NCBI GenBank assembly: GCA_038850735.1
Contig: JAWCLO010000003.1
Span: 62,001-126,000 of the forward strand
Direction: 5' to 3'
DNA length: 64,000 nucleotides
DNA from: Methanomassiliicoccales archaeon
GTDB taxonomy: Archaea > Thermoplasmatota > Thermoplasmata > Methanomassiliicoccales > JACIVX01
Program-made: the position numbers and the translations under genes
The notes under the pieces: generated by a model
What the model saw: the letters and a program-made list of their open reading frames with translations, nothing else
Database searches by the model: none
Told to the model about the DNA's origin: nothing
Part shown: positions 1 through 64,000 of the stretch, piece after piece
How positions within the stretch are numbered: position 1 is the first letter of the stretch
Layout: every line of letters begins with the position of its first letter

Positions 1-1473
1 TATTATATCGTGTGACTGGGGTCTGAGCGACATGGGATAAAGTTTCCTAAATTTCTCCTCATCTCTCATCCAGAATGTGTTGTACAGAGGCGAGATGCTC
101 GAATCCATCCACGTGTCAAAAACGTCTTCGCATCCCTTCAATGCTCCCCCACACCTAGGACACTTCTCAACAGGCGGTGGATCTACCGTCGGATCAACAT
201 AGCAATCTTCCTCTCGGGCAGGAACGACTTCCCCGCATTCTACGCATTCCCACACTGGTATTGGCGTTGCAAAGTACCTCTGTCTGGATATCACCCAGTC
301 CCATTCCAGCGAGTTTATCCAGTCTTTCAACCTGACTTTCATGAATTCGGGGAACCATCTGATCTCATCGGCTTTTGCTAATACTTCCTCCTTGAAGTCC
401 AGTGTTTTGAGAAACCATTGGGGAATCTGCAAAAACTCTATAGGTTCGTGGCATCGCCAACAAGTTCCAACATTCTGTTCGATTTCAATTTGTTTGACGA
501 GGAGACCCGCATTCTTCAGGTCTTCTAATATGCGCTTTCTAGCCTCCTTTATCTTGAGGCCTGCGTAAGGACCGGCAATCTCAGTCATACGTCCCTGCTC
601 ATCGATCCCCTTTTCCAGCGATAAGCCATACTTCATCACCCACTCTAGATCATCCTTGTCGCCGATCGTGCAAATCATGACAACACCAGATCCAAAATGC
701 GGATCGACTTTTGGGTCTGCGATAATTTTGACTTGTTTTTCGTAAATTGGAGTAAGAAGAGTTTTCCCGATGAGTGCCTTGTATTTCTCATCGTCAGGAT
801 GTACCGCTACTATCTGGCATGTACAGATTAATTCTGGTCTCGTAGTTGCAATGATTACAAAATCATCAGAATCCTTGATCTTAAATTTGATGAAATTGAG
901 GAAGGTCTTATTGCTTTCATACTCAACTTCAGCATCAGCAAGAGCTGTGATGCATCTTGGGCACCAGTTCACAGGGAATGTACCCTTATACACGAGCCCC
1001 TTCTTCAACATTCTGAGAAACGATATCTGGGTGATTCTCCTGTAGTACGGAGCGTCCGTCTGATAATAAATTGTTGGATCCATACAAGTGCCCAGGATCT
1101 CAAATTGCCTTGTCATTTCACCGATAAAGCTTTCAGCATAATTCTTGCATAGCTTGATGTACTCTTGTCTTGGAATGGATAACTTCGTGATGCCATATTC
1201 TTTTTCTACCTTAACTTCCGTTGGCGTGCCGTTAACATCGAAACACAGCGGGAAGAAAACATTGTAGCCTCTCATTCTCCTATATCTAGCTGCAAAATCG
1301 ATAAGCGAATAGCCTGTGGCATGGCCCAGGTGGAGAGCGCCAGATGTGTATCTGGGTGGATTATCGATACTGAAGACCGGCTTTGCTGAAGAAAAATCGA
1401 AGTGGTAAATGCCCCATTCCTTCCACTTTTTTTGCCACTTCCTTTCCGTAGGCACGGGATCGTACTGATTCAT
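1..1473 (-). CDS. valS: Valyl-tRNA synthetase, N-terminal 491 residues (runs off the left edge)
   Basis: This gene charges tRNA-Val with valine in the cytoplasm. The reading frame is open from an ATG at 1471-1473 to the window edge. The class I HIGH-type signature reads HLGHA near residue 48, after NPPRYTSGAL. The core RMRGYNVFFPLCFD is characteristic of ValRS, as is RPQSHDII at the truncated end. Two Cys pairs (CVECGE and CPRCGG) flank an inserted segment and probably bind zinc. The KMSKS loop and anticodon-binding domain lie outside the window. No Shine-Dalgarno precedes the ATG. It lies 50 bp downstream of the CBS-hibernation-factor gene on the same strand and may be cotranscribed with it. 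Confidence 0.95.
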   Translation of the reverse strand, partial: MNQYDPVPTERKWQKKWKEWGIYHFDFSSAKPVFSIDNPPRYTSGALHLGHATGYSLIDFAARYRRMRGYNVFFPLCFDVNGTPTEVKVEKEYGITKLSIPRQEYIKLCKNYAESFIGEMTRQFEILGTCMDPTIYYQTDAPYYRRITQISFLRMLKKGLVYKGTFPVNWCPRCITALADAEVEYESNKTFLNFIKFKIKDSDDFVIIATTRPELICTCQIVAVHPDDEKYKALIGKTLLTPIYEKQVKIIADPKVDPHFGSGVVMICTIGDKDDLEWVMKYGLSLEKGIDEQGRMTEIAGPYAGLKIKEARKRILEDLKNAGLLVKQIEIEQNVGTCWRCHEPIEFLQIPQWFLKTLDFKEEVLAKADEIRWFPEFMKVRLKDWINSLEWDWVISRQRYFATPIPVWECVECGEVVPAREEDCYVDPTVDPPPVEKCPRCGGALKGCEDVFDTWMDSSISPLYNTFWMRDEEKFRKLYPMSLRPQSHDII

Positions 1474-1523
1474 AGGAAGGGGAAATAAGATGGGCGCACT
1501 AAAAAAGATTGCCCTGACTTCTA

Positions 1524-2717
1524 TCAGGAAGAATACTGCTTCCTCTTTCTCTGGTCTATCGCCTCTTCCTTTGACTCTCTGACCTTATTCGAAAGGGTAT
1601 GCATAAGTGATATTGTTGCCTTCATGAGGTTCCATTCCGTTGATTTAGCAACAAAGATCCTCTCTGCGGTAATCAAGCGTGCATTCAGACTGTACTTCGC
1701 AACATTGCCCGCTTCGTTATATTTTGACACATGGAGTGTGAATAATAGAGGTTTCGTTATCTTGGCAATCTTCTTCAGCTCTCTTTCGATTTCTTCGTCC
1801 ATTACATCGAGAGAAAGACGATCCTCGTCTTCCAAACCCGTTATCTGCACATATACCATTTCTCTAGCCCTGAACGAAGCCACGAGTTCCACGATGTCGT
1901 AGGTTGTAACAATCCCTTTAAGTTTCTCATCCTCCACGATAGGCAGCGTGGATATTCTATTGTCCAGCATGATTCTTATCGCTTCTTCGAGCGTGGTTCG
2001 TGGATTTGCTGTCAAGGGGTGATCAATCGCCAATGACCCGACTTCAATCTCGACTGGGTTGCTGCTACCGACGAGCTCCCCTACGGTCTCCCTTTGCTTC
2101 CCTTGCCAATTGAAATTGATGATTTCTTTTATTCCCAAAATCCCTGTCAATTTTCCATCTTCGCCAACAACTGGCAATGTCCTGACTTCCAGCTTTGACA
2201 TAAGATCAACTGCTCTCTTGACGGAATCCTTCTCATGAACAAATTGAACGTCAGTTGTCATGATCTCTGAAAGGGAAATGGATGCTAGTTCTTTGACCTT
2301 TGGAATTACTCGAACAATGTCTTCTCTTGATACAACGCCAACGACTTTCTTTCCCTTGAGGACGGGCATTTGTCTATAACCAGTTGAAACGATTAATTCT
2401 GCAAGTTCGGTTAACGGAGTGCTGGTGGTTATTTTTGGTGGCGTGGCAAGTATTGATTTCGCCTTTGTGCTGAGCGGAAGGTTTTTTCTTTTGATAAGAG
2501 ACGCATAACTGACAATTCCCATGAATTTCTTCTGGTCATCTACAACGGGTATTTCGTGAAGGTCAAGTGATTTCATCTTCGAGATGATCGCAGAGAGTGT
2601 CGCTTCTGGATCGATCGTCTCGAATTCCTTCGACATAATGTCTCCGGCTTTAGTAAGATCAAGCACTGAACGGATTTGCTCCTGTGATCGTACAGATTCA
2701 ACATTTTGTGCCTTCAA
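1524..2717 (-). CDS. Four-CBS-domain protein with a C-terminal HPF/RaiA-like domain
   Basis: This 397-residue protein starts at a TTG supported by GAGGTG about six bases upstream. Four CBS motifs, forming two Bateman modules, fill residues ~25-280 (for example DIMSKEFETIDPEATLS and EIMTTDVQFVHEKDS). CBS pairs usually bind adenine nucleotides. Residues ~285-385 resemble the beta-alpha-beta fold of the hibernation-promoting factor family: LLFTLHVSKYNEAGN, YSLNARLITAERIF, then a helix rich in charged residues. The inferred role is nucleotide-gated ribosome inactivation or protection. It lies 123 bp downstream of glycyl-tRNA synthetase and just upstream of valyl-tRNA synthetase. The CBS assignment is firm. 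The HPF-like assignment rests on pattern and length only. Confidence 0.8.
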   Translation of the reverse strand: MKAQNVESVRSQEQIRSVLDLTKAGDIMSKEFETIDPEATLSAIISKMKSLDLHEIPVVDDQKKFMGIVSYASLIKRKNLPLSTKAKSILATPPKITTSTPLTELAELIVSTGYRQMPVLKGKKVVGVVSREDIVRVIPKVKELASISLSEIMTTDVQFVHEKDSVKRAVDLMSKLEVRTLPVVGEDGKLTGILGIKEIINFNWQGKQRETVGELVGSSNPVEIEVGSLAIDHPLTANPRTTLEEAIRIMLDNRISTLPIVEDEKLKGIVTTYDIVELVASFRAREMVYVQITGLEDEDRLSLDVMDEEIERELKKIAKITKPLLFTLHVSKYNEAGNVAKYSLNARLITAERIFVAKSTEWNLMKATISLMHTLSNKVRESKEEAIDQRKRKQYSS

Positions 2718-2840
2718 AACCGTCCACCTCTTTGTATAATAACTATATCAACGTAATTGTATTTAGATGCGCCTCAGTCTCCAATTTGTATACATACCCC
2801 TCGTTTTGGTCTGCCAATTCTTGCAAATTGATTCAATCTG

Positions 2841-4535
2841 TCAGCGCATCTTAAGTTCACTGAAGGGCGTTCCTTGCAGTAATAAGTTGACCATATCGAT
2901 AATTCGATCTTCATGGACTCTGATCTGTTCTGCCGTGTCACGATCTCTAATAGTTACGGTCCCATCACTAAGGGTCTGATAATCGACGGTGATGCACAGC
3001 GGTGTTCCTATTTCATCCATTCTTGCGTATCTCCTTCCTATAGACCCAGAATCGTCGTAGTATGAACTGATGCCGCATTGTCGCAGCCTCTCGTCAATAT
3101 GCATTGCCCTGATATCGAGCCCGTCCTTAGCCATCAGAGGGAATACTCCCACCTTGATCGGAGCTATAGCAGGTTTAAGCCTAAGGACAACATACCCGTC
3201 ACTTTTCTCGCTATATGCATGTTCAAGGCAGGCATAGAATATGCGATCTAATCCATGGGAAGGCTCAATAACGTGCGGAACCACTTTCTTGCCAGTTATC
3301 TTTTCCTTAACCCGTGCGATCTCAAAGAATGAGTCATCGATCGTTATTTTCTCGCCATCAACTACGACAGTGACCTTTCTATCCTTGATATTCGAAGGAT
3401 CGAGCTGTTCGAGGAGCTTTCCTATTTTGCTCGATTTGCCTTTAAATTTTGGACCGAGTAACTCATATTTCGGCTTGAGAACCTCCCTTTCAACTTCGAT
3501 AGGCTCGTCATACTTCATAAAGGCGGTGAGGTCTGCGTTGGAGTATTCAATATGTCTTGAAAGATCCCAACAACCCCTATCAGCGATGCCAACAACTTCC
3601 GTCCATCCGTAAGAAAGCAGGACTTCTGCATCCCAGCAGTCTGATGCATAGTGCGCCATCTCCGTGCGCAGGTGCTGACGGAATCTCAAGCGTTCGGGAT
3701 CTATACCAACAGCTTTCAAAAATTCCTGAGTGAAGTACATGAAGTATGCTAAGGTTGCGTTGCCGATCATCCCCTTTTCAACTGCTTCGCCAACCGAGAT
3801 CTCCACTTCAGAACCGTCGTTGGGTACAAGCTTCATTTTCTTGTCCTTAATCTTCTCAAATCGTGGCCACGTCTTGTTTTCTGGATCAACGAAAAGTTCG
3901 GCTTCCATCATGTTGAATTCCCTTAGTCTGATGACTCCTTGCCGAGGCGATATTTCGTTCCTATAACCTCGACCGATTTGGATCGCGCCGAATGGGAGTT
4001 TTTCTCGTGCGAATCTGTAAAGGTGCAAATAATCCACAAAGATCCCCTGGGCGGTTTCAGGTCTCAAGAATCCAGGTCTTCCGGAACCCGGACCTATCGT
4101 GGTTTTGAACATGAGATTGAAGTCTTCTACGTCTGAAAGCTCACCACCGCATTCAGGGCACTTCACGCCTTTTTCTCTCAACAGCTGGCCAAGTTCTTCA
4201 TTGGAAAGTGAATCAGGATTTTCATGCAATCCTTTAGCCAAGTGATCTGCTCTGAATGATTCTTTGCATTTCATGCAGAAAACGATAGAATCGGAGAATG
4301 CATCGACGTGGCCAGAGGCTTTAAAAACTATCTCTGGACCGATCGTCGGCCCGTCGATTTCAATGAAGCCTTCACCAAGCGTGTATGCCCTACGCCAGAT
4401 TTCGATGATGTTATTCTTCATTGTCACGCCCAGCGGCCCGTAATCGTACATGCCAGCCACGCCTCCGTATATTTCGTAGGCTGGCCATATGAATCCCCTT
4501 CGCTTGCATAGCGCAAGTATATCGGCTGCGTCCAT
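2841..4535 (-). CDS. glyS: Glycyl-tRNA synthetase (archaeal/eukaryotic alpha2 type)
   Basis: A 564-residue class II synthetase that charges tRNA-Gly. The N-terminus has the typical CKRRGFIWPAYEIYGG...YDYGPLG. A zinc-binding insert shows CMKC and CPECGG. Motif 2 appears as FREFNMMEAELF, preceded by GRGYRNEISPRQG, and motif 3 as EPSHGLDRIFY. The C-terminal anticodon-binding domain begins near IKVGVFPLMAKDG. The length is normal for archaeal GlyRS. Its ATG overlaps the stop codon of the upstream CBS gene (TAATG), which suggests translational coupling within a UspA-CBS-GlyRS operon. Confidence 0.97.
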   Translation of the reverse strand: MDAADILALCKRRGFIWPAYEIYGGVAGMYDYGPLGVTMKNNIIEIWRRAYTLGEGFIEIDGPTIGPEIVFKASGHVDAFSDSIVFCMKCKESFRADHLAKGLHENPDSLSNEELGQLLREKGVKCPECGGELSDVEDFNLMFKTTIGPGSGRPGFLRPETAQGIFVDYLHLYRFAREKLPFGAIQIGRGYRNEISPRQGVIRLREFNMMEAELFVDPENKTWPRFEKIKDKKMKLVPNDGSEVEISVGEAVEKGMIGNATLAYFMYFTQEFLKAVGIDPERLRFRQHLRTEMAHYASDCWDAEVLLSYGWTEVVGIADRGCWDLSRHIEYSNADLTAFMKYDEPIEVEREVLKPKYELLGPKFKGKSSKIGKLLEQLDPSNIKDRKVTVVVDGEKITIDDSFFEIARVKEKITGKKVVPHVIEPSHGLDRIFYACLEHAYSEKSDGYVVLRLKPAIAPIKVGVFPLMAKDGLDIRAMHIDERLRQCGISSYYDDSGSIGRRYARMDEIGTPLCITVDYQTLSDGTVTIRDRDTAEQIRVHEDRIIDMVNLLLQGTPFSELKMR

Positions 4536-5386
4536 TACTCCTCACCCAATAACACTGAAATAACATCCGTATCATAAATCATTGCAAGCAAATTGTCCTT
4601 TGTATCACGCACAGGCAATTGTCCGAAATCGTTCTTTCTCATTATTCGCGCAGCTTCAGCAACGCTGGTTTTCTTGAAAACAGTTACCGGCTCTCTGACC
4701 ATGATCTCTCTGACTGGTAGACCAGGTAGTTCGATTTTTGACACCTCATACCATAGTTTCATCACGTTCCTCAGCCCTTCCCAAGTCCACTCATCCTCAT
4801 CTTGTCCGATACCGAGGTCCGCCATAGCCACTGAACCATTTACATAGGATTTGTTGAAAATGTCTCTATCAGTGACGATACCTACAAGTCTCCCAGTTTC
4901 ATCTAAAACTGGCATTGCACTCGCCTTACTCACTTTGAATGTTACCAGGGCGACAGCAAGAGGTGCGTCCTGATATATTGGGACACATGGAGACCTGATG
5001 ACCTTCTCGACAGGAATATTTGTTGCAACTTTCTCTACAAGGCCAAGCAAATCTGTTGGAGTCACAATTCCAATTAACTTTGACCCATCAACAACAGGTA
5101 AATGACGGATAGTTCCACTCATGAAAATTTCTGCAGCCTTTTTAACGTCGTTTTTTGGGCCTATTGTAGGCACATCTCTATTCATTATAAGTGCCAATTG
5201 CTCCTCGTCAGGTTTTTCAAATATGTCTTGTCTTGTAATTATTCCTGCCAGGGTACCGTCATTCCTTCTAATCACCGGTAAACCTGTCAAGTTATGTTTG
5301 ACCATAATTTTCAGCACTTCGTTTCGACTGCTTGGGATCTGCGCTACAATGGGATTTGCCGTCATGACTTCCTCGATAAGCGTCAT
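4535..5386 (-). CDS. Four-CBS-domain protein
   Basis: A 283-residue protein made almost entirely of four CBS repeats (EVMTANPIVAQ, LIMNRDVPTIGP, KVIRSPCVPIYQ, EIMVREPVTVFK). It has no attached catalytic domain. Such stand-alone double Bateman modules usually sense AMP, ATP or S-adenosylmethionine, but no ligand is known here. The start chosen is the ATG at 5384-5386, preceded by AGGAGG. That ATG overlaps the stop of the UspA gene (ATGA). A longer frame exists upstream but would overlap UspA more. The stop overlaps the GlyRS start. The arrangement implies co-regulation of stress sensing and tRNA-Gly charging. Confidence 0.9.
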   Translation of the reverse strand: MTLIEEVMTANPIVAQIPSSRNEVLKIMVKHNLTGLPVIRRNDGTLAGIITRQDIFEKPDEEQLALIMNRDVPTIGPKNDVKKAAEIFMSGTIRHLPVVDGSKLIGIVTPTDLLGLVEKVATNIPVEKVIRSPCVPIYQDAPLAVALVTFKVSKASAMPVLDETGRLVGIVTDRDIFNKSYVNGSVAMADLGIGQDEDEWTWEGLRNVMKLWYEVSKIELPGLPVREIMVREPVTVFKKTSVAEAARIMRKNDFGQLPVRDTKDNLLAMIYDTDVISVLLGEE

Positions 5387-5829
5387 TGAACATCCCTCCT
5401 TGTGGCTCTCACAACCATCACCGGGCAATCTGCATATCTAACGACCCTTTCCGCTACGCTTCCAAGCAGCAGTTTAGAAAACCCTGTCCGACCAAGCGTT
5501 CCCATAACAATGAGATCGAAATTTTTTGAAGCATCAACAATTTTTCGGACAGGCGAACCTTCTTCAATTACAGTTTCAACTTTCACGCCGAGTTTTTCTC
5601 CTTCTTTTCTCACATAATCAACCGCTTCTTTCCCTTCTTTTTCCAGTAGAGAATATACGCTTACCATTGTTGAGTCCATAGGGAAATTGATAAAGGATGT
5701 CTGATCAACAACATACATCGCAGTGACTTCTGCATTCATCAATTTAGCAAGTTCCAGACCCTTCGATATTGCTGCTTTTGTATACTCGCTTCCATCTGTG
5801 GGTATTAGTATCCTTTTGAATAGAACCAT
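5383..5829 (-). CDS. Universal stress protein, UspA family
   Basis: A 148-residue single UspA domain. The N-terminus has the family signature ILIPTDGSEYTKAA. The ATP-binding loop G-x2-G-x9-G-S is present as GTLGRTGFSKLLLGS followed by VAERVVRYADCPVMVVR. It therefore belongs to the ATP-binding subgroup. It is the first gene of the cluster leading to the CBS protein and GlyRS, and its TGA stop overlaps the next ATG. The cellular role cannot be read from sequence beyond a stress- or nucleotide-linked function. Confidence 0.93.
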   Translation of the reverse strand: MVLFKRILIPTDGSEYTKAAISKGLELAKLMNAEVTAMYVVDQTSFINFPMDSTMVSVYSLLEKEGKEAVDYVRKEGEKLGVKVETVIEEGSPVRKIVDASKNFDLIVMGTLGRTGFSKLLLGSVAERVVRYADCPVMVVRATRRDVQ

Positions 5830-6080
5830 CTTTCTTCCTCTCCACTTTTTGTGTGTTACTATACATCCTCAAACAGTCTTTGAATTCCCAGATTGTTAGC
5901 ATGCTTATTATCGATCTACCAAACTACCAACTCGATCTGGGCGGGATAGCTATTGTGCGATGATAATTTAAATTCTTTTGTTCCGGTTGTGGCAAAATGC
6001 ATATAGAATCAAAAAAGCCTTCATAAACAGGCATTCTTTCAATTTCGCCGCTCAAAACTCATTTTTCATTCAAATTCAAT

Positions 6081-6088
6081 TTTAAATA
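6081..6088 (+). promoter_or_regulatory. TATA box for the CMD-family gene
   Basis: TTTAAATA lies 25-32 bp upstream of the ATG at 6113. That is the spacing expected if transcription starts at or next to the start codon, giving a leaderless mRNA. No Shine-Dalgarno sequence is present, which agrees with this. Confidence 0.6.
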
Positions 6089-6112
6089 CGTACTCCTTCC
6101 ATTACTTCAATT

Positions 6113-6508
6113 ATGAAAAAAGAGAAGAGATCCGATAAAGCTGATGAGGCTGTAAAGGAGCTTGGAAAGAAAATGTGCGGGTATATACCAGAAACGCTTG
6201 AGCATATCAAAGAGTATAATCCAGATCTAGCGGTTTTGATCAGAGATATGGACAAGATCATGGTAGAAGACGGTGCGCTCGATAAGAAAACCAAAAGGTT
6301 GATCGCCCTGGCCTGTGTTGCGGTGAGGATGTGTGAAGACTGCATTTATCCTCAGGCAAAAGTGGCAAAGAATTACGGTGCCACCAAGCAAGAAATCATA
6401 GAGGCTTTGCAGGTTGCCGTATTAACAGGTGGAGTTCCTGCGTGGTCCGTCGCAAAGAAAGGAATTACAAAATTGTTCAAAGAATGGGACGAAGAAAGAA
6501 AACAATGA
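6113..6508 (+). CDS. Carboxymuconolactone decarboxylase / AhpD-like protein
   Basis: A 131-residue alpha-helical protein of the CMD/AhpD superfamily. The core ALDKKTKRLIALACVAV...CEDCIYPQAKVAKNYGATKQEIIEAL matches the family. The redox CxxC is present (CEDC). The histidine that normally follows four residues after the second Cys in AhpD-type enzymes is Gln here. A thiol peroxidase or disulfide reductase role is thus possible but not assured. The gene appears to be monocistronic, with a leaderless-type promoter just upstream. Confidence 0.85.
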   Translation: MKKEKRSDKADEAVKELGKKMCGYIPETLEHIKEYNPDLAVLIRDMDKIMVEDGALDKKTKRLIALACVAVRMCEDCIYPQAKVAKNYGATKQEIIEALQVAVLTGGVPAWSVAKKGITKLFKEWDEERKQ

Positions 6509-6648
6509 AACTCATTTTCTCACAAGAGTCATAAGTCGTTTATAGCGACTAATTAACCGCTTGTTTTTCTTTTTAGTTATTTTTGCATTTTCAATAAATT
6601 TTTAAATTATGGCAGACTCAAATTTCATTTCCAAAATCTGTACTAAAA

Positions 6649-7770
6649 TTATACTCTCGATTCGTCGCTCTCTGCACCTAGATCTCCGAGCAATTGTGTT
6701 TTCACGATCAAGTTATCACCAATACAGACCGCGATGGGATCAAAAGATGTACTTCTGAATACAAAGTCAGCAATAGGATCGCCGCCCTTGGATTCAATGA
6801 CCATGAAATCGCATACTTCGCCCTCAGAAAATTCAACTTTGTCACTAATCCCTGAGATCTCTCGCCCTGTTTCTATGATTGATTTTAAGAGGCCATTAAG
6901 ATCTTTCAATCCTTGTTGTCTGAGAAGTCTTGCAGCGAATTCCATTTCTTGCAGCACGTCTGGCAAGACAAACATCGCATTATCAGTTCCGAGCGCGATT
7001 TTTACCCCCTTCTCGATCATCTTGCTGATTGGAGGTATCTTCCCAAAAAGCATGTTTGACCTGGGACATATAACAACAGGGATTCCCTCATGTGCGCAGA
7101 GCTCAAGATCATAATCACTGGCGGCAGTCATATGAACAAGAAATGAGGGTTTGAGATCGAGAATCAGATCGATATTTTCACGGACTCTTTCGCTGGCGTG
7201 AAGTGCGAATCTTTTCCCTTTTTTTCTTACATAATCTGCGAGGTCTTTCAATGTGGGGTAATCCCAATCGGAGATTGATGAGACAGCAATACCGTCTACG
7301 ATTTTTATCAAGGAATCCATCTCTTCCTTGGAAAATTCTAGCGACGAAGGACGTCCAAAGATGACAGGCTTTGCACCAAGATTTTTAACCTGAGTCAACA
7401 CGGAAGCTCCTCTGATACCCCCTTCTCGGAAATCTACGAATCTCGATGTACCTCGCTGAAGCATGTAATTTGCGAGATTTCGCACAGCTTCTGTCAGCTT
7501 GCCTTGGGGAATCTCTCTTAATTTCCTATGTTTCAATCCGTTGGGAGGTGCAACGATCTCTTCAAGGGTGAGGGAGCTGTCAAAGGGAACTAGAAAATCA
7601 GCGATATGTGTATGCGCGTTGACCATGGTAGGTAAGATGATTCCCCTTGCGATGTTTTCTCGGGCTTCTTCTCGTCCCATTTCAATGATCCTTCCTTCCT
7701 GGAACCCTATATGGCCCTTGACGAGTCCGTTCGGCGTCCAGAGAAGTCCTGAAACGTAATGCATTGTCAT
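6649..7770 (-). CDS. Amidohydrolase-superfamily protein (cytosine/adenosine-deaminase-like)
   Basis: A metal-dependent amidohydrolase of about 373 residues. The N-terminal beta-sandwich leads into the metal motif NAHTHIAD. Later ligands are HASE, an HMTA segment and ALGTDNAM, which carries the catalytic Asp. This order matches the cytosine deaminase / 5'-deoxyadenosine deaminase / chlorohydrolase group. The substrate cannot be told from sequence. The start is uncertain: ATGs lie at 7770 and 7764, and an in-frame TTG at 7794 is also possible. A TTTAAAA box near 7822-7829 fits transcription starting close to 7800. It faces the preceding CMD gene convergently. Confidence 0.85.
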   Translation of the reverse strand: MTMHYVSGLLWTPNGLVKGHIGFQEGRIIEMGREEARENIARGIILPTMVNAHTHIADFLVPFDSSLTLEEIVAPPNGLKHRKLREIPQGKLTEAVRNLANYMLQRGTSRFVDFREGGIRGASVLTQVKNLGAKPVIFGRPSSLEFSKEEMDSLIKIVDGIAVSSISDWDYPTLKDLADYVRKKGKRFALHASERVRENIDLILDLKPSFLVHMTAASDYDLELCAHEGIPVVICPRSNMLFGKIPPISKMIEKGVKIALGTDNAMFVLPDVLQEMEFAARLLRQQGLKDLNGLLKSIIETGREISGISDKVEFSEGEVCDFMVIESKGGDPIADFVFRSTSFDPIAVCIGDNLIVKTQLLGDLGAESDESRV

Positions 7771-7935
7771 TGAATTGGAACAAGAATATATCAATGATTT
7801 CGCAACCTGTGACTTGATGAACTTTTAAATGTTGCGATATGCAAGAACTCGAGGAAAAATTGTACTGGGGTTCCAAAGCTAGATGTTATATTGATTTGCA
7901 GAATGTAAAACTTCTGTATTGTGGGTTTTGCCACC

Positions 7936-9915
7936 TTATTGCGTGTCTATACTGGTAGGATTGTTTTGAGAGGAAAGGGGTGAATGAAATGCAAATTCCA
8001 CTTCTTTCCAAGCCTTGGCGAGCAGTTTCTGGTAGAACTCGACGTCAAAGCTTGCTGAGCTCGAAGTTGCATCAACAATCCATTTTCTTGCATCTACAAC
8101 GAGATACTCAATTTCCATACCTGGACTTACTGGGATATTGCTCTCAGAAAGTGCCTTCACCGCCGAGGCTTCAAGACAGCGTTTTGCATAATTGAGTGTG
8201 CTGATTCTTCTCCTGATTTTCATTTCTTGAGGATCAGCATTTGGAACAGCCTTAACATATTTATCATAAAGAGCCTCGAGGCTCGCTCTCATCATCAACA
8301 TTTTTCTGGCATCCTCCAAACCCGACATCAGCGTGAACATCTCCTCCTGCATCTTCTTTACATAGATCGGCACATCATCTCTTCTTGCCATTACGCCTCT
8401 TAATTTCATTTCTCCGTTTGATAGGCGCCCGAAATAGCGGTTATATGCTCCGCTCCCATCCTCCATCGGCAAAAAGACGATCCAGCTGTATTCCTCAATT
8501 TCTGTCGGTATCTCTATTTCCTTCTCAACTGCCTCTCTGAATGTTTCCACATTTTCTCCCTTCACCCAGAGGCAATCAACAATTCCATGAAGGACATCCA
8601 TTCCCATGGATTCCGCGATTTCCTTGACGCGGATCAGGATCTCTCTAGCAGCGGAGGTGATTCGCTCATGCACCTCTATGCTACCGAATTTTGCATTTCT
8701 GTACCCTGTATATCCAAAACAGGTCACGAGCATCCATTTGAGTATTGAATCAAGTTGGGAGTATCGTTTATTGAAGCGTTTCTTCTTTTTTGTCAAGAGC
8801 CGCATTTTGAGGAGAGGTTCAATAACTTCTGGCAGAAACCCCCTCACTTCTCCCTCAAGACTTTCTGGCGAGAGATTATACTTTACAATGATGAAGGGAT
8901 AAAGGGATGTGAAGTCAAGCTGATATACGTTCTCGTAGAGACCTGGCTCAGGTTGAAATATCATTCCTCCCTTATCCATTGCTTTTAAGTCTCTGAAGCG
9001 CCGTAGCTGCTCAGCATCACTCTTTCTGAACGGGATTGCGATTCCACGCCTGATGGCCTCGTAGACCTCGTATGAAGAGATCAGCGTGCCGGGAGTGAAT
9101 CTGGAAGTGAAATTTGGAGACAATCCAGTTAATCGTGATGCGAGAATCACACCATCCAACCCACTCTCTGAGTAAGTGAAACTGTTTTTCGTATCGATCA
9201 AAATGCGCCCTTGTGGTATGATTGAGCTCCCTCGGTAGTTGACTTTACCATAACTCCAGTAAGATTTGGAAGAGATTGCATGGTACCTTCCGCTTCTGCT
9301 CATCGGAACTTCAATTTTATAGATTCTACTCTTTCTCAGAATGATTGGGGTCCATAAATCTGCATATGGAAAGAGCATGATATCCGGATCTAAGGTATAC
9401 AGAAGCGATGAAAAGTCTGAGAGGATTTGTTTTTCTCTCCCCATCAGCACAGTCTTTTCTTCGCTCTCTACTTCAATCAAATGAATTTCGCAGGTCTGTG
9501 GGTTCCCGTCAACACGCAGGGTCATCGTTACCAATGGCATATCAAAGTCCAGAGAATAACGAAATTCTCCAGCAGCGGTGCACATGGGGAGACCGCGCTC
9601 AGCAATAAAACGATGATCCTTTCTCAGATCGACGTTGAAGAGTTCAGATGCGAATCTCGTCTGCTTTTCGATCTTTTCCGCCACATCAATAGGTGCGTAA
9701 ACCGCATAGCCATCGAGCGTTCCATAAATTGTCCTGAACGAACATTCTTCGACTTTGTATCTTGTAGCTATTGATTCTGCAATCGTGGAACCCAGATGTT
9801 TGTCATGGAAGTGGACAAAAAATGGTGGAGAGTAGCCTTCACAAACGTGCCTTGTCTTATTATCTTTAACCCATAGTTCAACGCATTTTCCGTATGAAGA
9901 ATCAAAGATCCACAT
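7936..9915 (-). CDS. Degenerate family B DNA polymerase (PolB2/Dpo2 type)
   Basis: A 659-residue family B polymerase, shorter than replicative PolB. Polymerase motif A is VYQLDFTSLYPF and keeps the metal-binding Asp. Motif B is altered, with VTCFGYTGY where NSxYGYxG is usual. Motif C reads HGIVDCLWV instead of YGDTDS, so the first Asp is lost and the second kept. The exonuclease motifs look degenerate: LDFDM at Exo I, and no Asp at the usual Exo II position. This pattern matches the archaeal PolB2 clade, considered inactivated or specialised for damaged DNA. In Sulfolobales the homologue Dpo2 is DNA-damage inducible. Its start overlaps the small upstream gene by 14 bp. Activity cannot be predicted with certainty. 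Confidence 0.88.
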   Translation of the reverse strand: MWIFDSSYGKCVELWVKDNKTRHVCEGYSPPFFVHFHDKHLGSTIAESIATRYKVEECSFRTIYGTLDGYAVYAPIDVAEKIEKQTRFASELFNVDLRKDHRFIAERGLPMCTAAGEFRYSLDFDMPLVTMTLRVDGNPQTCEIHLIEVESEEKTVLMGREKQILSDFSSLLYTLDPDIMLFPYADLWTPIILRKSRIYKIEVPMSRSGRYHAISSKSYWSYGKVNYRGSSIIPQGRILIDTKNSFTYSESGLDGVILASRLTGLSPNFTSRFTPGTLISSYEVYEAIRRGIAIPFRKSDAEQLRRFRDLKAMDKGGMIFQPEPGLYENVYQLDFTSLYPFIIVKYNLSPESLEGEVRGFLPEVIEPLLKMRLLTKKKKRFNKRYSQLDSILKWMLVTCFGYTGYRNAKFGSIEVHERITSAAREILIRVKEIAESMGMDVLHGIVDCLWVKGENVETFREAVEKEIEIPTEIEEYSWIVFLPMEDGSGAYNRYFGRLSNGEMKLRGVMARRDDVPIYVKKMQEEMFTLMSGLEDARKMLMMRASLEALYDKYVKAVPNADPQEMKIRRRISTLNYAKRCLEASAVKALSESNIPVSPGMEIEYLVVDARKWIVDATSSSASFDVEFYQKLLAKAWKEVEFAFHSPLSSQNNPTSIDTQ

Positions 9916-10138
9916 CGTTTTTCTCCAATCGTTTCATCATTTCAACGAAGACGGCAAAAACTGAAGCTTCCAGGGGATCGTCGAATGCGTAAAAGACGTC
10001 GCTCGAGTGCTTTTCAATCATCTCAGCAAGGCGCTCTGCATATTTTTTCTCGTCTTCCTTCAGTGCTCTGCCAGCTTTTTCCCACCGTTTGGCGGTTCGC
10101 TTGACTTCCATCCTTATACTCTCCGTACTCCTACCCAT
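9902..10138 (-). CDS. Small charged helical protein of the PolB2 operon
   Basis: A 78-residue protein without a recognised domain name. The first half is very rich in Lys, Arg and Glu and is predicted to be helical. The second half (VFYAFDDPLEASVFAVFVEMMKRLEKN) is amphipathic. The ATG is preceded by GGAGG at ideal spacing. It overlaps the polymerase start by 14 bp and the upstream RecA-like gene by 25 bp, so the three genes should be translated together. I infer a partner or regulator of the degenerate polymerase. It is not a tRNA-binding or HTH protein by any motif I can see. Confidence 0.85.
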   Translation of the reverse strand: MGRSTESIRMEVKRTAKRWEKAGRALKEDEKKYAERLAEMIEKHSSDVFYAFDDPLEASVFAVFVEMMKRLEKNDVDL

Positions 10139-10626
10139 GCGAATTCCTCCAGCTTTCTTTGGACGGGACGAGGGATTTTCTCTCGCACACGACGATCGAA
10201 TTCTGTCACGAAGAAAACGCGGTGAGCTTTTTCAGAGGCAGCTTGAATGAATTGATCGACTCTTGGCGAGTAAAGCAGAACGGTCGTTGAGGAGGCAAGC
10301 TCCCGCAGCAGGAGAAGCACTTGATCTGAAAGCTCTTCATGTTCTGAGAAGAGTGTTGGGTCGTATTCGATGAAGATAAATGAGTGGTGGTGTTCTTTGA
10401 GGATCTTTATCAGTTGAAATACTGTGAACGCCCGACGCACGTCGAACTCGCTAAATCTGCGATTGAGTCTGCTGAGTATTGTTGAATAGTTTCCAGAGAT
10501 ATAGAGAAGAAGATAATTCTGAAGATCAAGGTGTTCGTTGAATATGGTCAGCGCTACTTCTTCCGGCGCGATGAGGAGGTTGAACGCCCCTTCTTGAATG
10601 TAAATCGACTGCGTCGAGAGCTTCAT
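10114..10626 (-). CDS. RecA/RadA-like protein lacking a P-loop, PolB2 operon
   Basis: A 170-residue protein whose strand-helix pattern resembles a RecA-fold core. HSFIFIEYDP looks like a Walker B strand, and STTVLLYSP and HRVFFVTEF look like later core strands. No GxxxxGK(S/T) Walker A motif is present, so ATP hydrolysis is unlikely. It is the first gene of a three-gene overlapping operon with the small helical protein and the degenerate family B polymerase. A scaffolding role or a RadA-modulating role in damage tolerance is an inference. An AT-rich TATA-like stretch lies 25-40 bp upstream of the ATG. Confidence 0.8.
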   Translation of the reverse strand: MKLSTQSIYIQEGAFNLLIAPEEVALTIFNEHLDLQNYLLLYISGNYSTILSRLNRRFSEFDVRRAFTVFQLIKILKEHHHSFIFIEYDPTLFSEHEELSDQVLLLLRELASSTTVLLYSPRVDQFIQAASEKAHRVFFVTEFDRRVREKIPRPVQRKLEEFAWVGVRRV

Positions 10627-10649
10627 GTTTCACTATCTAAACCTACTTC

Positions 10650-10664
10650 ATTTAAGAATTAAAA
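10650..10664 (-). promoter_or_regulatory. Putative TATA region of the PolB2 operon
   Basis: On the minus strand, TTTTAATTCTTAAAT lies about 24-38 bp upstream of the ATG of the RecA-like gene. This is compatible with a leaderless transcript. No clear damage-box motif is visible. Confidence 0.4.
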
Positions 10665-10890
10665 GGAAGAAGGGGAGAGTAAACCGAAAGTGCTTCTCCA
10701 TATGCGTGTGTATCTCATCACCTTCAAAAATAAATATTTCGATTCAAAAATTTTGAATGCCAGGCATCTCAAACCAGAAGCTGTAGTGGGTAAGGATTAT
10801 ACCATACCCGATGGAATTCCAAAGTTCAGTGAGCAGAGCTCTACAAATCCATTTCGCGTGTATCCCGGCGCCTTGTGGAATTGATGACTA

Positions 10891-11138
10891 TCAGTGGACA
10901 CAGCCTCGATGGTCCCAGACGAGTGCACATTCATCGAATTCTTCGCATTCGAGGCATGTATCTATTTCTTTCGAGGTTACGCAATCGTAAACTTTGCACT
11001 GATACCGAGAGGAATGTTTCATCTCTTCCAGGCAGCCCTCACATTCATCTCCTTAAAAGGGGCATTTTCGCAGGCTCTCTCGCACGCGCCGACGACAACT
11101 ATCAACTGTGTTTTTGTAGCATATGGTATAAACTCCAT
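10891..11138 (-). pseudogene. DUF3795-type Cys-rich protein, frameshifted
   Basis: Two overlapping minus-strand frames together form one Cys-rich protein of about 82 residues. The first frame starts at the ATG at 11136-11138 and gives GACERACENAPFK. The second gives GDECEGCLEEMKHSS, then CKVYDC, CLECEEFDEC and a stop at 10891-10893. The order and spacing of Cys pairs match the intact DUF3795-like protein at 61327-61602 (CGNDCSDC, CDGCL, CEVYQC, CTECSEFKSC). One missing G within AAGGAGATG would join the frames. Either the gene is decaying, or a G was lost in the consensus. DUF3795 has no established function; the Cys pairs suggest metal binding. Confidence 0.7.
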
Positions 11139-11490
11139 TGAATACGAATCCTCAAACTGATTTCCATGAATCTGCTACTTCTGAGCCTCACCACGTCAAT
11201 GATTACTATCATATATCAATGCTGATCAAGCAATTTGTTCACCCAAAAATGCATAAATCAAAGACCGTTCAACGAAATCTAGATCAAGAGTATATCGAAT
11301 GAGGTAAATGCATCAAAATTTTGCACGCAGTTGATTATTCGCTGGACTCGGATTATCGAAAACAAAAGACGGATGGCGTGTGGAAGTCTCGTCGAAAATG
11401 GCTTTTATCATGAAACCTATCTTTTCAATTTGAGACGGGTCTCAAGAGAAATGCGAAGGCAATATTGCGGTAACCACTGAAGGATTGAAG
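11139..11490. other. Intergenic, no feature recognised
   Basis: About 350 bp between the frameshifted DUF3795 gene and the AlkD-like gene. No convincing coding frame, RNA gene or repeat was seen. An AAGGA sequence just before 11491 may serve as the ribosome binding site of the next gene. Confidence 0.5.
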
Positions 11491-12213
11491 ATGAACTCCG
11501 AAGAAAGGGAATATGAGAGCATTTTTAATGAATTGAAAAAGTTATGTAGGCCTGAAGCAGCAGAAGGCATGGCGCGATTTGGTATCAAATCAACCAACGT
11601 CTACGGCGTCTCAATTCCAAATCTGAGGAGAATGGCAAGAAAAATCGGAAGAAATCATTCTCTTGCCCAGCCACTGTGGTCCTCAGCGATCCATGAAGCG
11701 CGCATACTTGCGAGCATGATTGACGATCCAGATCAAGTGACAGAAAAGCAAATGGATTGCTGGATCAAGGATTTTGATTCTTGGGATCTCTGTGATCAAT
11801 GTTGCATGAATTTGTTTAGAAAAACAAGTGTAGCGTGGAAGAAGGCGATTGAATGGGCAGAAGAACGCACGGGGGAATTCGAAAGGCACGCTGGGTTCGC
11901 CCTGATGGCGTGCCTAGCGTGGTACGATAAGGAATCATCTGACGAGGACTTCTTGAGTTTTCTAACCGTAATAGAACAGGGAGCGGATGACGAGAGAAAT
12001 TATGTCAAGAAAGCAGTTAACTGGGCGCTGAGGAATATAGGAAAGCGAAATCAGTATTTGAATAGGCGAGCGATTGAAACCGCGGCAAAAATCGCGAAAA
12101 CAGATTCAAGAAGTGCTAAATGGATCGCTGCGGATGCGATTCGAGAATTGACAAGCGATGCTGTAAAAGGACGACTTGATATGATTCGCGACGCTGAAGA
12201 AGTTAGCCGATAA
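11491..12213 (+). CDS. DNA alkylation repair protein, AlkD-like HEAT-repeat family
   Basis: A 240-residue all-helical protein of the AlkD/AlkC family of HEAT-like DNA glycosylases. The family's N-terminal region is visible as FGIKSTNVYGVSIPNLRRMAR. The central segment WIKDFDSWDLCDQCC and the C-terminal ERNYVKKAVNWALRNIGKRN, which normally contributes to DNA binding, are both conserved. Characterised members excise N3- and N7-alkylpurines. The start is the ATG at 11491; an in-frame TTG at 11485 is possible. It stands alone, about 1 kb from the PolB2 damage-tolerance operon and divergent from it. Confidence 0.9.
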   Translation: MNSEEREYESIFNELKKLCRPEAAEGMARFGIKSTNVYGVSIPNLRRMARKIGRNHSLAQPLWSSAIHEARILASMIDDPDQVTEKQMDCWIKDFDSWDLCDQCCMNLFRKTSVAWKKAIEWAEERTGEFERHAGFALMACLAWYDKESSDEDFLSFLTVIEQGADDERNYVKKAVNWALRNIGKRNQYLNRRAIETAAKIAKTDSRSAKWIAADAIRELTSDAVKGRLDMIRDAEEVSR

Positions 12214-12853
12214 GATCTACACAAATCCATTTCCCGTTTATATTCTCATGTTGTTGATCTTGATTACATGTTTCTTGGTAAATTTGCTTTGCACATTATT
12301 TCTTCGAATTAACGCATTTCGATTAGATTCGATTACGCAGGATTGGCGGATGGACGATGCTTATCGTATTGAATTCTCAATCCAGATACATCCAATCTAA
12401 AAGAAATTCTTGACGGCGATGAGCATATTGCAGTAAGTGCCAAACGCCACTTCAAAGTTCAACATACTCTATTGTGTTCATTCTGTGAATTTATCTGGCG
12501 AGTCCAATACCAACGAATGCTAGCGCTCATTGTAGATGCTTAAAACGAGCACTTTTTCGAAGAAAAAAAATTATCAAAGCAATTATCATGTGATAAAAAG
12601 AGAAGCTTACTTTGAAAATGAGTTCGATCGAAACTTCCTATATACTGCGTCTCGGAAAGGTTTATCGCAATTCTAGAGGACGGCACTAAGTCATAGAATT
12701 TGCATGAAAGAGTTGCATCCTTTCTTCGTCTCATTCTTTTTAGTTTGATTAGAAATAAAAGAGCTGTCCCATGCATTATGGCAGCAACCTGAGTGCAAAG
12801 CGACAAAGATTATATTGGTGTGTGAACACTCGAATACTGATGGAGTGGATATA
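12214..12853. other. Intergenic, no gene recognised
   Basis: A 640-bp AT-rich stretch between the AlkD-like and cupin genes. The open frames present have atypical composition and no recognisable motif. The segment GGAGTGGAT just before 12854 probably provides the cupin gene's ribosome binding site. No RNA gene or repeat array was seen. Confidence 0.5.
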
Positions 12854-13195
12854 ATGAAGGTATTCAGTGTTGGGGATGCAAAGACTTTTCAAAATGTGCA
12901 TGGAGTTGATGCAAGGAAGATCTATGACAGCGAACATGCTGAGGTGATACACATGGCACTCGCGCCGGGGCAGTCTCTAAAGAAACACACCACGCCCGTG
13001 GACGTATTCTTCTATATCCTTGAAGGCAAAGGCATAGTCGAAATCGGCGACGAAGCTGAAGAGGTAAAAAGGGACATGCTCATCGACAGTCCTAAGGGCA
13101 TACCGCATCTTGTGCGGAATACTGGTGACAGTCTCCTCCGATTCCTAGTTATTAAGGTTCCGAAGCAAAAGGAGCCAACAAAGGTTCATCAATAG
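12854..13195 (+). CDS. Small cupin-domain protein
   Basis: A 113-residue single-domain cupin. Cupin motif 1 appears as PGQSLKKHTTPVDVFFYILEGKG. It has one His, while the second His of the usual G(X)5HXH is Thr. Motif 2 appears as DSPKGIPHLVRNTGD. A beta-barrel that binds metal or a small ligand is expected, but the reaction is unknown. The ATG at 12854 is preferred because a GGAGTGG motif precedes it and because the longer in-frame extension lacks cupin character. The gene is isolated. Confidence 0.85.
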   Translation: MKVFSVGDAKTFQNVHGVDARKIYDSEHAEVIHMALAPGQSLKKHTTPVDVFFYILEGKGIVEIGDEAEEVKRDMLIDSPKGIPHLVRNTGDSLLRFLVIKVPKQKEPTKVHQ

Positions 13196-13522
13196 CCACA
13201 TGTACTTCACCGCCGTTGCCGCCAAGAAGCATGAATACAAGCATCCTTCTGCGCAACTCATCTCAAGGTACGGCGCAACTGTCGTCCAATAAAACACGGA
13301 ACCTCTTACCGAAATTCGCCACGAAACCTGGTTCTCAGATGTCCTCGTTTTTTGAACAAGATCGTTTATCAAACGTCGGTCGTTTATTTGTTCTACTCCT
13401 CGATGCGCGCAGTATTGGTCGCATTGAACGTATTCATCTGCCAAATATTTTGCCAGATTTTTTTGCTACGCTGATATACGAAAGAAATCAAGACACTCTG
13501 CCCTGATCCAAATAATATCCAG
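13196..13522. other. Intergenic, no feature recognised
   Basis: About 330 bp between the cupin gene and the convergent amidotransferase gene. Open frames exist on both strands but show no recognisable domain or plausible start context. I cannot exclude a decayed gene fragment. Confidence 0.4.
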
Positions 13523-14302
13523 CTATACAACTATTCTTTGGATATCTAGATTGGAATCCACAACAAGTAGCTCTCCGAGTTTCAATTCCTCCCATTTCTC
13601 ATCATCAGTCAGTTTCTCCGATGAAATCAAAACAGCCTCCTCGCCCCATAAAGATTTGCTTCGAATCAACTGACCTGTTGAGGAATTATGTTCATAGGGA
13701 CCACTTTCTTTTGAGCATCTTTTCAGAAAATATAGAGTGTAATGATTACGATTAGATGATGCATCCCTGAATGCATAAAGATTGTTGCCATCTGATAAAA
13801 TGAAATTTAGTCCACTGTAATAGGATTTCTTGAGCACCTTGACCGCACTTCTTATCGAATCAACCATGTCGTGAGTTTTCTCAAGGAACTGCATGATCAG
13901 CAAAAAATACGCCTCGGAATCCGTCTGGCTATTTAATTCCTTTTTGAATCTATTGTCGAGATTCTCCAGAATCCAAATTCGATCTACACCCCCATTGTGG
14001 GCAAAAACAAAGTTCTTGTATACAAAAGGATGGGCGTTTTCGCTCGTTGGAGCTCCGTTGGTGGCATGTCTTACGTGAGAAACAATAATCTTAGAATTAA
14101 CACTTTTTACTCTCTCAAATCGGTAATCCCTTTGATCTTCTTTACCTTCTTTGAAGAACTTTGGAACACCATTTTCATACCATCCGATTCCCCACCCATG
14201 AGGATTATCCCTAGTCAAACTCACAAATGGTTTATCTGCTCCAAAGAAAGAAAATTGGATATCGACAGGCCTATTAGCGATTATACCGAAGAGTCGGCAC
14301 AT
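13523..14302 (-). CDS. Class II glutamine amidotransferase (YafJ/Gn-AT_II type)
   Basis: A 259-residue N-terminal-nucleophile amidotransferase. The start at 14300-14302 places Cys at position 2 (MCRLFGIIANRP), as required after removal of the initiator Met. Further family marks are NPHGWGIGWY, SHVRHATNG and FAHNGG, which form the glutaminase site, and the segment LNSQTDSEAYFLLI. There is no attached synthase domain, so the acceptor of the ammonia, if any, is unknown. The gene is isolated and convergent with the cupin gene. Confidence 0.9.
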   Translation of the reverse strand: MCRLFGIIANRPVDIQFSFFGADKPFVSLTRDNPHGWGIGWYENGVPKFFKEGKEDQRDYRFERVKSVNSKIIVSHVRHATNGAPTSENAHPFVYKNFVFAHNGGVDRIWILENLDNRFKKELNSQTDSEAYFLLIMQFLEKTHDMVDSIRSAVKVLKKSYYSGLNFILSDGNNLYAFRDASSNRNHYTLYFLKRCSKESGPYEHNSSTGQLIRSKSLWGEEAVLISSEKLTDDEKWEELKLGELLVVDSNLDIQRIVV

Positions 14303-14628
14303 ACTATATCCCCAACCGTATGTGTAGCAAATAATCACTTGACTTTATTAGATTTTTCGAAATCGGCGTCTTGGCCTGGCATCCTCATTCTGATCGTATC
14401 CTCAAAATACCTGTCTGGGGTTTATCTAATCGTATGGACACCGACTCTTCAATACGTAAATAGAATAATTCCAGAATTGCCTCTTCTATTGTTTAGATTG
14501 AAAATGTTCTGTAGAAAAAAGCAAAAATTATGCAAGGGATATAGATAAAATGTAAGAAAGCATATCTCCGGTGATTGGAATTGAAACGAGAAGTAAATTA
14601 AACACATGATCAAACTGGAGGGACTGCC
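14303..14628. other. Divergent intergenic region
   Basis: About 325 bp between the amidotransferase (leftward) and the small HTH protein (rightward). It should hold both promoters. The rightward gene has GGAGG just upstream of its TTG. No coding frame with a recognisable product was seen. Confidence 0.45.
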
Positions 14629-14847
14629 TTGGGAAGATCAAGATCCTCGATCGACGTCAAAAGAATCCTTGAATTAAGGCTGAACGGAATGAGCTACAGG
14701 CAGATCGCAAGGGAAATGGGTGTGTCGCATTCAACCGTTGCAAGAATTCTCAACGATGACTGCGAGGCCTGTCGTATTGATGCCGGAGGAGGACAATGCA
14801 CTCGGAACTCCCCCGTTAGAAAACGGAAGATTGAGAACAGGAAATAA
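14629..14847 (+). CDS. Small helix-turn-helix DNA-binding protein
   Basis: A 72-residue protein. Residues ~10-40 form a resolvase/Hin-like HTH (LNGMSYRQIAREMGVSHSTV). The C-terminal tail is short and has two Cys. It starts at a TTG preceded by GGAGGG at good spacing. It sits about 140 bp upstream of the TusA-DsrE-IscS-IscU cluster on the same strand and could regulate it. That link is inferred from position only. Confidence 0.7.
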   Translation: MGRSRSSIDVKRILELRLNGMSYRQIAREMGVSHSTVARILNDDCEACRIDAGGGQCTRNSPVRKRKIENRK

Positions 14848-14989
14848 ATTTTTACAATCGTCTTTGATTTTTGGTTGTACCAAAATCTCTTTTCTCTTTT
14901 CACAAATCGAAATTTCACCGCACATCGTTTCAATTAAGACATTAACAAAGTTTTTATTCATCTTGCTCACCTTGTAATTTACGATTGTT

Positions 14990-15226
14990 ATGAAAATTGA
15001 ACCTGATAGAAAGCTGGATTGCATTGGCCTTTTTTGCCCCGAACCTGTGTTTCGGACAAGAATGGAGCTTGACGAGATGCGTGTAGGAGAAGTTCTAGAG
15101 GTCTCAGCAGACGATCCAGCTGCAGAGGATGATATACGAAGCCTCGTAAGAAGCCTCGAACAGGAAGTCGTAAGTGTGGATAGAAAAGGTAACCAGGTTC
15201 GAATTTTGATAAGAAAAGTAAAATGA
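14990..15226 (+). CDS. TusA/SirA-family sulfur carrier protein
   Basis: A 78-residue TusA-like protein. The sulfur-carrier motif CPxP is present as LFCPEPVF, with an additional Cys five residues before it. TusA proteins accept persulfide sulfur and pass it to partners such as DsrE-type proteins. It is the first gene of a compact cluster. It is followed after 22 bp by a DsrE-like gene, then by a lysine-less IscS, IscU and a zinc-ribbon-like gene. An internal sulfur relay is therefore plausible. Confidence 0.92.
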   Translation: MKIEPDRKLDCIGLFCPEPVFRTRMELDEMRVGEVLEVSADDPAAEDDIRSLVRSLEQEVVSVDRKGNQVRILIRKVK

Positions 15227-15248
15227 TGAATTTTGGAGGCATGATGTT

Positions 15249-15617
15249 ATGTCTGAAAAGAAAAAAATACTGTATGTACAGACAAGTGGATTGGATGCGC
15301 CAGAAAGAACTTATGCTCCGTTCATTTTGGCAACAACGGCTGCCATGATGAATATGGAGGCTACGATCTATTTCTTGATTAAAGGAGTCACAATAGTGAA
15401 AAAAGGAGAGGCAGAAAAAATCAAGCTCGGCGCCTTCCCTTCTTTAAAAGAAGTCATGGACCAGGCGGTAAAGGCAGGAGTGAAGCTCATGGTCTGCGAG
15501 CAGAGCTGCACTTTACTCGGAATTCCTCGTGGCGATTTCGAGCCCGAGGCCAAAATTGTAGGTGCAGCGACTCTGAATGATTTAGTCGTGAGTTCAGATG
15601 CCGTAATCTGCTTCTGA
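15249..15617 (+). CDS. DsrE/DsrF-like family protein
   Basis: A 122-residue protein of the DsrE superfamily. It has an N-terminal Rossmann-like start (KKILYVQTSGLDAPERTYAPF) and a Cys-containing loop LMVCEQSCTLLGIP where the family places its persulfide-carrying Cys. Two cysteines in that loop, and one at the extreme C-terminus (VICF), could carry sulfur. Family members bind persulfide and exchange it with TusA. Its position between TusA and IscS supports such a role. GGAGG precedes the ATG. Confidence 0.88.
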   Translation: MSEKKKILYVQTSGLDAPERTYAPFILATTAAMMNMEATIYFLIKGVTIVKKGEAEKIKLGAFPSLKEVMDQAVKAGVKLMVCEQSCTLLGIPRGDFEPEAKIVGAATLNDLVVSSDAVICF

Positions 15618-15623
15618 TAGCTG

Positions 15624-16814
15624 ATGTGCATGTCTATTGAGAAAAAAATTTACATGGATCACACGGCCGGAAAACCTGTGGATGGACGAGTCATCGAAGT
15701 GATGGCGGAATATATGCGATATCATTATGGCAACCCTGTTTCCATACATCCATTCGGCGAAGAGCCAAGGAGGGCTTTGGAGGAGGCACGCAAAAATATT
15801 GTAAATTTGATAAACGCTGGAAAGAAGGACATCATAGTTTTTACTTCAGGCGCCACCGAGAGCAACAACATGGCTATTAAAGGTGTGGCAAATCGCTATG
15901 CTGATCGAGGAAAACATGTGATAACCTCAAGCATCGAACATATGTCCGTTTTGAATCCGTGCAAATACCTCAAAACAAAGGGATTCGACTTAACATTCCT
16001 GCCAGTGGATCGGTATGGCGTCGTGAATATTGAAAGCCTCGAGCGCGAGTTGAGAAATGACACAATTCTCGTGTCGATTCAGTATGCGAACGGGGAAATT
16101 GGAACTATTCAGCCTATCAGAGTTATAAGTGAAATAGTACATAGGAAGAGCGCGCTGCTTCATGTGGACGCTACAGCAGCGATAGGACAGATTCCGATCG
16201 ATGTGGAAAAGGACGGAATCGATCTTCTTACTCTTTCTTCAAACGACATTTATGGGCCTAAAGGCGTTGGCGCCCTCTTTCTTCGCGAGGGAGTACGCCT
16301 GGAACCGATTTTCCACGGTGGCGGCCAGGAAAGGGGACTGCGATCGGGAACAGAAAATGTGCCGGGAATTGCGGGATTTGGAAAAGCTGCCGAGATCGCA
16401 ATGAAAGAGATGGAAGGAGAAAGTGCAAGACTAGCCAAGCTAAGGGATAAACTTATCAGGGGTTTGCTCGAATCCATACCTCATTCCTATCTAAACGGGC
16501 ATGCGGTAAATCGCCTGCCAGACAACGCTGCGGTTAGATTCAGCTTCATAGAAGGGGAATCGATACTATTGAGCCTAAGCATGATAGGAGTGGCAGCATC
16601 GTCGGGGTCGGCGTGCACCACGAAAACTCTCGAGCCCTCGCATGTATTGATGGCAACGGGGCTGAAGCATGAGGAAGCACATGGCTCTATTTTATTTACA
16701 CTTGGAAAACAGAACACAGAGGAAGAAGCCGATTATGTCATAAGCGCAATGCCCGGTATCATCAAGAGGTTGAGGGCGATGTCACCGTTGACACCGAAGG
16801 AGTTGGTGAGTTAA
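15624..16814 (+). CDS. iscS: IscS/NifS-type cysteine desulfurase homologue lacking the PLP lysine
   Basis: A 396-residue class V aminotransferase-fold protein. It keeps the cofactor pocket segment TSGATESNNMA, the EH motif and the catalytic Cys loop SSGSACTTKTL (Cys331). The stretch that normally reads SxHKxxGPKG instead reads SSNDIYGPKG, so the PLP-binding Lys is Asp208 and the preceding His is Asn. A pocket Gln (VDATQ) is Ala. The IscS of Archaeoglobus fulgidus is known to have the same Lys-to-Asp change. Ordinary PLP-dependent desulfuration is unlikely. It may act as a scaffold or persulfide acceptor for IscU. It overlaps iscU by one base. Confidence 0.9.
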   Translation: MCMSIEKKIYMDHTAGKPVDGRVIEVMAEYMRYHYGNPVSIHPFGEEPRRALEEARKNIVNLINAGKKDIIVFTSGATESNNMAIKGVANRYADRGKHVITSSIEHMSVLNPCKYLKTKGFDLTFLPVDRYGVVNIESLERELRNDTILVSIQYANGEIGTIQPIRVISEIVHRKSALLHVDATAAIGQIPIDVEKDGIDLLTLSSNDIYGPKGVGALFLREGVRLEPIFHGGGQERGLRSGTENVPGIAGFGKAAEIAMKEMEGESARLAKLRDKLIRGLLESIPHSYLNGHAVNRLPDNAAVRFSFIEGESILLSLSMIGVAASSGSACTTKTLEPSHVLMATGLKHEEAHGSILFTLGKQNTEEEADYVISAMPGIIKRLRAMSPLTPKELVS

Positions 16815-17200
16815 TGTATAGCGATAAAGTTTTGGAGCATTTTAAAAATCCGCGAAACATGGGGGAGATCCCTGATGCTGATGGAATAGGGACTGTCGGG
16901 AATCCTGTTTGTGGAGACATGATGACGATCTACATCAAAGTGAGCGACGATAGGATTGAGGACATAAAATTCAAGACATTTGGCTGCGGAGCAGCTGTTG
17001 CCACAAGCAGCATGGTGACCGAACTCGCCAAAGGCAAAACCTTGGAAGAGGCATTGAAAATAACGAGAAAAGATGTAGCTGATGCGCTCGAGGGCCTCCC
17101 ACCGGTCAAAATGCATTGTTCAAACCTAGCAGCAGATGCACTCAAAGCTGCCATAGAGGATTATTATAAGAAGAAAAGGACTAGGGAGGGCTCAAATTGA
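16814..17200 (+). CDS. iscU: Iron-sulfur cluster scaffold protein IscU/NifU N-terminal type
   Basis: A 128-residue scaffold for [2Fe-2S] assembly. The start YSDKVLEHFKNPRNMGEI is typical. The three cluster-ligand Cys are seen in GNPVCGDMM, FGCGAAVATSS and KMHCSNLAADAL, and the Asp after the first Cys is kept. It follows the lysine-less IscS directly, sharing one base. Its stop (TGA) overlaps the TTG start of a small zinc-binding protein. The pair is expected to form an IscS-IscU complex. Confidence 0.95.
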   Translation: MYSDKVLEHFKNPRNMGEIPDADGIGTVGNPVCGDMMTIYIKVSDDRIEDIKFKTFGCGAAVATSSMVTELAKGKTLEEALKITRKDVADALEGLPPVKMHCSNLAADALKAAIEDYYKKKRTREGSN

Positions 17201-17361
17201 AGAAAGAATTTATTCGATGCGAATTCTGCAAGAGCGAGTTGCCATTCGAGATGTGCCAGCTGGCTGCTTATTCGGCGACAATCGATGGAAAAGAGTATGT
17301 TTTCTGTTGTAAGAACTGTGCTGATAGATTCGAGGTAAAAAGAAAAGCGAGTCTCAAATAA
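17197..17361 (+). CDS. Small Cys-rich (TRASH/zinc-ribbon-like) protein
   Basis: A 54-residue protein that follows iscU with a TTGA overlap. GGGAGGG ends seven bases before the TTG start, giving strong ribosome-binding support. Cysteines fall as RCEFCK near the N-terminus, one further Cys at residue 20, then FCCKNC near residue 42. This resembles metal-sensing TRASH/MYM-type zinc fingers. It may supply or sense metal for cluster assembly. The family call is tentative, but the coding status is supported by overlap, ribosome binding site and composition. Confidence 0.75.
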   Translation: MKKEFIRCEFCKSELPFEMCQLAAYSATIDGKEYVFCCKNCADRFEVKRKASLK

Positions 17362-17806
17362 GGGAAGCACGAATAGAATTTCAATGTCGATATCTGGGCA
17401 ACAATAAGGCAATCAATTATCGAAAGAAATGAAAAAACGTCTAGATTAAATTGTATTTCGATTCTCTCACCGGATGCGGGGCTTGAATCGATTTTCCTCT
17501 TCAGCTTTTGACCCTTCATTCAAGTTAGGATAATGAAATAATTCTCGAACACGCGTGATGAGGCTTTGCTGGTGTGAGAGAATTCGTCTGCTTGACTGAT
17601 TCGTCGATACGGGTGCGAGGGAAATAGGTACCAGCATTGACGCAGAACGATGCATTTTTCCAGTACAACTCAATACACATGCAGGTAGACTTCTGGTACT
17701 GCGTCCCGAGTTGTATCAGAGGTTCGCAAGATAAACGGCATTCTTATCTGAAAATCTCGATAGGCATAACACCTGGTTAGCTTTTGGAGCGTTTCGAGAA
17801 GCGCTC
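17362..17806. other. Intergenic, no gene recognised
   Basis: About 445 bp between the iscU cluster and the membrane-anchored protein. A minus-strand frame ending near 17467 has an unusual composition and no family signature, so I leave it out. The right end carries the promoter of the next gene. Confidence 0.45.
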
Positions 17807-17814
17807 TTTAAATA
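17807..17814 (+). promoter_or_regulatory. TATA box for the membrane-anchored protein
   Basis: TTTAAATA centred about 28 bp upstream of the ATG at 17839 fits a leaderless mRNA beginning at that codon. This helps decide between the possible starts at 17815, 17821 and 17839. Confidence 0.5.
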
Positions 17815-17838
17815 TTGAGAATGAAATCAGACGAGAAC

Positions 17839-18510
17839 ATGGAGAAAACGAGAGTGATAAAGTGGGGGATATTTGGAGTCGCAGTTGTCGCGATCATTGT
17901 GTTGCTTTTCGTATATGTAAAAGTTCCCCCAGTCGCACAAGTGACGGATTGGGAAATCAAAGCCGACGGAACGGTAGCTTATCTTTATTTCGATTACGAG
18001 TCAAAGGATATGCTTAAGGCGGAACTTGTCGATCCAGAAGGACACATCACTGGCACAACGATGATTTCGCCCATGGGTGTGAGGGCAAAACTTCCAGCAT
18101 GCGCGGATCGGGAGAGCGTGAAACCTGGACAATATACACTACGTTTCCTAGATCCATTCGGCAATGTGGTTTATCAAAAGGAAATTGAAATCTATGGACC
18201 GTCGGTCGAGGTTAACAATGTAAAAATTAGATACTATGGTTCTCAGAGTTCAAATTACATCGATAACATAACGATTGAATTCGAAAACACAGGCGATTCC
18301 CCATTGTACATCCACAAAATAATTGGCAAGATTAATGGTGAAGAGCAGCTCAATGCTTATGTCTCGCGGTACGTGAATTGCGGGATCTCAACACTCTCCA
18401 TGAACGTGTATTCCAATCCGATTCCATCTGGAACCCACGATCTTGTGTTGGAGTTCATCGATGAGAACGATAGCGTTATTCTGACAAAGACTGTGCAGAT
18501 CTATGTCTGA
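17839..18510 (+). CDS. Membrane-anchored protein of unknown function
   Basis: A protein of about 223 residues with an N-terminal transmembrane helix (WGIFGVAVVAIIVLLFVYV) after a short positively charged tail. The remainder is predicted extracellular and beta-rich. Phrases such as EIEFEN-like strands, PGQYTLRFLDPFGNVVY and PIPSGTHDLVLEFIDEND suggest one or two Ig/CARDB-like beta-sandwich modules. No enzyme motif is seen. The start at 17839 is chosen from the TATA spacing; ATG 17821 and TTG 17815 are alternatives. It stands alone. Confidence 0.75.
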   Translation: MEKTRVIKWGIFGVAVVAIIVLLFVYVKVPPVAQVTDWEIKADGTVAYLYFDYESKDMLKAELVDPEGHITGTTMISPMGVRAKLPACADRESVKPGQYTLRFLDPFGNVVYQKEIEIYGPSVEVNNVKIRYYGSQSSNYIDNITIEFENTGDSPLYIHKIIGKINGEEQLNAYVSRYVNCGISTLSMNVYSNPIPSGTHDLVLEFIDENDSVILTKTVQIYV

Positions 18511-19421
18511 GCGAATCTTTATCCTCTTTTAGATGTCCGTATCTTCGTAAGTTCCAGCGTATTTTTTTCAACAATTAGTCAGGATTTCAATGGTACATGT
18601 ACAAAACACATGGCTTTTTTGGATCCGTTTTGTAAGGCAGGTATCTAGCGCGTGAGAATAAGAAAGAACTTTTGTGCTATCATGGAAGAGCATTACAATT
18701 TCTTAAAAGAAGGCAAAGGGATTGTTTTTTCCTCACGGTCTTCCTCAAAAAATGAAACATAAGATGAAGAATAGATTTTATTGTTGGAGATCCATGATTG
18801 AACTACCTGAGATATGTTCAATTTGATGTGTTTTTCAGAGCTGGCTCTTCATAATCCCGCTTAGATTTTTCTTTGATGCCCTTTACTCTAGCTTTCTTAT
18901 CTGACAATACTCCACGCAGGGGTTTTATGGGACTTAAGGGGTCATTAGTTCTTGATCTGCAATTCAAGGATCGTCAAGAAATCTTATAAAGAGCTGTTTT
19001 GGCGCTGATCATTTTCTGCAAGAGCATTGTTTATAATAGATGCGGTATTAAAGTAGGCAGACGTGTTTTGGATATTAAAATGCCTAGACATCCCTTTAAT
19101 GTACGAAGGTGAACTTTGTTCGATAGTTTACTGGACATGGTGACAAATCGATGCAAAGCTGATTGAAAAAGAGAGCCACCATATCATTCGCATTTGCCGG
19201 AAGAAATAAACAACAGAAGTAGTGCCGGCCACCTTAGGAATCACAAAAATCGGCGAAAGAGGTCCGTTCGTCGATCTTAAAATTGAGCATGCTCTCCATT
19301 GCAACATCATCATTGGTGGATTAACTGGACCTTTGAAAATTTCCAGATATCTGGCCGTTTTCTGACAATTCTTAGTTCAATTAGAAAGACATTTCAAAGG
19401 ATATGATATGTTTTTCCAATT
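18511..19421. other. Long gene-poor region
   Basis: About 910 bp with no intact gene. Near 19220-19330 a plus-strand stretch reads ATLGITKIGERGPFVDLK and continues into IEHALHCNIIIGG. It looks like protein but has no start and is interrupted upstream, so it may be a gene remnant. Composition is AT-rich. No RNA gene or repeat array was identified. Confidence 0.4.
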
Positions 19422-19988
19422 TCAATTACTGGTGCCTCTTTTGAACTCCTTACCTATACTCCAGGGTTTGGCTAATCTTTCGCCGAGACGGTAATACGAT
19501 CGGTCTGTCATCGAGAACAAAATAGGCCGGAGTTTCGAGAAATCCAAATTAGCGCCGGTCATCACCTTCTCATCGCAATATGTTTCTATGATCTTCCCGA
19601 CGAATAAATCATGATTGGGAAAGTCAATTATTGAGACGAGTTCACATTCCATGCAAACTGGGCACTCTTCGATCATTGGGGCCGTCTTAAGTTTCCCGTA
19701 AAATGTCTTGAAAAGAGTAGACTTGTCTTCGTCTCTTCCAGATACAAGTCCACAATAATCGGTCACCTTCACCATGTCCTCCGTTGGGATGTTGACGCTG
19801 AAGCATTTGGTTTCCCTTATACCCAAATTAGTGTAGTGTTTTTTATTCACACTTATGGTAATAGATCCGAAATCAGCTATGCCAACGTGAGCAATCGCAG
19901 CATAATTCGGTTTCCCGTTGACCAATGCACCAACAAGCACCGTCGGCATAGGGTATAGACAATTCTTTGCATTGATTTCTTTTTTCAT
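19422..19988 (-). CDS. Flavin reductase / flavoredoxin-like FMN-binding protein
   Basis: A 188-residue FMN-binding split-barrel protein of the flavin reductase family. Typical features are YPMPTVLVGALVNGKPN at the start, then IADFGSITISVNKKHYT and the FSVNIPTEDMVKVTDYCG segment. The C-terminal part SFTDR-like (SMTDRSYYRLG) closes the barrel. Archaeal members often act as flavoredoxins or electron-transfer proteins. It is isolated and flanked by gene-poor DNA. The SMTDRSYYRLG ending is typical of anaerobe homologues. Confidence 0.9.
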   Translation of the reverse strand: MKKEINAKNCLYPMPTVLVGALVNGKPNYAAIAHVGIADFGSITISVNKKHYTNLGIRETKCFSVNIPTEDMVKVTDYCGLVSGRDEDKSTLFKTFYGKLKTAPMIEECPVCMECELVSIIDFPNHDLFVGKIIETYCDEKVMTGANLDFSKLRPILFSMTDRSYYRLGERLAKPWSIGKEFKRGTSN

Positions 19989-20936
19989 TTGATTGGCCTC
20001 CGTTCTGGATATGTTGCATGATGTTTATCCTATTTTCCCCTCTTCAATATTAACAAACGCGCCTTCGATGCCACATCATCAAGCAGCCATTCTAGAGATT
20101 TTAAACCCAAAAAAATTTAGCAACAAGTGAGAGCATACTAGGAGAATTCCTAAAGAGGTTGGGTGCAAGATATATTTCTTCTGCTGTCAGAACGTGGAAA
20201 GCTATCTTCGGGTGTCTCATAGAAAAGTAGAGTGGGGATCCGAGGAACATCTCTTACCTTGAAGACGACTAGCTAGAAGCTAAAAGTGTTCAAAATCAGG
20301 CACCTCTCGCTGCGGAGGGGGTTGCGAATATCTCGTCCGATGAAACCCTTTTCTCTTTTTTTTCTTTTTGCAGGCAGTCGATTTATTACAGATAATCATC
20401 TTATTACCCTTGGTCTTTTGTGATAAATCTTTCACTGTGCAGACAGTAAAATCGTGTCCAAAAAAAAAACAATGTGGAGGTTATCTAGAATTAACCACAT
20501 AAAAAATGGTCTTTTGAGAGCTGATTATTTTATCATGGTTCCAGTGAGAGCGGAATTGTGGTGGAAATTGAATTGAGATAGCATTCCTAATAAAGGCCAA
20601 GACACACCCACGATTATGAGAATTCTCGAAAAGAGTAACAGGATCGAAATTAGATATGTCGCCAAGCAGGGCTTGCAATCTGCAGCGTGAATCTGAATCC
20701 ATAGACGCTCTGAATTTGATTACCAATAGGTGCATCCAGGCCTCCAATTTCCAAATCGCATAACAGCCTGGAATATGAACGGCAACGTCTTGTCGCTACC
20801 AAAAGAAGCACAGGAAGAAAAATTGAAAGTCTAAACATGGAGGTTGAATAAAAAATACACAAATGATAGGCATCAAATACTCTTTACTACTTGATGAACG
20901 GGTTTAAAAGTAATCTGATTGATTGAAGACATACAA
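19989..20936. other. Gene-poor region left of the CRISPR-Cas operon
   Basis: About 950 bp without a supported gene. Short frames near 20137-20350 and 20481-20870 have protein-like stretches but no recognisable domain, and they are interrupted. Decayed genes are possible. A poly-A tract lies at 20461-20469. Confidence 0.4.
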
Positions 20937-20969
20937 GTTGCTATTGAAAAAGATCACAAGGATTGAAAC
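20937..20969 (+). repeat. Solitary CRISPR-repeat-like sequence (weak)
   Basis: A 33-nt stretch starts with GTTGC and ends with GGATTGAAAC, the terminus of many type I-B repeats, including the eight-base handle ATTGAAAC. It lies about 720 bp upstream of cas6 on the same strand as the operon. No second copy is present at spacer distance on either side. ATTGAAAC also occurs elsewhere in the window by chance, so this may be coincidental. Confidence 0.3.
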
Positions 20970-21687
20970 TCCGTTGATACAAAACATTTTTAGAAAAGTG
21001 CTTCAAGAAATTACTGGTTGAAGGGGGATTTCCTAAATGCCAGATATTTCGCTCATTTCTTTTCAAATTTCTTAAGAATGCTTTTGGGTTTATTCTTGCT
21101 TTTAGGCCGATTTAACTTTTCAATGGTGATTGATGGGTTGATCCCCGTATGAAGGTTGCGTTGTTTTTAGCGATTCAAATATTGTATTTTGTCTCTGAAA
21201 GTTCTTGCTTTAAAGTTATGGTTTTCGTTTTTTCATCGCCCGAAGATTAAACATGACTTTCTCTGATTATGGAGTGAAAGCGGTTATCTTCGAGCTGTCG
21301 AGGATATTGGCTACCTAAGTTCTGATGATCTTGCAAATTCTGTTTCTTTAAGTTTTAGCGTCATTTTGCTGTCTCTAAGTTCTTGCGCAAAATAGCTGAC
21401 AAGTTATTATTTTATTTCCCTGCATGAGAACATACCGTTTTCTTCGAACATTATGAGGAGTTGTGGCACTGTGGCTTCTTTGTTAAGCATAGAGAGCGTT
21501 TCAGTTGCCATTTGCAATGCAGTCAAGTTTTGTGGGTTATTTGGATTCGCTCTTAAACTTTCCAGAACACTTGAGCCAACGAGAGGATCTGATTATCTAT
21601 GCGTAGAATCTCTTAGAGAATTTTCCACGGATGAAAGTAGCAAATACAGATAATAAATATATAACTGAGGAGGCGATTAATAAATAA
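20970..21687. other. AT-rich region upstream of cas6
   Basis: About 720 bp with no gene. It is T-rich on the plus strand and contains two similar phrases, near 21190 (GTCTCTGAAAGTTCTTGC) and near 21371 (GTCTCTAAGTTCTTGC). It should hold the promoter of the cas operon. GAGGAGG at 21667-21673 lies 14 bp before the cas6 ATG. Confidence 0.4.
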
Positions 21688-22422
21688 ATGCGTCTTACGC
21701 TTGAATTCGCCTTTGATCGGCAACTAAGACTTCCAATCCAGTATAATTATCAAATCCAGAGTTTATTATATAATAATATTTCGCCAGAATTAGCAGAATT
21801 TCTTCATGACCATGGTTTTCATGCCGGGAAACGCAGATTTAAGCTTTTTACTTTTTCGAGACTTCAAGGTAAATTCTTTTTTGAGGCAGGAAACGGGACG
21901 ATGATTTTTAGACCTCCTGTTTACATAACAATCAGTTCTCCAGTCGAGAGATTTGTTAGCGAACTTGCAAATTCACTACTTCAAAAGGAAGATCTATTGC
22001 TGTGTAAGAATAGGATTCATGTAAAATCGATCAGAGTGCATCCTGAACCAGAGTTAACACGAGATATTAAGATAAAGATGATATCACCTCTCACTGTTTA
22101 TAGCACATTAATGACGGCCGATGGTAGGAAGAAAACTTACTACTATTCACCTTATGAGGACGAATTTGCAGAAATGGTTGATGAAAATTTGAGAAAAAAA
22201 TATTTCGCGCTTTATCGAAAATCACCGAGAGCAAAAAAATTGGAAATCACCCCGATCAGCAAGCCGCATCTGAAGATATTAAATTATAGAGGAACTGTTA
22301 TAAAAGCATGGCTCGGACTATTTCATTTGAGCGGAAACTTAAAAATACTCAAGTTAGCATATGATACAGGTGTGGGGAGTAAGAATTCGCAAGGCTTTGG
22401 CATGTTTGAGGTAGTCGAATGA
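21688..22422 (+). CDS. cas6: CRISPR-associated endoribonuclease Cas6
   Basis: A 244-residue RAMP protein that cuts pre-crRNA within repeats. The N-terminus MRLTLEFAFDRQLRLPIQYNYQIQSLLY is typical of Cas6. The C-terminal glycine-rich loop appears as TGVGSKNSQGFGMFEVVE. A candidate catalytic His lies in ISPELAEFLHDHGFH near residue 30-40. It is the first gene of the cas operon, and its stop overlaps the cas8b start (ATGA). A solitary repeat ending in ATTGAAAC at 30541-30570 is a likely substrate type. Confidence 0.93.
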   Translation: MRLTLEFAFDRQLRLPIQYNYQIQSLLYNNISPELAEFLHDHGFHAGKRRFKLFTFSRLQGKFFFEAGNGTMIFRPPVYITISSPVERFVSELANSLLQKEDLLLCKNRIHVKSIRVHPEPELTRDIKIKMISPLTVYSTLMTADGRKKTYYYSPYEDEFAEMVDENLRKKYFALYRKSPRAKKLEITPISKPHLKILNYRGTVIKAWLGLFHLSGNLKILKLAYDTGVGSKNSQGFGMFEVVE

Positions 22423-24338
22423 TAGAAGCCATTTGGAATATCGGCAAATATGTAAGCGAAAAAGAGAAGAAGAATGGCGTAGAAGACGATTTGGTGGAGA
22501 TTTACATTGACCGTTCTAAACTTCAAAAAACGAAGAAAATTTTATGCATAGTGTTGTGCGAGAGTATGGAAGACATTGAATACAAAGGCATAGCCGTTGA
22601 AGATTATTCTTCTGAGAAACCCGTACTTTACCGGCCGCGCTCTCCAAATGGTCCTGATATTCTACCATGTTCAATCATTACCGAACCAATAAAAACTTTC
22701 AACAAAAAATTATTGGCATGGTTTGAGAAATATAAGGACTTGGATGAGCGTTTTGACAAAATCTACATGACACTTAACGAAAATAAGAATTTGATTGAAA
22801 GTGAATTGAGTGAAGTTTACAAGAGTTTAAGGGTAGATAAGAAAAATGGCATCGACGAGAGAACTAATGCATTACTCACAATAAAATTCGTTGAAAACGG
22901 GGAGGAAAAGCATCTTGGAGAAGATCAATCTTTCAGAGAGATTTTTTCAAGGTTGTCAAGAGAACGCTATTATTTATATGAGGAGGGCGAATCGAGAGGA
23001 AATGGAATCTGTCGGTTATGCGGGCAAGAGAAGGAATTGGGAGGATATGTCCTCGCATCTCTTGGATTTAAATTCGCTACACCGGACAAACCTGGTTTCA
23101 CCCCAAATCTCTGTAGATGTGATTATTGGAAATCTATACAAATTTGTTATGATTGTGCGGAAATCATTGAATGGGGAAAAAGATTTCTTGATGAGAATTT
23201 GAGTTTTCCGAAAGAGGACAATTTCTTGGGATGTCGTTACTATGTAATTCCAAAGTTTGTTTTTGGCCAGATGTTCGATGAACTCTATAATGTAATAATG
23301 TCCGGCCCCTACAAGAACAAGGACTATGATGAGGGGCTTTTAACAAAGGAGGATTGGATTGAAATTGAAATCGCAAAGAAAGAGGATGTTCTGAGCTTGA
23401 TCTTCTTATTCTACGACAAAGACCAAAGCAGGTTCTTAATTCACCAATACATTGAGGATGTTGTCCCGTCGTGGCTTAAGCAAATTGACGAATCTCAGAA
23501 AAAAATCAGAAAAATGCCAATTTTCCAAGAAGAAGCCGTAAAGAAGATTTTCGGCAAAGACAGCGTAGGAAATTTTGTCGCATTTAGATACGGAAATGAT
23601 CGGGGCCTCGGGCGAGCGGGAAATAACTGGTATGCAGTTTTTTTACGCTCTTTTTTCAATTCTAGAGATGCAACAGGCAACTATGGTGATGAATTCAGAT
23701 CAGTAATCGGTGCCATTCTCTCAAGCAAGAAAATCAGCCGTGAAATGGTGATTACGTCGTTTGTGAGGGAAATCACTGACAGTGTCCGAAAAAGAAAAAT
23801 CTTCGATTTCCACACTTTATGTATTAAATCGTTTATGCTCTTGCTTTTCTTGGGGGACCTTAAATTGATTGATGTAAGTTGCATGGGAGGGAATAAAAAG
23901 ATGGAAGAAACGAAGGAAAAAGTAGGTTCATCAAGGAGTCTTTTAGAGAGAATCGATGAATTTTTCAAAGATTATGGGATTACAGGGGAAGATAGGCGCG
24001 CCGCCTTTTGTGTCGGTATGTTAGCAGACCGTGTTCTGGAAGTCCAGAGAAAGGAGAGAGAAAAGAAATTTGGAGAAGAACCATTTTGGGAAAAATTACA
24101 CGATCTGAGGTTAGATGAGTCGCGAATTAAAAGCATCTATCGTGACTCACTAGCAAAGCTAAGACAGTATAAAAGAGCATACCAGAGTTTAGAGGAGGTC
24201 GTCGGTATTCATCTTGCGGCCGCGGAGAGTAAGTGGAAATCCTCAAGAGACGATATAAGCTATTTTTTTGCGCTGGGGATGACGCTTTCAAAATTGCTTA
24301 TATATGCGGACAATGAGGAGAAGGAAATGTGGGTATAA
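22419..24338 (+). CDS. cas8b: Type I-B Cascade large subunit Cas8b (Csh1/TM1802-like)
   Basis: A 639-residue large subunit, expected to recognise the PAM within the Cascade complex. A zinc-finger-like region is visible at residues ~190-250: CRLCGQEKELGG, then CRCDYWK and ICYDCAE, which is characteristic of the TM1802/Csh1 group. The remainder is divergent, as usual for Cas8. Position between cas6 and the csh2-type cas7 agrees with subtype I-B. It overlaps cas6 by four bases and ends 12 bp before cas7. Confidence 0.88.
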   Translation: MIEAIWNIGKYVSEKEKKNGVEDDLVEIYIDRSKLQKTKKILCIVLCESMEDIEYKGIAVEDYSSEKPVLYRPRSPNGPDILPCSIITEPIKTFNKKLLAWFEKYKDLDERFDKIYMTLNENKNLIESELSEVYKSLRVDKKNGIDERTNALLTIKFVENGEEKHLGEDQSFREIFSRLSRERYYLYEEGESRGNGICRLCGQEKELGGYVLASLGFKFATPDKPGFTPNLCRCDYWKSIQICYDCAEIIEWGKRFLDENLSFPKEDNFLGCRYYVIPKFVFGQMFDELYNVIMSGPYKNKDYDEGLLTKEDWIEIEIAKKEDVLSLIFLFYDKDQSRFLIHQYIEDVVPSWLKQIDESQKKIRKMPIFQEEAVKKIFGKDSVGNFVAFRYGNDRGLGRAGNNWYAVFLRSFFNSRDATGNYGDEFRSVIGAILSSKKISREMVITSFVREITDSVRKRKIFDFHTLCIKSFMLLLFLGDLKLIDVSCMGGNKKMEETKEKVGSSRSLLERIDEFFKDYGITGEDRRAAFCVGMLADRVLEVQRKEREKKFGEEPFWEKLHDLRLDESRIKSIYRDSLAKLRQYKRAYQSLEEVVGIHLAAAESKWKSSRDDISYFFALGMTLSKLLIYADNEEKEMWV

Positions 24339-24350
24339 GGAGGAAGACCT

Positions 24351-25358
24351 ATGGTTGTTGAAAGAAGATCGGAGATTTTGTTCCTGTATGATGTGCGCGA
24401 CGCTAATCCGAATGGCGATCCAGACGAAAATAAACCGCGCATAGACGAAGAGACGGAAATCAATATCGTCACCGATGTAAGGCTGAAGCGGACCATAAGA
24501 GATTATCTTTCGGACTACCTGAATTGCAATATCTGGGTAAAAGAGGAGACGGATTCTGATGGCAATATAAAAACGCGAGAGAAAAAGCTCGCTGATGAAA
24601 GAATAGAAAGTGAGAATGACGCGGCGAAGCTCTTGGAAAAGTACATCGATCTGAGGCTATTTGGCGCGACAATTGCTGGTAAGAAAGAAAAAGAAGACAA
24701 GGAGAAAAAAGGGAAGAAGGGCGAATGGGTCTTCACATGGACAGGACCAGTGCAGTTTAAATTCGGTAGATCTCTTCACAAAGTTGAGCCGAAACTAATA
24801 AAAGGAACAACTGTTATGCCATCTGGAGAAGAAAAAGCAGCAGGAACTTTCACGGAGGTGTGGATCCTACCTTATTCTCTTATTTGTTTCTATGGCGTGA
24901 TCAATGAAAATGCAGCAAAGACAACTGGTTTAAAGGATGAAGACATTTCAATTCTTATTGACGGTATTTGGAATGGAACTAAGAATTTGATTACAAGATC
25001 GAAGTTCGGTCAGGTGCCGCGACTTTTGATGAAGGTAACATACAAAGAAAGAAATTATCACATAGGCGATTTAGACAAGGGAATAAGGCTCTTCGATTTA
25101 GAGGGAAAAGAAATAGACAACGGTGGTAAGAGTGGAAAAGAAATAAGATCGATATCCGAGTTGAAATTGGATTTGACTCGCCTCGTCGATGTCCTCAAGA
25201 ACAATGCTACTAAGATCGACAAAATATCTATTGAAATTAATAATGATGTCAATTATGTAATGAATGGCAAAGAAGGCAAGGGAAAGGATCTGCTCAAGAA
25301 GCTCGAAGAGATTCAAGAACTCAGAGAAAAAATCGAGGAAATTAAAATCGACAGATAA
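24351..25358 (+). CDS. cas7: Cas7 (Csh2 type), Cascade backbone subunit
   Basis: A 335-residue RAMP protein that polymerises along crRNA. The N-terminus FLYDVRDANPNGDPDENKPR, followed by TDVRLKRTIRDYL, is the diagnostic Csh2 signature of subtype I-B. The central FGRSLHKVEPK and the segment AGTFTEVWILPYSLICFYG are also typical. A lysine-rich insert at residues ~105-125 (KKEKEDKEKKGKKGE) is unusual in its charge. GGAGG precedes the ATG. Confidence 0.95.
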   Translation: MVVERRSEILFLYDVRDANPNGDPDENKPRIDEETEINIVTDVRLKRTIRDYLSDYLNCNIWVKEETDSDGNIKTREKKLADERIESENDAAKLLEKYIDLRLFGATIAGKKEKEDKEKKGKKGEWVFTWTGPVQFKFGRSLHKVEPKLIKGTTVMPSGEEKAAGTFTEVWILPYSLICFYGVINENAAKTTGLKDEDISILIDGIWNGTKNLITRSKFGQVPRLLMKVTYKERNYHIGDLDKGIRLFDLEGKEIDNGGKSGKEIRSISELKLDLTRLVDVLKNNATKIDKISIEINNDVNYVMNGKEGKGKDLLKKLEEIQELREKIEEIKIDR

Positions 25359-25382
25359 TTACGAGACCTGCGGGATGCAGCG

Positions 25383-26108
25383 ATGTTGCCAACAAGAGTC
25401 ATTGCGTTCGATATATGGGGAGACTATGCTTGCTTCAGAAGGGGATATACGACTACTTCTCCCATCACATATCCAGTACCGCCACGAACTGTTTTGGCAG
25501 GGATACTTTCGGCCATATTGGGAAAAGAAAGGGACTCTTACTATGATCTGTTCAATAATTCGGAAGTTCTTTTCGGACTCCAGCTTCTGTCACCGATAAG
25601 GAAAATCAGGATAATGCAAAACCTCATTGATACGAAGCAGGGTCTTAATCTCCAAGAAGCAAGGGGGCAAAGGACACAGATCCCATTTGAGTACGTGAAA
25701 AGGCCACACTATAGAATCTTTTGCTGGATATCAAACATGGAGGATTATGATAAACTAAGAGAGCTGGTTTCGAGGCACAAATCCGTGTACACTCCATACC
25801 TCGGAATATCAGAGTGTTTAGCTAACTTCGGTTTTTTCGGCGAGTTTTTGGAAGTGCGCGAAAAAAAGGCGGAGTCAGATTGTGTCGACATTTCGACAGT
25901 AATCTTAGGAGAGAATTTCCAAATAAAGATAGAGCCTGGAAAAAGATATGGGAAAGTGAGGATCCCGCACACGATGAACTCCAAGAGAGTCGTAACTAAA
26001 TTTGCTGACATAATTTATGAGGAGAACGGAAATACGATCAAAATTACGAACGGTAATTATTACGAACTAATCAATAATAATGCGAGGATAAATGTCGTGT
26101 TATTCTGA
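25383..26108 (+). CDS. cas5: Cas5 (Cas5h type), Cascade subunit
   Basis: A 241-residue RAMP protein that caps the crRNA 5' handle. The N-terminus RVIAFDIWGDYACFRRGYTTTSPITYPVPPR is the classic Cas5h start. The family's Gly-rich turn appears as YTPYLGISECLANFGF. It lies 24 bp after cas7 and overlaps cas3 by 17 bp. Confidence 0.95.
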   Translation: MLPTRVIAFDIWGDYACFRRGYTTTSPITYPVPPRTVLAGILSAILGKERDSYYDLFNNSEVLFGLQLLSPIRKIRIMQNLIDTKQGLNLQEARGQRTQIPFEYVKRPHYRIFCWISNMEDYDKLRELVSRHKSVYTPYLGISECLANFGFFGEFLEVREKKAESDCVDISTVILGENFQIKIEPGKRYGKVRIPHTMNSKRVVTKFADIIYEENGNTIKITNGNYYELINNNARINVVLF

Positions 26109-28569
26109 ATTGAAATCACACCCTGGAAAACTGTTAAAAGATCACCTGAGAGAAGTCGGCAATTCTTGTAAACAGATAGTAAAGTCTCTTCGCACTAAAA
26201 ATAATGAGCCGCTTTCAGACTTTGCATATCTGATGGGCATCTCTCACGATTTCGGGAAGGGCACAACCTTTTTTCAGGATCATCTAGATAAAGGAATAAA
26301 AACAGAAAAATCATACCATTCGAAATTATCGTCCGTCTTCGGTTATTATATTTGCAAGAAGTATTCTGAGACTAACGAAGTATCTTTAGGATATGACATT
26401 CCGATCGTGGTGTGGCTCGCGATTATGAAACATCACACTGATATCTCAGATCTCGTTGGAAATGATGGCGAACTGGAGAAGTTGTGCGAGAGTGACGTTG
26501 AAAAGAAGCAGATTGAGGATATTCGGAGCAACACCTCAGAAATTGTCAAAGATATATACTCGGAACTCTTGGATTTTGAAATATCGTTAGAGGAATTCTT
26601 CAAGAATTACGATTCTCTTTGCAACGAAATAAGAGATAGATGGGAGTCTATCATCATTATTGAAAAAAAAGGTTGGGAGTATTATTTTCTAACAATGTTT
26701 CTTTACTCAGTGCTTTTGGATGCTGATAAACTTGACGCCTCAGATATATCATATAGTCAATTGGAAGAAGAAAGAAAGAAATGGAGAGAAATTACCAACG
26801 AAATTGTGGATAACTATAAAGAAATGAAATTCGAAACAGGTCACCCAAGCGCGATAAACGAAATAAGATCGAAGGCATACACCGAGGTTATTTCAGAACT
26901 GGATAATGTAGATCTTACTGGAAAAAAGATCTTCACGATTGAGTTACCAACGGGTTGTGGAAAAACCATCACGGCTATCTCAGCAGCATTGAAAATTCGA
27001 GAGCGGATCAAAAAAGTATACGGCTTTTCTCCAAGGATAATATATAGTCTCCCTTTTTTGAGCATAATTGATCAAAATGCAAATGTTCTAGCAGAGATTC
27101 TCGCGAACCATGTAAAGGATAAATCTCAAGAAATTGCAACAGATGATGAAGATGCTCGTTCACAAGAAAGAGAAAAGACGAGTTCCAAATCCGTCCCAAC
27201 AAGCCTACTAATGAAACACCATCATTTATCAGAGATCAGATATGTGGGTGATAGGGAGAAATTCGATGTTGAACAATCCCTACTCCTTATAGAAGGGTGG
27301 CATTCAGAGGTCATTGTCACAACATTCGTTCAGCTCTTTCATTCGCTCATAACCAACAGGAATAGATCCGCGAGAAAATTTCACAACATGGCTAATTCCA
27401 TCATTATATTGGACGAAGTTCAGGCGATACCTCATCGCTATTGGCTCCTTGTCAAATGTGCCCTCAATTATCTTGCGAAAAGGTTCAACAGCTGGATCAT
27501 TTTGATGACCGCAACAATGCCACTTATATTTAATCCTGATGAAATCTGCCCTCTTGTCAGGAACAAGACCGAGTATTACAAGCAATTCAATCGAGCTAGA
27601 TACTTTTTCTGTAAAGAAAAAAAGGATATTGAGGAACTCGCCGAGATAGTACTTGACGACATCATCAATTCCGACAAAAATATTGGTGTCATTCTTAATA
27701 CCATAGACTGCTGCAAGGAATTGTATAATATCCTAAAAAAGCGTTTGACTGAAAAATATGGAAACCCCAAGATTTGCCAAAAGTGCGGCGTAGCAGAGTT
27801 CTGCGGTATCTTGCTATTCAACCTATCAACTCATATTTTGCCAAAACACCGCAAGATGCGAATTGAGTTGATTAGGGACGAAAAAGAGAAGAGAAGAAAG
27901 ATTGTTATTACTACTCAACTGATCGAGGCCGGCGTTGATATCGATCTTGATGTTATATACAGAGATTTTGCACCTCTTGACGCCCTCATACAAAGTGGCG
28001 GCAGATGCAATCGAAATAATCGAGAAAAAATGGGATTGGTTAAGATTGTCCAATTAATTGATAAGAATGGTAGGCAATATTCTAGCTTTGTTTATGATCC
28101 AACTTTATTGAGCATTACGCGAGAAATAATCGAAAGTGAATTTGAAGAGAGTAGATTCCTAAGTTTGATCGAGAAATACTTTGAGAAAATCTCCAGAAGA
28201 GGTTCTGATGATCCCTCAGAGAAAATACTGAGTTCCGTGAGATACCTCGAGTTCTCCACAATCGGCACTTTTGAACTCCTTGAGGGCAATTTCAGAGAAA
28301 GTATCAAGATTGATAGCTTCGTCAAAATCGACGATGAGGCGAGAAGAATCTGGGACGAATATGAATCCATCCAGAAAATAAAGAATGGATTTGAAAGAAG
28401 ATCTAGATTTCTCCAGATCCGAAATAGATTTTACGATTATGTAATATCTATAGATCGAGCATGTGTCCAAGACAGGATGGTTGATGAAAACCTTGCTCAC
28501 ATAACGTCTGCGGAATATGATTTGGAAATAGGATTCAAGCCAAAGAAAAACTATTCATTCATAATATGA
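26092..28569 (+). CDS. cas3: Cas3 HD nuclease-helicase
   Basis: An 825-residue protein that unwinds and degrades target DNA recruited by Cascade. The N-terminal HD domain shows KDHLREVG and LMGISHDFGKGTTFFQDHL. The superfamily 2 helicase follows: Walker A ELPTGCGKT near residue 285, a DEVQ box (IILDEVQAIP), motif III MTATMP, motif V TQLIEAGVDIDLD and motif VI QSGGRCNRN. All catalytic motifs look intact. A Cys-rich CQKCGVAEFCG segment lies between the helicase lobes. It overlaps cas5 and cas4. Confidence 0.97.
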   Translation: MSCYSELKSHPGKLLKDHLREVGNSCKQIVKSLRTKNNEPLSDFAYLMGISHDFGKGTTFFQDHLDKGIKTEKSYHSKLSSVFGYYICKKYSETNEVSLGYDIPIVVWLAIMKHHTDISDLVGNDGELEKLCESDVEKKQIEDIRSNTSEIVKDIYSELLDFEISLEEFFKNYDSLCNEIRDRWESIIIIEKKGWEYYFLTMFLYSVLLDADKLDASDISYSQLEEERKKWREITNEIVDNYKEMKFETGHPSAINEIRSKAYTEVISELDNVDLTGKKIFTIELPTGCGKTITAISAALKIRERIKKVYGFSPRIIYSLPFLSIIDQNANVLAEILANHVKDKSQEIATDDEDARSQEREKTSSKSVPTSLLMKHHHLSEIRYVGDREKFDVEQSLLLIEGWHSEVIVTTFVQLFHSLITNRNRSARKFHNMANSIIILDEVQAIPHRYWLLVKCALNYLAKRFNSWIILMTATMPLIFNPDEICPLVRNKTEYYKQFNRARYFFCKEKKDIEELAEIVLDDIINSDKNIGVILNTIDCCKELYNILKKRLTEKYGNPKICQKCGVAEFCGILLFNLSTHILPKHRKMRIELIRDEKEKRRKIVITTQLIEAGVDIDLDVIYRDFAPLDALIQSGGRCNRNNREKMGLVKIVQLIDKNGRQYSSFVYDPTLLSITREIIESEFEESRFLSLIEKYFEKISRRGSDDPSEKILSSVRYLEFSTIGTFELLEGNFRESIKIDSFVKIDDEARRIWDEYESIQKIKNGFERRSRFLQIRNRFYDYVISIDRACVQDRMVDENLAHITSAEYDLEIGFKPKKNYSFII

Positions 28570-29066
28570 TCGTGGAACGAATAACACCGACACTGGTTTG
28601 GTATTACTATATATGCCGAAGAGAGGTTTGGCTGATGGCACACGATATCTCCCCCCAGGAAGACGACAACCTCATAGAATTGGGGAGGACTATTCACGAA
28701 CACACCTACAAAGATGAAAGAAAAGAGATCGCGTTAGATGGAATGAAACTTGACATGATAAAGAGGAGTGATGGTGCATACATTGTTTGTGAAATCAAGA
28801 AATCATCGAAATTCGAATTTTCATCAAGAATGCAATTGGCTTATTCATTGTATAAACTGAAAGAAATGGGAGTTGACGTAAAGGGAGAATTACTCATTCC
28901 AAGAGAAAAGAAAAGAATTTTCGTCGAGCTAGACCATGAGTTAGAGGAGGAAATCAAACGGGCAATCGTGGAGATAAAAGAAATTGTTTCTAGGGAACTT
29001 CCGCCGCCACCTGAGCGAAATAAATTTTGTGGAAGTTGCGGATATAGACATTTTTGCTGGGCGTGA
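28566..29066 (+). CDS. cas4: Cas4 exonuclease
   Basis: A 166-residue RecB-like nuclease that trims prespacers. It has the N-terminal Cys (YICRREVWLM), a PD-(D/E)xK core visible as LDMIKRS followed by VCEIKKS, and the C-terminal Cys cluster CGSCGYRHFC. Together these give four cysteines for an iron-sulfur cluster. The start ATG overlaps the cas3 stop (ATGATC). It is followed by cas1 after four bases, so the three adaptation genes are coupled. Confidence 0.94.
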   Translation: MIVERITPTLVWYYYICRREVWLMAHDISPQEDDNLIELGRTIHEHTYKDERKEIALDGMKLDMIKRSDGAYIVCEIKKSSKFEFSSRMQLAYSLYKLKEMGVDVKGELLIPREKKRIFVELDHELEEEIKRAIVEIKEIVSRELPPPPERNKFCGSCGYRHFCWA

Positions 29067-29070
29067 TTAT

Positions 29071-30063
29071 ATGAAGAAAACGTTTTATATATTCTCGAAT
29101 GGTGAGCTCCACCGAAAAGAGAATACCCTTTGTTTTGAAGGAGATAAGGGCAGGCAGTATATACCAGTTGAAAGTGTTTCTGAATTTTTGATCTTTGGCG
29201 AAGTGACGATGAACAAGAAACTACTTGAATTTCTTTCACAGCAAGAAATATTACTCCATTTTTTTAACTATTATGGATATTATATTGGAACCTTTTATCC
29301 AAGAGAACATTATAATTCAGGTCTTATTATTCTTAAGCAAGCCGAACATTATTTAGACGATACGAAAAGGATAGAACTTGCAAGAAAGTTTGTTGAAGGG
29401 GCAGTTGCAAACATGTTGCGAGTGCTGAAGTATTATGCAGCGAGAGGAATTGACCTTGCACCTTACATTGAGGAGCTAGAATCTATTAGTGGAAAACTAA
29501 AAGAAAATTCCACAATCGAACAGTTGATGGCTCTAGAAGGTCTGGCGAGAGAGGCTTACTATGAGACCTTTAACCTGATAATCGAAGATCCTGAATTTCG
29601 TTTGGATAAAAGAGAAAAGAGACCTCCGACGACAAGATTAAATTCATTAATAAGTTTTGGGAACAGTCTCTTATATGTGGCACTTCTAAGTGAAATCTAC
29701 AAAACACACCTGGATCCGCGAATTGGTTTCCTTCATTCAACGAATTCAAGAAGATTTACACTTAACCTAGACGTCGCTGAGATCTTTAAGCCGATTATTG
29801 TTGATAGAACTCTTTTCAGTCTCCTAAACAAAAGAATGCTGGATTCTAGTCATTTCGTGAAAGAACTGAATGGTGTATATCTTAATGAAAAAGGCAGGGC
29901 AATTTTCGTTAATGAGTTCGAAAATAAATTGGCATCAACCATTAAGCACGATAAACTAAAAAGAAATGTATCATATCGTTACCTTATGAGAATGGAACTC
30001 TTCAAACTGGAAAAACATCTTATCGGTGAGGAAAATTACGAGCCGTTTCTTGCAAGATGGTAG
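29071..30063 (+). CDS. cas1: Cas1 integrase
   Basis: A 330-residue spacer integrase. Catalytic residues are seen in ALEGLAREAYYETF (Glu), IGFLHSTNSRRFTLNLDVAEIFKP (His, then Asp/Glu) and VNEFENKL. The ATG at 29071 is chosen because KKTFYIFSNGELHRKENTLCF is the usual N-terminus. The longer upstream extension overlaps cas4. It is followed by cas2 after four bases. Confidence 0.96.
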   Translation: MKKTFYIFSNGELHRKENTLCFEGDKGRQYIPVESVSEFLIFGEVTMNKKLLEFLSQQEILLHFFNYYGYYIGTFYPREHYNSGLIILKQAEHYLDDTKRIELARKFVEGAVANMLRVLKYYAARGIDLAPYIEELESISGKLKENSTIEQLMALEGLAREAYYETFNLIIEDPEFRLDKREKRPPTTRLNSLISFGNSLLYVALLSEIYKTHLDPRIGFLHSTNSRRFTLNLDVAEIFKPIIVDRTLFSLLNKRMLDSSHFVKELNGVYLNEKGRAIFVNEFENKLASTIKHDKLKRNVSYRYLMRMELFKLEKHLIGEENYEPFLARW

Positions 30064-30067
30064 GAAA

Positions 30068-30331
30068 ATGTATGTAATTATGGTCTATGACATCAAGGTT
30101 GAACGTGTTAATAAGATCTTGAGAATTGCTCGGAAATATCTCACTTGGATTCAAAATTCGGTATTGGAGGGTGAAATCACGGATGCAAAATTCGAAAGAT
30201 TAAAGTATGAATTGAGAGAGGCGATCGATGAGGCTGAAGATTCAGTTGTCTTTTATCTATTGAGAACGACTCGGTATTCTTCTAGGGAAATTATGGGTGT
30301 GCAGAAAGGTGGAGAAATTAGAATTCTTTAA
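30068..30331 (+). CDS. cas2: Cas2
   Basis: An 87-residue ferredoxin-fold protein, the structural partner of Cas1. The start MYVIMVYDIKVERVNKILR includes the conserved Asp in YDIK, and LTWIQNSVLEGEIT is typical. The ATG at 30068 is used because the in-frame upstream extension lies inside cas1. It is the last cas gene, and about 210 bp separate it from a single CRISPR repeat. Confidence 0.96.
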   Translation: MYVIMVYDIKVERVNKILRIARKYLTWIQNSVLEGEITDAKFERLKYELREAIDEAEDSVVFYLLRTTRYSSREIMGVQKGGEIRIL

Positions 30332-30540
30332 TCGTCATCGTCGTCGATATGCGATATGATAAAATCGACAGGGTATCGACGAATTCCCCTTCTGCGTAAT
30401 TATAGAAAAGTTCTTCTATTGTGGCTGATTATAAAGTTCAAAATCAAGCAAATCTCATCAATTCCGAGTCTCTGAGATTATTGAAAAAGAATTGTAACTA
30501 TGGAAAATATCCAGCAAGAAGTCATAAAAACGAACGAAGG
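30332..30540 (+). promoter_or_regulatory. Putative CRISPR leader
   Basis: A 209-bp AT-rich stretch without coding potential connects cas2 to the solitary CRISPR repeat at 30541. Position and orientation are those of a leader, where new spacers are inserted. The assignment is by context. Confidence 0.55.
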
Positions 30541-30570
30541 GTCCAGAGCCTACCTATAAGGGATTGAAAC
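30541..30570 (+). CRISPR. Single CRISPR repeat (array absent or collapsed)
   Basis: One 30-nt unit beginning GTCCAGAGCC and ending AAGGGATTGAAAC. Its length and its ATTGAAAC handle match haloarchaeal and other I-B repeats. It sits 209 bp after cas2 in the same orientation as the operon. No further copy follows in the next several hundred bases, which switch to GC-rich integrase DNA. Either the array was lost, or the assembly collapsed it to one repeat. Confidence 0.7.
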
Positions 30571-30740
30571 TCGCCAAGGTCGTCCCGCCGGAGGTTGAAG
30601 GATGAAGACAGACGCAGCCTGGCCGTTTGATCTCGGGGACTTCGCCGCGGTGTCCCCGGGCGGTACTCCAGACGGGATAGGGCGTGCGCTTTTTTCGCAA
30701 GAGGAAGGGGGGATGGGATGCTATATGTCTTCGCAAGAGA
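30571..30740. other. GC-rich segment between the CRISPR repeat and the integrase
   Basis: About 170 bp, clearly more GC-rich than the cas operon. It contains an open frame continuous with the later part of the integrase, but that frame's N-terminal translation has no integrase features. The first ~35 bases after the repeat could be a spacer, but no second repeat closes it. Confidence 0.4.
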
Positions 30741-31750
30741 ATGCAGGTGGTAGAGATGCCGACGAGAGAGAGGCGTCTCTGCTGCGAGCTCGAAAGGTAT
30801 CTGATATCCCTGGCAAGAGGTGGAAGAGCGAATCACGAGACGATAGTCCAGTATCGGAGAGAGATCTCGAAAGCTCTCGGATCTCTCAGGCGTGCGGGCT
30901 CGAGTCGGATCCCGAAAAGATCGGGAAGAACGAGCTCGAGTTCTTGCGGTGGCAGGAGTGGAGGGACGAGACCTCTGCGACCCAGAGGTGGAAGTTCGCG
31001 ATTCTGAACGGATTTCTGAAGTATTGCGGAAATTCGATCTGGGACAGGATGACGTGGACGTGGCCTCAGGACTCGAGGATCTTCGTGGACTGGCTGAGTC
31101 CCGAGGAGACCATCAAGATGCTCAACTCCGCGAGAGGGGTCGAGAGGATCGTGATACATTTAGAGCTCAGGCTCGGACTGAGACGTGTCGAGGTCAAGAG
31201 GCTGAGGATCTCGGACATATACCAGTATCATATTGGCGCGGAGAATGTTGGATACATGAACATTCACGGAAAAGGTCGCGCTGGCGGGAAATGGAGAACG
31301 ATCGCATTCGCGCCAGATACACAAGAAGAGATCGAGGCATGGATGCGGGAGAGGGACCGCATGATCCGAGAGGGACTCGCGAAGTATCCAGAGCAGAAAA
31401 TCCCGAGCCAACTGGTGATCTACTGTCGCCACGGGAGGCTTGGCTCGTATGGGGATACGGCTCTGGACAATATTGTGATACGGGTCGCGAAGCGATGCGG
31501 TATCGATCGACCAGTATCGAACCATACATTACGACGGACTTGCGGGAGAAATCTGCATTTGGCGGGAGTCTCAATAGAGGAAATAGCCTCGCTTCTCGGA
31601 CATTCGGATACGAAGCAGACAATGGAATATCTGGGTCTGACAATAGACGATCTGAAGAGAGCTCACGAGCTCGGATATTCATATCTCAAGGCTGTCGAGA
31701 AGAATGGGATAGAAGTCCCGCAGATCCTCATGAAAAGGGTATCAAGATAA
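30741..31750 (+). pseudogene. Tyrosine recombinase (XerC/D-like integrase), frameshifted
   Basis: A site-specific recombinase split over two frames. The N-terminal SAM-like domain reads from about 30741 (ERYLISLARGG, then HETIVQYRREISKALG). The catalytic domain is in the frame ending at 31750. It keeps the Arg motif RLGLRRVEV, HTLRRTCGRN and LGHSDTKQTMEYL with the nucleophilic Tyr. The frames would join as RRAG-LESDPEK if one G were added near 30898 (GCGGGCTCG). Single-base loss, real or from the assembly, is the simplest reading. The gene is GC-rich relative to its surroundings and ends 43 bp from tRNA-Ile, as integrases of mobile elements often do. Confidence 0.8.
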
Positions 31751-31792
31751 TTCGGTTGGAGCCAGAATATTATAAGAATAAATATATAAAGA

Positions 31793-31867
31793 TGGGCCCA
31801 AGGAGATTTGGACTCCTGACCTCCCGGTTATCAGCCGGGCGCTCCAACCAGGCTAAGCTATGGGCCC
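31793..31867 (-). tRNA. tRNA-Ile (GAT)
   Basis: A 75-nt tRNA on the minus strand. Acceptor GGGCCCA pairs with TGGGCCC and the discriminator is A. The anticodon loop is CTGATAA with stem CCCGG/CCGGG, giving anticodon GAT. The T-arm is AGGAG-TCCAAAT-CTCCT. No CCA is encoded. Its 3' end points toward the integrase gene 43 bp away, the usual geometry for a tRNA-targeting element. Confidence 0.95.
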
Positions 31868-32029
31868 ATTAAGCAGTTGGGAATATGTAGAACCATTAAA
31901 AACCTTTCCTCAGAAGTGATATCAGGTGACACGCATGCATCGATCATTGGCGACTTTGTTCTCTAATATTAAGGTACTTTCAAAAATGAAGGCTTAATAA
32001 ATGAAGAAGCCGATTGTAGTTCGGTCTCC

Positions 32030-33178
32030 ATGTCAACTGGCTTGAAAAATAGGGGTAGGAACAAAGAAGATGTCGAAGATCGAAAAAAGGCTGTTGAGGA
32101 ATTCGCAGGAGTGAAGCTCGAATGCATTTCATCCTATACCATTGATCCACTTCTCGCATCAAAGAATATAGAGAATATGATAGGTTGCATTCAGATGCCA
32201 TTGGGTTTTGTCGGTCCTCTTAAGGTGAAAGGTGATCATGCGAAGGGCGATTTCCTCGTTCCTATGGCAACAACAGAAGCAGCACTTGTCGCCTCAGTGA
32301 ACCGAGGCTGCTCCGTAATCACGGCAGCGAATGGCGCGAACGTCATCATTATGCAAGACTTCATGACGAGGGCCCCAGTTTTCAGAGTAAGGGACATTCG
32401 TCATATGGCTGAGGTTACAAAATGGATTGATGATCATTTTTCTGATGTGAAGAAAGAAGCGGAATCGACGACGAAGCACGGTAAATTGATGGAAATCCAG
32501 CCATTTGCCGCCGGTCGCTCACTTTTCCTCAGGTTTTGTTATGAAACCGGGGATGCAATGGGCATGAATATGGCAACGATTGCCACTGAGGCCGCATGTA
32601 AACTGATCGAGAGGGAGACTGGTGCCGTTCTCATCTCCATTTCAGGCAATCTCTGTACCGACAAGAAGCCGTCGGCTGTCAACTTCATCCTCGGAAGGGG
32701 AAAGACCGTGCACGCAGATGCGCTGATATCTGCTGACATTGTGAAATCGAAATTGCATACCACACCTGAAGCTGTGGTGGAAGCCTCTTTCAGAAAAAAC
32801 CAAGTAGGAAGCGCATTGGCGCTTGCCTACGGCTTTAACGCTCATATTGCCAATATTCTAGCCGCAATTTTCATAGCAACAGGACAAGATCCTGCGCAAG
32901 TGGTCGAGGGGAGCATGGGAATGACGACGTGTGAGGTAGTCGATGGTGCTCTTTATATTTCGCTGAGAATCCCATCACTCGAGCTTGGGACAGTCGGAGG
33001 GGGTACAAGGCTCCCGTGCCAGCAGGAGGCGCTTGCAATGATGGACTGTCTCGGGGATAATAAAGCGAAGAAATTCGCAGAAATCGTCGCTGCGGTTGCA
33101 CTTGCCGGAGAATTATCGACATTGGCTGCGGAAGCAGCTGGGGAATTGGCAAGTGCGCACAAGGCGCTGGGTAGATAA
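32030..33178 (+). CDS. hmgA: 3-hydroxy-3-methylglutaryl-CoA reductase (class I)
   Basis: A 382-residue NADPH-dependent enzyme that makes mevalonate for isoprenoid membrane lipids. Class I marks are ENMIGCIQMPLGFVGP, TTEAALVASVNRG with the catalytic Glu, DAMGMNM, SGNLCTDKKPSAVN with the catalytic Lys, ATGQDPAQ with the catalytic Asp, and GTVGGGTRLP. The catalytic His is near the C-terminus (LASAHKALGR). There is no membrane domain, as usual in archaea. No hydroxymethylglutaryl-CoA synthase gene is adjacent. Confidence 0.97.
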   Translation: MSTGLKNRGRNKEDVEDRKKAVEEFAGVKLECISSYTIDPLLASKNIENMIGCIQMPLGFVGPLKVKGDHAKGDFLVPMATTEAALVASVNRGCSVITAANGANVIIMQDFMTRAPVFRVRDIRHMAEVTKWIDDHFSDVKKEAESTTKHGKLMEIQPFAAGRSLFLRFCYETGDAMGMNMATIATEAACKLIERETGAVLISISGNLCTDKKPSAVNFILGRGKTVHADALISADIVKSKLHTTPEAVVEASFRKNQVGSALALAYGFNAHIANILAAIFIATGQDPAQVVEGSMGMTTCEVVDGALYISLRIPSLELGTVGGGTRLPCQQEALAMMDCLGDNKAKKFAEIVAAVALAGELSTLAAEAAGELASAHKALGR

Positions 33179-33248
33179 TTCGGAGCCGATGCTATGAAAA
33201 GCTGAATTGAAAACAATTGAAATAATCTCTTGATAATACGTTTATGCG

Positions 33249-34229
33249 ATGAGTCAGTTCGAGGTCTTGATCACGAGGAGGATTCCTGAAGCTGGTCTTC
33301 AACTTTTGCATGGTGAGGTGTTCATAGATATTTTCGAGGGGGAAGCGCCGATCACTCGAAGTGAATTGCTTGCTAGAGTTCGAGGAAAGCATGGACTCCT
33401 GTGCCTCCTCAGCGACGTAATTGACCGCGAGGTGATGGAGGCCGCTGGACCGCAGCTCAAGGTTATTTCGAACTACGCGGTTGGCTACAATAATATCGAT
33501 GTTGAAGAGGCAACGCGGAGGGGAATTCTTGTGACTAACACCCCCGGCGTTTTGACGGAAGCTACAGCAGATCTTACATGGGCGCTCATAATGGCCTGCG
33601 CGAGAAGAATTCCCGAATCAGACAAGTTTGTACGCGAAGGAAGGTTTGTTGGTTGGGATCCCATGCTCCTGTTGGGACAAGAGGTCTATGGCAGGACGAT
33701 CGGAATTATTGGATTGGGGGATATCGGTACCGCCGTGGCAAGGCGGGCAAAAGGATTCAACATGAAGATTCTTTATCACAATCGAAAAAGGAACGTTGAA
33801 GGGGAAAAAGAAGTAGGAGCGGAGTACAGATCTCTCGAGGACCTCCTCCGAGAATCAGATTTCGTCACCTTGCACGTCCCCCTTACGAAGGAGACTTACC
33901 ACCTTATCGGAGAAAGAGAACTGAACCTCATGAAAAAAAGCGCAATCCTTGTGAATGTTGCCAGGGGAGAAGTGGTCGATGAAAAGGCGCTCATTGCTGC
34001 GCTGAATGAAAGGAAAATTGCGTATGCTGGGCTGGACGTCTTTGAAAATGAGCCACATGTAAATCCTGAGCTATTCAAATTGGAAAACGTTGTGCTGACG
34101 CCACATACTGGTAGTGCGACTTATGAATCGCGCAACAGGATGGCAATCATGGCCGCAAGAAACCTTCTCGACGGACTCAAGGGAAAAAGGCCGCACAATC
34201 TTGTGAACCCCGCTGTCTGGAAGGATTGA
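33249..34229 (+). CDS. D-2-hydroxyacid dehydrogenase (glyoxylate/hydroxypyruvate reductase type)
   Basis: A 326-residue NAD(P)-dependent dehydrogenase of the D-isomer family. The nucleotide-binding loop is GIIGLGDIGTAVARR. The substrate-binding Arg lies in VNVARGEVVDE, the Glu in ENEPHVNPELF and the catalytic His in LTPHTGSATYESR. The pattern fits glyoxylate or hydroxypyruvate reductases best. The next gene, one base downstream, is glycerate 2-kinase, so hydroxypyruvate to glycerate to 2-phosphoglycerate is a consistent pathway. Exact substrate is inferred. Confidence 0.92.
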   Translation: MSQFEVLITRRIPEAGLQLLHGEVFIDIFEGEAPITRSELLARVRGKHGLLCLLSDVIDREVMEAAGPQLKVISNYAVGYNNIDVEEATRRGILVTNTPGVLTEATADLTWALIMACARRIPESDKFVREGRFVGWDPMLLLGQEVYGRTIGIIGLGDIGTAVARRAKGFNMKILYHNRKRNVEGEKEVGAEYRSLEDLLRESDFVTLHVPLTKETYHLIGERELNLMKKSAILVNVARGEVVDEKALIAALNERKIAYAGLDVFENEPHVNPELFKLENVVLTPHTGSATYESRNRMAIMAARNLLDGLKGKRPHNLVNPAVWKD

Positions 34230-34230
34230 T

Positions 34231-35556
34231 GTGAAAATTCTTAACAGAGACGAGTTGTTGCGAACCGGGAATTCTGAGATTCGGGCGAAAATGCTTGATA
34301 TTGTGGAGACAGCTGTGAACGCTGTAGATCCATACACATGCATAAAAAATGCAGTAAAAGTGGATGGAAGCACAATGAGTGTATCGGGCGAGCTTTATGA
34401 CCTCCAGTCTTTCAAAAGAATTTTTGTTGTTGGCGCTGGTAAAGCATCTGCTAGAATGGCAATGGCACTCCACAACTTACTCGGAGAAAGAATCACTGGG
34501 GGATTCGTCAACGCATTAGAAAGCGGAAAAGTGGGGAGTATCGTCTTGAATAAGACTACACATCCTCACCCGGGTACCGAGGGTTTGCAGGGCGCATTGA
34601 GGATCAAGGAGATATGCGAGAGCGCCGGCGAGAGGGATCTCGTCATTTGTGTTATTTCGGGCGGCGGGTCCGCGATGATGCCGTGTCCAGTTAGAGGTGT
34701 CACGCTTGAAGACAAGAAAAAGACGGCAGAGCTGCTCATGCTTGCCGGTGCTTCAATCGAAGAGCTTAATACCGTCCGCCGGCACCTCTCGCAACTCAAA
34801 GGCGGCAATCTCGCGAGGATCGCGTATCCTGCGACGGTGCTCAGCCTAATCATTTCCGATGTGATCGGGGACCCCCTCGAGAGCATTGCATCTGGCCCGA
34901 CAGCCCCCGATCCAACAACATTTGCCGATGCGCTTCATGTACTCGAAAGATATGGGGTCTTCGAACAGGTGCCTGCGTCAGTGAAGGAAAAGTTGGCTGC
35001 AGGGGAAAGGGAAAATCCCAAGCCAGGCGATCCGATTTTTGAGAAGGTTAAGAATGTCATAGTGGCAAGCAATACCATCGCACTTGAAGCGGCGCTTGCC
35101 AAGTCGAGGGATCACGGCTTTGAATCTCTTATTCTGACTTCATCGATGAGGGGAGAGGCGAGGAATGTCGGCACGGCCCTTGCTCGCCTGGGCAACCAAA
35201 TTCGCCAGTCCCTCGATTCAAGTCAAATGAAGATGATTATCGCCGGGGGAGAAACGACGGTCACAGTGAAAGGAAGGGGAAGGGGCGGACGGAACTGCGA
35301 GCTGGTGCTCAGCGCCTTGTTCGAATTAGAAGACGGCATCACCTTGCTTTCGCTTGGAACCGATGGTATCGATGGAAACACGGATGCGGCTGGTGCGATA
35401 GCAGATGCGAGTATGTTCAGAGAGGAAGCGTCGCGGTTCCTTGCCAATAACGATTCGTATTCGTACTTCTTGAAATACGGCGGATTGATTTTCACTGGGG
35501 CTACAGGTACAAATGTCTGCGACATAGTCCTTCTGGCCGTTTCAAGAAAAGCATAA
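34231..35556 (+). CDS. gckA: Glycerate 2-kinase (MOFRL family)
   Basis: A 441-residue kinase of the GckA/MOFRL group, phosphorylating D-glycerate to 2-phosphoglycerate. It has VVGAGKASARMA near the start, THPHPGTEG, the SGGGSAMMPCP loop and the MOFRL domain with GGRNCELVLS and SLGTDGIDGNTDAAGA. It starts with GTG one base after the dehydrogenase stop, which supports an operon. It could serve serine/glycerate metabolism or a non-phosphorylative sugar pathway; no other pathway enzymes are nearby. Confidence 0.94.
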   Translation: MKILNRDELLRTGNSEIRAKMLDIVETAVNAVDPYTCIKNAVKVDGSTMSVSGELYDLQSFKRIFVVGAGKASARMAMALHNLLGERITGGFVNALESGKVGSIVLNKTTHPHPGTEGLQGALRIKEICESAGERDLVICVISGGGSAMMPCPVRGVTLEDKKKTAELLMLAGASIEELNTVRRHLSQLKGGNLARIAYPATVLSLIISDVIGDPLESIASGPTAPDPTTFADALHVLERYGVFEQVPASVKEKLAAGERENPKPGDPIFEKVKNVIVASNTIALEAALAKSRDHGFESLILTSSMRGEARNVGTALARLGNQIRQSLDSSQMKMIIAGGETTVTVKGRGRGGRNCELVLSALFELEDGITLLSLGTDGIDGNTDAAGAIADASMFREEASRFLANNDSYSYFLKYGGLIFTGATGTNVCDIVLLAVSRKA

Positions 35557-35584
35557 ATAAAGATATCCCTATGGCCTCTCTGTT

Positions 35585-37243
35585 ATGCCAGTTATTAGTT
35601 TCAAGTACGATGACCTCATCCAACTTATTGGGAATGAAGTGCCACTACAGAAGATTCTTGATGAATTGCCGATGATGGGAGCCGATTTTCATAGTTACGA
35701 CGAGGGGACAGGCGAAATCATGATGGAATTCTTTCCAAACAGGCCTGATCTTTACTGCGTCGAGGGCATCGCGCGGGCGTTGAGATCCTTTCTTGGCTTT
35801 GCGCCAGGGATAAGGCAGTACCCCATCCGCGCTTCTGATATTGTGATGAAGCATGACAAGAGCACAAAGGATGTGAGACCCTTCTTCGTTGGTGGAGTTG
35901 TTCGCAACGTGACCATGTCGGACGAACTTATCCGATCGCTCATGGGACTTCAAGAAAAGCTCCACCTGACGATCGGCAGAAAGAGGGCAAAAGTTTCCAT
36001 AGGAATCCACGACCTCGATCGTGTGGAGCCACCTTTCACTTATAAAGCCGTAAGACCTGACGAAATCTCGTTTGTTCCCCTGGGCAAGAACGAAGCAATG
36101 AACTTGCAGGAAATTTTGGAGAGGCATGAGAAGGGAATTGAGTATAGATATATCCTCGAGGGAAAAGAAAAGTATCCTATTATCGTCGACCGCCGGGGAG
36201 AGGTGCTTTCTTTCCCCCCGATCATCAATGGCCAGCTTACTGTCGTGACCGAGAAGACAAGGAACATCCTTATCGATGTCACTGGCACCGATTTCCATGC
36301 CATTTCTGGAGCCCTAAACATCGTGGCGACTGCCATGGCTGAGAGAGGGGCTGAGATCGAAACGATCGTGATTGAAAACGAGGAAGGGAGTATTGTTACG
36401 CCCGATCTCAACCCAAAGAGGATGAGCCTTGGCGTGGAGGAATGCGAGAAGCTGCTCGGTTTGAATCTAGACGTGAATGTCATCGTTCGATGTCTTGAGA
36501 GGATGGGTTATGGCTGTGAGATTCGAGACGACTCCATCGAGGTCTTTGTTCCTGCCACCCGAATGGACATCCTTCATACGGTTGACCTTATTGAAGACGT
36601 AGCGATTGGCTACGGGTACGAGTCGTTCGGCCGCATCCTCCCGCGCTGCCAGACGATAGGCGGGGAAATTCCACTCGAAAAAGCGGCCGCTCTTCTGAGA
36701 GACATGATGGTAGGTCATGGGTATTTGGAAGTGACGACGCTCACGCTTTCGAGTCCGGAGGAACAGTTCATCAGAATGAGAATTGAGCCAATTGATTTTG
36801 TGGAAATTCTGAATCCGATAAGTCAGGATCACTCCTGCCTGAGGACGCATCTGCTTCCCAGCCTCCTCGCTCTACTGAAGAAAAGCAAGCATCGAGACCT
36901 TCCCCAAAGGATTTTCGAGATCGGGGACGTGGTCATCGGGACAAAGCGCAGAAAACACATTGCTGCTATTTCGCTCCACGCAAAGGCTGGGTTCACTGAG
37001 ATGAAGTCTCTTGTTGAAAGCATCATGAGAGACTGCAGCGCCGATTTCAAATTGGAGCCCTCGTCCTTTGGCATGTATATCGATGGTAGGCAGGCGGCAG
37101 TGGTGAACAGCGAGGGTGTCGTAGGGCATTTCGGAGAGGTGCATCCGGAGGTCCTTGAGAATTTCACTCTTGGCTATCCCGCCGCGGCGATGGAATTCAA
37201 TGTCGAGAGGCTTCTTGCTGGCAAGATTGAAAGAGTTGTGTAG
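35585..37243 (+). CDS. pheT: Phenylalanyl-tRNA synthetase beta subunit
   Basis: A 552-residue archaeal-type PheRS beta subunit. It has the archaeal N-terminus (VISFKYDDLIQLIG, then EFFPNRPDLYCVEGIARA). The B3/B4 editing region shows DVTGTDFHAISGALNIVATAMAERG. The B5 domain and a pseudo-catalytic core (IFEIGDVV, GHFGEVHPEVLENF) follow. It lacks the N-terminal tRNA-binding domain of bacterial PheT, as expected. No pheS gene is in the window. It lies 28 bp after the glycerate kinase gene and just before tRNA-Ser. Confidence 0.96.
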   Translation: MPVISFKYDDLIQLIGNEVPLQKILDELPMMGADFHSYDEGTGEIMMEFFPNRPDLYCVEGIARALRSFLGFAPGIRQYPIRASDIVMKHDKSTKDVRPFFVGGVVRNVTMSDELIRSLMGLQEKLHLTIGRKRAKVSIGIHDLDRVEPPFTYKAVRPDEISFVPLGKNEAMNLQEILERHEKGIEYRYILEGKEKYPIIVDRRGEVLSFPPIINGQLTVVTEKTRNILIDVTGTDFHAISGALNIVATAMAERGAEIETIVIENEEGSIVTPDLNPKRMSLGVEECEKLLGLNLDVNVIVRCLERMGYGCEIRDDSIEVFVPATRMDILHTVDLIEDVAIGYGYESFGRILPRCQTIGGEIPLEKAAALLRDMMVGHGYLEVTTLTLSSPEEQFIRMRIEPIDFVEILNPISQDHSCLRTHLLPSLLALLKKSKHRDLPQRIFEIGDVVIGTKRRKHIAAISLHAKAGFTEMKSLVESIMRDCSADFKLEPSSFGMYIDGRQAAVVNSEGVVGHFGEVHPEVLENFTLGYPAAAMEFNVERLLAGKIERVV

Positions 37244-37298
37244 TCTGAAACCAGAAATTCTAATAGGAAAAATTTGATGAAGGGTTCATCGGGAAGGT

Positions 37299-37385
37299 GC
37301 CGAGGTAGCTAAGCCCGGATCACAGCGCCGGCCTTGAGAGCCGGTGGTGCTCTGCACCACGGGAGTTCGAATCTCCCCCTCGGCG
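37299..37385 (+). tRNA. tRNA-Ser (TGA)
   Basis: An 87-nt tRNA with a long variable arm (GGTGCTCTGCACC hairpin). Acceptor GCCGAGG pairs with CCTCGGC, with G as discriminator, as usual for Ser. The anticodon stem-loop is CCGGC-CTTGAGA-GCCGG, giving anticodon TGA. The T-loop is TTCGAAT. No CCA is encoded. Confidence 0.95.
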
Positions 37386-37555
37386 CTTCTTCATCTTAAT
37401 AATCTGAGCCTTGAGTCTTCGCAGTGGATGTTTGAGGAGTCTGCGCATAGTTTTAATGAATTTCAGTTTCTTGAAAAGAAAAAAACATAAAAGAAAAACT
37501 GCGGGGAATTGAGGAATATGTTGAATTTCTTCTTCACTGATTTATACAAATTGCT

Positions 37556-37576
37556 TATATTATAATTATATATTAA
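37556..37576 (+). promoter_or_regulatory. AT-rich promoter of the 72-residue protein
   Basis: A continuous TATA-like stretch (TTATATTATAATTATATATT) lies about 95-110 bp before the ATG at 37669. Downstream in the leader, two related units AAACCGAAGGTATTA (37601) and AAACCGGTATTA (37641) flank a short inverted repeat GTATTA/TAATAC (37610-37615 and 37629-37634). These could be an operator or leader structure. Confidence 0.5.
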
Positions 37577-37668
37577 CAATAGATAAAATACTGGAAATTA
37601 AAACCGAAGGTATTATGTCAAGGTATGTTAATACATAATTAAACCGGTATTAAGGAGGAGAGGGACGA

Positions 37669-37887
37669 ATGGTAGAAGTCGAGATCACCTACGGAGTCCC
37701 GGAGGAGATTATCCCTGAGGTAAAAAAGAAATTCAAGGACGAAAAGGAAAACAACTTGCGCGTGACAAAACCAAGGCCGGCGCATCCACCGTATTATGCT
37801 GCTGGCGATCCGCGCGCAAACCCTGAAAAGATAATCTTCAACGGCAAGGAGTATTGGGTCTGGCGAGTGACTCCTGGAAGGAGATAG
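37669..37887 (+). CDS. Small protein of unknown function
   Basis: A 72-residue soluble protein rich in Lys, Glu and Pro with no recognised domain. Residues 1-25 look like a strand-helix unit. The middle is proline-rich (KPRPAHPPYYAAGDP) and the end is aromatic (GKEYWVWRVTPG). It has a strong Shine-Dalgarno (GGAGGAGAGGG), an AT-rich promoter and its own hairpin terminator, so it is probably an abundant monocistronic product. I do not recognise the family. Confidence 0.8.
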   Translation: MVEVEITYGVPEEIIPEVKKKFKDEKENNLRVTKPRPAHPPYYAAGDPRANPEKIIFNGKEYWVWRVTPGRR

Positions 37888-37905
37888 GGGGTGCCCTGCG
37901 TCAAT

Positions 37906-37941
37906 GGACTGCGAGTCTTCCGACTTGCAGTCCTTCTTTTT
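37906..37941 (+). terminator. Hairpin terminator after the 72-residue protein
   Basis: GGACTGCGAGT pairs with ACTTGCAGTCC around a six-base loop (37906-37933) and is followed by TTCTTTTT. This resembles an intrinsic terminator and lies 18 bp after the stop codon. Confidence 0.75.
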
Positions 37942-38113
37942 ATCATTTTAAATCGTTATCATGATGTTTCTCCATAGTTCTTATTAGCACAATGATTTGA
38001 AGCACATGAATGAAGAGCTTTGAAGCTCTCGGGCATTTAGTCTCTCAATAAAGTGATTTCTCATGTATCATCAAAAAATATTAATCTAGGTTTTGTTTTG
38101 TGCCGCTCTCAAC

Positions 38114-39100
38114 ATGGCGCTGAAGGATATTCTAGAGAATAACGCTCTCATGATGCTCATTGCGTTCGTATTTGGATTAGCATTGGGCGGTTTCCCATCG
38201 CACAACGGCGACATTGCAATGCTTTCGTTGGGCATCGTCATGTCTCTTTCGCTCGGAGGTCTTAAGCTCCGCGGCATCAAACTGAGGGAGCAGGCAAAAT
38301 CCGTGATGACTGCCATGCTGATGTGTTTTGTTGTCTCAGCATTTTTCACGATTATTCTTTCATTTCTGTTTTCCGACCCTAGTATTAGAATGGGTTGGAT
38401 TCTTGTCGCTGCGGTTCCGTCGGCGATCGCCGTTATCCCATTCACATACCTCTTAAGAGGAGATCTTCAGTTTTCGTTGGTTGCGTCTGCAGTCATCTAT
38501 ATCGCATCGATAGTGATCACGCCGCTGATAACCCTGACATTCATGGGAACGCCAATCGACCAGCTTACTCTTCTATGGTATGTTGCAGTTCTCATTTTCC
38601 TCCCTCTTGCCGCCTCGAGATTTCTAGCCAGGGTGCCTATGACAGGCAGATCCCGAACGATTTTCATCAACCTCGCATTCTTTGTCATGTTTTTCGCGAT
38701 CACTGGCTCTAACAGATCTGCCTTTTTCAACGAGCCTCTTCTCGTTCTCTCTCTATTAGGTGTAGCAGCGGCAAGAACTTTCATTGTTGGAAGCGCTGTT
38801 GAGTACTTTGCGCAGCGCTTAGGGGTAAAACGGGAGAGGCGCATCTCACTCGTGCTTTTCTCGACATACAAAAATACGGGAATGGCGGCCGCGCTTGCGG
38901 CAGTACTCATAGGCGATATGGCAGCAATACCTGCCACAGTCTGCCTTGCGATTGAGGTTATCTGGTTCGTTACCTTGACAAGGGTCATTTACCCAAAAGA
39001 TGAAGGCGCCTCTGAGAAAGTGATAAGACCAGAAGCTATTCGTCCCCCGTCCTCTCGTACTTCTAAAGAGCTTGCTCGATGGCTCAGAGGGGGACGCTGA
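38114..39100 (+). CDS. BASS-family (bile acid:sodium symporter-like) transporter
   Basis: A 328-residue integral membrane protein with about nine or ten hydrophobic segments. The pair of helices broken by YKNTGMAAALAA and the internal IPFTYLLRGD segment resemble the crossover regions of BASS-type Na+ symporters. The start at 38114 is chosen because it gives a normal short N-terminus; a longer frame starts at 38093. The substrate is unknown. It ends in a charged cytoplasmic tail (LARWLRGGR). Confidence 0.8.
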   Translation: MALKDILENNALMMLIAFVFGLALGGFPSHNGDIAMLSLGIVMSLSLGGLKLRGIKLREQAKSVMTAMLMCFVVSAFFTIILSFLFSDPSIRMGWILVAAVPSAIAVIPFTYLLRGDLQFSLVASAVIYIASIVITPLITLTFMGTPIDQLTLLWYVAVLIFLPLAASRFLARVPMTGRSRTIFINLAFFVMFFAITGSNRSAFFNEPLLVLSLLGVAAARTFIVGSAVEYFAQRLGVKRERRISLVLFSTYKNTGMAAALAAVLIGDMAAIPATVCLAIEVIWFVTLTRVIYPKDEGASEKVIRPEAIRPPSSRTSKELARWLRGGR

Positions 39101-39155
39101 TCTTTGGCAATGCAAGAATTTTTCGCTATATTTAAATCATGATACTTGCATTTAT

Positions 39156-39449
39156 ATGCAGAATTTCAGAAGGGATGGGGGTAGCTTGTGCAAGTATCGG
39201 TATCGAGGCGGGTTCTGCGCTCACGCGCTCGTAGCTGGTAGAGAATGCATCGGCGAAGAGAACTGCGCTGCAAAATTCTCCTCGCTTTCTAAGTCAAGAA
39301 GGAGCGACTGCAGTTTCGAAAGTTGGCAGGGTCTTTATTGTGCAAAATATCAGCGATTTTACTGCGCAGGCATCGAGAATTGTTCGACCGCCGAGTCATA
39401 CATGGCGCATTTTGCAAGGTACACGCAGAGGCTTGGGATGATCAGATGA
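39156..39449 (+). CDS. Cys-rich protein, paralogue 1 of a tandem pair
   Basis: A 97-residue protein with nine cysteines in a two-part pattern: CKYRYRGGFC, GRECIGEENC, then YCAKYQRFYCAGIENC followed by a short helix (STAESYMAHFARY). It resembles its downstream neighbour in both halves. No known fold is evident; metal or iron-sulfur binding is plausible. A TATATTTAAAT box at 39127-39137 fits a leaderless ATG at 39156; a TTG near 39186 after GGGATGGGGG is an alternative start. Its stop overlaps the next ATG (ATGA). Confidence 0.75.
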   Translation: MQNFRRDGGSLCKYRYRGGFCAHALVAGRECIGEENCAAKFSSLSKSRRSDCSFESWQGLYCAKYQRFYCAGIENCSTAESYMAHFARYTQRLGMIR

Positions 39450-39679
39450 GATGCGAGTATCTTGACGAGAAGGGGGATTGCGCTGGCCTATATGCTGGCT
39501 TCAGATGCATTGGCGAAAAATGCAGGATGAGAAAGGAAAAGGCCTGCGAATTCAACGAGTTTGATTTCTACTGCCGGAAATTCCGGCGGTTCGAATGTAT
39601 AGGTCCAGAGAACTGCGGTAGCATCGACGACTACTTTGCCTTTTTGAAAAAAAGAAAAAATGGTCAGCGCTCGAAATAA
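39446..39679 (+). CDS. Cys-rich protein, paralogue 2 of a tandem pair
   Basis: A 77-residue protein with eight cysteines: CEYLDEKGDCAG, FRCIGEKCRM, then YCRKFRRFECIGPENCG and a C-terminal helix (SIDDYFAFLKKRK). Pattern and order match the upstream 97-residue protein, so the pair arose by tandem duplication. ATGA overlap indicates coupled translation. The function is unknown; a metal-binding role is inferred. It overlaps the 3' end of the convergent CoaD-NTPase gene by 16 bp. Confidence 0.75.
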   Translation: MRCEYLDEKGDCAGLYAGFRCIGEKCRMRKEKACEFNEFDFYCRKFRRFECIGPENCGSIDDYFAFLKKRKNGQRSK

Positions 39680-40629
39680 AGCTCCTTCCTTATGCGCGGG
39701 ATCATCGCCATGAGTACACATTGTTCAGTGAGCTTCTGGCGGGTCATGAGCCCTTTTGTGAGATAATGAATTACGCCTTTCTTCCGACCTAAGTTTTTGA
39801 CGCCGGCAATGTCCTCGAAAATTTTTCCAAGGGAATCACCTGAGCGCAACCTTCCCTCTACGCACGCAGGCACTTCAAACCCAGAACCCTGTCCAATTGT
39901 AGCCCTTCCCATTTTATCAACGACAGCACAGTACTGTATGTCATAAAGTCTCTCTCCTATCTCGAACACGCCCGCCTCGATTCCGACGCCGAAATCGGCA
40001 TCTCCAATTGCTTGATTTGCCCTTTCAATCGCGCCTCTGATCGTGTCGTCATTCCACGGCTGCTCTCCTACCCTCCTCTCTACTTCAGTGCCCTCGACGA
40101 CAACGTTCTTGAAAATCGTCTTCATAACGGCTTGGACCGCTCTTATTTTAACAGGATTCTCTGATCCAACTTTAACAAAAATCGGCCGCAGCATTCTCCC
40201 TTCCTCATCGATCTCCCCGTTTAGGATTCTCGTAGAACTAATTGGTGTACAATCATCTGCCAAGACCAGCGGAATTGCGCAGATCGCCAGCGATTTGAAG
40301 CCTTTTGATCTTCTGAGTTCATTGATTTTTCTCCCTGTTCCCGCAGTCCTTACCGACGCGACAAGAATCTCGAGGTCAGGGTCATTGACCGCTGAGCCGT
40401 AGGGATCTTCAAGGATTTCCACTCGCCATTTCTTATTCTTCGTCGAAAGGTATTCTTGGAGCTGTTTGATACGATCCTCAAGAGCGATCAGCTTCTTCCT
40501 GCCAACGGATGCAAAGGTGTCAGAAGTAATTCCTACGACAACCTCATCGCCGAGGGCAAAGGCCTTGTCCAAGAGGGCTTTGTGTCCCCTATGCAAGACG
40601 TTAAATGTGCCGCCGACAGCAACTTTCAT
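39664..40629 (-). CDS. Fused phosphopantetheine adenylyltransferase and inosine/xanthosine triphosphatase
   Basis: A 321-residue two-domain protein. Residues 1-~150 are an archaeal/eukaryotic-type CoaD: GGTFNVLHRGHKALL with the HxGH nucleotidyltransferase motif, and later the ISSTRIL loop. This makes dephospho-CoA from 4'-phosphopantetheine. Residues ~155-321 match the YjjX-type NTPase that removes inosine and xanthosine triphosphates: VGSENPVKIRAVQ, FGVGIEAGVFE and the GQGSGFEVP segment. The start at 40627-40629 overlaps the stop of the upstream zinc protein (TAATG). Confidence 0.93.
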   Translation of the reverse strand: MKVAVGGTFNVLHRGHKALLDKAFALGDEVVVGITSDTFASVGRKKLIALEDRIKQLQEYLSTKNKKWRVEILEDPYGSAVNDPDLEILVASVRTAGTGRKINELRRSKGFKSLAICAIPLVLADDCTPISSTRILNGEIDEEGRMLRPIFVKVGSENPVKIRAVQAVMKTIFKNVVVEGTEVERRVGEQPWNDDTIRGAIERANQAIGDADFGVGIEAGVFEIGERLYDIQYCAVVDKMGRATIGQGSGFEVPACVEGRLRSGDSLGKIFEDIAGVKNLGRKKGVIHYLTKGLMTRQKLTEQCVLMAMIPRIRKELYFER

Positions 40630-40829
40630 TATGGCATCGCCATTACAAGGAGAGCGACAATTAGAATAATAAAGGTAACAACATATAAGACGAGAAGCTG
40701 CCTTTTCTTCTTCTTGAGAAGCTCTTCCCCTTCTTTCGTGCATTCGGTCGAACAGTAATCACCCTTGCCAATAAACGCCTTACCGCACTGATGGCAGTGC
40801 TTGTGCTGTGGAATTTTTTCGACGACCAT
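40629..40829 (-). CDS. Zinc-ribbon protein with a C-terminal membrane helix (DUF2116-like)
   Basis: A 66-residue tail-anchored protein. The N-terminus carries a treble-clef-like Cys/His set (HKHCHQCGKAFIGKGDYCSTEC). A Lys-rich stretch (KKKKRQ) then leads into a single transmembrane helix (LLVLYVVTFIILIVALLVMAM). It matches the DUF2116 zinc-ribbon pattern common in archaea near translation and SRP genes. It lies between TrmY and CoaD genes, with TAATG coupling to the latter. The function is unknown. Confidence 0.88.
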   Translation of the reverse strand: MVVEKIPQHKHCHQCGKAFIGKGDYCSTECTKEGEELLKKKKRQLLVLYVVTFIILIVALLVMAMP

Positions 40830-40877
40830 TGATCCCTAACTATCCAATTCCACATTTAAACCTTACCAGGTTTCATT

Positions 40878-41468
40878 CTAAGAAAGTAAGCGCCTGTCGA
40901 GCTCGTTATTGACGATGGTTATGCAGTGATCTGCGTGGTAGCTGACAGGGCCTACGCTTACTTTTCTCGGCGAATAATTCATGAGCAGCTCCTCTTCCTC
41001 CGCAGTCAGATCCTGATCATCACTCAATACGAAGCTCACATTTTCTGGCAAACTGCAAGCTCTAATATCGTCGCCGTCCTCTTTGAGGTATACTATCTCG
41101 CTGTCCTTTGAAATAAGCGTAAGAACATCAATGTAAGATCGGTTTGACGCATAAATCCCTGGAGAGCAGCGCTCTTCCATCGTTATCTTCTGCAGCAAGG
41201 CGTTCCTTACGAGGGCTCCAGTACTCCTTTCGTCTGGATTGAGGTACTTAAGCTCAGATCCAACAAATCTCAAAGTCTTCGGCGGGCTAGGAGGTCCGAG
41301 GAGAATGAGATAGACCTCCACGTCCTTTCTAAGGTTGTGGGATAAGAAAAATGCTGAATTAATGCAGCGCAGAAGCACATCTAGACGCCCCGTGCCTCCC
41401 GTGAGATCGTCGAGCTTAAAATTGCCTGAGGTCGTGGCCCTGTGGCCGATGACAACGAATCTTCTCAT
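40878..41468 (-). CDS. trmY: tRNA (pseudouridine54-N1)-methyltransferase TrmY
   Basis: A 196-residue SPOUT-class methyltransferase that makes N1-methylpseudouridine at tRNA position 54 in archaea. The N-terminus RRFVVIGHRATTSGNFKLDDLTGGTGRLDVL is the family signature. The C-terminal knot region reads LSDDQDLTAEEEELL and VSVGPVSYHADHCI, and the end of the chain is a helix (VNNELDRRLL). Its ATG overlaps the SRP54 stop (ATGA), so it is coupled to that gene. Confidence 0.95.
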   Translation of the reverse strand: MRRFVVIGHRATTSGNFKLDDLTGGTGRLDVLLRCINSAFFLSHNLRKDVEVYLILLGPPSPPKTLRFVGSELKYLNPDERSTGALVRNALLQKITMEERCSPGIYASNRSYIDVLTLISKDSEIVYLKEDGDDIRACSLPENVSFVLSDDQDLTAEEEELLMNYSPRKVSVGPVSYHADHCITIVNNELDRRLLS

Positions 41469-42805
41469 TCCTGCACCTCAAGATCGCTCGATTGCAGCTG
41501 TTTCAGAAGCTGCTTTCTCAGCTTTCTATTACCGAGAAATCCCTTTACCGCTTTCTTTGACATGTTATACTGTTTCAGCAGCTCCCTCACATCTTTTGGA
41601 TCAGCGCCCGATCCTCTTGCAATCCTCATGATCCTTGAGGATTTGATGATCTTTGGATCTTCGAGCTCCTCCTCTGTCATCGAGTCCATGATGACTCTGT
41701 ATTTCCACAACCTGTGCTGCGATTCCTCAATGTTCACTTTATCAGACAGACCAGGCATACCTGGAAGCATGGAAACGAGCTTTTTCAGCGGACCCATGCT
41801 GTTCACCATCTTGATCTGTTCGTACATCTCTTTAAGTGTGAAGCGACCGCTCATGATCTTCTTTGTGGTCTCGAGCGCCTGCTCTTCTGTCATCGTTTCC
41901 TTTGCCGTTTCGATGAGCGCTTTGATATCGCCCATGCCAAGCAGCCTTGATACAAAGCGCGCAGGATCGAAGGGCTCGAGATCTTCGAGATGCTCCCCAG
42001 TTCCTATGAAAACTATCGGTGCTTTTGTCTGCGACACCGCGCTGAGTGCGCCGCCACCTTTAGCTGTGCCATCGAGCTTCGTTAATATGACGCTCGTGAT
42101 GCCGACAGCATCGTGAAACGCTTTCGCCTGAGGACCTGCTTGCTGGCCTGTAGCGGCATCGAGCACAAGAATTTTCTCCTTTGGTTCTGCAACCGCAGCA
42201 ACCTCCTTTATTTCTCTGATGAGGTCGTCTTCGAGTGAGTGCCTTCCTGAGGTATCGATGATGATGACGTTCGTTCCTGCAAACTGCCTCATTCCTTCCT
42301 TTACAATCTTCACGGCATTCTTCTCTTCGGGATTTCCATAAACGGGGACGCCGATTTTCTCGCCAATCTGCTTCAACTGGTCGTATGCGGCTGGTCTGTG
42401 GACATCAGCAGCGATAAGACCTACTCTTAACCCTTTCTTGTGAAAATACCTTGCAATCTTCCCCGCGGTGGTCGTCTTTCCTTGGCCGTAGAGGCCTACC
42501 ATCATAATAACCTGATCGGCGAGCGGCAGCGTTTTCGACTCGCCAAGCAGCTTTACAAGCTCTTCATAGATGATCTTGATGACGTGCTCTCTAGAGCTCA
42601 TGCCGGGGGCCGGCTTTTCTGTGAGCGCCCGCCGCTCCACTTCTTTCGTGATTTCAAGCACGAGCTTGACGTTCACATCAGCTTGCAACAGCGCTCGCTG
42701 AATGTCTTTGTTCACATCTTTCACAAGCGCGCTGTCAACGTTGCTCGAATTGGCAATTTTTTTAAGCGCGTCTCTCAGTGATCGTCCAAGTCCCTCCAGA
42801 ACCAT
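41465..42805 (-). CDS. srp54: Signal recognition particle GTPase SRP54
   Basis: A 446-residue SRP54/Ffh protein that binds signal sequences on ribosomes together with 7S RNA. The N domain is followed by the GTPase domain: G1 GLYGQGKTTTAGK (with Gln in the usual GxGKTT position), DVHRPAAYDQL, the DTSGRH motif and TKLDGTAKGGG. The C-terminal M domain includes MLPGMPGLSDKVN and SRIMRIARGSGADPKDVRELLKQYN. All parts are intact. TrmY follows with a four-base overlap. Confidence 0.97.
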   Translation of the reverse strand: MVLEGLGRSLRDALKKIANSSNVDSALVKDVNKDIQRALLQADVNVKLVLEITKEVERRALTEKPAPGMSSREHVIKIIYEELVKLLGESKTLPLADQVIMMVGLYGQGKTTTAGKIARYFHKKGLRVGLIAADVHRPAAYDQLKQIGEKIGVPVYGNPEEKNAVKIVKEGMRQFAGTNVIIIDTSGRHSLEDDLIREIKEVAAVAEPKEKILVLDAATGQQAGPQAKAFHDAVGITSVILTKLDGTAKGGGALSAVSQTKAPIVFIGTGEHLEDLEPFDPARFVSRLLGMGDIKALIETAKETMTEEQALETTKKIMSGRFTLKEMYEQIKMVNSMGPLKKLVSMLPGMPGLSDKVNIEESQHRLWKYRVIMDSMTEEELEDPKIIKSSRIMRIARGSGADPKDVRELLKQYNMSKKAVKGFLGNRKLRKQLLKQLQSSDLEVQE

Positions 42806-43104
42806 CGGGATGCACCTGCTCTATCGAATACCGTAATTCTATTAATTCTTGTTGGAGGGTAATTTGAGAACTTTCTTCATAGCAGTGCTCAACGGTGAAA
42901 GCAAAAAAGGGATGGGAAGGGCTAGCCTTGTCAGAAGGGATGGGATGCACTCTAACAACTAGCCCAGTATTCCCGTTCTCTTTTATGAGAGTAATACTAT
43001 TTAAGATTTTTGATGATTAACACTGTATCACACACCTTATAGTCGATCTGAAAAGCGATCAAACAGTATGACTCTGACACGAATATCTAGATAGAACCAG
43101 ATCT

Positions 43105-43974
43105 TTAGAGGTATCCTGATTTCTGAAGGGCCATGATGTCCTCCGTGCTCAATTTTTCTCCCCTCTTGAAGCGCTCGAAAATTTCTTCGGCCATCTTCAT
43201 CGCAGAAGACTCCTCTTTCTTCTTGCGTGCTTTTCTCGCTTTCTGCTTCAATCCCGTGATGATCTTATCGTAATCGTGAACCTGCTTAATGCATTCGATG
43301 TGCTTTCTGTGTTCTTCGTCCGCCTTTAGCTTGGTTTCGATGAATTTCTCTTGCGCCTCGTCCGCCTCTTTGCGCAGCTTGTCCGCCTGCTCATAGAGTT
43401 CTATCATCTTATCGTGGGCCTCTTGAGCCTTCTCCGCCAATTCTGCAACCATTTTGTGATACATTTCTGCCTTTTCCCTTGCTTCCTTCAATTCCTTGAC
43501 GGCGTTCTTAATCTCCAAATTTTGCTCAAGCGCCTTTTCTCTTTCTCTGATTTGCGCCTGGACTTGGGAGATCATTTCGATGAGCTCTCTCTCCTTTTCA
43601 GGCGTGAGAACGGAAGTCATCTGTTTAAATTCAAGGTTTTTTAGCTCCCTCTTGAGCCTAGAAATAGGTGGCCCATTTTTCGGCAAATTTTCTTTCTTGA
43701 GTTTTGTAACCTTTTCATTGAGCTCGCTTACTTTTTTATTCCAGATATCCCTGTTCTCCTTTGCTTCTTTTACCTGCGCGTTCAGAGAATCGCGCATTTC
43801 CCTGTACTTCGAAGCCTCCTCGACGAGCTCTTTTACTTTTGAGTTCAACTGATCTCTTTTTTCTACCCACTCCTTCGTCTTTTCATTAAGCTCGTCACGA
43901 AGCCGCCGATGCCTTTCTGCCTCAGTATTCGCAATTTGCCGTTTGTTCTCGAGCTCCTCCAGGAGTTCTGTCAT
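43105..43974 (-). CDS. COG1340-type coiled-coil protein
   Basis: A 289-residue protein that is almost entirely coiled coil, with heptad-like repeats of Lys, Glu and Leu from residues ~5 to 250. The phrases EKRDQLNSKVKEL, REMRDSLNAQVKEAKENRD and MYHKMVAELAEKAQEAHDKM are typical of COG1340, often misannotated as phosphoserine phosphatase. The C-terminus is short and globular (GEKLSTEDIMALQKSGYL). The ATG at 43974 is preferred over a longer frame to 44016. The cellular role is unknown. It has no close operon partner. Confidence 0.88.
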   Translation of the reverse strand: MTELLEELENKRQIANTEAERHRRLRDELNEKTKEWVEKRDQLNSKVKELVEEASKYREMRDSLNAQVKEAKENRDIWNKKVSELNEKVTKLKKENLPKNGPPISRLKRELKNLEFKQMTSVLTPEKERELIEMISQVQAQIREREKALEQNLEIKNAVKELKEAREKAEMYHKMVAELAEKAQEAHDKMIELYEQADKLRKEADEAQEKFIETKLKADEEHRKHIECIKQVHDYDKIITGLKQKARKARKKKEESSAMKMAEEIFERFKRGEKLSTEDIMALQKSGYL

Positions 43975-44340
43975 AAAGCCACACTCAACCAACCAAATGT
44001 ACGGGTAAGACGGCATCGAGATAATGACTTTTCCTTATAATCCTTTCGCCACATGCGGAATCTGGAAAACTCTCCGAGGAAACTGCTCTCCGTTGCTTTT
44101 GCACTTTTATAAGAACAAAATAGTTACATAGCCTATCAGAATATGGATACTGTTCATTCTAATGCATTGCTAAAGGATACGGCAGTATCTCCTTCCTCCT
44201 AGGACAAAACACTCTTCCAATGATTGGAAGGTTCTTTATTTCTCATTAACTAGCATATGGGTACCAGTTATTAAATCAATTTCATATACGGCACAAGAAA
44301 AAAGGGATAAGTGTGACAACCGATAGATCATCGCTAGATC
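43975..44340. other. Intergenic, no feature recognised
   Basis: About 365 bp between two leftward genes, AT-rich. It should carry the promoter of the coiled-coil gene. No coding frame or RNA gene was recognised. Confidence 0.45.
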
Positions 44341-44739
44341 TCATTTTTCAAGGTCCTCGCAATCACCATCATCGAGCGATCTGAATTCGATGTCGTGCCA
44401 TTCATCACCATACCTGTTTCCGCCTTCTGATCTCACTTGGAATTTCACGCGGAATTTGCCATTCTCATAAAAGAGATAGGCATTCTTGAGGGTCGACTTG
44501 TAAAAACCTACTCTCTTCCCGGACTGCGTGAGCTTTCTCTCCGTGCACTCAAGAAGTCCAACGTTTTGCAGGTCTCTAATTCTGCGGTAACAGGCGGCGA
44601 TGGGAATCCCAAATTTTTCTGAAATTTCCTGCGCTGACCTCGAAATCCTCGCTGTTGCTACGAGAATTTTTATCGCATATTCATCTGTCAGTAGCTGCGA
44701 GGTTTTCAGAAGGTCTATGTTGCTCCCCTCCGCACGCAT
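44341..44739 (-). CDS. Winged-helix transcriptional regulator (ArsR-like)
   Basis: A 132-residue DNA-binding protein. Residues ~10-75 form a winged helix: LTDEYAIKILVATARISRSAQEIS, then FGIPIAACYRRIRDLQNVGLLE as the recognition region, and a wing around RKLTQSGKRVGFYKS. The remainder (FRVKFQVRSEGG) is a beta-rich domain. The ATG at 44739 is chosen because the in-frame upstream extension is hydrophobic and atypical. It may regulate nearby genes, but no operator was identified. Confidence 0.85.
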   Translation of the reverse strand: MRAEGSNIDLLKTSQLLTDEYAIKILVATARISRSAQEISEKFGIPIAACYRRIRDLQNVGLLECTERKLTQSGKRVGFYKSTLKNAYLFYENGKFRVKFQVRSEGGNRYGDEWHDIEFRSLDDGDCEDLEK

Positions 44740-45081
44740 TTTGATCGAGTATCCTGAAACAAATATGACCGTGAAGATAAAACATTTTTTATTCAGCATC
44801 TTTAGATTACGGTAATCTCAGCTTACTTCAGTAATCGAAACTCATAAAATCGCATTCTCACTTCAACTTTATGGAGAAGTGAGATATTCATATCAGTGTA
44901 TCCAGATTCAAAAAGTAGTCAACAGTCCTTATGGAATGCGTTGTTACTTATTCTAGGAAAACTACAAAATTCAAATTCCAGCTTCTTCCAGAATTTTCGA
45001 TATGCACACGCAAAATTCATCGAGTCCAAAAAATGTTAAATGCGATCGACCAGAATGTGCATGTAGACGGCTAAATTGCAA
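44740..45081. other. Intergenic, no feature recognised
   Basis: About 340 bp between the ATPase stop and the winged-helix gene. It should hold the regulator's promoter. Short frames here have no recognisable domain. Confidence 0.45.
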
Positions 45082-46674
45082 TCAAATGATCGGCAGAAGT
45101 CTAAGAATCGGAACTCTCTCGGATTCTTCGAATTCGATCGCAAAATAAGGTGTGTGCGGCTTGATGCCAGAGAATACGATTGTGCCATCAATGTTCTCGA
45201 ATTGGACGTGCACCTGGGATTGATGCGCCAAGGCAGAAAGTGATGCCGACTTATCGGTAGCCTCTGCAATCACAATGTTGTTGTGGCGCCTCATTCTCTC
45301 GATAAATGAGTGCATCTGGCGCATCACATCGTTCCCATACTGCGCCTCCAACGCATCACAACCGAGCAAAGCGACAAAGGGATTGAGTGCGGCTGAAAGA
45401 CCGTAAGTAATGGAGTCCCACCTGAAATCGTTGGCCGCGTCATTCCCCTCGATTGTACTCACGAAGGAACATCTCTCATCCCCCGCCAGTGTGAGGATCC
45501 TCAAGCATCCCGAAATAGCATCCGAAGGAACACCCCATCGCATTTGCCGTTCAAGTGCTGTGCAATCAACTGATTGCAGGGGGTACCACACGACGCCTCT
45601 CTTCTTTAAAAGAAAATCGAATACGAGAAGCAGGTCAACAACCCTAATGAAATCCGGTGGCACATCTGGGCCAATTTCCATCAGTACGAGCCCGCCTCGA
45701 GGCAGACCCCCAATGACTCTGTCTATATCGCTACTTCCTGCTGATACTCTCTTCTCATTGGGATCCTCAACTGGTAGATGCTTCCTGATGCTTTCCGGTC
45801 TGATGATCTCGGTCTCTCCGAATGCCTTCAAGCGCCCGTCTGCGAGCGTAAAGAGGTAGCGCCATCTCACTATGCTCGAGCCCCTCAACTTTTCAATAAC
45901 TAGATACCTTAGCCTTCTTCCCTTTCTTTCCTCACTCTTAAGTATGACAACGCCATCGCCCAGATAGTCGATCTGGGTTTTCCCAGCGCTTTCGAGGACG
46001 TAAATGACATTGGTTCCTGAGTGATCTACAAGGTCCTTCTGAAGCGTGTTAACGATCCTGTTCGACTGGATTCCATACTTTTCTGAGAGGCCGTCAATGC
46101 TATCGATGATCACGAGTGTTCTCCTTGGAAGATTGGATTCTGCAAGATCGTAAGCGAGTTCAAGCTCAGGAAGCAACGTACCAAGGTCAAGTATGATCGA
46201 CCCGTCCACGAACTCAGCGCTGCCCGTCTCACCTTCTTCCGCGATCTCCCCAGATTCGATTTGACCTTCGAGTTTTTGAAGTTCTGATCGCACAACCGTC
46301 GGAACTGATTCGGAGCGCGAAAGAACTTTAAGAAGTTCCATCGCGGCTCTCAGCGTCGCATCTTTCCTACATTCTTCCTTTTCTGCGACCGGGACATGCG
46401 TTTTCTTCAGGAATGTCCTGCTCGCCCTAAGAATGCTGTCCCTTCTCGTCCTTTCTCTCAGCCAAGGAAATTGGCGGTAAAGGGCATCATCAGAGACCCT
46501 CGATGACAGATAATAATTGGCCTGCTCTTCCATAAGTTCCTCGACAATTTGAAGTGCCATCGTAGTCTTTCCTGTTCCCGCCTCTCCTTTAATGATGAGG
46601 GAATGACCTCCCTCTGCTCTTAGGAAATCAAGGATTTCCCTTGGAATCCCTCTTGATTTTGTGTCTACAATCAA
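45082..46674 (-). CDS. GvpD/KaiC-like ATPase with a degenerate second RecA domain
   Basis: A 530-residue protein of the RecA/KaiC superfamily. The first domain has Walker A GEAGTGKTT (residues ~30-38) and Walker B TLVIIDSIDG. The second half begins like a KaiC domain (SAGSSDIDRVIGGLPRGGLVLMEIG) but has no Walker A there, so it is probably non-catalytic. The gene starts at a TTG. Such proteins resemble GvpD, a regulator in haloarchaea, but no gas-vesicle genes are nearby. The function is therefore open. A regulatory ATPase role is inferred. Confidence 0.75.
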   Translation of the reverse strand: MIVDTKSRGIPREILDFLRAEGGHSLIIKGEAGTGKTTMALQIVEELMEEQANYYLSSRVSDDALYRQFPWLRERTRRDSILRASRTFLKKTHVPVAEKEECRKDATLRAAMELLKVLSRSESVPTVVRSELQKLEGQIESGEIAEEGETGSAEFVDGSIILDLGTLLPELELAYDLAESNLPRRTLVIIDSIDGLSEKYGIQSNRIVNTLQKDLVDHSGTNVIYVLESAGKTQIDYLGDGVVILKSEERKGRRLRYLVIEKLRGSSIVRWRYLFTLADGRLKAFGETEIIRPESIRKHLPVEDPNEKRVSAGSSDIDRVIGGLPRGGLVLMEIGPDVPPDFIRVVDLLLVFDFLLKKRGVVWYPLQSVDCTALERQMRWGVPSDAISGCLRILTLAGDERCSFVSTIEGNDAANDFRWDSITYGLSAALNPFVALLGCDALEAQYGNDVMRQMHSFIERMRRHNNIVIAEATDKSASLSALAHQSQVHVQFENIDGTIVFSGIKPHTPYFAIEFEESERVPILRLLPII

Positions 46675-46974
46675 TCCAAACGCCTGGTAGAGATATTGAT
46701 GGGACTTCTTTTAAGCATTTTTCGATCGCGCTTAATCGGATTTCTGAAAATTGCATATAGTAAACATGATAACTATTCCGAAATGCCGTTGGTCATTTCA
46801 ATTGGTTGCCTCAATGAAAGATTAATAACAACAAATCATTATCTCTTATCAACAAACGCCATGGTTTGTACAACCCGATTTCCCGGATTTATCCCCCTGA
46901 AGAAAAAAGTGATGAGTCGCGAAGATCATGCGGGGATATTCCCTTAAATATCTGAAGATTCGAGGAATGATTCA
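46675..46974. other. Divergent intergenic region
   Basis: 300 bp between the leftward ATPase and rightward adenylosuccinate lyase genes. It must carry both promoters. A CTTAAATA sequence near 46942-46949 lies about 26-33 bp upstream of the purB ATG and is a good TATA candidate for a leaderless transcript. Confidence 0.5.
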
Positions 46975-48333
46975 ATGTTGCTGTGCCCCCTTGACTACCG
47001 CTATGGGCGGAAGGCCATGAAGTCGATTTTCAGTGAGGAGAACAGGCTGAGAATGCAGCTTTTGGTCGAAGCCTCTTTGGCCAAAGCCCATGCTCGTGTC
47101 GGCAATATTCCAGAAGATATGGCTAAAATCATCGTTAGCTGCGCTACATTAGATTGCGTCAAATTAGACAGGGTAAAAGCAATTGAGTTGGAGACGAAGC
47201 ACGATATTATGGCGATGGTCAGGGCGCTCGCAGAAGCCTGCGGTGACGCGGGAAAGTATGTCCACCTCGGTGCAACATCTAATGACATTATCGATACGGC
47301 GACCGCACTGCAAATGAAGGAAGCGCTTGGAATCATCGAAAAGGATCTCGTAGAGTTGATCGAGATTTTTGCCAAACTCGCAAAAAAACACAGGACGACA
47401 GTCATGGTCGGGAGGACGCACGGTCAGTTCGCCGTACCGACGACCTTCGGATTCAAAGTCGCCGGCTACTTGATGGAAATGATGAGACACTACGAGCGGC
47501 TTACTGACATTAAGAAGCGGGTATGCGTTGGCAAGATGTCTGGCGCTGTAGGAACTGGAGCAGCCCTGGGCTCTAAATTCTTTGAAATCCAGGAAGATGT
47601 CATGCGCGATCTTGGGCTCGAGTTTGAGGAAGCGGCGACTCAAATTGTGTGCAGGGATCGGTATGCTGAACTCATCTGTCTCATGGCTCAGATATGCACT
47701 TCCTGCGAGAGGTATGCGACCGAAGTGAGGAATCTCCAGCGTTCGGAGATACAGGAAGTAGCTGAGGCGTTCGATGTTGAAAAGCAAATAGGCAGCTCGA
47801 CGATGGCGCAGAAGAAAAATCCAGTGGTGTCGGAGAATATCTGCGGCCTCGCAAGGATCGTGAGATCATTTGTTGTTCCATCGTTTGAAAACATGATCCT
47901 ATGGCACGAGCGAGACTTGACAAATTCGAGCGCGGAGCGGTTCATCCTTCCGCACGTGCTTGTGCTCACCGATGATATACTGGCGAAGACCACAGATGTC
48001 TTTGCGCATCTGATAGTCAGATCGGATAAAATGAAAGAAAACTTGGAGAAATCGAAGGGACTCATCATGGCCGAAGCAGTCATGATCGAGCTGGTGCGTC
48101 GCGGTATGGGGCGGCAGGAGGCACACGCACTCGTGAGGGAATGCAGCCTTGAAGCTGAAGAAAAAGGTGTTCATCTGAAAAAGGCTTTGCTTTCTCGGAA
48201 GGAGATACGATCTCTTATTGATGAAAAGGAGCTAGATCGGGTGATGGCGCCTGAGAATTATTTGGGGAAAGCGCCCGAGATCGTGGACCGTGTAGTTAAG
48301 ACGGCGGAACAATTCCTCAGCAAACTGGTATAG
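46975..48333 (+). CDS. purB: Adenylosuccinate lyase
   Basis: A 452-residue enzyme of the fumarase/aspartase superfamily, acting twice in purine synthesis. Key segments are the N-terminal PLDYRYGRKAMKSIFSEENRLR, HLGATSNDIIDTA, GRTHGQFAVPTTFGFK with the catalytic His, and the signature loop GSSTMAQKKNPVVSEN. In that loop the usual PHKRNP reads AQKKNP, a moderately unusual variant. The last part (LHERDLTNSS-like, here WHERDLTNSSAERF) is canonical. Confidence 0.96.
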   Translation: MLLCPLDYRYGRKAMKSIFSEENRLRMQLLVEASLAKAHARVGNIPEDMAKIIVSCATLDCVKLDRVKAIELETKHDIMAMVRALAEACGDAGKYVHLGATSNDIIDTATALQMKEALGIIEKDLVELIEIFAKLAKKHRTTVMVGRTHGQFAVPTTFGFKVAGYLMEMMRHYERLTDIKKRVCVGKMSGAVGTGAALGSKFFEIQEDVMRDLGLEFEEAATQIVCRDRYAELICLMAQICTSCERYATEVRNLQRSEIQEVAEAFDVEKQIGSSTMAQKKNPVVSENICGLARIVRSFVVPSFENMILWHERDLTNSSAERFILPHVLVLTDDILAKTTDVFAHLIVRSDKMKENLEKSKGLIMAEAVMIELVRRGMGRQEAHALVRECSLEAEEKGVHLKKALLSRKEIRSLIDEKELDRVMAPENYLGKAPEIVDRVVKTAEQFLSKLV

Positions 48334-48430
48334 AGGAATTCATTACTTATTTATCGCAATGTTGGGCATAGAGATTTTTCAATTATTGATAGAGGAAAGC
48401 ATTAAATTCGGGATTTTATTATGGGTTGCT

Positions 48431-48523
48431 GGGCCGATAGATCAGTGGAAGTGCATTGGTGCACCGCTATAGATCGCCGCCTTCGCAAGGCGGAGGCCGT
48501 GGGTTCAAATCCCACTCGGTCCA
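48431..48523 (+). tRNA. tRNA-Ala (CGC) with a D-loop intron
   Basis: A 93-nt tRNA gene. Acceptor GGGCCGA pairs with TCGGTCC (one G-U pair), with A as discriminator. The anticodon stem-loop is CCGCC-TTCGCAA-GGCGG, giving anticodon CGC. The T-arm is GTGGG-TTCAAAT-CCCAC. The D-arm GATC/GATC encloses 28 nt instead of about 8. Removing 48451-48470 leaves a standard 73-nt tRNA with D-loop AGTGGAAA. No CCA is encoded. Confidence 0.92.
48451..48470 (+). other. Putative 20-nt archaeal tRNA intron in the D-loop
   Basis: The insert can fold with its flanks into a bulge-helix-bulge: outer helix GATC/GATC, three-base bulge ATA, central helix AGTGG/CCGCT, three-base bulge AAG, and inner helix TGCA/TGCA with loop TTGG. 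Cutting within the two bulges (AA|G and AT|A) excises exactly these 20 bases. The central helix is five rather than the canonical four pairs. Confidence 0.75.
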
Positions 48524-49460
48524 CTAACAACGCTGGCTTTCTCAAAAAGTGCTCGACTTAGTGTGTTATCATTTCCTATCAACTCGCCTTTCTCCTTTGA
48601 AACGATTAACGGGGGACTTGACTGATATGGCTACAATGTAAAATTTCCTAGATTCATTGAATCTCGATGTTAAATCCTCCCATTATGAAGAGTTAGATAA
48701 GAATGTTTTTGGTTTTAATATTATGTTATTCATAACATCATCGTTCAATATCAAGACAGCAAAAGGGGAGAGAATTACCTGCGAAAGAGGGTGCGCAATA
48801 AATATACGATTGGCTTTCTGAAAGTAAGAGTAGAGTAGAATGATTGCCATCTCCTTGTCGGTGGGGGGTAGAGAAGTACTATGGGCCCGAGGTCTGTGTT
48901 CTGAAATTTCTAGCTAGTGCCTTTAAAGTGAGAAATAAATTGCATATCTAAGATTCCTGGAAAAAAGTTCTTTGGGCACGATGAGCATTCTTTTTGTGAA
49001 TATACAAACCTGAATCCACCTACATTTTGTGCGTCTTGCAAACAGGAATCTTGTTCCATGATATTCTTACATGTTTGTAAGATGATCTTGGTTGATCAAT
49101 AATGGCGCAAGTGAATACTCAAAAAATGCGTAGCCAGATTATTCAGTTTCATTAAGATGGCAAAAGAACCTCGTGACCCAATCATCAAGAAGAAAACATT
49201 TTCGCTGACTTTAAAGCAGTCATGTTCTCATGTAGTCAAAGAAATTAAAATCTTGACAAGTTTCTATGGTGTTTGCGAAGACCAAACAGCGTATATGTTG
49301 TATATCATCAGAAAAATTGCGAATATCTCAATTTATCTCTCAGTTTCCAATAAAATTCGGATAACGTGCGCGAATCTGCTTATCAATTTTTTCCTCCTAG
49401 ATGTTAAATATAAAAAGCGATCATACATTTGGCCTCAAGAGCATGGGGGTGCATACAGCA
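48524..49460. other. Long intergenic region, no gene recognised
   Basis: About 940 bp, AT-rich. The longest plus-strand frame (49157-49468) has no motif, unlikely composition and overlaps the start of the ferredoxin-like gene, so I reject it. No RNA gene or repeats were recognised. Confidence 0.45.
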
Positions 49461-50330
49461 ATGTGTGAGTGGTGTATGAAGCATGGTGCAGGGGGCAAAT
49501 GGTATTTGAATGCTCGGAATTATTCCAACGAGCTTGCGGAGTCTATGAATCTTCAAGCCTACTTGGAGGAGCAGTGGAGAAATTTCGAGCAGGTGTATAT
49601 TCGAAAGATCATTGGCATCTCATCAATTGGGCTTGGTTATAAGCTCAGGATGCCGATCATTGGAAGGTCGATCCGTTGGAGTGTTGAGAGGATGATTCAT
49701 TCCGAAAGTCCGAAACGCAACCCTATAAGGGCTGATGGTCATTTCGGACAGGCGATTCCAATTGAAGAGGCTAAGCTTATAATTATGAATTTGGCGGCTG
49801 AACCGATCATAAAGAATTACTGCATGTGCCGTATGATGCAAAAGGGCATAAAGGACGCATGTTGCATAAATTTCGGCCTTTTGTCGAGCGTTATTGAGAA
49901 GCTACCCAGATTCATCCCAGAAAACATGAAGGTGCGAATTACACGTGAAGAGGCAGTTAAGGCCCTCGAAGAGCAGAATAAGAAAGGGCGAGTGGCAACA
50001 GTCTGGTTCCAACCCGTACCCTACATAAATGCCATATGCTCTTGCGAAGTCCCTCAGTGTGGAGGTCTCCGGCTGAGAATGGACTACGGTCTTCACACAG
50101 TCTATAAGGCTGAATATGTTGCGGAAGTCGATCCGGATCTCTGCCAGGCGTGCAAAAACTGTGTGACTCGCTGCCAGTTTGGAGCCATAAGATTCAGCCC
50201 TACACTCGATAGAGTCATTATCGAACCGACAAAATGCTTTGGGTGCGGTTTATGTAGGGATGTATGTCGCTACAACGCAATAAAACTTCTTCCGCGGGAT
50301 GAGGTTCCCGCCGCTAAGGGCATGTATTGA
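49461..50330 (+). CDS. Ferredoxin-domain protein with an N-terminal MCEWC motif
   Basis: A 289-residue cytoplasmic protein. The N-terminus MCEWCMKHGAGGKWYLNARNY is followed by a helical region. A Cys-containing central segment has YCMCRMMQKGIKDACC and later ICSCEVPQCGG, which may bind an additional metal. The C-terminus has two 4Fe-4S motifs: CQACKNCVTRC and CFGCGLCRDVC. It is probably an electron-transfer or redox-sensing protein. The ATG at 49461 fits the MCEWC start; an upstream ATG at 49443 is possible. It is followed after 16 bp by a second ferredoxin gene. Confidence 0.85.
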   Translation: MCEWCMKHGAGGKWYLNARNYSNELAESMNLQAYLEEQWRNFEQVYIRKIIGISSIGLGYKLRMPIIGRSIRWSVERMIHSESPKRNPIRADGHFGQAIPIEEAKLIIMNLAAEPIIKNYCMCRMMQKGIKDACCINFGLLSSVIEKLPRFIPENMKVRITREEAVKALEEQNKKGRVATVWFQPVPYINAICSCEVPQCGGLRLRMDYGLHTVYKAEYVAEVDPDLCQACKNCVTRCQFGAIRFSPTLDRVIIEPTKCFGCGLCRDVCRYNAIKLLPRDEVPAAKGMY

Positions 50331-50346
50331 GATATGGAGGGGTTTC

Positions 50347-50604
50347 ATGGGTAAGACAAGAATAGAAATCGATTATTCAAAATGTGGAAATGCAAGCGGC
50401 GGGATAGATCCACGTTCATGCAGTAAATGTCTACTCGTATGTGATCCAGCCGTTTTCATCAGGCACCCTGTCATTGGTTTCAAAGAAGATAATCCCTACG
50501 ACCCTCAGCATTGGCAAATCACTGCAGTCTGGCTAGATCTGTGCACAAGATGCGGCAAATGCGTACAAACGTGCCCGCAAAGAGCCATAACGGTTTCGTG
50601 GTGA
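50347..50604 (+). CDS. Ferredoxin-like protein
   Basis: An 85-residue protein. It has one complete C-terminal 4Fe-4S motif (CTRCGKCVQTCPQ). The first half has cysteines in an atypical set (YSKCGN, SCSKCLLVCDP), which may form a second cluster. TGGAGGGG precedes the ATG at good spacing. Its closeness to the upstream ferredoxin-domain gene suggests that both work with the same partner, probably an oxidoreductase not encoded here. Confidence 0.85.
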   Translation: MGKTRIEIDYSKCGNASGGIDPRSCSKCLLVCDPAVFIRHPVIGFKEDNPYDPQHWQITAVWLDLCTRCGKCVQTCPQRAITVSW

Positions 50605-50810
50605 TGCTTGACCTCGCTAGTCAAGAAAAGGATAATTCTGTTGTTCACTCTTTCCAACTATTCCATTCTTCTCAATTTGCATGCCCTGAGAAATACTCAG
50701 ACTATTGTGGTTCCATTTCTCTATGCAATGATTTTTCAATTAGCCACCATAACCTTCATAAAATGTTTTCTCATAAAAGCATCATTGAAAATAGCGGTGG
50801 AGTAATGCTG

Positions 50811-51278
50811 ATGAATGAAGAACTGATCAAAGTTCTTTTGGACAGGGGAAATACATTTGCTGTGATTGGGGCCAGCCGTGATCCTCAGAAGTATGGTTAT
50901 CAAGTATATAAGGATCTTAAGAATGCTGGTTATAAAGTATTTGCTGTAAATCCTCACGCGGATAAAATTCTAGGCGATAAGTGTTACCCAAGCTTGGAAA
51001 CATTGCCCGTGAAACCTGATGTCGTCAATACTGTGGTCCCTCCGAAAATAACAGATCATATAGTGGAGACTTGTAAGAAGCTCGGAATTACGAGGGTGTG
51101 GATGCAGCCAGGCTCAGAATCTGATAAGGCAATTGAATTTTGCAAAGAAAATGGTATCAGTGTGGTGTATGGCGTTTGCATAATGATCGAGCGAGCAAAA
51201 CACGGCGTAAGCAGCCAGGAAAATACGAAATCTGAAGGCGAAGATACTCATCAAGAAGGTGACCGATCCGAAAAATAA
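50811..51278 (+). CDS. CoA-binding-domain protein (YccU-like, COG1832)
   Basis: A 155-residue Rossmann-fold protein of the CoA-binding family. The signature TFAVIGASRDPQKYGYQVYKDLKNAGYKVFAVNPHADKI is complete. It continues with the PPKITDHIVETCKKLGITRVWMQPGSES segment. Related proteins bind CoA, but no catalytic function is established. The ATG at 50811 is best placed after GGTGGAG; another ATG lies at 50805. About 200 bp separate it from the ferredoxin gene. Confidence 0.92.
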   Translation: MNEELIKVLLDRGNTFAVIGASRDPQKYGYQVYKDLKNAGYKVFAVNPHADKILGDKCYPSLETLPVKPDVVNTVVPPKITDHIVETCKKLGITRVWMQPGSESDKAIEFCKENGISVVYGVCIMIERAKHGVSSQENTKSEGEDTHQEGDRSEK

Positions 51279-51510
51279 ACCCTATGAGATAGTAGATGCC
51301 TTAGAGGTCAGCAATGACAAAATGTTGGTTGTATTAGAGCTCGAAAAGCATTCTACGCAGCGGTTGCTGGGGATGTTGAAAAAACGGACAAGTTTCTGCC
51401 TGCGATACGGATCCGAAATTTTGGAATTTATGAAGTATTGTGAAAATAGGAACGGACTTAAGAATTGTGAAATCGTTTGCATCTGGGCATATTCAAAATT
51501 TGAATTGTAA
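51259..51510 (+). CDS. Small hypothetical protein
   Basis: An 83-residue frame overlapping the end of the CoA-binding gene by 20 bp. It starts with GTG after AAGAAG. It is hydrophilic, with a patch of three cysteines near the end (KYCENRNGLKNCEIVCIW). No family is recognised. Overlap and direction suggest it follows in the same operon, but codon pattern alone does not prove it is expressed. Confidence 0.5.
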   Translation: MTDPKNKPYEIVDALEVSNDKMLVVLELEKHSTQRLLGMLKKRTSFCLRYGSEILEFMKYCENRNGLKNCEIVCIWAYSKFEL

Positions 51511-51694
51511 ATGCATAGATTTGATTTTATGCGAAATGCCCGATACGCGTCTTCATAATAGCGTTCGTTTATTTCAGAAGTCCACATGCCTGCTTTAGGA
51601 GCCTGGGATCGCGAGTTTTTCAACCTAGTTCGCAATCGTTGGTCTGGACAATTTTTAAATAACGTAGCTTCGTTACAACCAAAAAGGGACTTTG

Positions 51695-52276
51695 ATGAAA
51701 ATAAGAACCGCTATTATAGTAATCGCCATAATTACCATTATAACACTTGGGAGCTTTGCGGCAATTTATTTTTCAACTTATAACAGACTTGTGGCCTTGA
51801 ACGCTGCTGTTGACGAAAAGTGGGCCCAAGTGGAACAAGAGCTTCAGCGTAGATACGATTTGATACCTAACCTTGTGAGTGCGGCCAGTGCTTATATTGA
51901 ATACGAAGGATCTATCCTGGAAAATATCACCGCATTGCGTAGCCAATGGATGAATGCCTTAGCTACCGACGATATCGACGAGGTCAATAATGCAACTGCT
52001 CAGATAGAAACGGGGATACGAAATTTGATTGTTACCATCGAGGCGTATCCTGAACTTTGGGCGTCAGATGTAGTCATCTCATTGATGATATCCCTCGAAG
52101 GCACAGAGAACCGCATATCAACAGAGCGCATGCGCTTCAATGAAGCAGTACGCGACTACAATACTGCTATCCAATCATTCCCAGCAAATCTGTGGTCTGC
52201 AGGTTGGGGTTTTACCGTCAGACCTTATTTCGAGGCGGAAATCGCCTCGACTGAAGTACCCCCAGTAAACCTTTAG
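51695..52276 (+). CDS. LemA family protein
   Basis: A 193-residue membrane-anchored protein. An N-terminal transmembrane helix (RTAIIVIAIITIITLGSFAAIYF) is followed by the LemA helical domain: YNRLVALNAAVDEKWAQVEQELQRRYDLIPNLV is diagnostic. The remainder is helical (NRISTERMRFNEAVRDYNTAI) and ends WGFTVRPYFEAE, also typical. LemA proteins have no clear biochemical role. It is followed after four bases by a TPM-domain protein, a recurring pair in bacteria and archaea. Confidence 0.95.
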   Translation: MKIRTAIIVIAIITIITLGSFAAIYFSTYNRLVALNAAVDEKWAQVEQELQRRYDLIPNLVSAASAYIEYEGSILENITALRSQWMNALATDDIDEVNNATAQIETGIRNLIVTIEAYPELWASDVVISLMISLEGTENRISTERMRFNEAVRDYNTAIQSFPANLWSAGWGFTVRPYFEAEIASTEVPPVNL

Positions 52277-52280
52277 ACTG

Positions 52281-53102
52281 GTGAGATTTTTGTTTGGACG
52301 AGCTAGTGCCATATCCTTCGTTGCGATTTTTCTTATAGCACTAATATCGCCATTTGGCTCGTGTGCACTCCGGCCGTCCAATTCCTACATCATTGAATCT
52401 GAGTGGGTCGAAAGCATTGAGAGTTACGCACTCGATATTGACGCCGAAACTTCAGCAGAGATCGTGGTCTGCGTTTTCCCTTCGCTTTACGGGCACGGCA
52501 TAAAAGACAGCTCGGGCGCGGAAATCAACGACATAGTTCACCTGGGAATTTATATATTCAACGAGGAACCGCTTGAGGTCTACGGTGGTACTCAGACAGG
52601 CATTGGCAAAGCAGGTAAAGATAACGGCGTTCTGGTTTTAGTTGCAATGGAGGAGCATGAATGGCGCATCGAGGTCGGATACGGTTTAGAAGGCTACATA
52701 ACTGATATACAATCCTACCTCATCGCTCAGGATTATCTTGTACCGGCCTTTCAGGAGGGAAACTACGGAGAAGGTCTTTACGATACAGTAGTCGCACTCG
52801 GTCAACTCATTCCGCCGAGCAGCGAGCCTAATAACCTCCAGGTGAGAGGATATTACTACTATGAAAGCGACGATGCATCGGATTCGCCTTCGACATCGTT
52901 TTGGGACTGGGAAATCTTCGGAATACCTATATGGGTCATAATCGTTTTCATTCTTTTCGGCGTTTTTATCCCAGTTCTTGGCCGAGGTTCTGGGAGAGGT
53001 GGTGGAGGTCATTCAGGTGGAGGTCGCTCAGGTGGTTGGGGCGGCGGAGGCCGTTTGGGTGGAGGCCGCTCTGGTGGTGGGGGCGCAGGCGGAAAGTGGT
53101 AG
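52281..53102 (+). CDS. TPM-domain protein (YgcG/DUF477 family)
   Basis: A 273-residue secreted or membrane protein that begins with a GTG. It has an N-terminal signal peptide (AISFVAIFLIALISPFGSCA), a TPM domain (VCVFPSLYGHG, then GIGKAGKDNGVLVLVAMEEHEWRIEVGYGLEGYI), one transmembrane helix (IPIWVIIVFILFGVFIPVL) and a Gly/Ser/Arg-rich tail (GGGHSGGGRSGGWGGGG). The pairing with LemA is conserved widely. The function is unknown, though membrane-stress or phosphatase-like roles have been proposed for relatives. Confidence 0.92.
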   Translation: MRFLFGRASAISFVAIFLIALISPFGSCALRPSNSYIIESEWVESIESYALDIDAETSAEIVVCVFPSLYGHGIKDSSGAEINDIVHLGIYIFNEEPLEVYGGTQTGIGKAGKDNGVLVLVAMEEHEWRIEVGYGLEGYITDIQSYLIAQDYLVPAFQEGNYGEGLYDTVVALGQLIPPSSEPNNLQVRGYYYYESDDASDSPSTSFWDWEIFGIPIWVIIVFILFGVFIPVLGRGSGRGGGGHSGGGRSGGWGGGGRLGGGRSGGGGAGGKW

Positions 53103-53421
53103 CTGGAAGTCAAAAAAATCCGCGTGTGTCGTGTGTCTATCACAATCTTCTCTGCAATGCGACTAGCAAACGAATGAAGGATCATACAATGACTTTTGAC
53201 TTCTTTCTCTGGGCCCAAAATGAGTAACAGGTCGCAAAATGAATTCCCATTCTTGAATCGCATGGCAAAATTTCCTTCATTCGTTTAAAGAACTGGCGAT
53301 TCATGAAGGATCGGCAGAGGTCGTTTAGACTGGGGAATGGGAGCTTATTTTCTTGTCGTACAAATACTCATCGCAGACAGATTTAAGATGGAAATTTGCC
53401 TTCAAATCCATCGAGGTTATA
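53103..53421. other. Intergenic region with a long inverted repeat
   Basis: About 320 bp with no gene between the TPM protein and the pyrimidine dimer glycosylase. It carries a 14-bp perfect inverted repeat (53168-53181 and 53273-53286), described separately. Confidence 0.5.
53168..53286. repeat. 14-bp perfect inverted repeat enclosing 91 bp
   Basis: AAACGAATGAAGGA at 53168-53181 is matched by TCCTTCATTCGTTT at 53273-53286. There is no gene between the arms, and no third copy was noticed. It could be terminal inverted repeats of a very short element, or a structured RNA end. Confidence 0.6.
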
Positions 53422-53838
53422 ATGAGGCTCTGGTTGCTCCATCCAAAATATCTAGATTGCAAGGGTCTAGTCGCCGTTTGGAGAGAGGGTCTCTTGGCAA
53501 GGAAGGTATTAGAAGGCAAAACCAAGGGTTATGCCAATCACCCACAGCTCACAATATTCAGGCGGTATGAAAAGCCCATTGACCTGATTAATGCGTATCT
53601 GTTTCAAATCTATTTGGAAGCGCGCAGGAGAGGTTATGCCTTTGACGCTTCTAAAATTGAGCATATCAGCATCGAGAAGACTATTTCAATAAGGAGAGAA
53701 GAACTAGAGGAGGAATTCATATTATTGAAACAAAAGGTCAGGATGCGGGATAGAAAAAAGTTTGAAGAACTAAAAAGTCTTGATTCTAAGCGTTTAGAAC
53801 CAAACCCAGTTTTTCTTGTAGATGAAGAACGAAGATGA
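53422..53838 (+). CDS. Pyrimidine dimer DNA glycosylase-like protein (T4 EndoV family)
   Basis: A 138-residue protein of the Pyr_excise family. It begins MRLWLLHPKYLDCKGLVAVWREGLLARKVL and continues GYANHPQLTIFR, which are family signatures. The chain is helical, with charged patches. T4 endonuclease V starts catalysis at its N-terminal Thr; this protein begins MRLW, so the catalytic residue differs or lies elsewhere. The start at 53422 is supported by GAGGT five bases upstream. It may act in UV-damage repair. Confidence 0.85.
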   Translation: MRLWLLHPKYLDCKGLVAVWREGLLARKVLEGKTKGYANHPQLTIFRRYEKPIDLINAYLFQIYLEARRRGYAFDASKIEHISIEKTISIRREELEEEFILLKQKVRMRDRKKFEELKSLDSKRLEPNPVFLVDEERR

Positions 53839-53936
53839 GGAAAGTTAAACAAGCTTCGGGAAATTTCCTTTGTTTTTTTGAGTGCTTTCGACAACTGTTT
53901 ATATATTTGATGAAACCAATTGATCTATTGGTATGA

Positions 53937-54722
53937 ATGAGTGCATTCAAAAATGAGTATTTGAAATGGTTAAACCTGATGGCATTCGTCATTATGATTG
54001 TTGTGAACGCCATAGCAGGAAGCACCACAATGATCGGAGGCAAAAGCACTGCCGAGATTTCTGATGCAAATCCAACATTAATCACGCCAGCGGGTTACGT
54101 CTTCTCCATATGGGGAATAATTTACATATTGCTCGGAATCTTCGTACTCTTTCAGTCGTTACCAAACCCTCGATTCTCGGAATTTAGGGAGAGAATCGGT
54201 CTTCTTTTCTTTGCAAGCAGTATGCTTAACGTCGTCTGGCTATTCTTGTGGCAATTTGAATATCTTGTTTATTCAGTTGTTGTAATGTTCTTGTTACTTA
54301 CAACTTTGATATGGATTTACCTTCGACTCGATATAGGAAAATTAGTGGTCTCGTTAAAAGAAAGGATTGCATTTCATCTTCCATTCAGCGTTTATCTTGG
54401 ATGGATTACCATTGCCACCATTGCAAACTTTTCGGCAACATTAGTGTCTATAGATTGGGATGGATTCGGAATAGCATTTGATGTTTGGGCCATACTGATC
54501 GGGATAATTGCGCTGCTGATAGTATCTATGGTCTTGATTCGGAGGAAGGACATAGCTTTCGCACTCGTGGCAATATGGGCATTTGTGGGCATTGCGGTGA
54601 AGCAAAGCGCAAATCAAATCGTTGTGACGACGATGTGGGCGATTGCCATCATTTTGTTAGTTTTTATGATTATTGTTCTCATTTCGAAAACAAAAACTCT
54701 AGCCAAGAAAAATCATGGCTGA
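53937..54722 (+). CDS. TspO/MBR-like (tryptophan-rich sensory protein) membrane protein
   Basis: A 261-residue protein with about seven hydrophobic helices. The segment ITPAGYVFSIWGIIYILLGIFVLFQ is typical of the tryptophan-rich sensory (TspO/MBR-related) family. The middle (MLNVVWLFLWQFEYLVYS) and later (YLGWITIATIAN) helices agree with this. It is longer than classical TspO (about 160 residues), as in the extended archaeal and bacterial relatives. Ligand and role are unknown. It appears to be monocistronic. Confidence 0.82.
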   Translation: MSAFKNEYLKWLNLMAFVIMIVVNAIAGSTTMIGGKSTAEISDANPTLITPAGYVFSIWGIIYILLGIFVLFQSLPNPRFSEFRERIGLLFFASSMLNVVWLFLWQFEYLVYSVVVMFLLLTTLIWIYLRLDIGKLVVSLKERIAFHLPFSVYLGWITIATIANFSATLVSIDWDGFGIAFDVWAILIGIIALLIVSMVLIRRKDIAFALVAIWAFVGIAVKQSANQIVVTTMWAIAIILLVFMIIVLISKTKTLAKKNHG

Positions 54723-54878
54723 ATGCGTTCGATTAAGCAGGAGTTCAAGTATTGATCTCTCGAATACGATTCTTTTTACTTTATATAATCTTGTCAAGAT
54801 CCAAATTGATCATTGTAATGATTGACTTAATAACTAAAGTAAGACATACATACATTTGATGGGAGGTAGGTTAGATAT

Positions 54879-55655
54879 ATGGATGCGAAAGCGATTGGAA
54901 GAAGGTTGACGGAGGCGGCAAGGCTACCAGGACGCGCGGTATGTGTATTTGGAAGTGACGAGCGAATGGAAGGATCTGTTCAGTCATCGAGGATAGATAG
55001 GTGCTTGGCAAGAGCGGTTTACAAACTTTCAATAGAAAAGGAGACTTCTCCGCTATTCTTCGGACCTGAGGCAAAAGACGGCATGTGTCCCGGCGCTCAG
55101 GCTTGGTGTGGTGTGAGTGACTTCTCACCGATGATCAAGTTTTTTATTTCTACAGGTACGCCCGAATTCAGACGTGGGGAAGCTGAATACCTCAAGCCCT
55201 CACCCGAAGCAGCTGAACGTTTCTTTAGAGCACCAGGAAGGATAGTTCTTCCATTTAAGTACCTTAACATCGCTGGTTGGGATCAGCTGCAGAAGGATCA
55301 GGATGTCCTATCTTTCGTTCTAATAGGCAATGCTGAATCGATAAGGAATCTCGGAGGACTTATCCAATATTCTTTTGAAGATATTTTCTACTCTGCAATC
55401 ATGCCTGGTGGCCCTTCATGTGCTACCATGATAACTTATGCAGCTGGTTTGGCGGAAAGAGCTCCGAAAAATGCAGCCTTCGTAGGTCCTGTTGATCCAA
55501 CCGGCAATGCATGGTTCCCTCCAGAGATGATGTGCATGGCCTTACCCTTTGAAATGGCTGAGAAAATGGCTGAAAATATCGACAATTCATTCATAATCAA
55601 AAGAGCTCACATCGCCTTCCCTGTCAAAAGACTGAACATCGAAGAGCGCAATTGA
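54879..55655 (+). CDS. DUF169 family protein
   Basis: A 258-residue protein of the DUF169 family, frequent in methanogens and other anaerobes. The marks are PGMCPGAQAW-like (here MCPGAQAWCGV), the FFSTGTP-like ISTGTPEFRRG and the C-terminal MCMALPFEMAEKMAEN region. The phrase IMPGGPSCATMITYAAGL is also typical. It has several cysteines in Cys-x-Pro contexts. The biochemical function is not established. GGGAGGTAGG upstream supports the ATG at 54879. Confidence 0.88.
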   Translation: MDAKAIGRRLTEAARLPGRAVCVFGSDERMEGSVQSSRIDRCLARAVYKLSIEKETSPLFFGPEAKDGMCPGAQAWCGVSDFSPMIKFFISTGTPEFRRGEAEYLKPSPEAAERFFRAPGRIVLPFKYLNIAGWDQLQKDQDVLSFVLIGNAESIRNLGGLIQYSFEDIFYSAIMPGGPSCATMITYAAGLAERAPKNAAFVGPVDPTGNAWFPPEMMCMALPFEMAEKMAENIDNSFIIKRAHIAFPVKRLNIEERN

Positions 55656-55820
55656 ACCAACTAATGCCAGTTGATGAAAATTGAAAGAGAGAGTATATGC
55701 AAAAAACGTTTCTTGCATTCCCATATTACATTATTGTTATCGTCGCTCCTCACATCACATCGATCAGATGTCGACCATACGGGAACACCGCCAATCCGAA
55801 AGTTCATTCAGGCAGATTCG

Positions 55821-57218
55821 TTAAGCGTCCTCTCCGTCTTCGAATGAAATCTTTCTGACTTCTCTTTCGATCCGATCTGGTAAAACGATATCCTCTTGTA
55901 TAGCGACTTCGAGCTCTTTCAATCGTCTGGTTGTGACGAGCACCCTGCTCTCCAACGATCCGACTGCTTGATTGTAGCTCTTGATCATCTTATCCAATCC
56001 TTTTCCGATTTCAGCGAAGTTTTCAACAAAATTTCCGATTCTCTCGTAAAGCTCCTTTCCCAATCTTCCGACCTCGATTGCATGCTCTTCCATGCGATGT
56101 TCCTGCCACCCTTGTGCGACGGCCAACAGCACGGCGATCAGTATGGTCGGCGTCGCTATAATCACTTTTTGCGAAATAGAGTATTCGATTAGATCTGGAT
56201 CGAACATCAGGGCAGCACTCAGGAACATTTCGCCTGGAAGGAAGAGGATAACAAACTCGGGACTCTTCTCAAACTGCTTCCAATAAGCTCTATTAGAGAG
56301 AGAGGCGATTCGTGATCTTACTTCTTTGCAGTGCTTTTCAAGACATTCCCTTCGCTTATCTTCATCTGGGGCTTCGATGGCCTCTAAGTAAGCGTTCAGC
56401 GGAGCCTTTGAGTCGACTACAATAATGTGATTATTTGGAAGATAGATCACCATATCTGGTCGCATCATTCCATCTTCGTTCGTCACTACCGATGCCTGCT
56501 CGTCAAAATCACAATGTTCGACCATGCCAGCTAGCTCAACAACTCGCCGCAGTTGCATTTCGCCCCATCTGCCTCTTACACTGGGGATCTTAAGGGCGTT
56601 CACGAGTTTTGACGTTTCGGATTGCAAGCGCAATTGGGCTTCTGCGAGCTTCTGTATTCCGTTGTTTAGCATACCGTATTGTTGAGCTCTATTTGTTTCA
56701 ATTTGCTGGAGCTTCTCATCAACTTTCTTCAATGCTTCTTCGATAGGTTTTACGAGCACATCGATTGCTTGTTTTTTTGACTCGAGATCACACTTCGCAA
56801 TTTCATGATACTTTTCCAGTACTTCCTTGGCAGTATTTAGAAAGAACTGGCTGTTTTCTTCGAGAGCTCGTGAGGAAAGTGCTTTGAAAGTATCAGACAA
56901 TTTTTGTTTTGCATCTTCTAGTAGAGCAAGTTTTTCATTCGCGATTTTCCTTTCTGATTCAATCTGTTCCCTTAATTTACTATTTTCCTGGAGAAGCTCG
57001 TTTCTCTGATCTTCAAGATTTTTCAATTCGATAATTTGTTGCTCTTTTTGATTCAAGCGTTCACTCAATTTGGCAATTTCCTCGGCAACTAACAATCGTG
57101 CTTCTGATCTTCCTTTTTCTTCAGCTAGTGATATTTTCTTCCGATAGAAAAGAATCGAAGCCAATGCACCAATGGCTAGCCCAGTCATAAACAGCACAAT
57201 GCCAAGCAATTCTTCCAT
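55821..57218 (-). CDS. rmuC: RmuC-like DNA recombination protein
   Basis: A 465-residue protein with an N-terminal membrane helix (LLGIVLFMTGLAIGALASILFY), a long coiled coil (residues ~30-170) and a C-terminal RmuC nuclease-like domain. That domain shows VRGRWGEMQLRRVVELAGM, RPDMVIYLPNNHIIVVDSKAPLNAYLEA, and LFLPGEMFLSAAL. RmuC limits inversions at short inverted repeats in bacteria and belongs to the PD-(D/E)xK-like group. The gene stands alone on the minus strand. Confidence 0.95.
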   Translation of the reverse strand: MEELLGIVLFMTGLAIGALASILFYRKKISLAEEKGRSEARLLVAEEIAKLSERLNQKEQQIIELKNLEDQRNELLQENSKLREQIESERKIANEKLALLEDAKQKLSDTFKALSSRALEENSQFFLNTAKEVLEKYHEIAKCDLESKKQAIDVLVKPIEEALKKVDEKLQQIETNRAQQYGMLNNGIQKLAEAQLRLQSETSKLVNALKIPSVRGRWGEMQLRRVVELAGMVEHCDFDEQASVVTNEDGMMRPDMVIYLPNNHIIVVDSKAPLNAYLEAIEAPDEDKRRECLEKHCKEVRSRIASLSNRAYWKQFEKSPEFVILFLPGEMFLSAALMFDPDLIEYSISQKVIIATPTILIAVLLAVAQGWQEHRMEEHAIEVGRLGKELYERIGNFVENFAEIGKGLDKMIKSYNQAVGSLESRVLVTTRRLKELEVAIQEDIVLPDRIEREVRKISFEDGEDA

Positions 57219-57481
57219 GGTCCCCCACCATTTCTTTCTTAGGGATCTCTTCAGGATCCTTTGGAAATCTCGGAAATGATAGCCCGAGACAAATAGTAAA
57301 AATATTCGAAAAATTTAAGAATTGCCATATATGGCTAAGAGGCGTTTCCATTTGAATTCACAAAATAATACCTCGTAACAAATTCTTTAAAAAATTTTGA
57401 AATTTTGATTTAAACGGATGAGGATTGTTAAGTTCATTTGATAACGCAAACTTTAATTCCTTTTCAGTCCGTTGAAAATCA

Positions 57482-57628
57482 ATGATTGAAATGTTTGTTG
57501 AGGAACTCGAACTAATTTGTCAATTCTGTGGGCGACCGATAAACCAGTGCGCATGCGTGTGCCCTTACTGCGGTGAATCATGTGGCTGCGAATGCTGTAT
57601 CGGCCTCGACAAAGCAACTGGTGGATGA
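57482..57628 (+). CDS. 48-residue Cys-rich protein overlapping the oxidoreductase region
   Basis: A small reading frame with ten cysteines: ICQFCGRPINQCACVCPYCGESC, then GCECCIGL. The two CxxC pairs suggest a zinc-ribbon or cluster-binding knot. It ends at 57626-57628, within a possible GTG-extended start of the ferredoxin oxidoreductase gene but before its ATG at 57663. The conserved Cys arrangement argues for coding, although the ribosome binding site is weak. It could be a small electron-transfer or assembly partner of that oxidoreductase. Confidence 0.6.
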   Translation: MIEMFVEELELICQFCGRPINQCACVCPYCGESCGCECCIGLDKATGG

Positions 57629-57662
57629 ATATTTCGAAAGCTCTTCTGGAGTTGATTTTCAT

Positions 57663-60546
<2,884 letters not shown>

Positions 60547-60713
60547 AGCGATTGCTACCATCAGTGGTTTTAGATCCAACCAATTCGAATGCGAGCGAAC
60601 TTTCGGATGAGTAATGCTAATTTCAATTAATTACGCAAGTAGCTCTATCAACAACTTCCCTCCAAGCAGAGGATTTTCGGAAAGTGATGCACGTGAATTA
60701 TGAAGGACTGTCG

Positions 60714-61109
60714 TCAGTGCCTCGAAAGTCTGCTCACCAATTCCATGACTTTTCTTTTTATTTCGTCCCTTACTTTCCTTGCCTCATCCAGCGGCATGAA
60801 GTGAGGATCTGGCATAGGCCACTTTTCAACTTCTCTCGTATGGAGCACCGGGCAGTAGTCGCCACTGCAGACGAGTATGGCCATATCGGCCGTTTCTTGT
60901 AACCTCTCAGAGAGACCCTGGGGCTTCTTCTGTGATATGTCGATGCCCTCTTCCCGCATCAAGGCAATCGCGTTTGGATGGACGTTCTCCTCGGGCATGA
61001 TGCCTGCGCTTATGGCTTTCCATCCAGGAGGAGCATATGTGTTGAAGTAAGCCTCGGCCACTTGACTCCTGAAACTGTTTCCTACACATACAAAAAGAAC
61101 CATCTTCAT
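60714..61109 (-). CDS. ArsC / low-molecular-weight phosphotyrosine phosphatase-like protein
   Basis: A 131-residue protein of the arsenate reductase (thioredoxin-dependent) / LMW-phosphatase family. The active-site loop is CVGNSFRSQ (Cx5R), where typical ArsC has CxxNxCRS. The second Cys of that loop is Phe, so an ArsC-type disulfide relay is altered. A later Cys lies at AILVCSGDYCPV. The Asp in PMPDPHFMP serves as general acid. Phosphatase activity is at least as likely as arsenate reduction. It is isolated. Confidence 0.88.
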   Translation of the reverse strand: MKMVLFVCVGNSFRSQVAEAYFNTYAPPGWKAISAGIMPEENVHPNAIALMREEGIDISQKKPQGLSERLQETADMAILVCSGDYCPVLHTREVEKWPMPDPHFMPLDEARKVRDEIKRKVMELVSRLSRH

Positions 61110-61326
61110 GATCCATCGTGAAGAAAAATGAAGGACATGTTAGATAAACATTAACGAAATTTCTATCTTATTACTTGTATTCACATTGATCCTTGTAAAT
61201 TCACTGACCATGCGAAAAATCTCAAAATTAATGATTGCGTGCCTTTTATTTTGCAACGAATTGTTTCGAGACCGCATTCAACCATTCACGCGAATTTTGA
61301 ATAACAATATCAGCTCTTTGCATTGT

Positions 61327-61602
61327 TCAATGTGCCGAGTCAGGAATGTCGACTCGGCACGAGTTCGACCGGGTAAACTTTTCTATCAGCAGGGGACACA
61401 GCATTCTGCTTTCCGAGTTCTTGGCACAACTCTTGAATTCGCTGCATTCTGTGCATCGCTTTACTCGCTTCCGTAAGACGCACTGGTACACTTCGCACAT
61501 GTATGCATAAGAAAGTGTCATCTCGTTGAGGCAACCATCGCAGGAGGCACCGTAGTGGAAGCAGTCCGAACAGTCGTTTCCACAAGCGCCTACCATATTC
61601 AT
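61327..61602 (-). CDS. DUF3795 family Cys-rich protein
   Basis: A 91-residue protein with eleven cysteines in DUF3795 order: ACGNDCSDC, ASCDGCL, CEVYQC, RCTECSEFKSC and LCPLL. Zinc or iron-sulfur binding is likely; the family has no assigned function. The ATG at 61602 lies about 28-35 bp downstream of a TTTTAAAAAT-type TATA box, suggesting a leaderless mRNA. A related but frameshifted gene lies at 10891-11138. Confidence 0.85.
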   Translation of the reverse strand: MNMVGACGNDCSDCFHYGASCDGCLNEMTLSYAYMCEVYQCVLRKRVKRCTECSEFKSCAKNSESRMLCPLLIEKFTRSNSCRVDIPDSAH

Positions 61603-61764
61603 AATTAATTATTATTCTAATAAGAGGATTTTAAAAATTTTTCTAAAATATACCTTAGGTTTATCGTTTAAAGGGAGCTAGATTGGATGCTTACGGCTTC
61701 TGAGAATATATGAACGCATTTTCCCGACACTTCTCCACACACCCCTAAAACTACACAACTATTT

Positions 61765-62415
61765 TCAGCCTCGTGAGTCAAACGTTTGAGCGGGTTTTTT
61801 CGCGACTGCTTCGATATAAGACCTTCTTACTTCGGCCTCACCGTACCTTTTCTTCTTGTCAATTTTCGACAAGCGCTCAATAATCATTCCTTCGAGGAGT
61901 TCCAACACCTCATTTTCATCAAAAAAATGAACCGTCATACCGCTACCTTTAAGAAAAGTATTCTTCTCTATCTCCTTTCCCGAGCCATAACGCAGATCGT
62001 GGGTGGACAAGGCCCTAAAAAGGAAAATACCATTTTCAACGAGAATTCTTTTGACTTCGGAGATAACGGCTTGCCTTTCGTCACTCTTGAGGTGCTCAAA
62101 AAGGTGGAATGAGATCACTAGGTCAAAGGATTTGTCCCGAAATGGTAGAGAGACGGCGTCTGCCTGGACAAAATGCAACTTATGGTTTCCCGAAAATCTC
62201 GCTCTGCACGTGCGCAATGCCTCAAATGAAAAATCCACTCCTACCAAAAAGCTATTTTCCCTCTCTACCGCACTTATCGTCTTGCCGTCGCCACATCCGA
62301 TTTCAAGGACCCTTTCGTTTCCCAAGAGTTTCACTGGAAACTCCTCGAAACCCTTCCACAATCTCAGGGAGGTACGGTAGCATTTGTCCCACAGGCGCTG
62401 CTGATCCGTATTCAT
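61765..62415 (-). CDS. Class I SAM-dependent methyltransferase
   Basis: A 216-residue Rossmann-fold methyltransferase. Motif I is VLEIGCGDGKT, followed by VGVDFSFEAL, the motif II-like FVQADAVSLPFRDKSFDLVIS and FHLFEHLKSDERQAVISEVKRILVENG. The substrate is unknown. The segment after residue ~170 (LLEGMIIERLSKIDKKKRYG) is charged. It is isolated on the minus strand, upstream of MarC in the same direction with about 150 bp between. Confidence 0.9.
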   Translation of the reverse strand: MNTDQQRLWDKCYRTSLRLWKGFEEFPVKLLGNERVLEIGCGDGKTISAVERENSFLVGVDFSFEALRTCRARFSGNHKLHFVQADAVSLPFRDKSFDLVISFHLFEHLKSDERQAVISEVKRILVENGIFLFRALSTHDLRYGSGKEIEKNTFLKGSGMTVHFFDENEVLELLEGMIIERLSKIDKKKRYGEAEVRRSYIEAVAKKPAQTFDSRG

Positions 62416-62565
62416 ATCACATTATCCAATATGAATTAGATTGGAAGAGCAAATGGTTTTTTGGGTGCAGGTCGAATAGGAGTATACTAGAACCACCGTC
62501 GGCAGATAATGATTTTGACTGCCACTATCCTACCACCGCAAGATCGATGCACCGAATCGTTCTAT

Positions 62566-63168
62566 TCATAAGAGTACCAGATGAAGCAAGCCAGAGATGA
62601 ACTCATAGCTACCTTTCATGATGTATTCAATTCCGATGGCAGCGATGAGAAGCCCGATGATCTTTGACATAATCTCAATCACGTTATTACCAACGATCCT
62701 CGTAATCAGCACAGCGTTGTGAAGCAAAATCCAAGTGACGAGCAATGCAAAGAGCCCGCCTATGAGCGGAATCAAGTATCCATAGTTTGTCGATAAAATT
62801 ATCGCCGTAGTGATAACGCCGGGTCCTGTTAGAATCGGAGTTGCAATGATAACCCATGCAACATTTTGGTTACTTATCCTTGTAATATTCATCCCGAAGA
62901 TAATTTCAAGGGACATAAGAAGTAGAACCAGACCGCCAGCAATTCTAAATCCAGAGGTTGTCACGCCGAAAAAGGCGAGAAGTTCCCTGCCGACGAGAAC
63001 GAAAATGACGAAAAGTATCCCCGCAACGAGTACTGCGCGGTTAGCACTCCTGATTTTTTCTTCGTCGCTAAAATCCTTTGTAAGGCTTATGAATATAGGC
63101 AGGCTGGCGAAGGGATCGAAGATGAAGAATAAGAGTGTTGAAGCGTAAACAATGGCAGATAAATCCAT
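62566..63168 (-). CDS. MarC-family integral membrane protein
   Basis: A 200-residue protein with six transmembrane helices of the MarC/SNARE-associated group. The first part reads ASTLLFFIFDPFASLPIFISLTKDFS, and the conserved SNQNVAWVIIATPILTGPGVITTAII stretch follows. The role is unknown; the family is not proven to be a multidrug transporter. The ATG at 63166-63168 is chosen over a longer frame to 63201 because it gives a standard short N-terminus. Confidence 0.93.
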   Translation of the reverse strand: MDLSAIVYASTLLFFIFDPFASLPIFISLTKDFSDEEKIRSANRAVLVAGILFVIFVLVGRELLAFFGVTTSGFRIAGGLVLLLMSLEIIFGMNITRISNQNVAWVIIATPILTGPGVITTAIILSTNYGYLIPLIGGLFALLVTWILLHNAVLITRIVGNNVIEIMSKIIGLLIAAIGIEYIMKGSYEFISGLLHLVLL

Positions 63169-63498
63169 ATAATGGGAATGTGCTGAAATGGTTTTAAGCA
63201 TTTTGAGACAGAGCTTCCTAAATTGAGACTTGAATCGATTTGATTTGTCTAGGGTTCATCATTGAATTGTGTCCATGATTGAGGGTCAACACATCGCCTT
63301 GAAAAATGTCTTTGGATAGTTGTCCTTGATGAAAAACAAGACCATTGCTTCGCTGTTAAGTATTTCATAAAAAAATGACACCTCGGTGAAAAGTGATAAA
63401 ATAAATTCGCCTTTCCAGTGAAAGCGAGAAGAAACATACTGGCGGACAAGTGCCAACAAATTCAGCGTTGATCGGAACAGTGATTATTCTCAGCCAGA
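63169..63498. other. Intergenic, no feature recognised
   Basis: About 330 bp between MarC and the winged-helix gene, AT-rich. It should hold the MarC promoter. No coding frame with a recognisable product was seen. Confidence 0.45.
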
Positions 63499-63723
63499 TT
63501 ACTGTGTTTTAATGAGGTAATATCCAGCTGATTTTTCTCGTGCCCGCCTCTTCACGTATCCTTTCTTTTCTAGTTCTTGAAGAGCTGCGAGGCACTGAGC
63601 CTTCGGCAGTTTCGACATATTCGTTATTCTTTGAGCATCTGTCATCTTTTCTTCGCCGATGATACCAGCATCCTTCATCGCTTTGAAGACCTTTTCCGCA
63701 TTAGTTGAAAGTCCCTCAGGCAT
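63499..63723 (-). CDS. Small winged-helix DNA-binding protein
   Basis: A 74-residue protein that is essentially one winged helix. It reads LSTNAEKVFKAMKDAG, then MTDAQRITNMSKLPKAQCLAALQELEKKGYVKR and a wing RAREKSAGYYL. This resembles archaeal MarR/HTH regulators of basic gene expression. The target is unknown. It is divergent from the rubredoxin-like gene at the right edge. Confidence 0.85.
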   Translation of the reverse strand: MPEGLSTNAEKVFKAMKDAGIIGEEKMTDAQRITNMSKLPKAQCLAALQELEKKGYVKRRAREKSAGYYLIKTQ

Positions 63724-63866
63724 GAGGGGGAAGTAAGAATTTGGGTTTATTAATTTTGCGGTTGCTTTGATATCTGGATGAAGCTGTTCCTTTATGTGTT
63801 AAATGAATATCCCTTTCAAACAATCATTTTATAATCTTCAGGATTCGTATTGACATTCGATGAGAA

Positions 63867-64000
63867 ATGGCTGAAAAGAGACTTTGGCGCTGTTGTGTAT
63901 GTAATGATATCCATTACGGCCTAAAACCACCCGAAATTTGTCCCACATGCCGAGCAAAGAATGCATTCTGTGAGATCGATACGCCAGAGGCAATCGGGAT
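63867..64000 (+). CDS. Rubredoxin-like protein, N-terminal part (runs off the right edge)
   Basis: An open frame from the ATG at 63867 to the window end, 44 codons. It begins with a rubredoxin-like iron site: CCVCNDIHYG and CPTCRAKNAFC, with the spacing CxxC...CxxC. Such domains occur at one end of rubrerythrin- and flavoprotein-related proteins. What follows is outside the window, so the full product cannot be named. Confidence 0.65.
   Translation, partial: MAEKRLWRCCVCNDIHYGLKPPEICPTCRAKNAFCEIDTPEAIG

Follow-up and report, generated by a model that had tools for sequence, protein, structure and literature searches.

Do three overlapping archaeal genes, among them a DNA polymerase with altered catalytic motifs, form a damage-tolerance machine peculiar to one lineage, or do they belong to a system already known from elsewhere? 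This question is raised by a locus of the window, i.e., the whole 64-kb stretch of DNA analysed here from a Methanomassiliicoccales archaeon, in which iRadA, PPB2 and PolB2 succeed each other in this order on the minus strand at positions 7936-10626. The host genome (1.66 Mb, 24 contigs, 98% complete) encodes elsewhere an ordinary PolB3, a canonical intein-bearing RadA, a RadB-like protein and two Orc1/Cdc6 genes.

Organization of the operon

A sequence-only reading had described three overlapping genes at this place and strand, and its gene identities, PolB2 assignment and operon prediction were all right. The overlaps amount to 25 bp between iRadA and PPB2 and to 14 bp between PPB2 and PolB2, the latter being found in 28 loci in all. 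Since orthologous trios occur in many genomes, this is not a chance set of open reading frames. As placed by fold search, family model, tree and synteny, the trio is the published iRadA-PPB2-PolB2 operon type, first described in 2014 as an association of arCOG07300 with an inactivated RadA and PolB2 (Makarova 2014, PMC4104785) and later modelled as a pentamer of PolB2 with a PPB2 trimer and iRadA (Timinskas 2025, PMC11791011). PolB2 as an invention of this lineage was rejected, the trio being known from archaea and bacteria (PMC4104785, PMC11791011), and the window operon is one more copy of a known gene set. The earlier idea of a three-part damage-tolerance machine stands as a prediction made from sequence, stripped of its lineage-specific character. 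It is highly probable that the operon encodes a PolB2 mutasome, translesion role included.

The two small partners

The first gene, iRadA (10114..10626, minus strand, 170 aa), was delineated from its open reading frame, a fold model with PDB matches and an alignment with 27 operon homologues; it matched no family in Pfam or NCBIfam. Its AlphaFold model (pLDDT 83.4, pTM 0.79) resembled KaiC, Rad51, RecA and RadA structures in the PDB (E-values of 2e-5 and up, probability 1.0, TM-score by query of about 0.5-0.6), and the Walker A signature GxxxxGK[ST] was absent from both iRadA and its aligned relatives, in agreement with the RecA fold without Walker A that had been proposed. Judging from the model, iRadA is a RadA/Rad51 ATPase-core fold devoid of the N-terminal domain. 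A role as the recombinase of the cell was considered and rejected, the canonical intein-bearing RadA being encoded elsewhere in the genome.

The iRadA proteins of these operons are strongly diverged, with 20-43% identity outside a C-terminal motif and, for the window protein, about 20-24% identity to iRadAs of the same order. Their ends read Q-x-T-L-E-x-[FYS], Q-x-T-L-E being nearly invariant and the strict form Q-x-x-L-x-x-[FYW] being present in most of them. The alignment of these C-termini identified the peptide QRKLEEF (residues 156-162; 10141..10161, minus strand) as a predicted PCNA-binding, PIP-like peptide, and no PIP-like motif was found at the C-terminus of PolB2. This placement, with a predicted motif on iRadA and a PolB2 end without one, follows the pattern described in the 2025 study, where mutasomes carry the clamp-binding motif on iRadA or PolB2 and rarely on both (PMC11791011).

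The second gene encodes PPB2, an arCOG07300-type protein of 78 aa (9902..10138, minus strand) recognized through alignments with operon homologues and a three-helix model, and likewise without family match in Pfam and NCBIfam. The single-chain model presents helices at residues 5-23, 28-43 and 55-76, which bears out the earlier description of a 78-residue helical protein. Residues M1, G2, R3 and R9 are conserved among the operon homologues and belong to an N-terminal arm, MGRSTESIR (10112..10138, minus strand), that is invariant or nearly so and corresponds to the MGRT motif plus R9 defined in PMC11791011, where the arm is placed between PolB2 and iRadA. The roles of both small proteins had been regarded as unresolved, a view superseded by this published structural role, in which a PPB2 trimer and iRadA are modelled with PolB2 (PMC11791011).

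Conservation of the gene trio

Partners were searched with profiles iterated from the proteins of the window, as detection by regular expression alone had missed many PPB2, and synteny was scored on 93 loci with at least 1 kb available upstream of PolB2. Co-location of the partner genes with PolB2 elsewhere, set beforehand as the test of the proposed operon, was found: 68 of the 93 loci carry both partners upstream, adjacent and on the same strand, 16 carry one and nine carry neither, so that at least one partner is present in 84. Five of the loci with PPB2 alone come from one family of the class (f9), whose iRadA may have diverged beyond the reach of the profile. The nine PolB2s devoid of partners, mostly from Methanotrichaceae, belong to the same subclade as the PolB2 of the window, and at least one MAG (UBA475) harbors a full operon together with such a solitary PolB2. 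Given these nine relatives without either partner upstream, some PolB2s may do without the partners. Genes similar to orc1 were encountered beside PolB2 only in f9, and neither in loci of the own clade nor in the window.

The PolB2 polymerase

The third gene encodes a family B DNA polymerase of 659 aa (7936..9915, minus strand), assigned to PolB2 by the NCBIfam model NF004416 (854 bits for a cut-off of 516) and by the tree presented below. Pfam yielded weak DNA_pol_B pieces and nothing else, whereas sequence matches in the PDB, none of them named PolB2, are confined to the polymerase part, starting with residue 241. When read against the PolB3 of the same genome, motif A (DFTSLYP, 8896..8916, minus strand) is intact as LDFTSLYP with its catalytic Asp; motif B (KWMLVTCFG, 8713..8739, minus strand) exhibits a Thr instead of Asn; and motif C reads IVD instead of DTD (8575..8583, minus strand), HGIVDC replacing YSDTDS, with loss of the first Asp and retention of the second. 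The substitutions of motifs B and C were also seen in the PolB2 alignment. Survival of the motif A Asp and of the second motif C Asp had been noticed from the sequence, as had the alteration of motifs B and C, and both observations hold. The exonuclease motifs, previously called degraded, are better described as absent at the sequence level, the acidic pair of Exo I (DVE in PolB3) having no counterpart in PolB2 in the alignment of both proteins. D334, D447 and D314-[KR]315 are kept in 8/8 aligned PolB2s; the last of these, D314 K315 in the window (8971..8976, minus strand), is a D-(K/R) motif with an invariant D followed by K or R, and is the predicted contact of the PPB2 arm following the models of PMC11791011.

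Loss of the first motif C Asp, of the motif B Asn and of the exonuclease residues is what would be seen in a catalytically dead PolB2 that is a subunit of the replication machinery with a structural or regulatory role, and this was indeed the first proposal for the family (PMC2527604). However, no aligned member lacks the motif A Asp or the second motif C Asp, and Dpo2 of Sulfolobus, whose motif C is of the IID type, is an active enzyme that extends mismatches and lesion-paired primers (PMC8764526). Dpo2 is moreover damage-induced, drives targeted mutagenesis and is needed for it (PMC7390963). A dead polymerase is therefore improbable, and the partial activity that had been suggested from the motifs also falls short of the proficiency with which Dpo2 extends mismatched and lesion-paired primers (PMC8764526). 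A search of the genome with the Y-family domain PF00817, which matched in 11/14 control genomes, retrieved nothing; as the genome is 98% complete, this absence is weak evidence. Since no Y-family polymerase domain was found, PolB2 may be the sole translesion polymerase of this genome.

Phylogeny and probable lateral transfer

The polymerase tree was built with PolB2 and PolB3 rows, PolB1 being left out and one spurious PolB3 open reading frame (branch length 10) being dropped. The 46 PolB2 rows formed one clade versus the nine PolB3 rows with an SH-aLRT of 100, and the window polymerase falls inside this clade, as had been anticipated. Its identity is 32-35% to PolB2s of its own order and about 50-55% to those of Methanothrix, Methanoregula and Archaeoglobales, with which the own genus groups, apart from its order. 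A constraint joining the genus with its order was disfavoured (AU p = 0.013, quick tree). Because the branch of PolB2 differs from that of the order of its host, the operon was likely acquired by transfer.

An acquired operon with a short iRadA (170 aa) only distantly related to that of the same order could also be an eroding remnant, co-transcribed by chance and functionless in the genus. Against such a decay, two genomes of the genus keep all three frames intact, with identities of 71-79%; the PPB2 arm, the DK motif, IVD and QxxLEEF are fixed amid divergence elsewhere; and the promoter element described below shows no mismatch in three genomes of the genus. Erosion is hence a very improbable explanation compared with a working PolB2 mutasome.

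The promoter element

Upstream of iRadA lies a predicted damage-response promoter element, ACTTTCGGTTTACTCTCCCC (10672..10691, minus strand), defined as a 20-mer pattern whose core is conserved in operon and radA upstreams. It is followed by a TATA-like TTTTAA (10659..10664, minus strand) located 27 nt from the A of the element and 33 bases before the ATG, a spacing of about 26-28 nt being observed in relatives. The operon form reads ACTTTCR(N)5CTCYC, then the TATA-like box 27 nt on. The core ANTTTCR was present in 59/70 operon (iRadA) upstreams versus 10.8 expected in first-order random sequence, and the 20-mer pattern was found exactly once in each of three genomes of the genus, always at the PolB2 operon. 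Loose matches to the 20-mer (up to three mismatches) were discarded, being about as numerous as with the reversed control. In 61 genomes of the order, the fixed-spacing form ANTTTCR-N5-CYCYC-N13-WAW was matched 139 times and the reversed pattern 8 times; four sites of the former lie in the genome studied here, i.e., before the operon, at radA (C8:35228), after an arcS-like gene (C7:87678) and at C2:32346.

Some genomes of the order have the element a second time, immediately before PPB2 (five loci), which suggests a second promoter inside the operon. Divergently from the operon, about 0.86 kb upstream, the window encodes an AlkD-type DNA alkylation repair gene (11485-12213, plus strand; PF08713, 111.6 bits), before which no damage element was found. 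No earlier report linking the element to PolB2 was found in the literature searched, and the consulted portions of PMC4104785 and PMC11791011 make no mention of the element.

radA and other genes preceded by the element

The same core precedes radA. Within the order, 44/50 distinct radA upstreams contain ANTTTCR where 2.7 would be expected, and most of these sites lie 87-95 nt ahead of the PGVGPA codon; outside the order, it was found in 17/19 radA upstreams, from Methanomicrobiales, Methanotrichaceae and others (1.5 expected). The counts 59/70 and 44/50 treat related sequences as separate, and their chance values are guides rather than probabilities. A matrix derived from the operon sites gave radA promoters a median score of 0.4 versus -9.3 for shuffles, and no upstream of polB3, orc1-1 or orc1-2 scored high (30 orc1-1 and 20 orc1-2 upstreams of the order). 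Self-regulation of Orc1 was tested as a candidate and not seen, with no high-scoring site before orc1-1 or orc1-2. That the predicted element is common to the PolB2 operon and radA is well supported by these upstream comparisons. The operon sharing its switch with radA, a little-studied archaeal SOS-like damage response is pointed to, and induction of the operon by damage is predicted.

Further genes of the order preceded by the element encode an OB-fold RPA-like protein (two genomes), MCM, topoisomerase VI-B, Hef-like and Lhr-like helicases and TnpB; the element also occurs ahead of genes unrelated to repair, among them those for GyrI-like and PUA proteins. Five TnpB/IS605-type transposase genes bear it, as if these mobile elements were wired to the damage response of their host. 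A small conserved open reading frame of about 45-90 aa with the core WEEVYxxYGV, located after an arcS-like gene, is usually preceded by one or two damage-type elements, with a terminator-like hairpin close to its end. The protein was detected in 19 genomes at E-values below 1e-12, and the element precedes 10/12 copies that were not used for its profile (1.4 expected). The copy of the genome studied here (C7, near 87.6 kb) is eroded and looks frameshifted.

The presence of the element before non-repair genes, such as those for TnpB transposases and for GyrI-like and PUA proteins, and a distance to the TATA box that exceeds that of the Sulfolobales element by about one helical turn (PMC5817253), could indicate a general strong-promoter or BRE-type element rather than a damage-response one, an alternative that concerns the regulatory part of the proposal only. 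Yet the element is rare, with the four matches in this genome and the marked excess over the reversed control in the order; it is absent before polB3 and both orc1 genes, is found chiefly before radA, PolB2, RPA-like, topoisomerase VI-B, MCM and helicase genes, and shares its core with the motif of the UV-B-induced radA1 and top6B of Halobacterium (PMC2556686). A general element is therefore unlikely, and we retain the damage-response reading as a prediction. A broader claim, to which we give even chances, is that the PolB2 operon belongs to an SOS-like regulon of Thermoplasmatota, Methanomicrobiales, Methanotrichaceae and Archaeoglobales, whose element would be the UV-B motif of Halobacterium and possibly the ancestor of the Sulfolobales element, within one ancient damage response.

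Proposed mechanism and significance

Upon damage, transcription of the operon would be raised by a regulator through the ACTTTCR element, followed by joint translation of the three overlapping genes. iRadA and PPB2, the latter trimeric in published models, would then dock on PolB2 in a putative complex, which the C-terminal QxxLxxF peptide of iRadA would tether to PCNA, and PolB2 would extend primers past lesions or mismatches without proofreading, lesion bypass being a prediction for this genome. The extender activity, the mutagenesis role and the pentamer enter this proposal from the literature, i.e., from Dpo2 of Sulfolobus and from the published models.

The locus adds one more PolB2 mutasome, perhaps the sole translesion route of a genome that yielded no Y-family polymerase. 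More is gained from the promoter element, which is precisely spaced and shared by radA and the PolB2 operon in several classes. To our knowledge, neither a regulon nor a regulator is accepted for the euryarchaeal damage response, and the shared element offers a directly testable regulon as well as a bait for its regulator.

Comparison with known systems

The window operon shares with the PolB2 mutasome (PMC4104785, PMC11791011) the gene set and order, the MGR(T/S)-R9 arm, the D(K/R) motif, the IxD motif C, the lost exonuclease, the inactive RadA fold and the PIP-like end on iRadA; it differs from it by a shorter and strongly diverged iRadA and by a Ser for Thr in the PPB2 arm. Dpo2 of Sulfolobales belongs to the same PolB2 family, has similarly lost the first motif C Asp, has no exonuclease and is damage-inducible (PMC7390963, PMC8764526), as is predicted for the window operon; Sulfolobales, however, possess in addition the Y-family Dpo4, of which no counterpart was found in this genome. 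The UmuC-UmuD'2-RecA complex (Pol V) is alike in its working, combining a translesion polymerase with a small oligomeric partner and a RecA-fold subunit (PMC11791011); however, its polymerase and small-partner families are unrelated, iRadA has no ATPase site and the window trio is not a member of this system.

Regarding the element, the damage-response element of Sulfolobales, ANTTTC, is bound by Orc1-2 (PMC5817253, PMC9738581) and has in common with the present one the six-base core and a position upstream of BRE/TATA. It lies at -44 to -39 from the start site, which corresponds to about 14-18 nt from the TATA box in Sulfolobus (worked out from PMC5817253), versus about 27 nt in the present case, and in the order of the host no high-scoring site was found before either orc1 gene. 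In Halobacterium, the UV-B promoter motif TTTCACTTTCA stands before the UV-B-induced radA1 and top6B (Boubriak 2008, PMC2556686); it was also noted before radA of Methanospirillum, and npa, a UV-B-induced transposase gene of Halobacterium, has a near match (PMC2556686). In both systems, radA is preceded by the ACTTTCR core and, downstream of it, a TATA box, and top6B and transposase genes are among the targets, but the second repeat unit of the Halobacterium motif is usually absent in the order of the host, where the PolB2 operon is added to the genes that carry the element.
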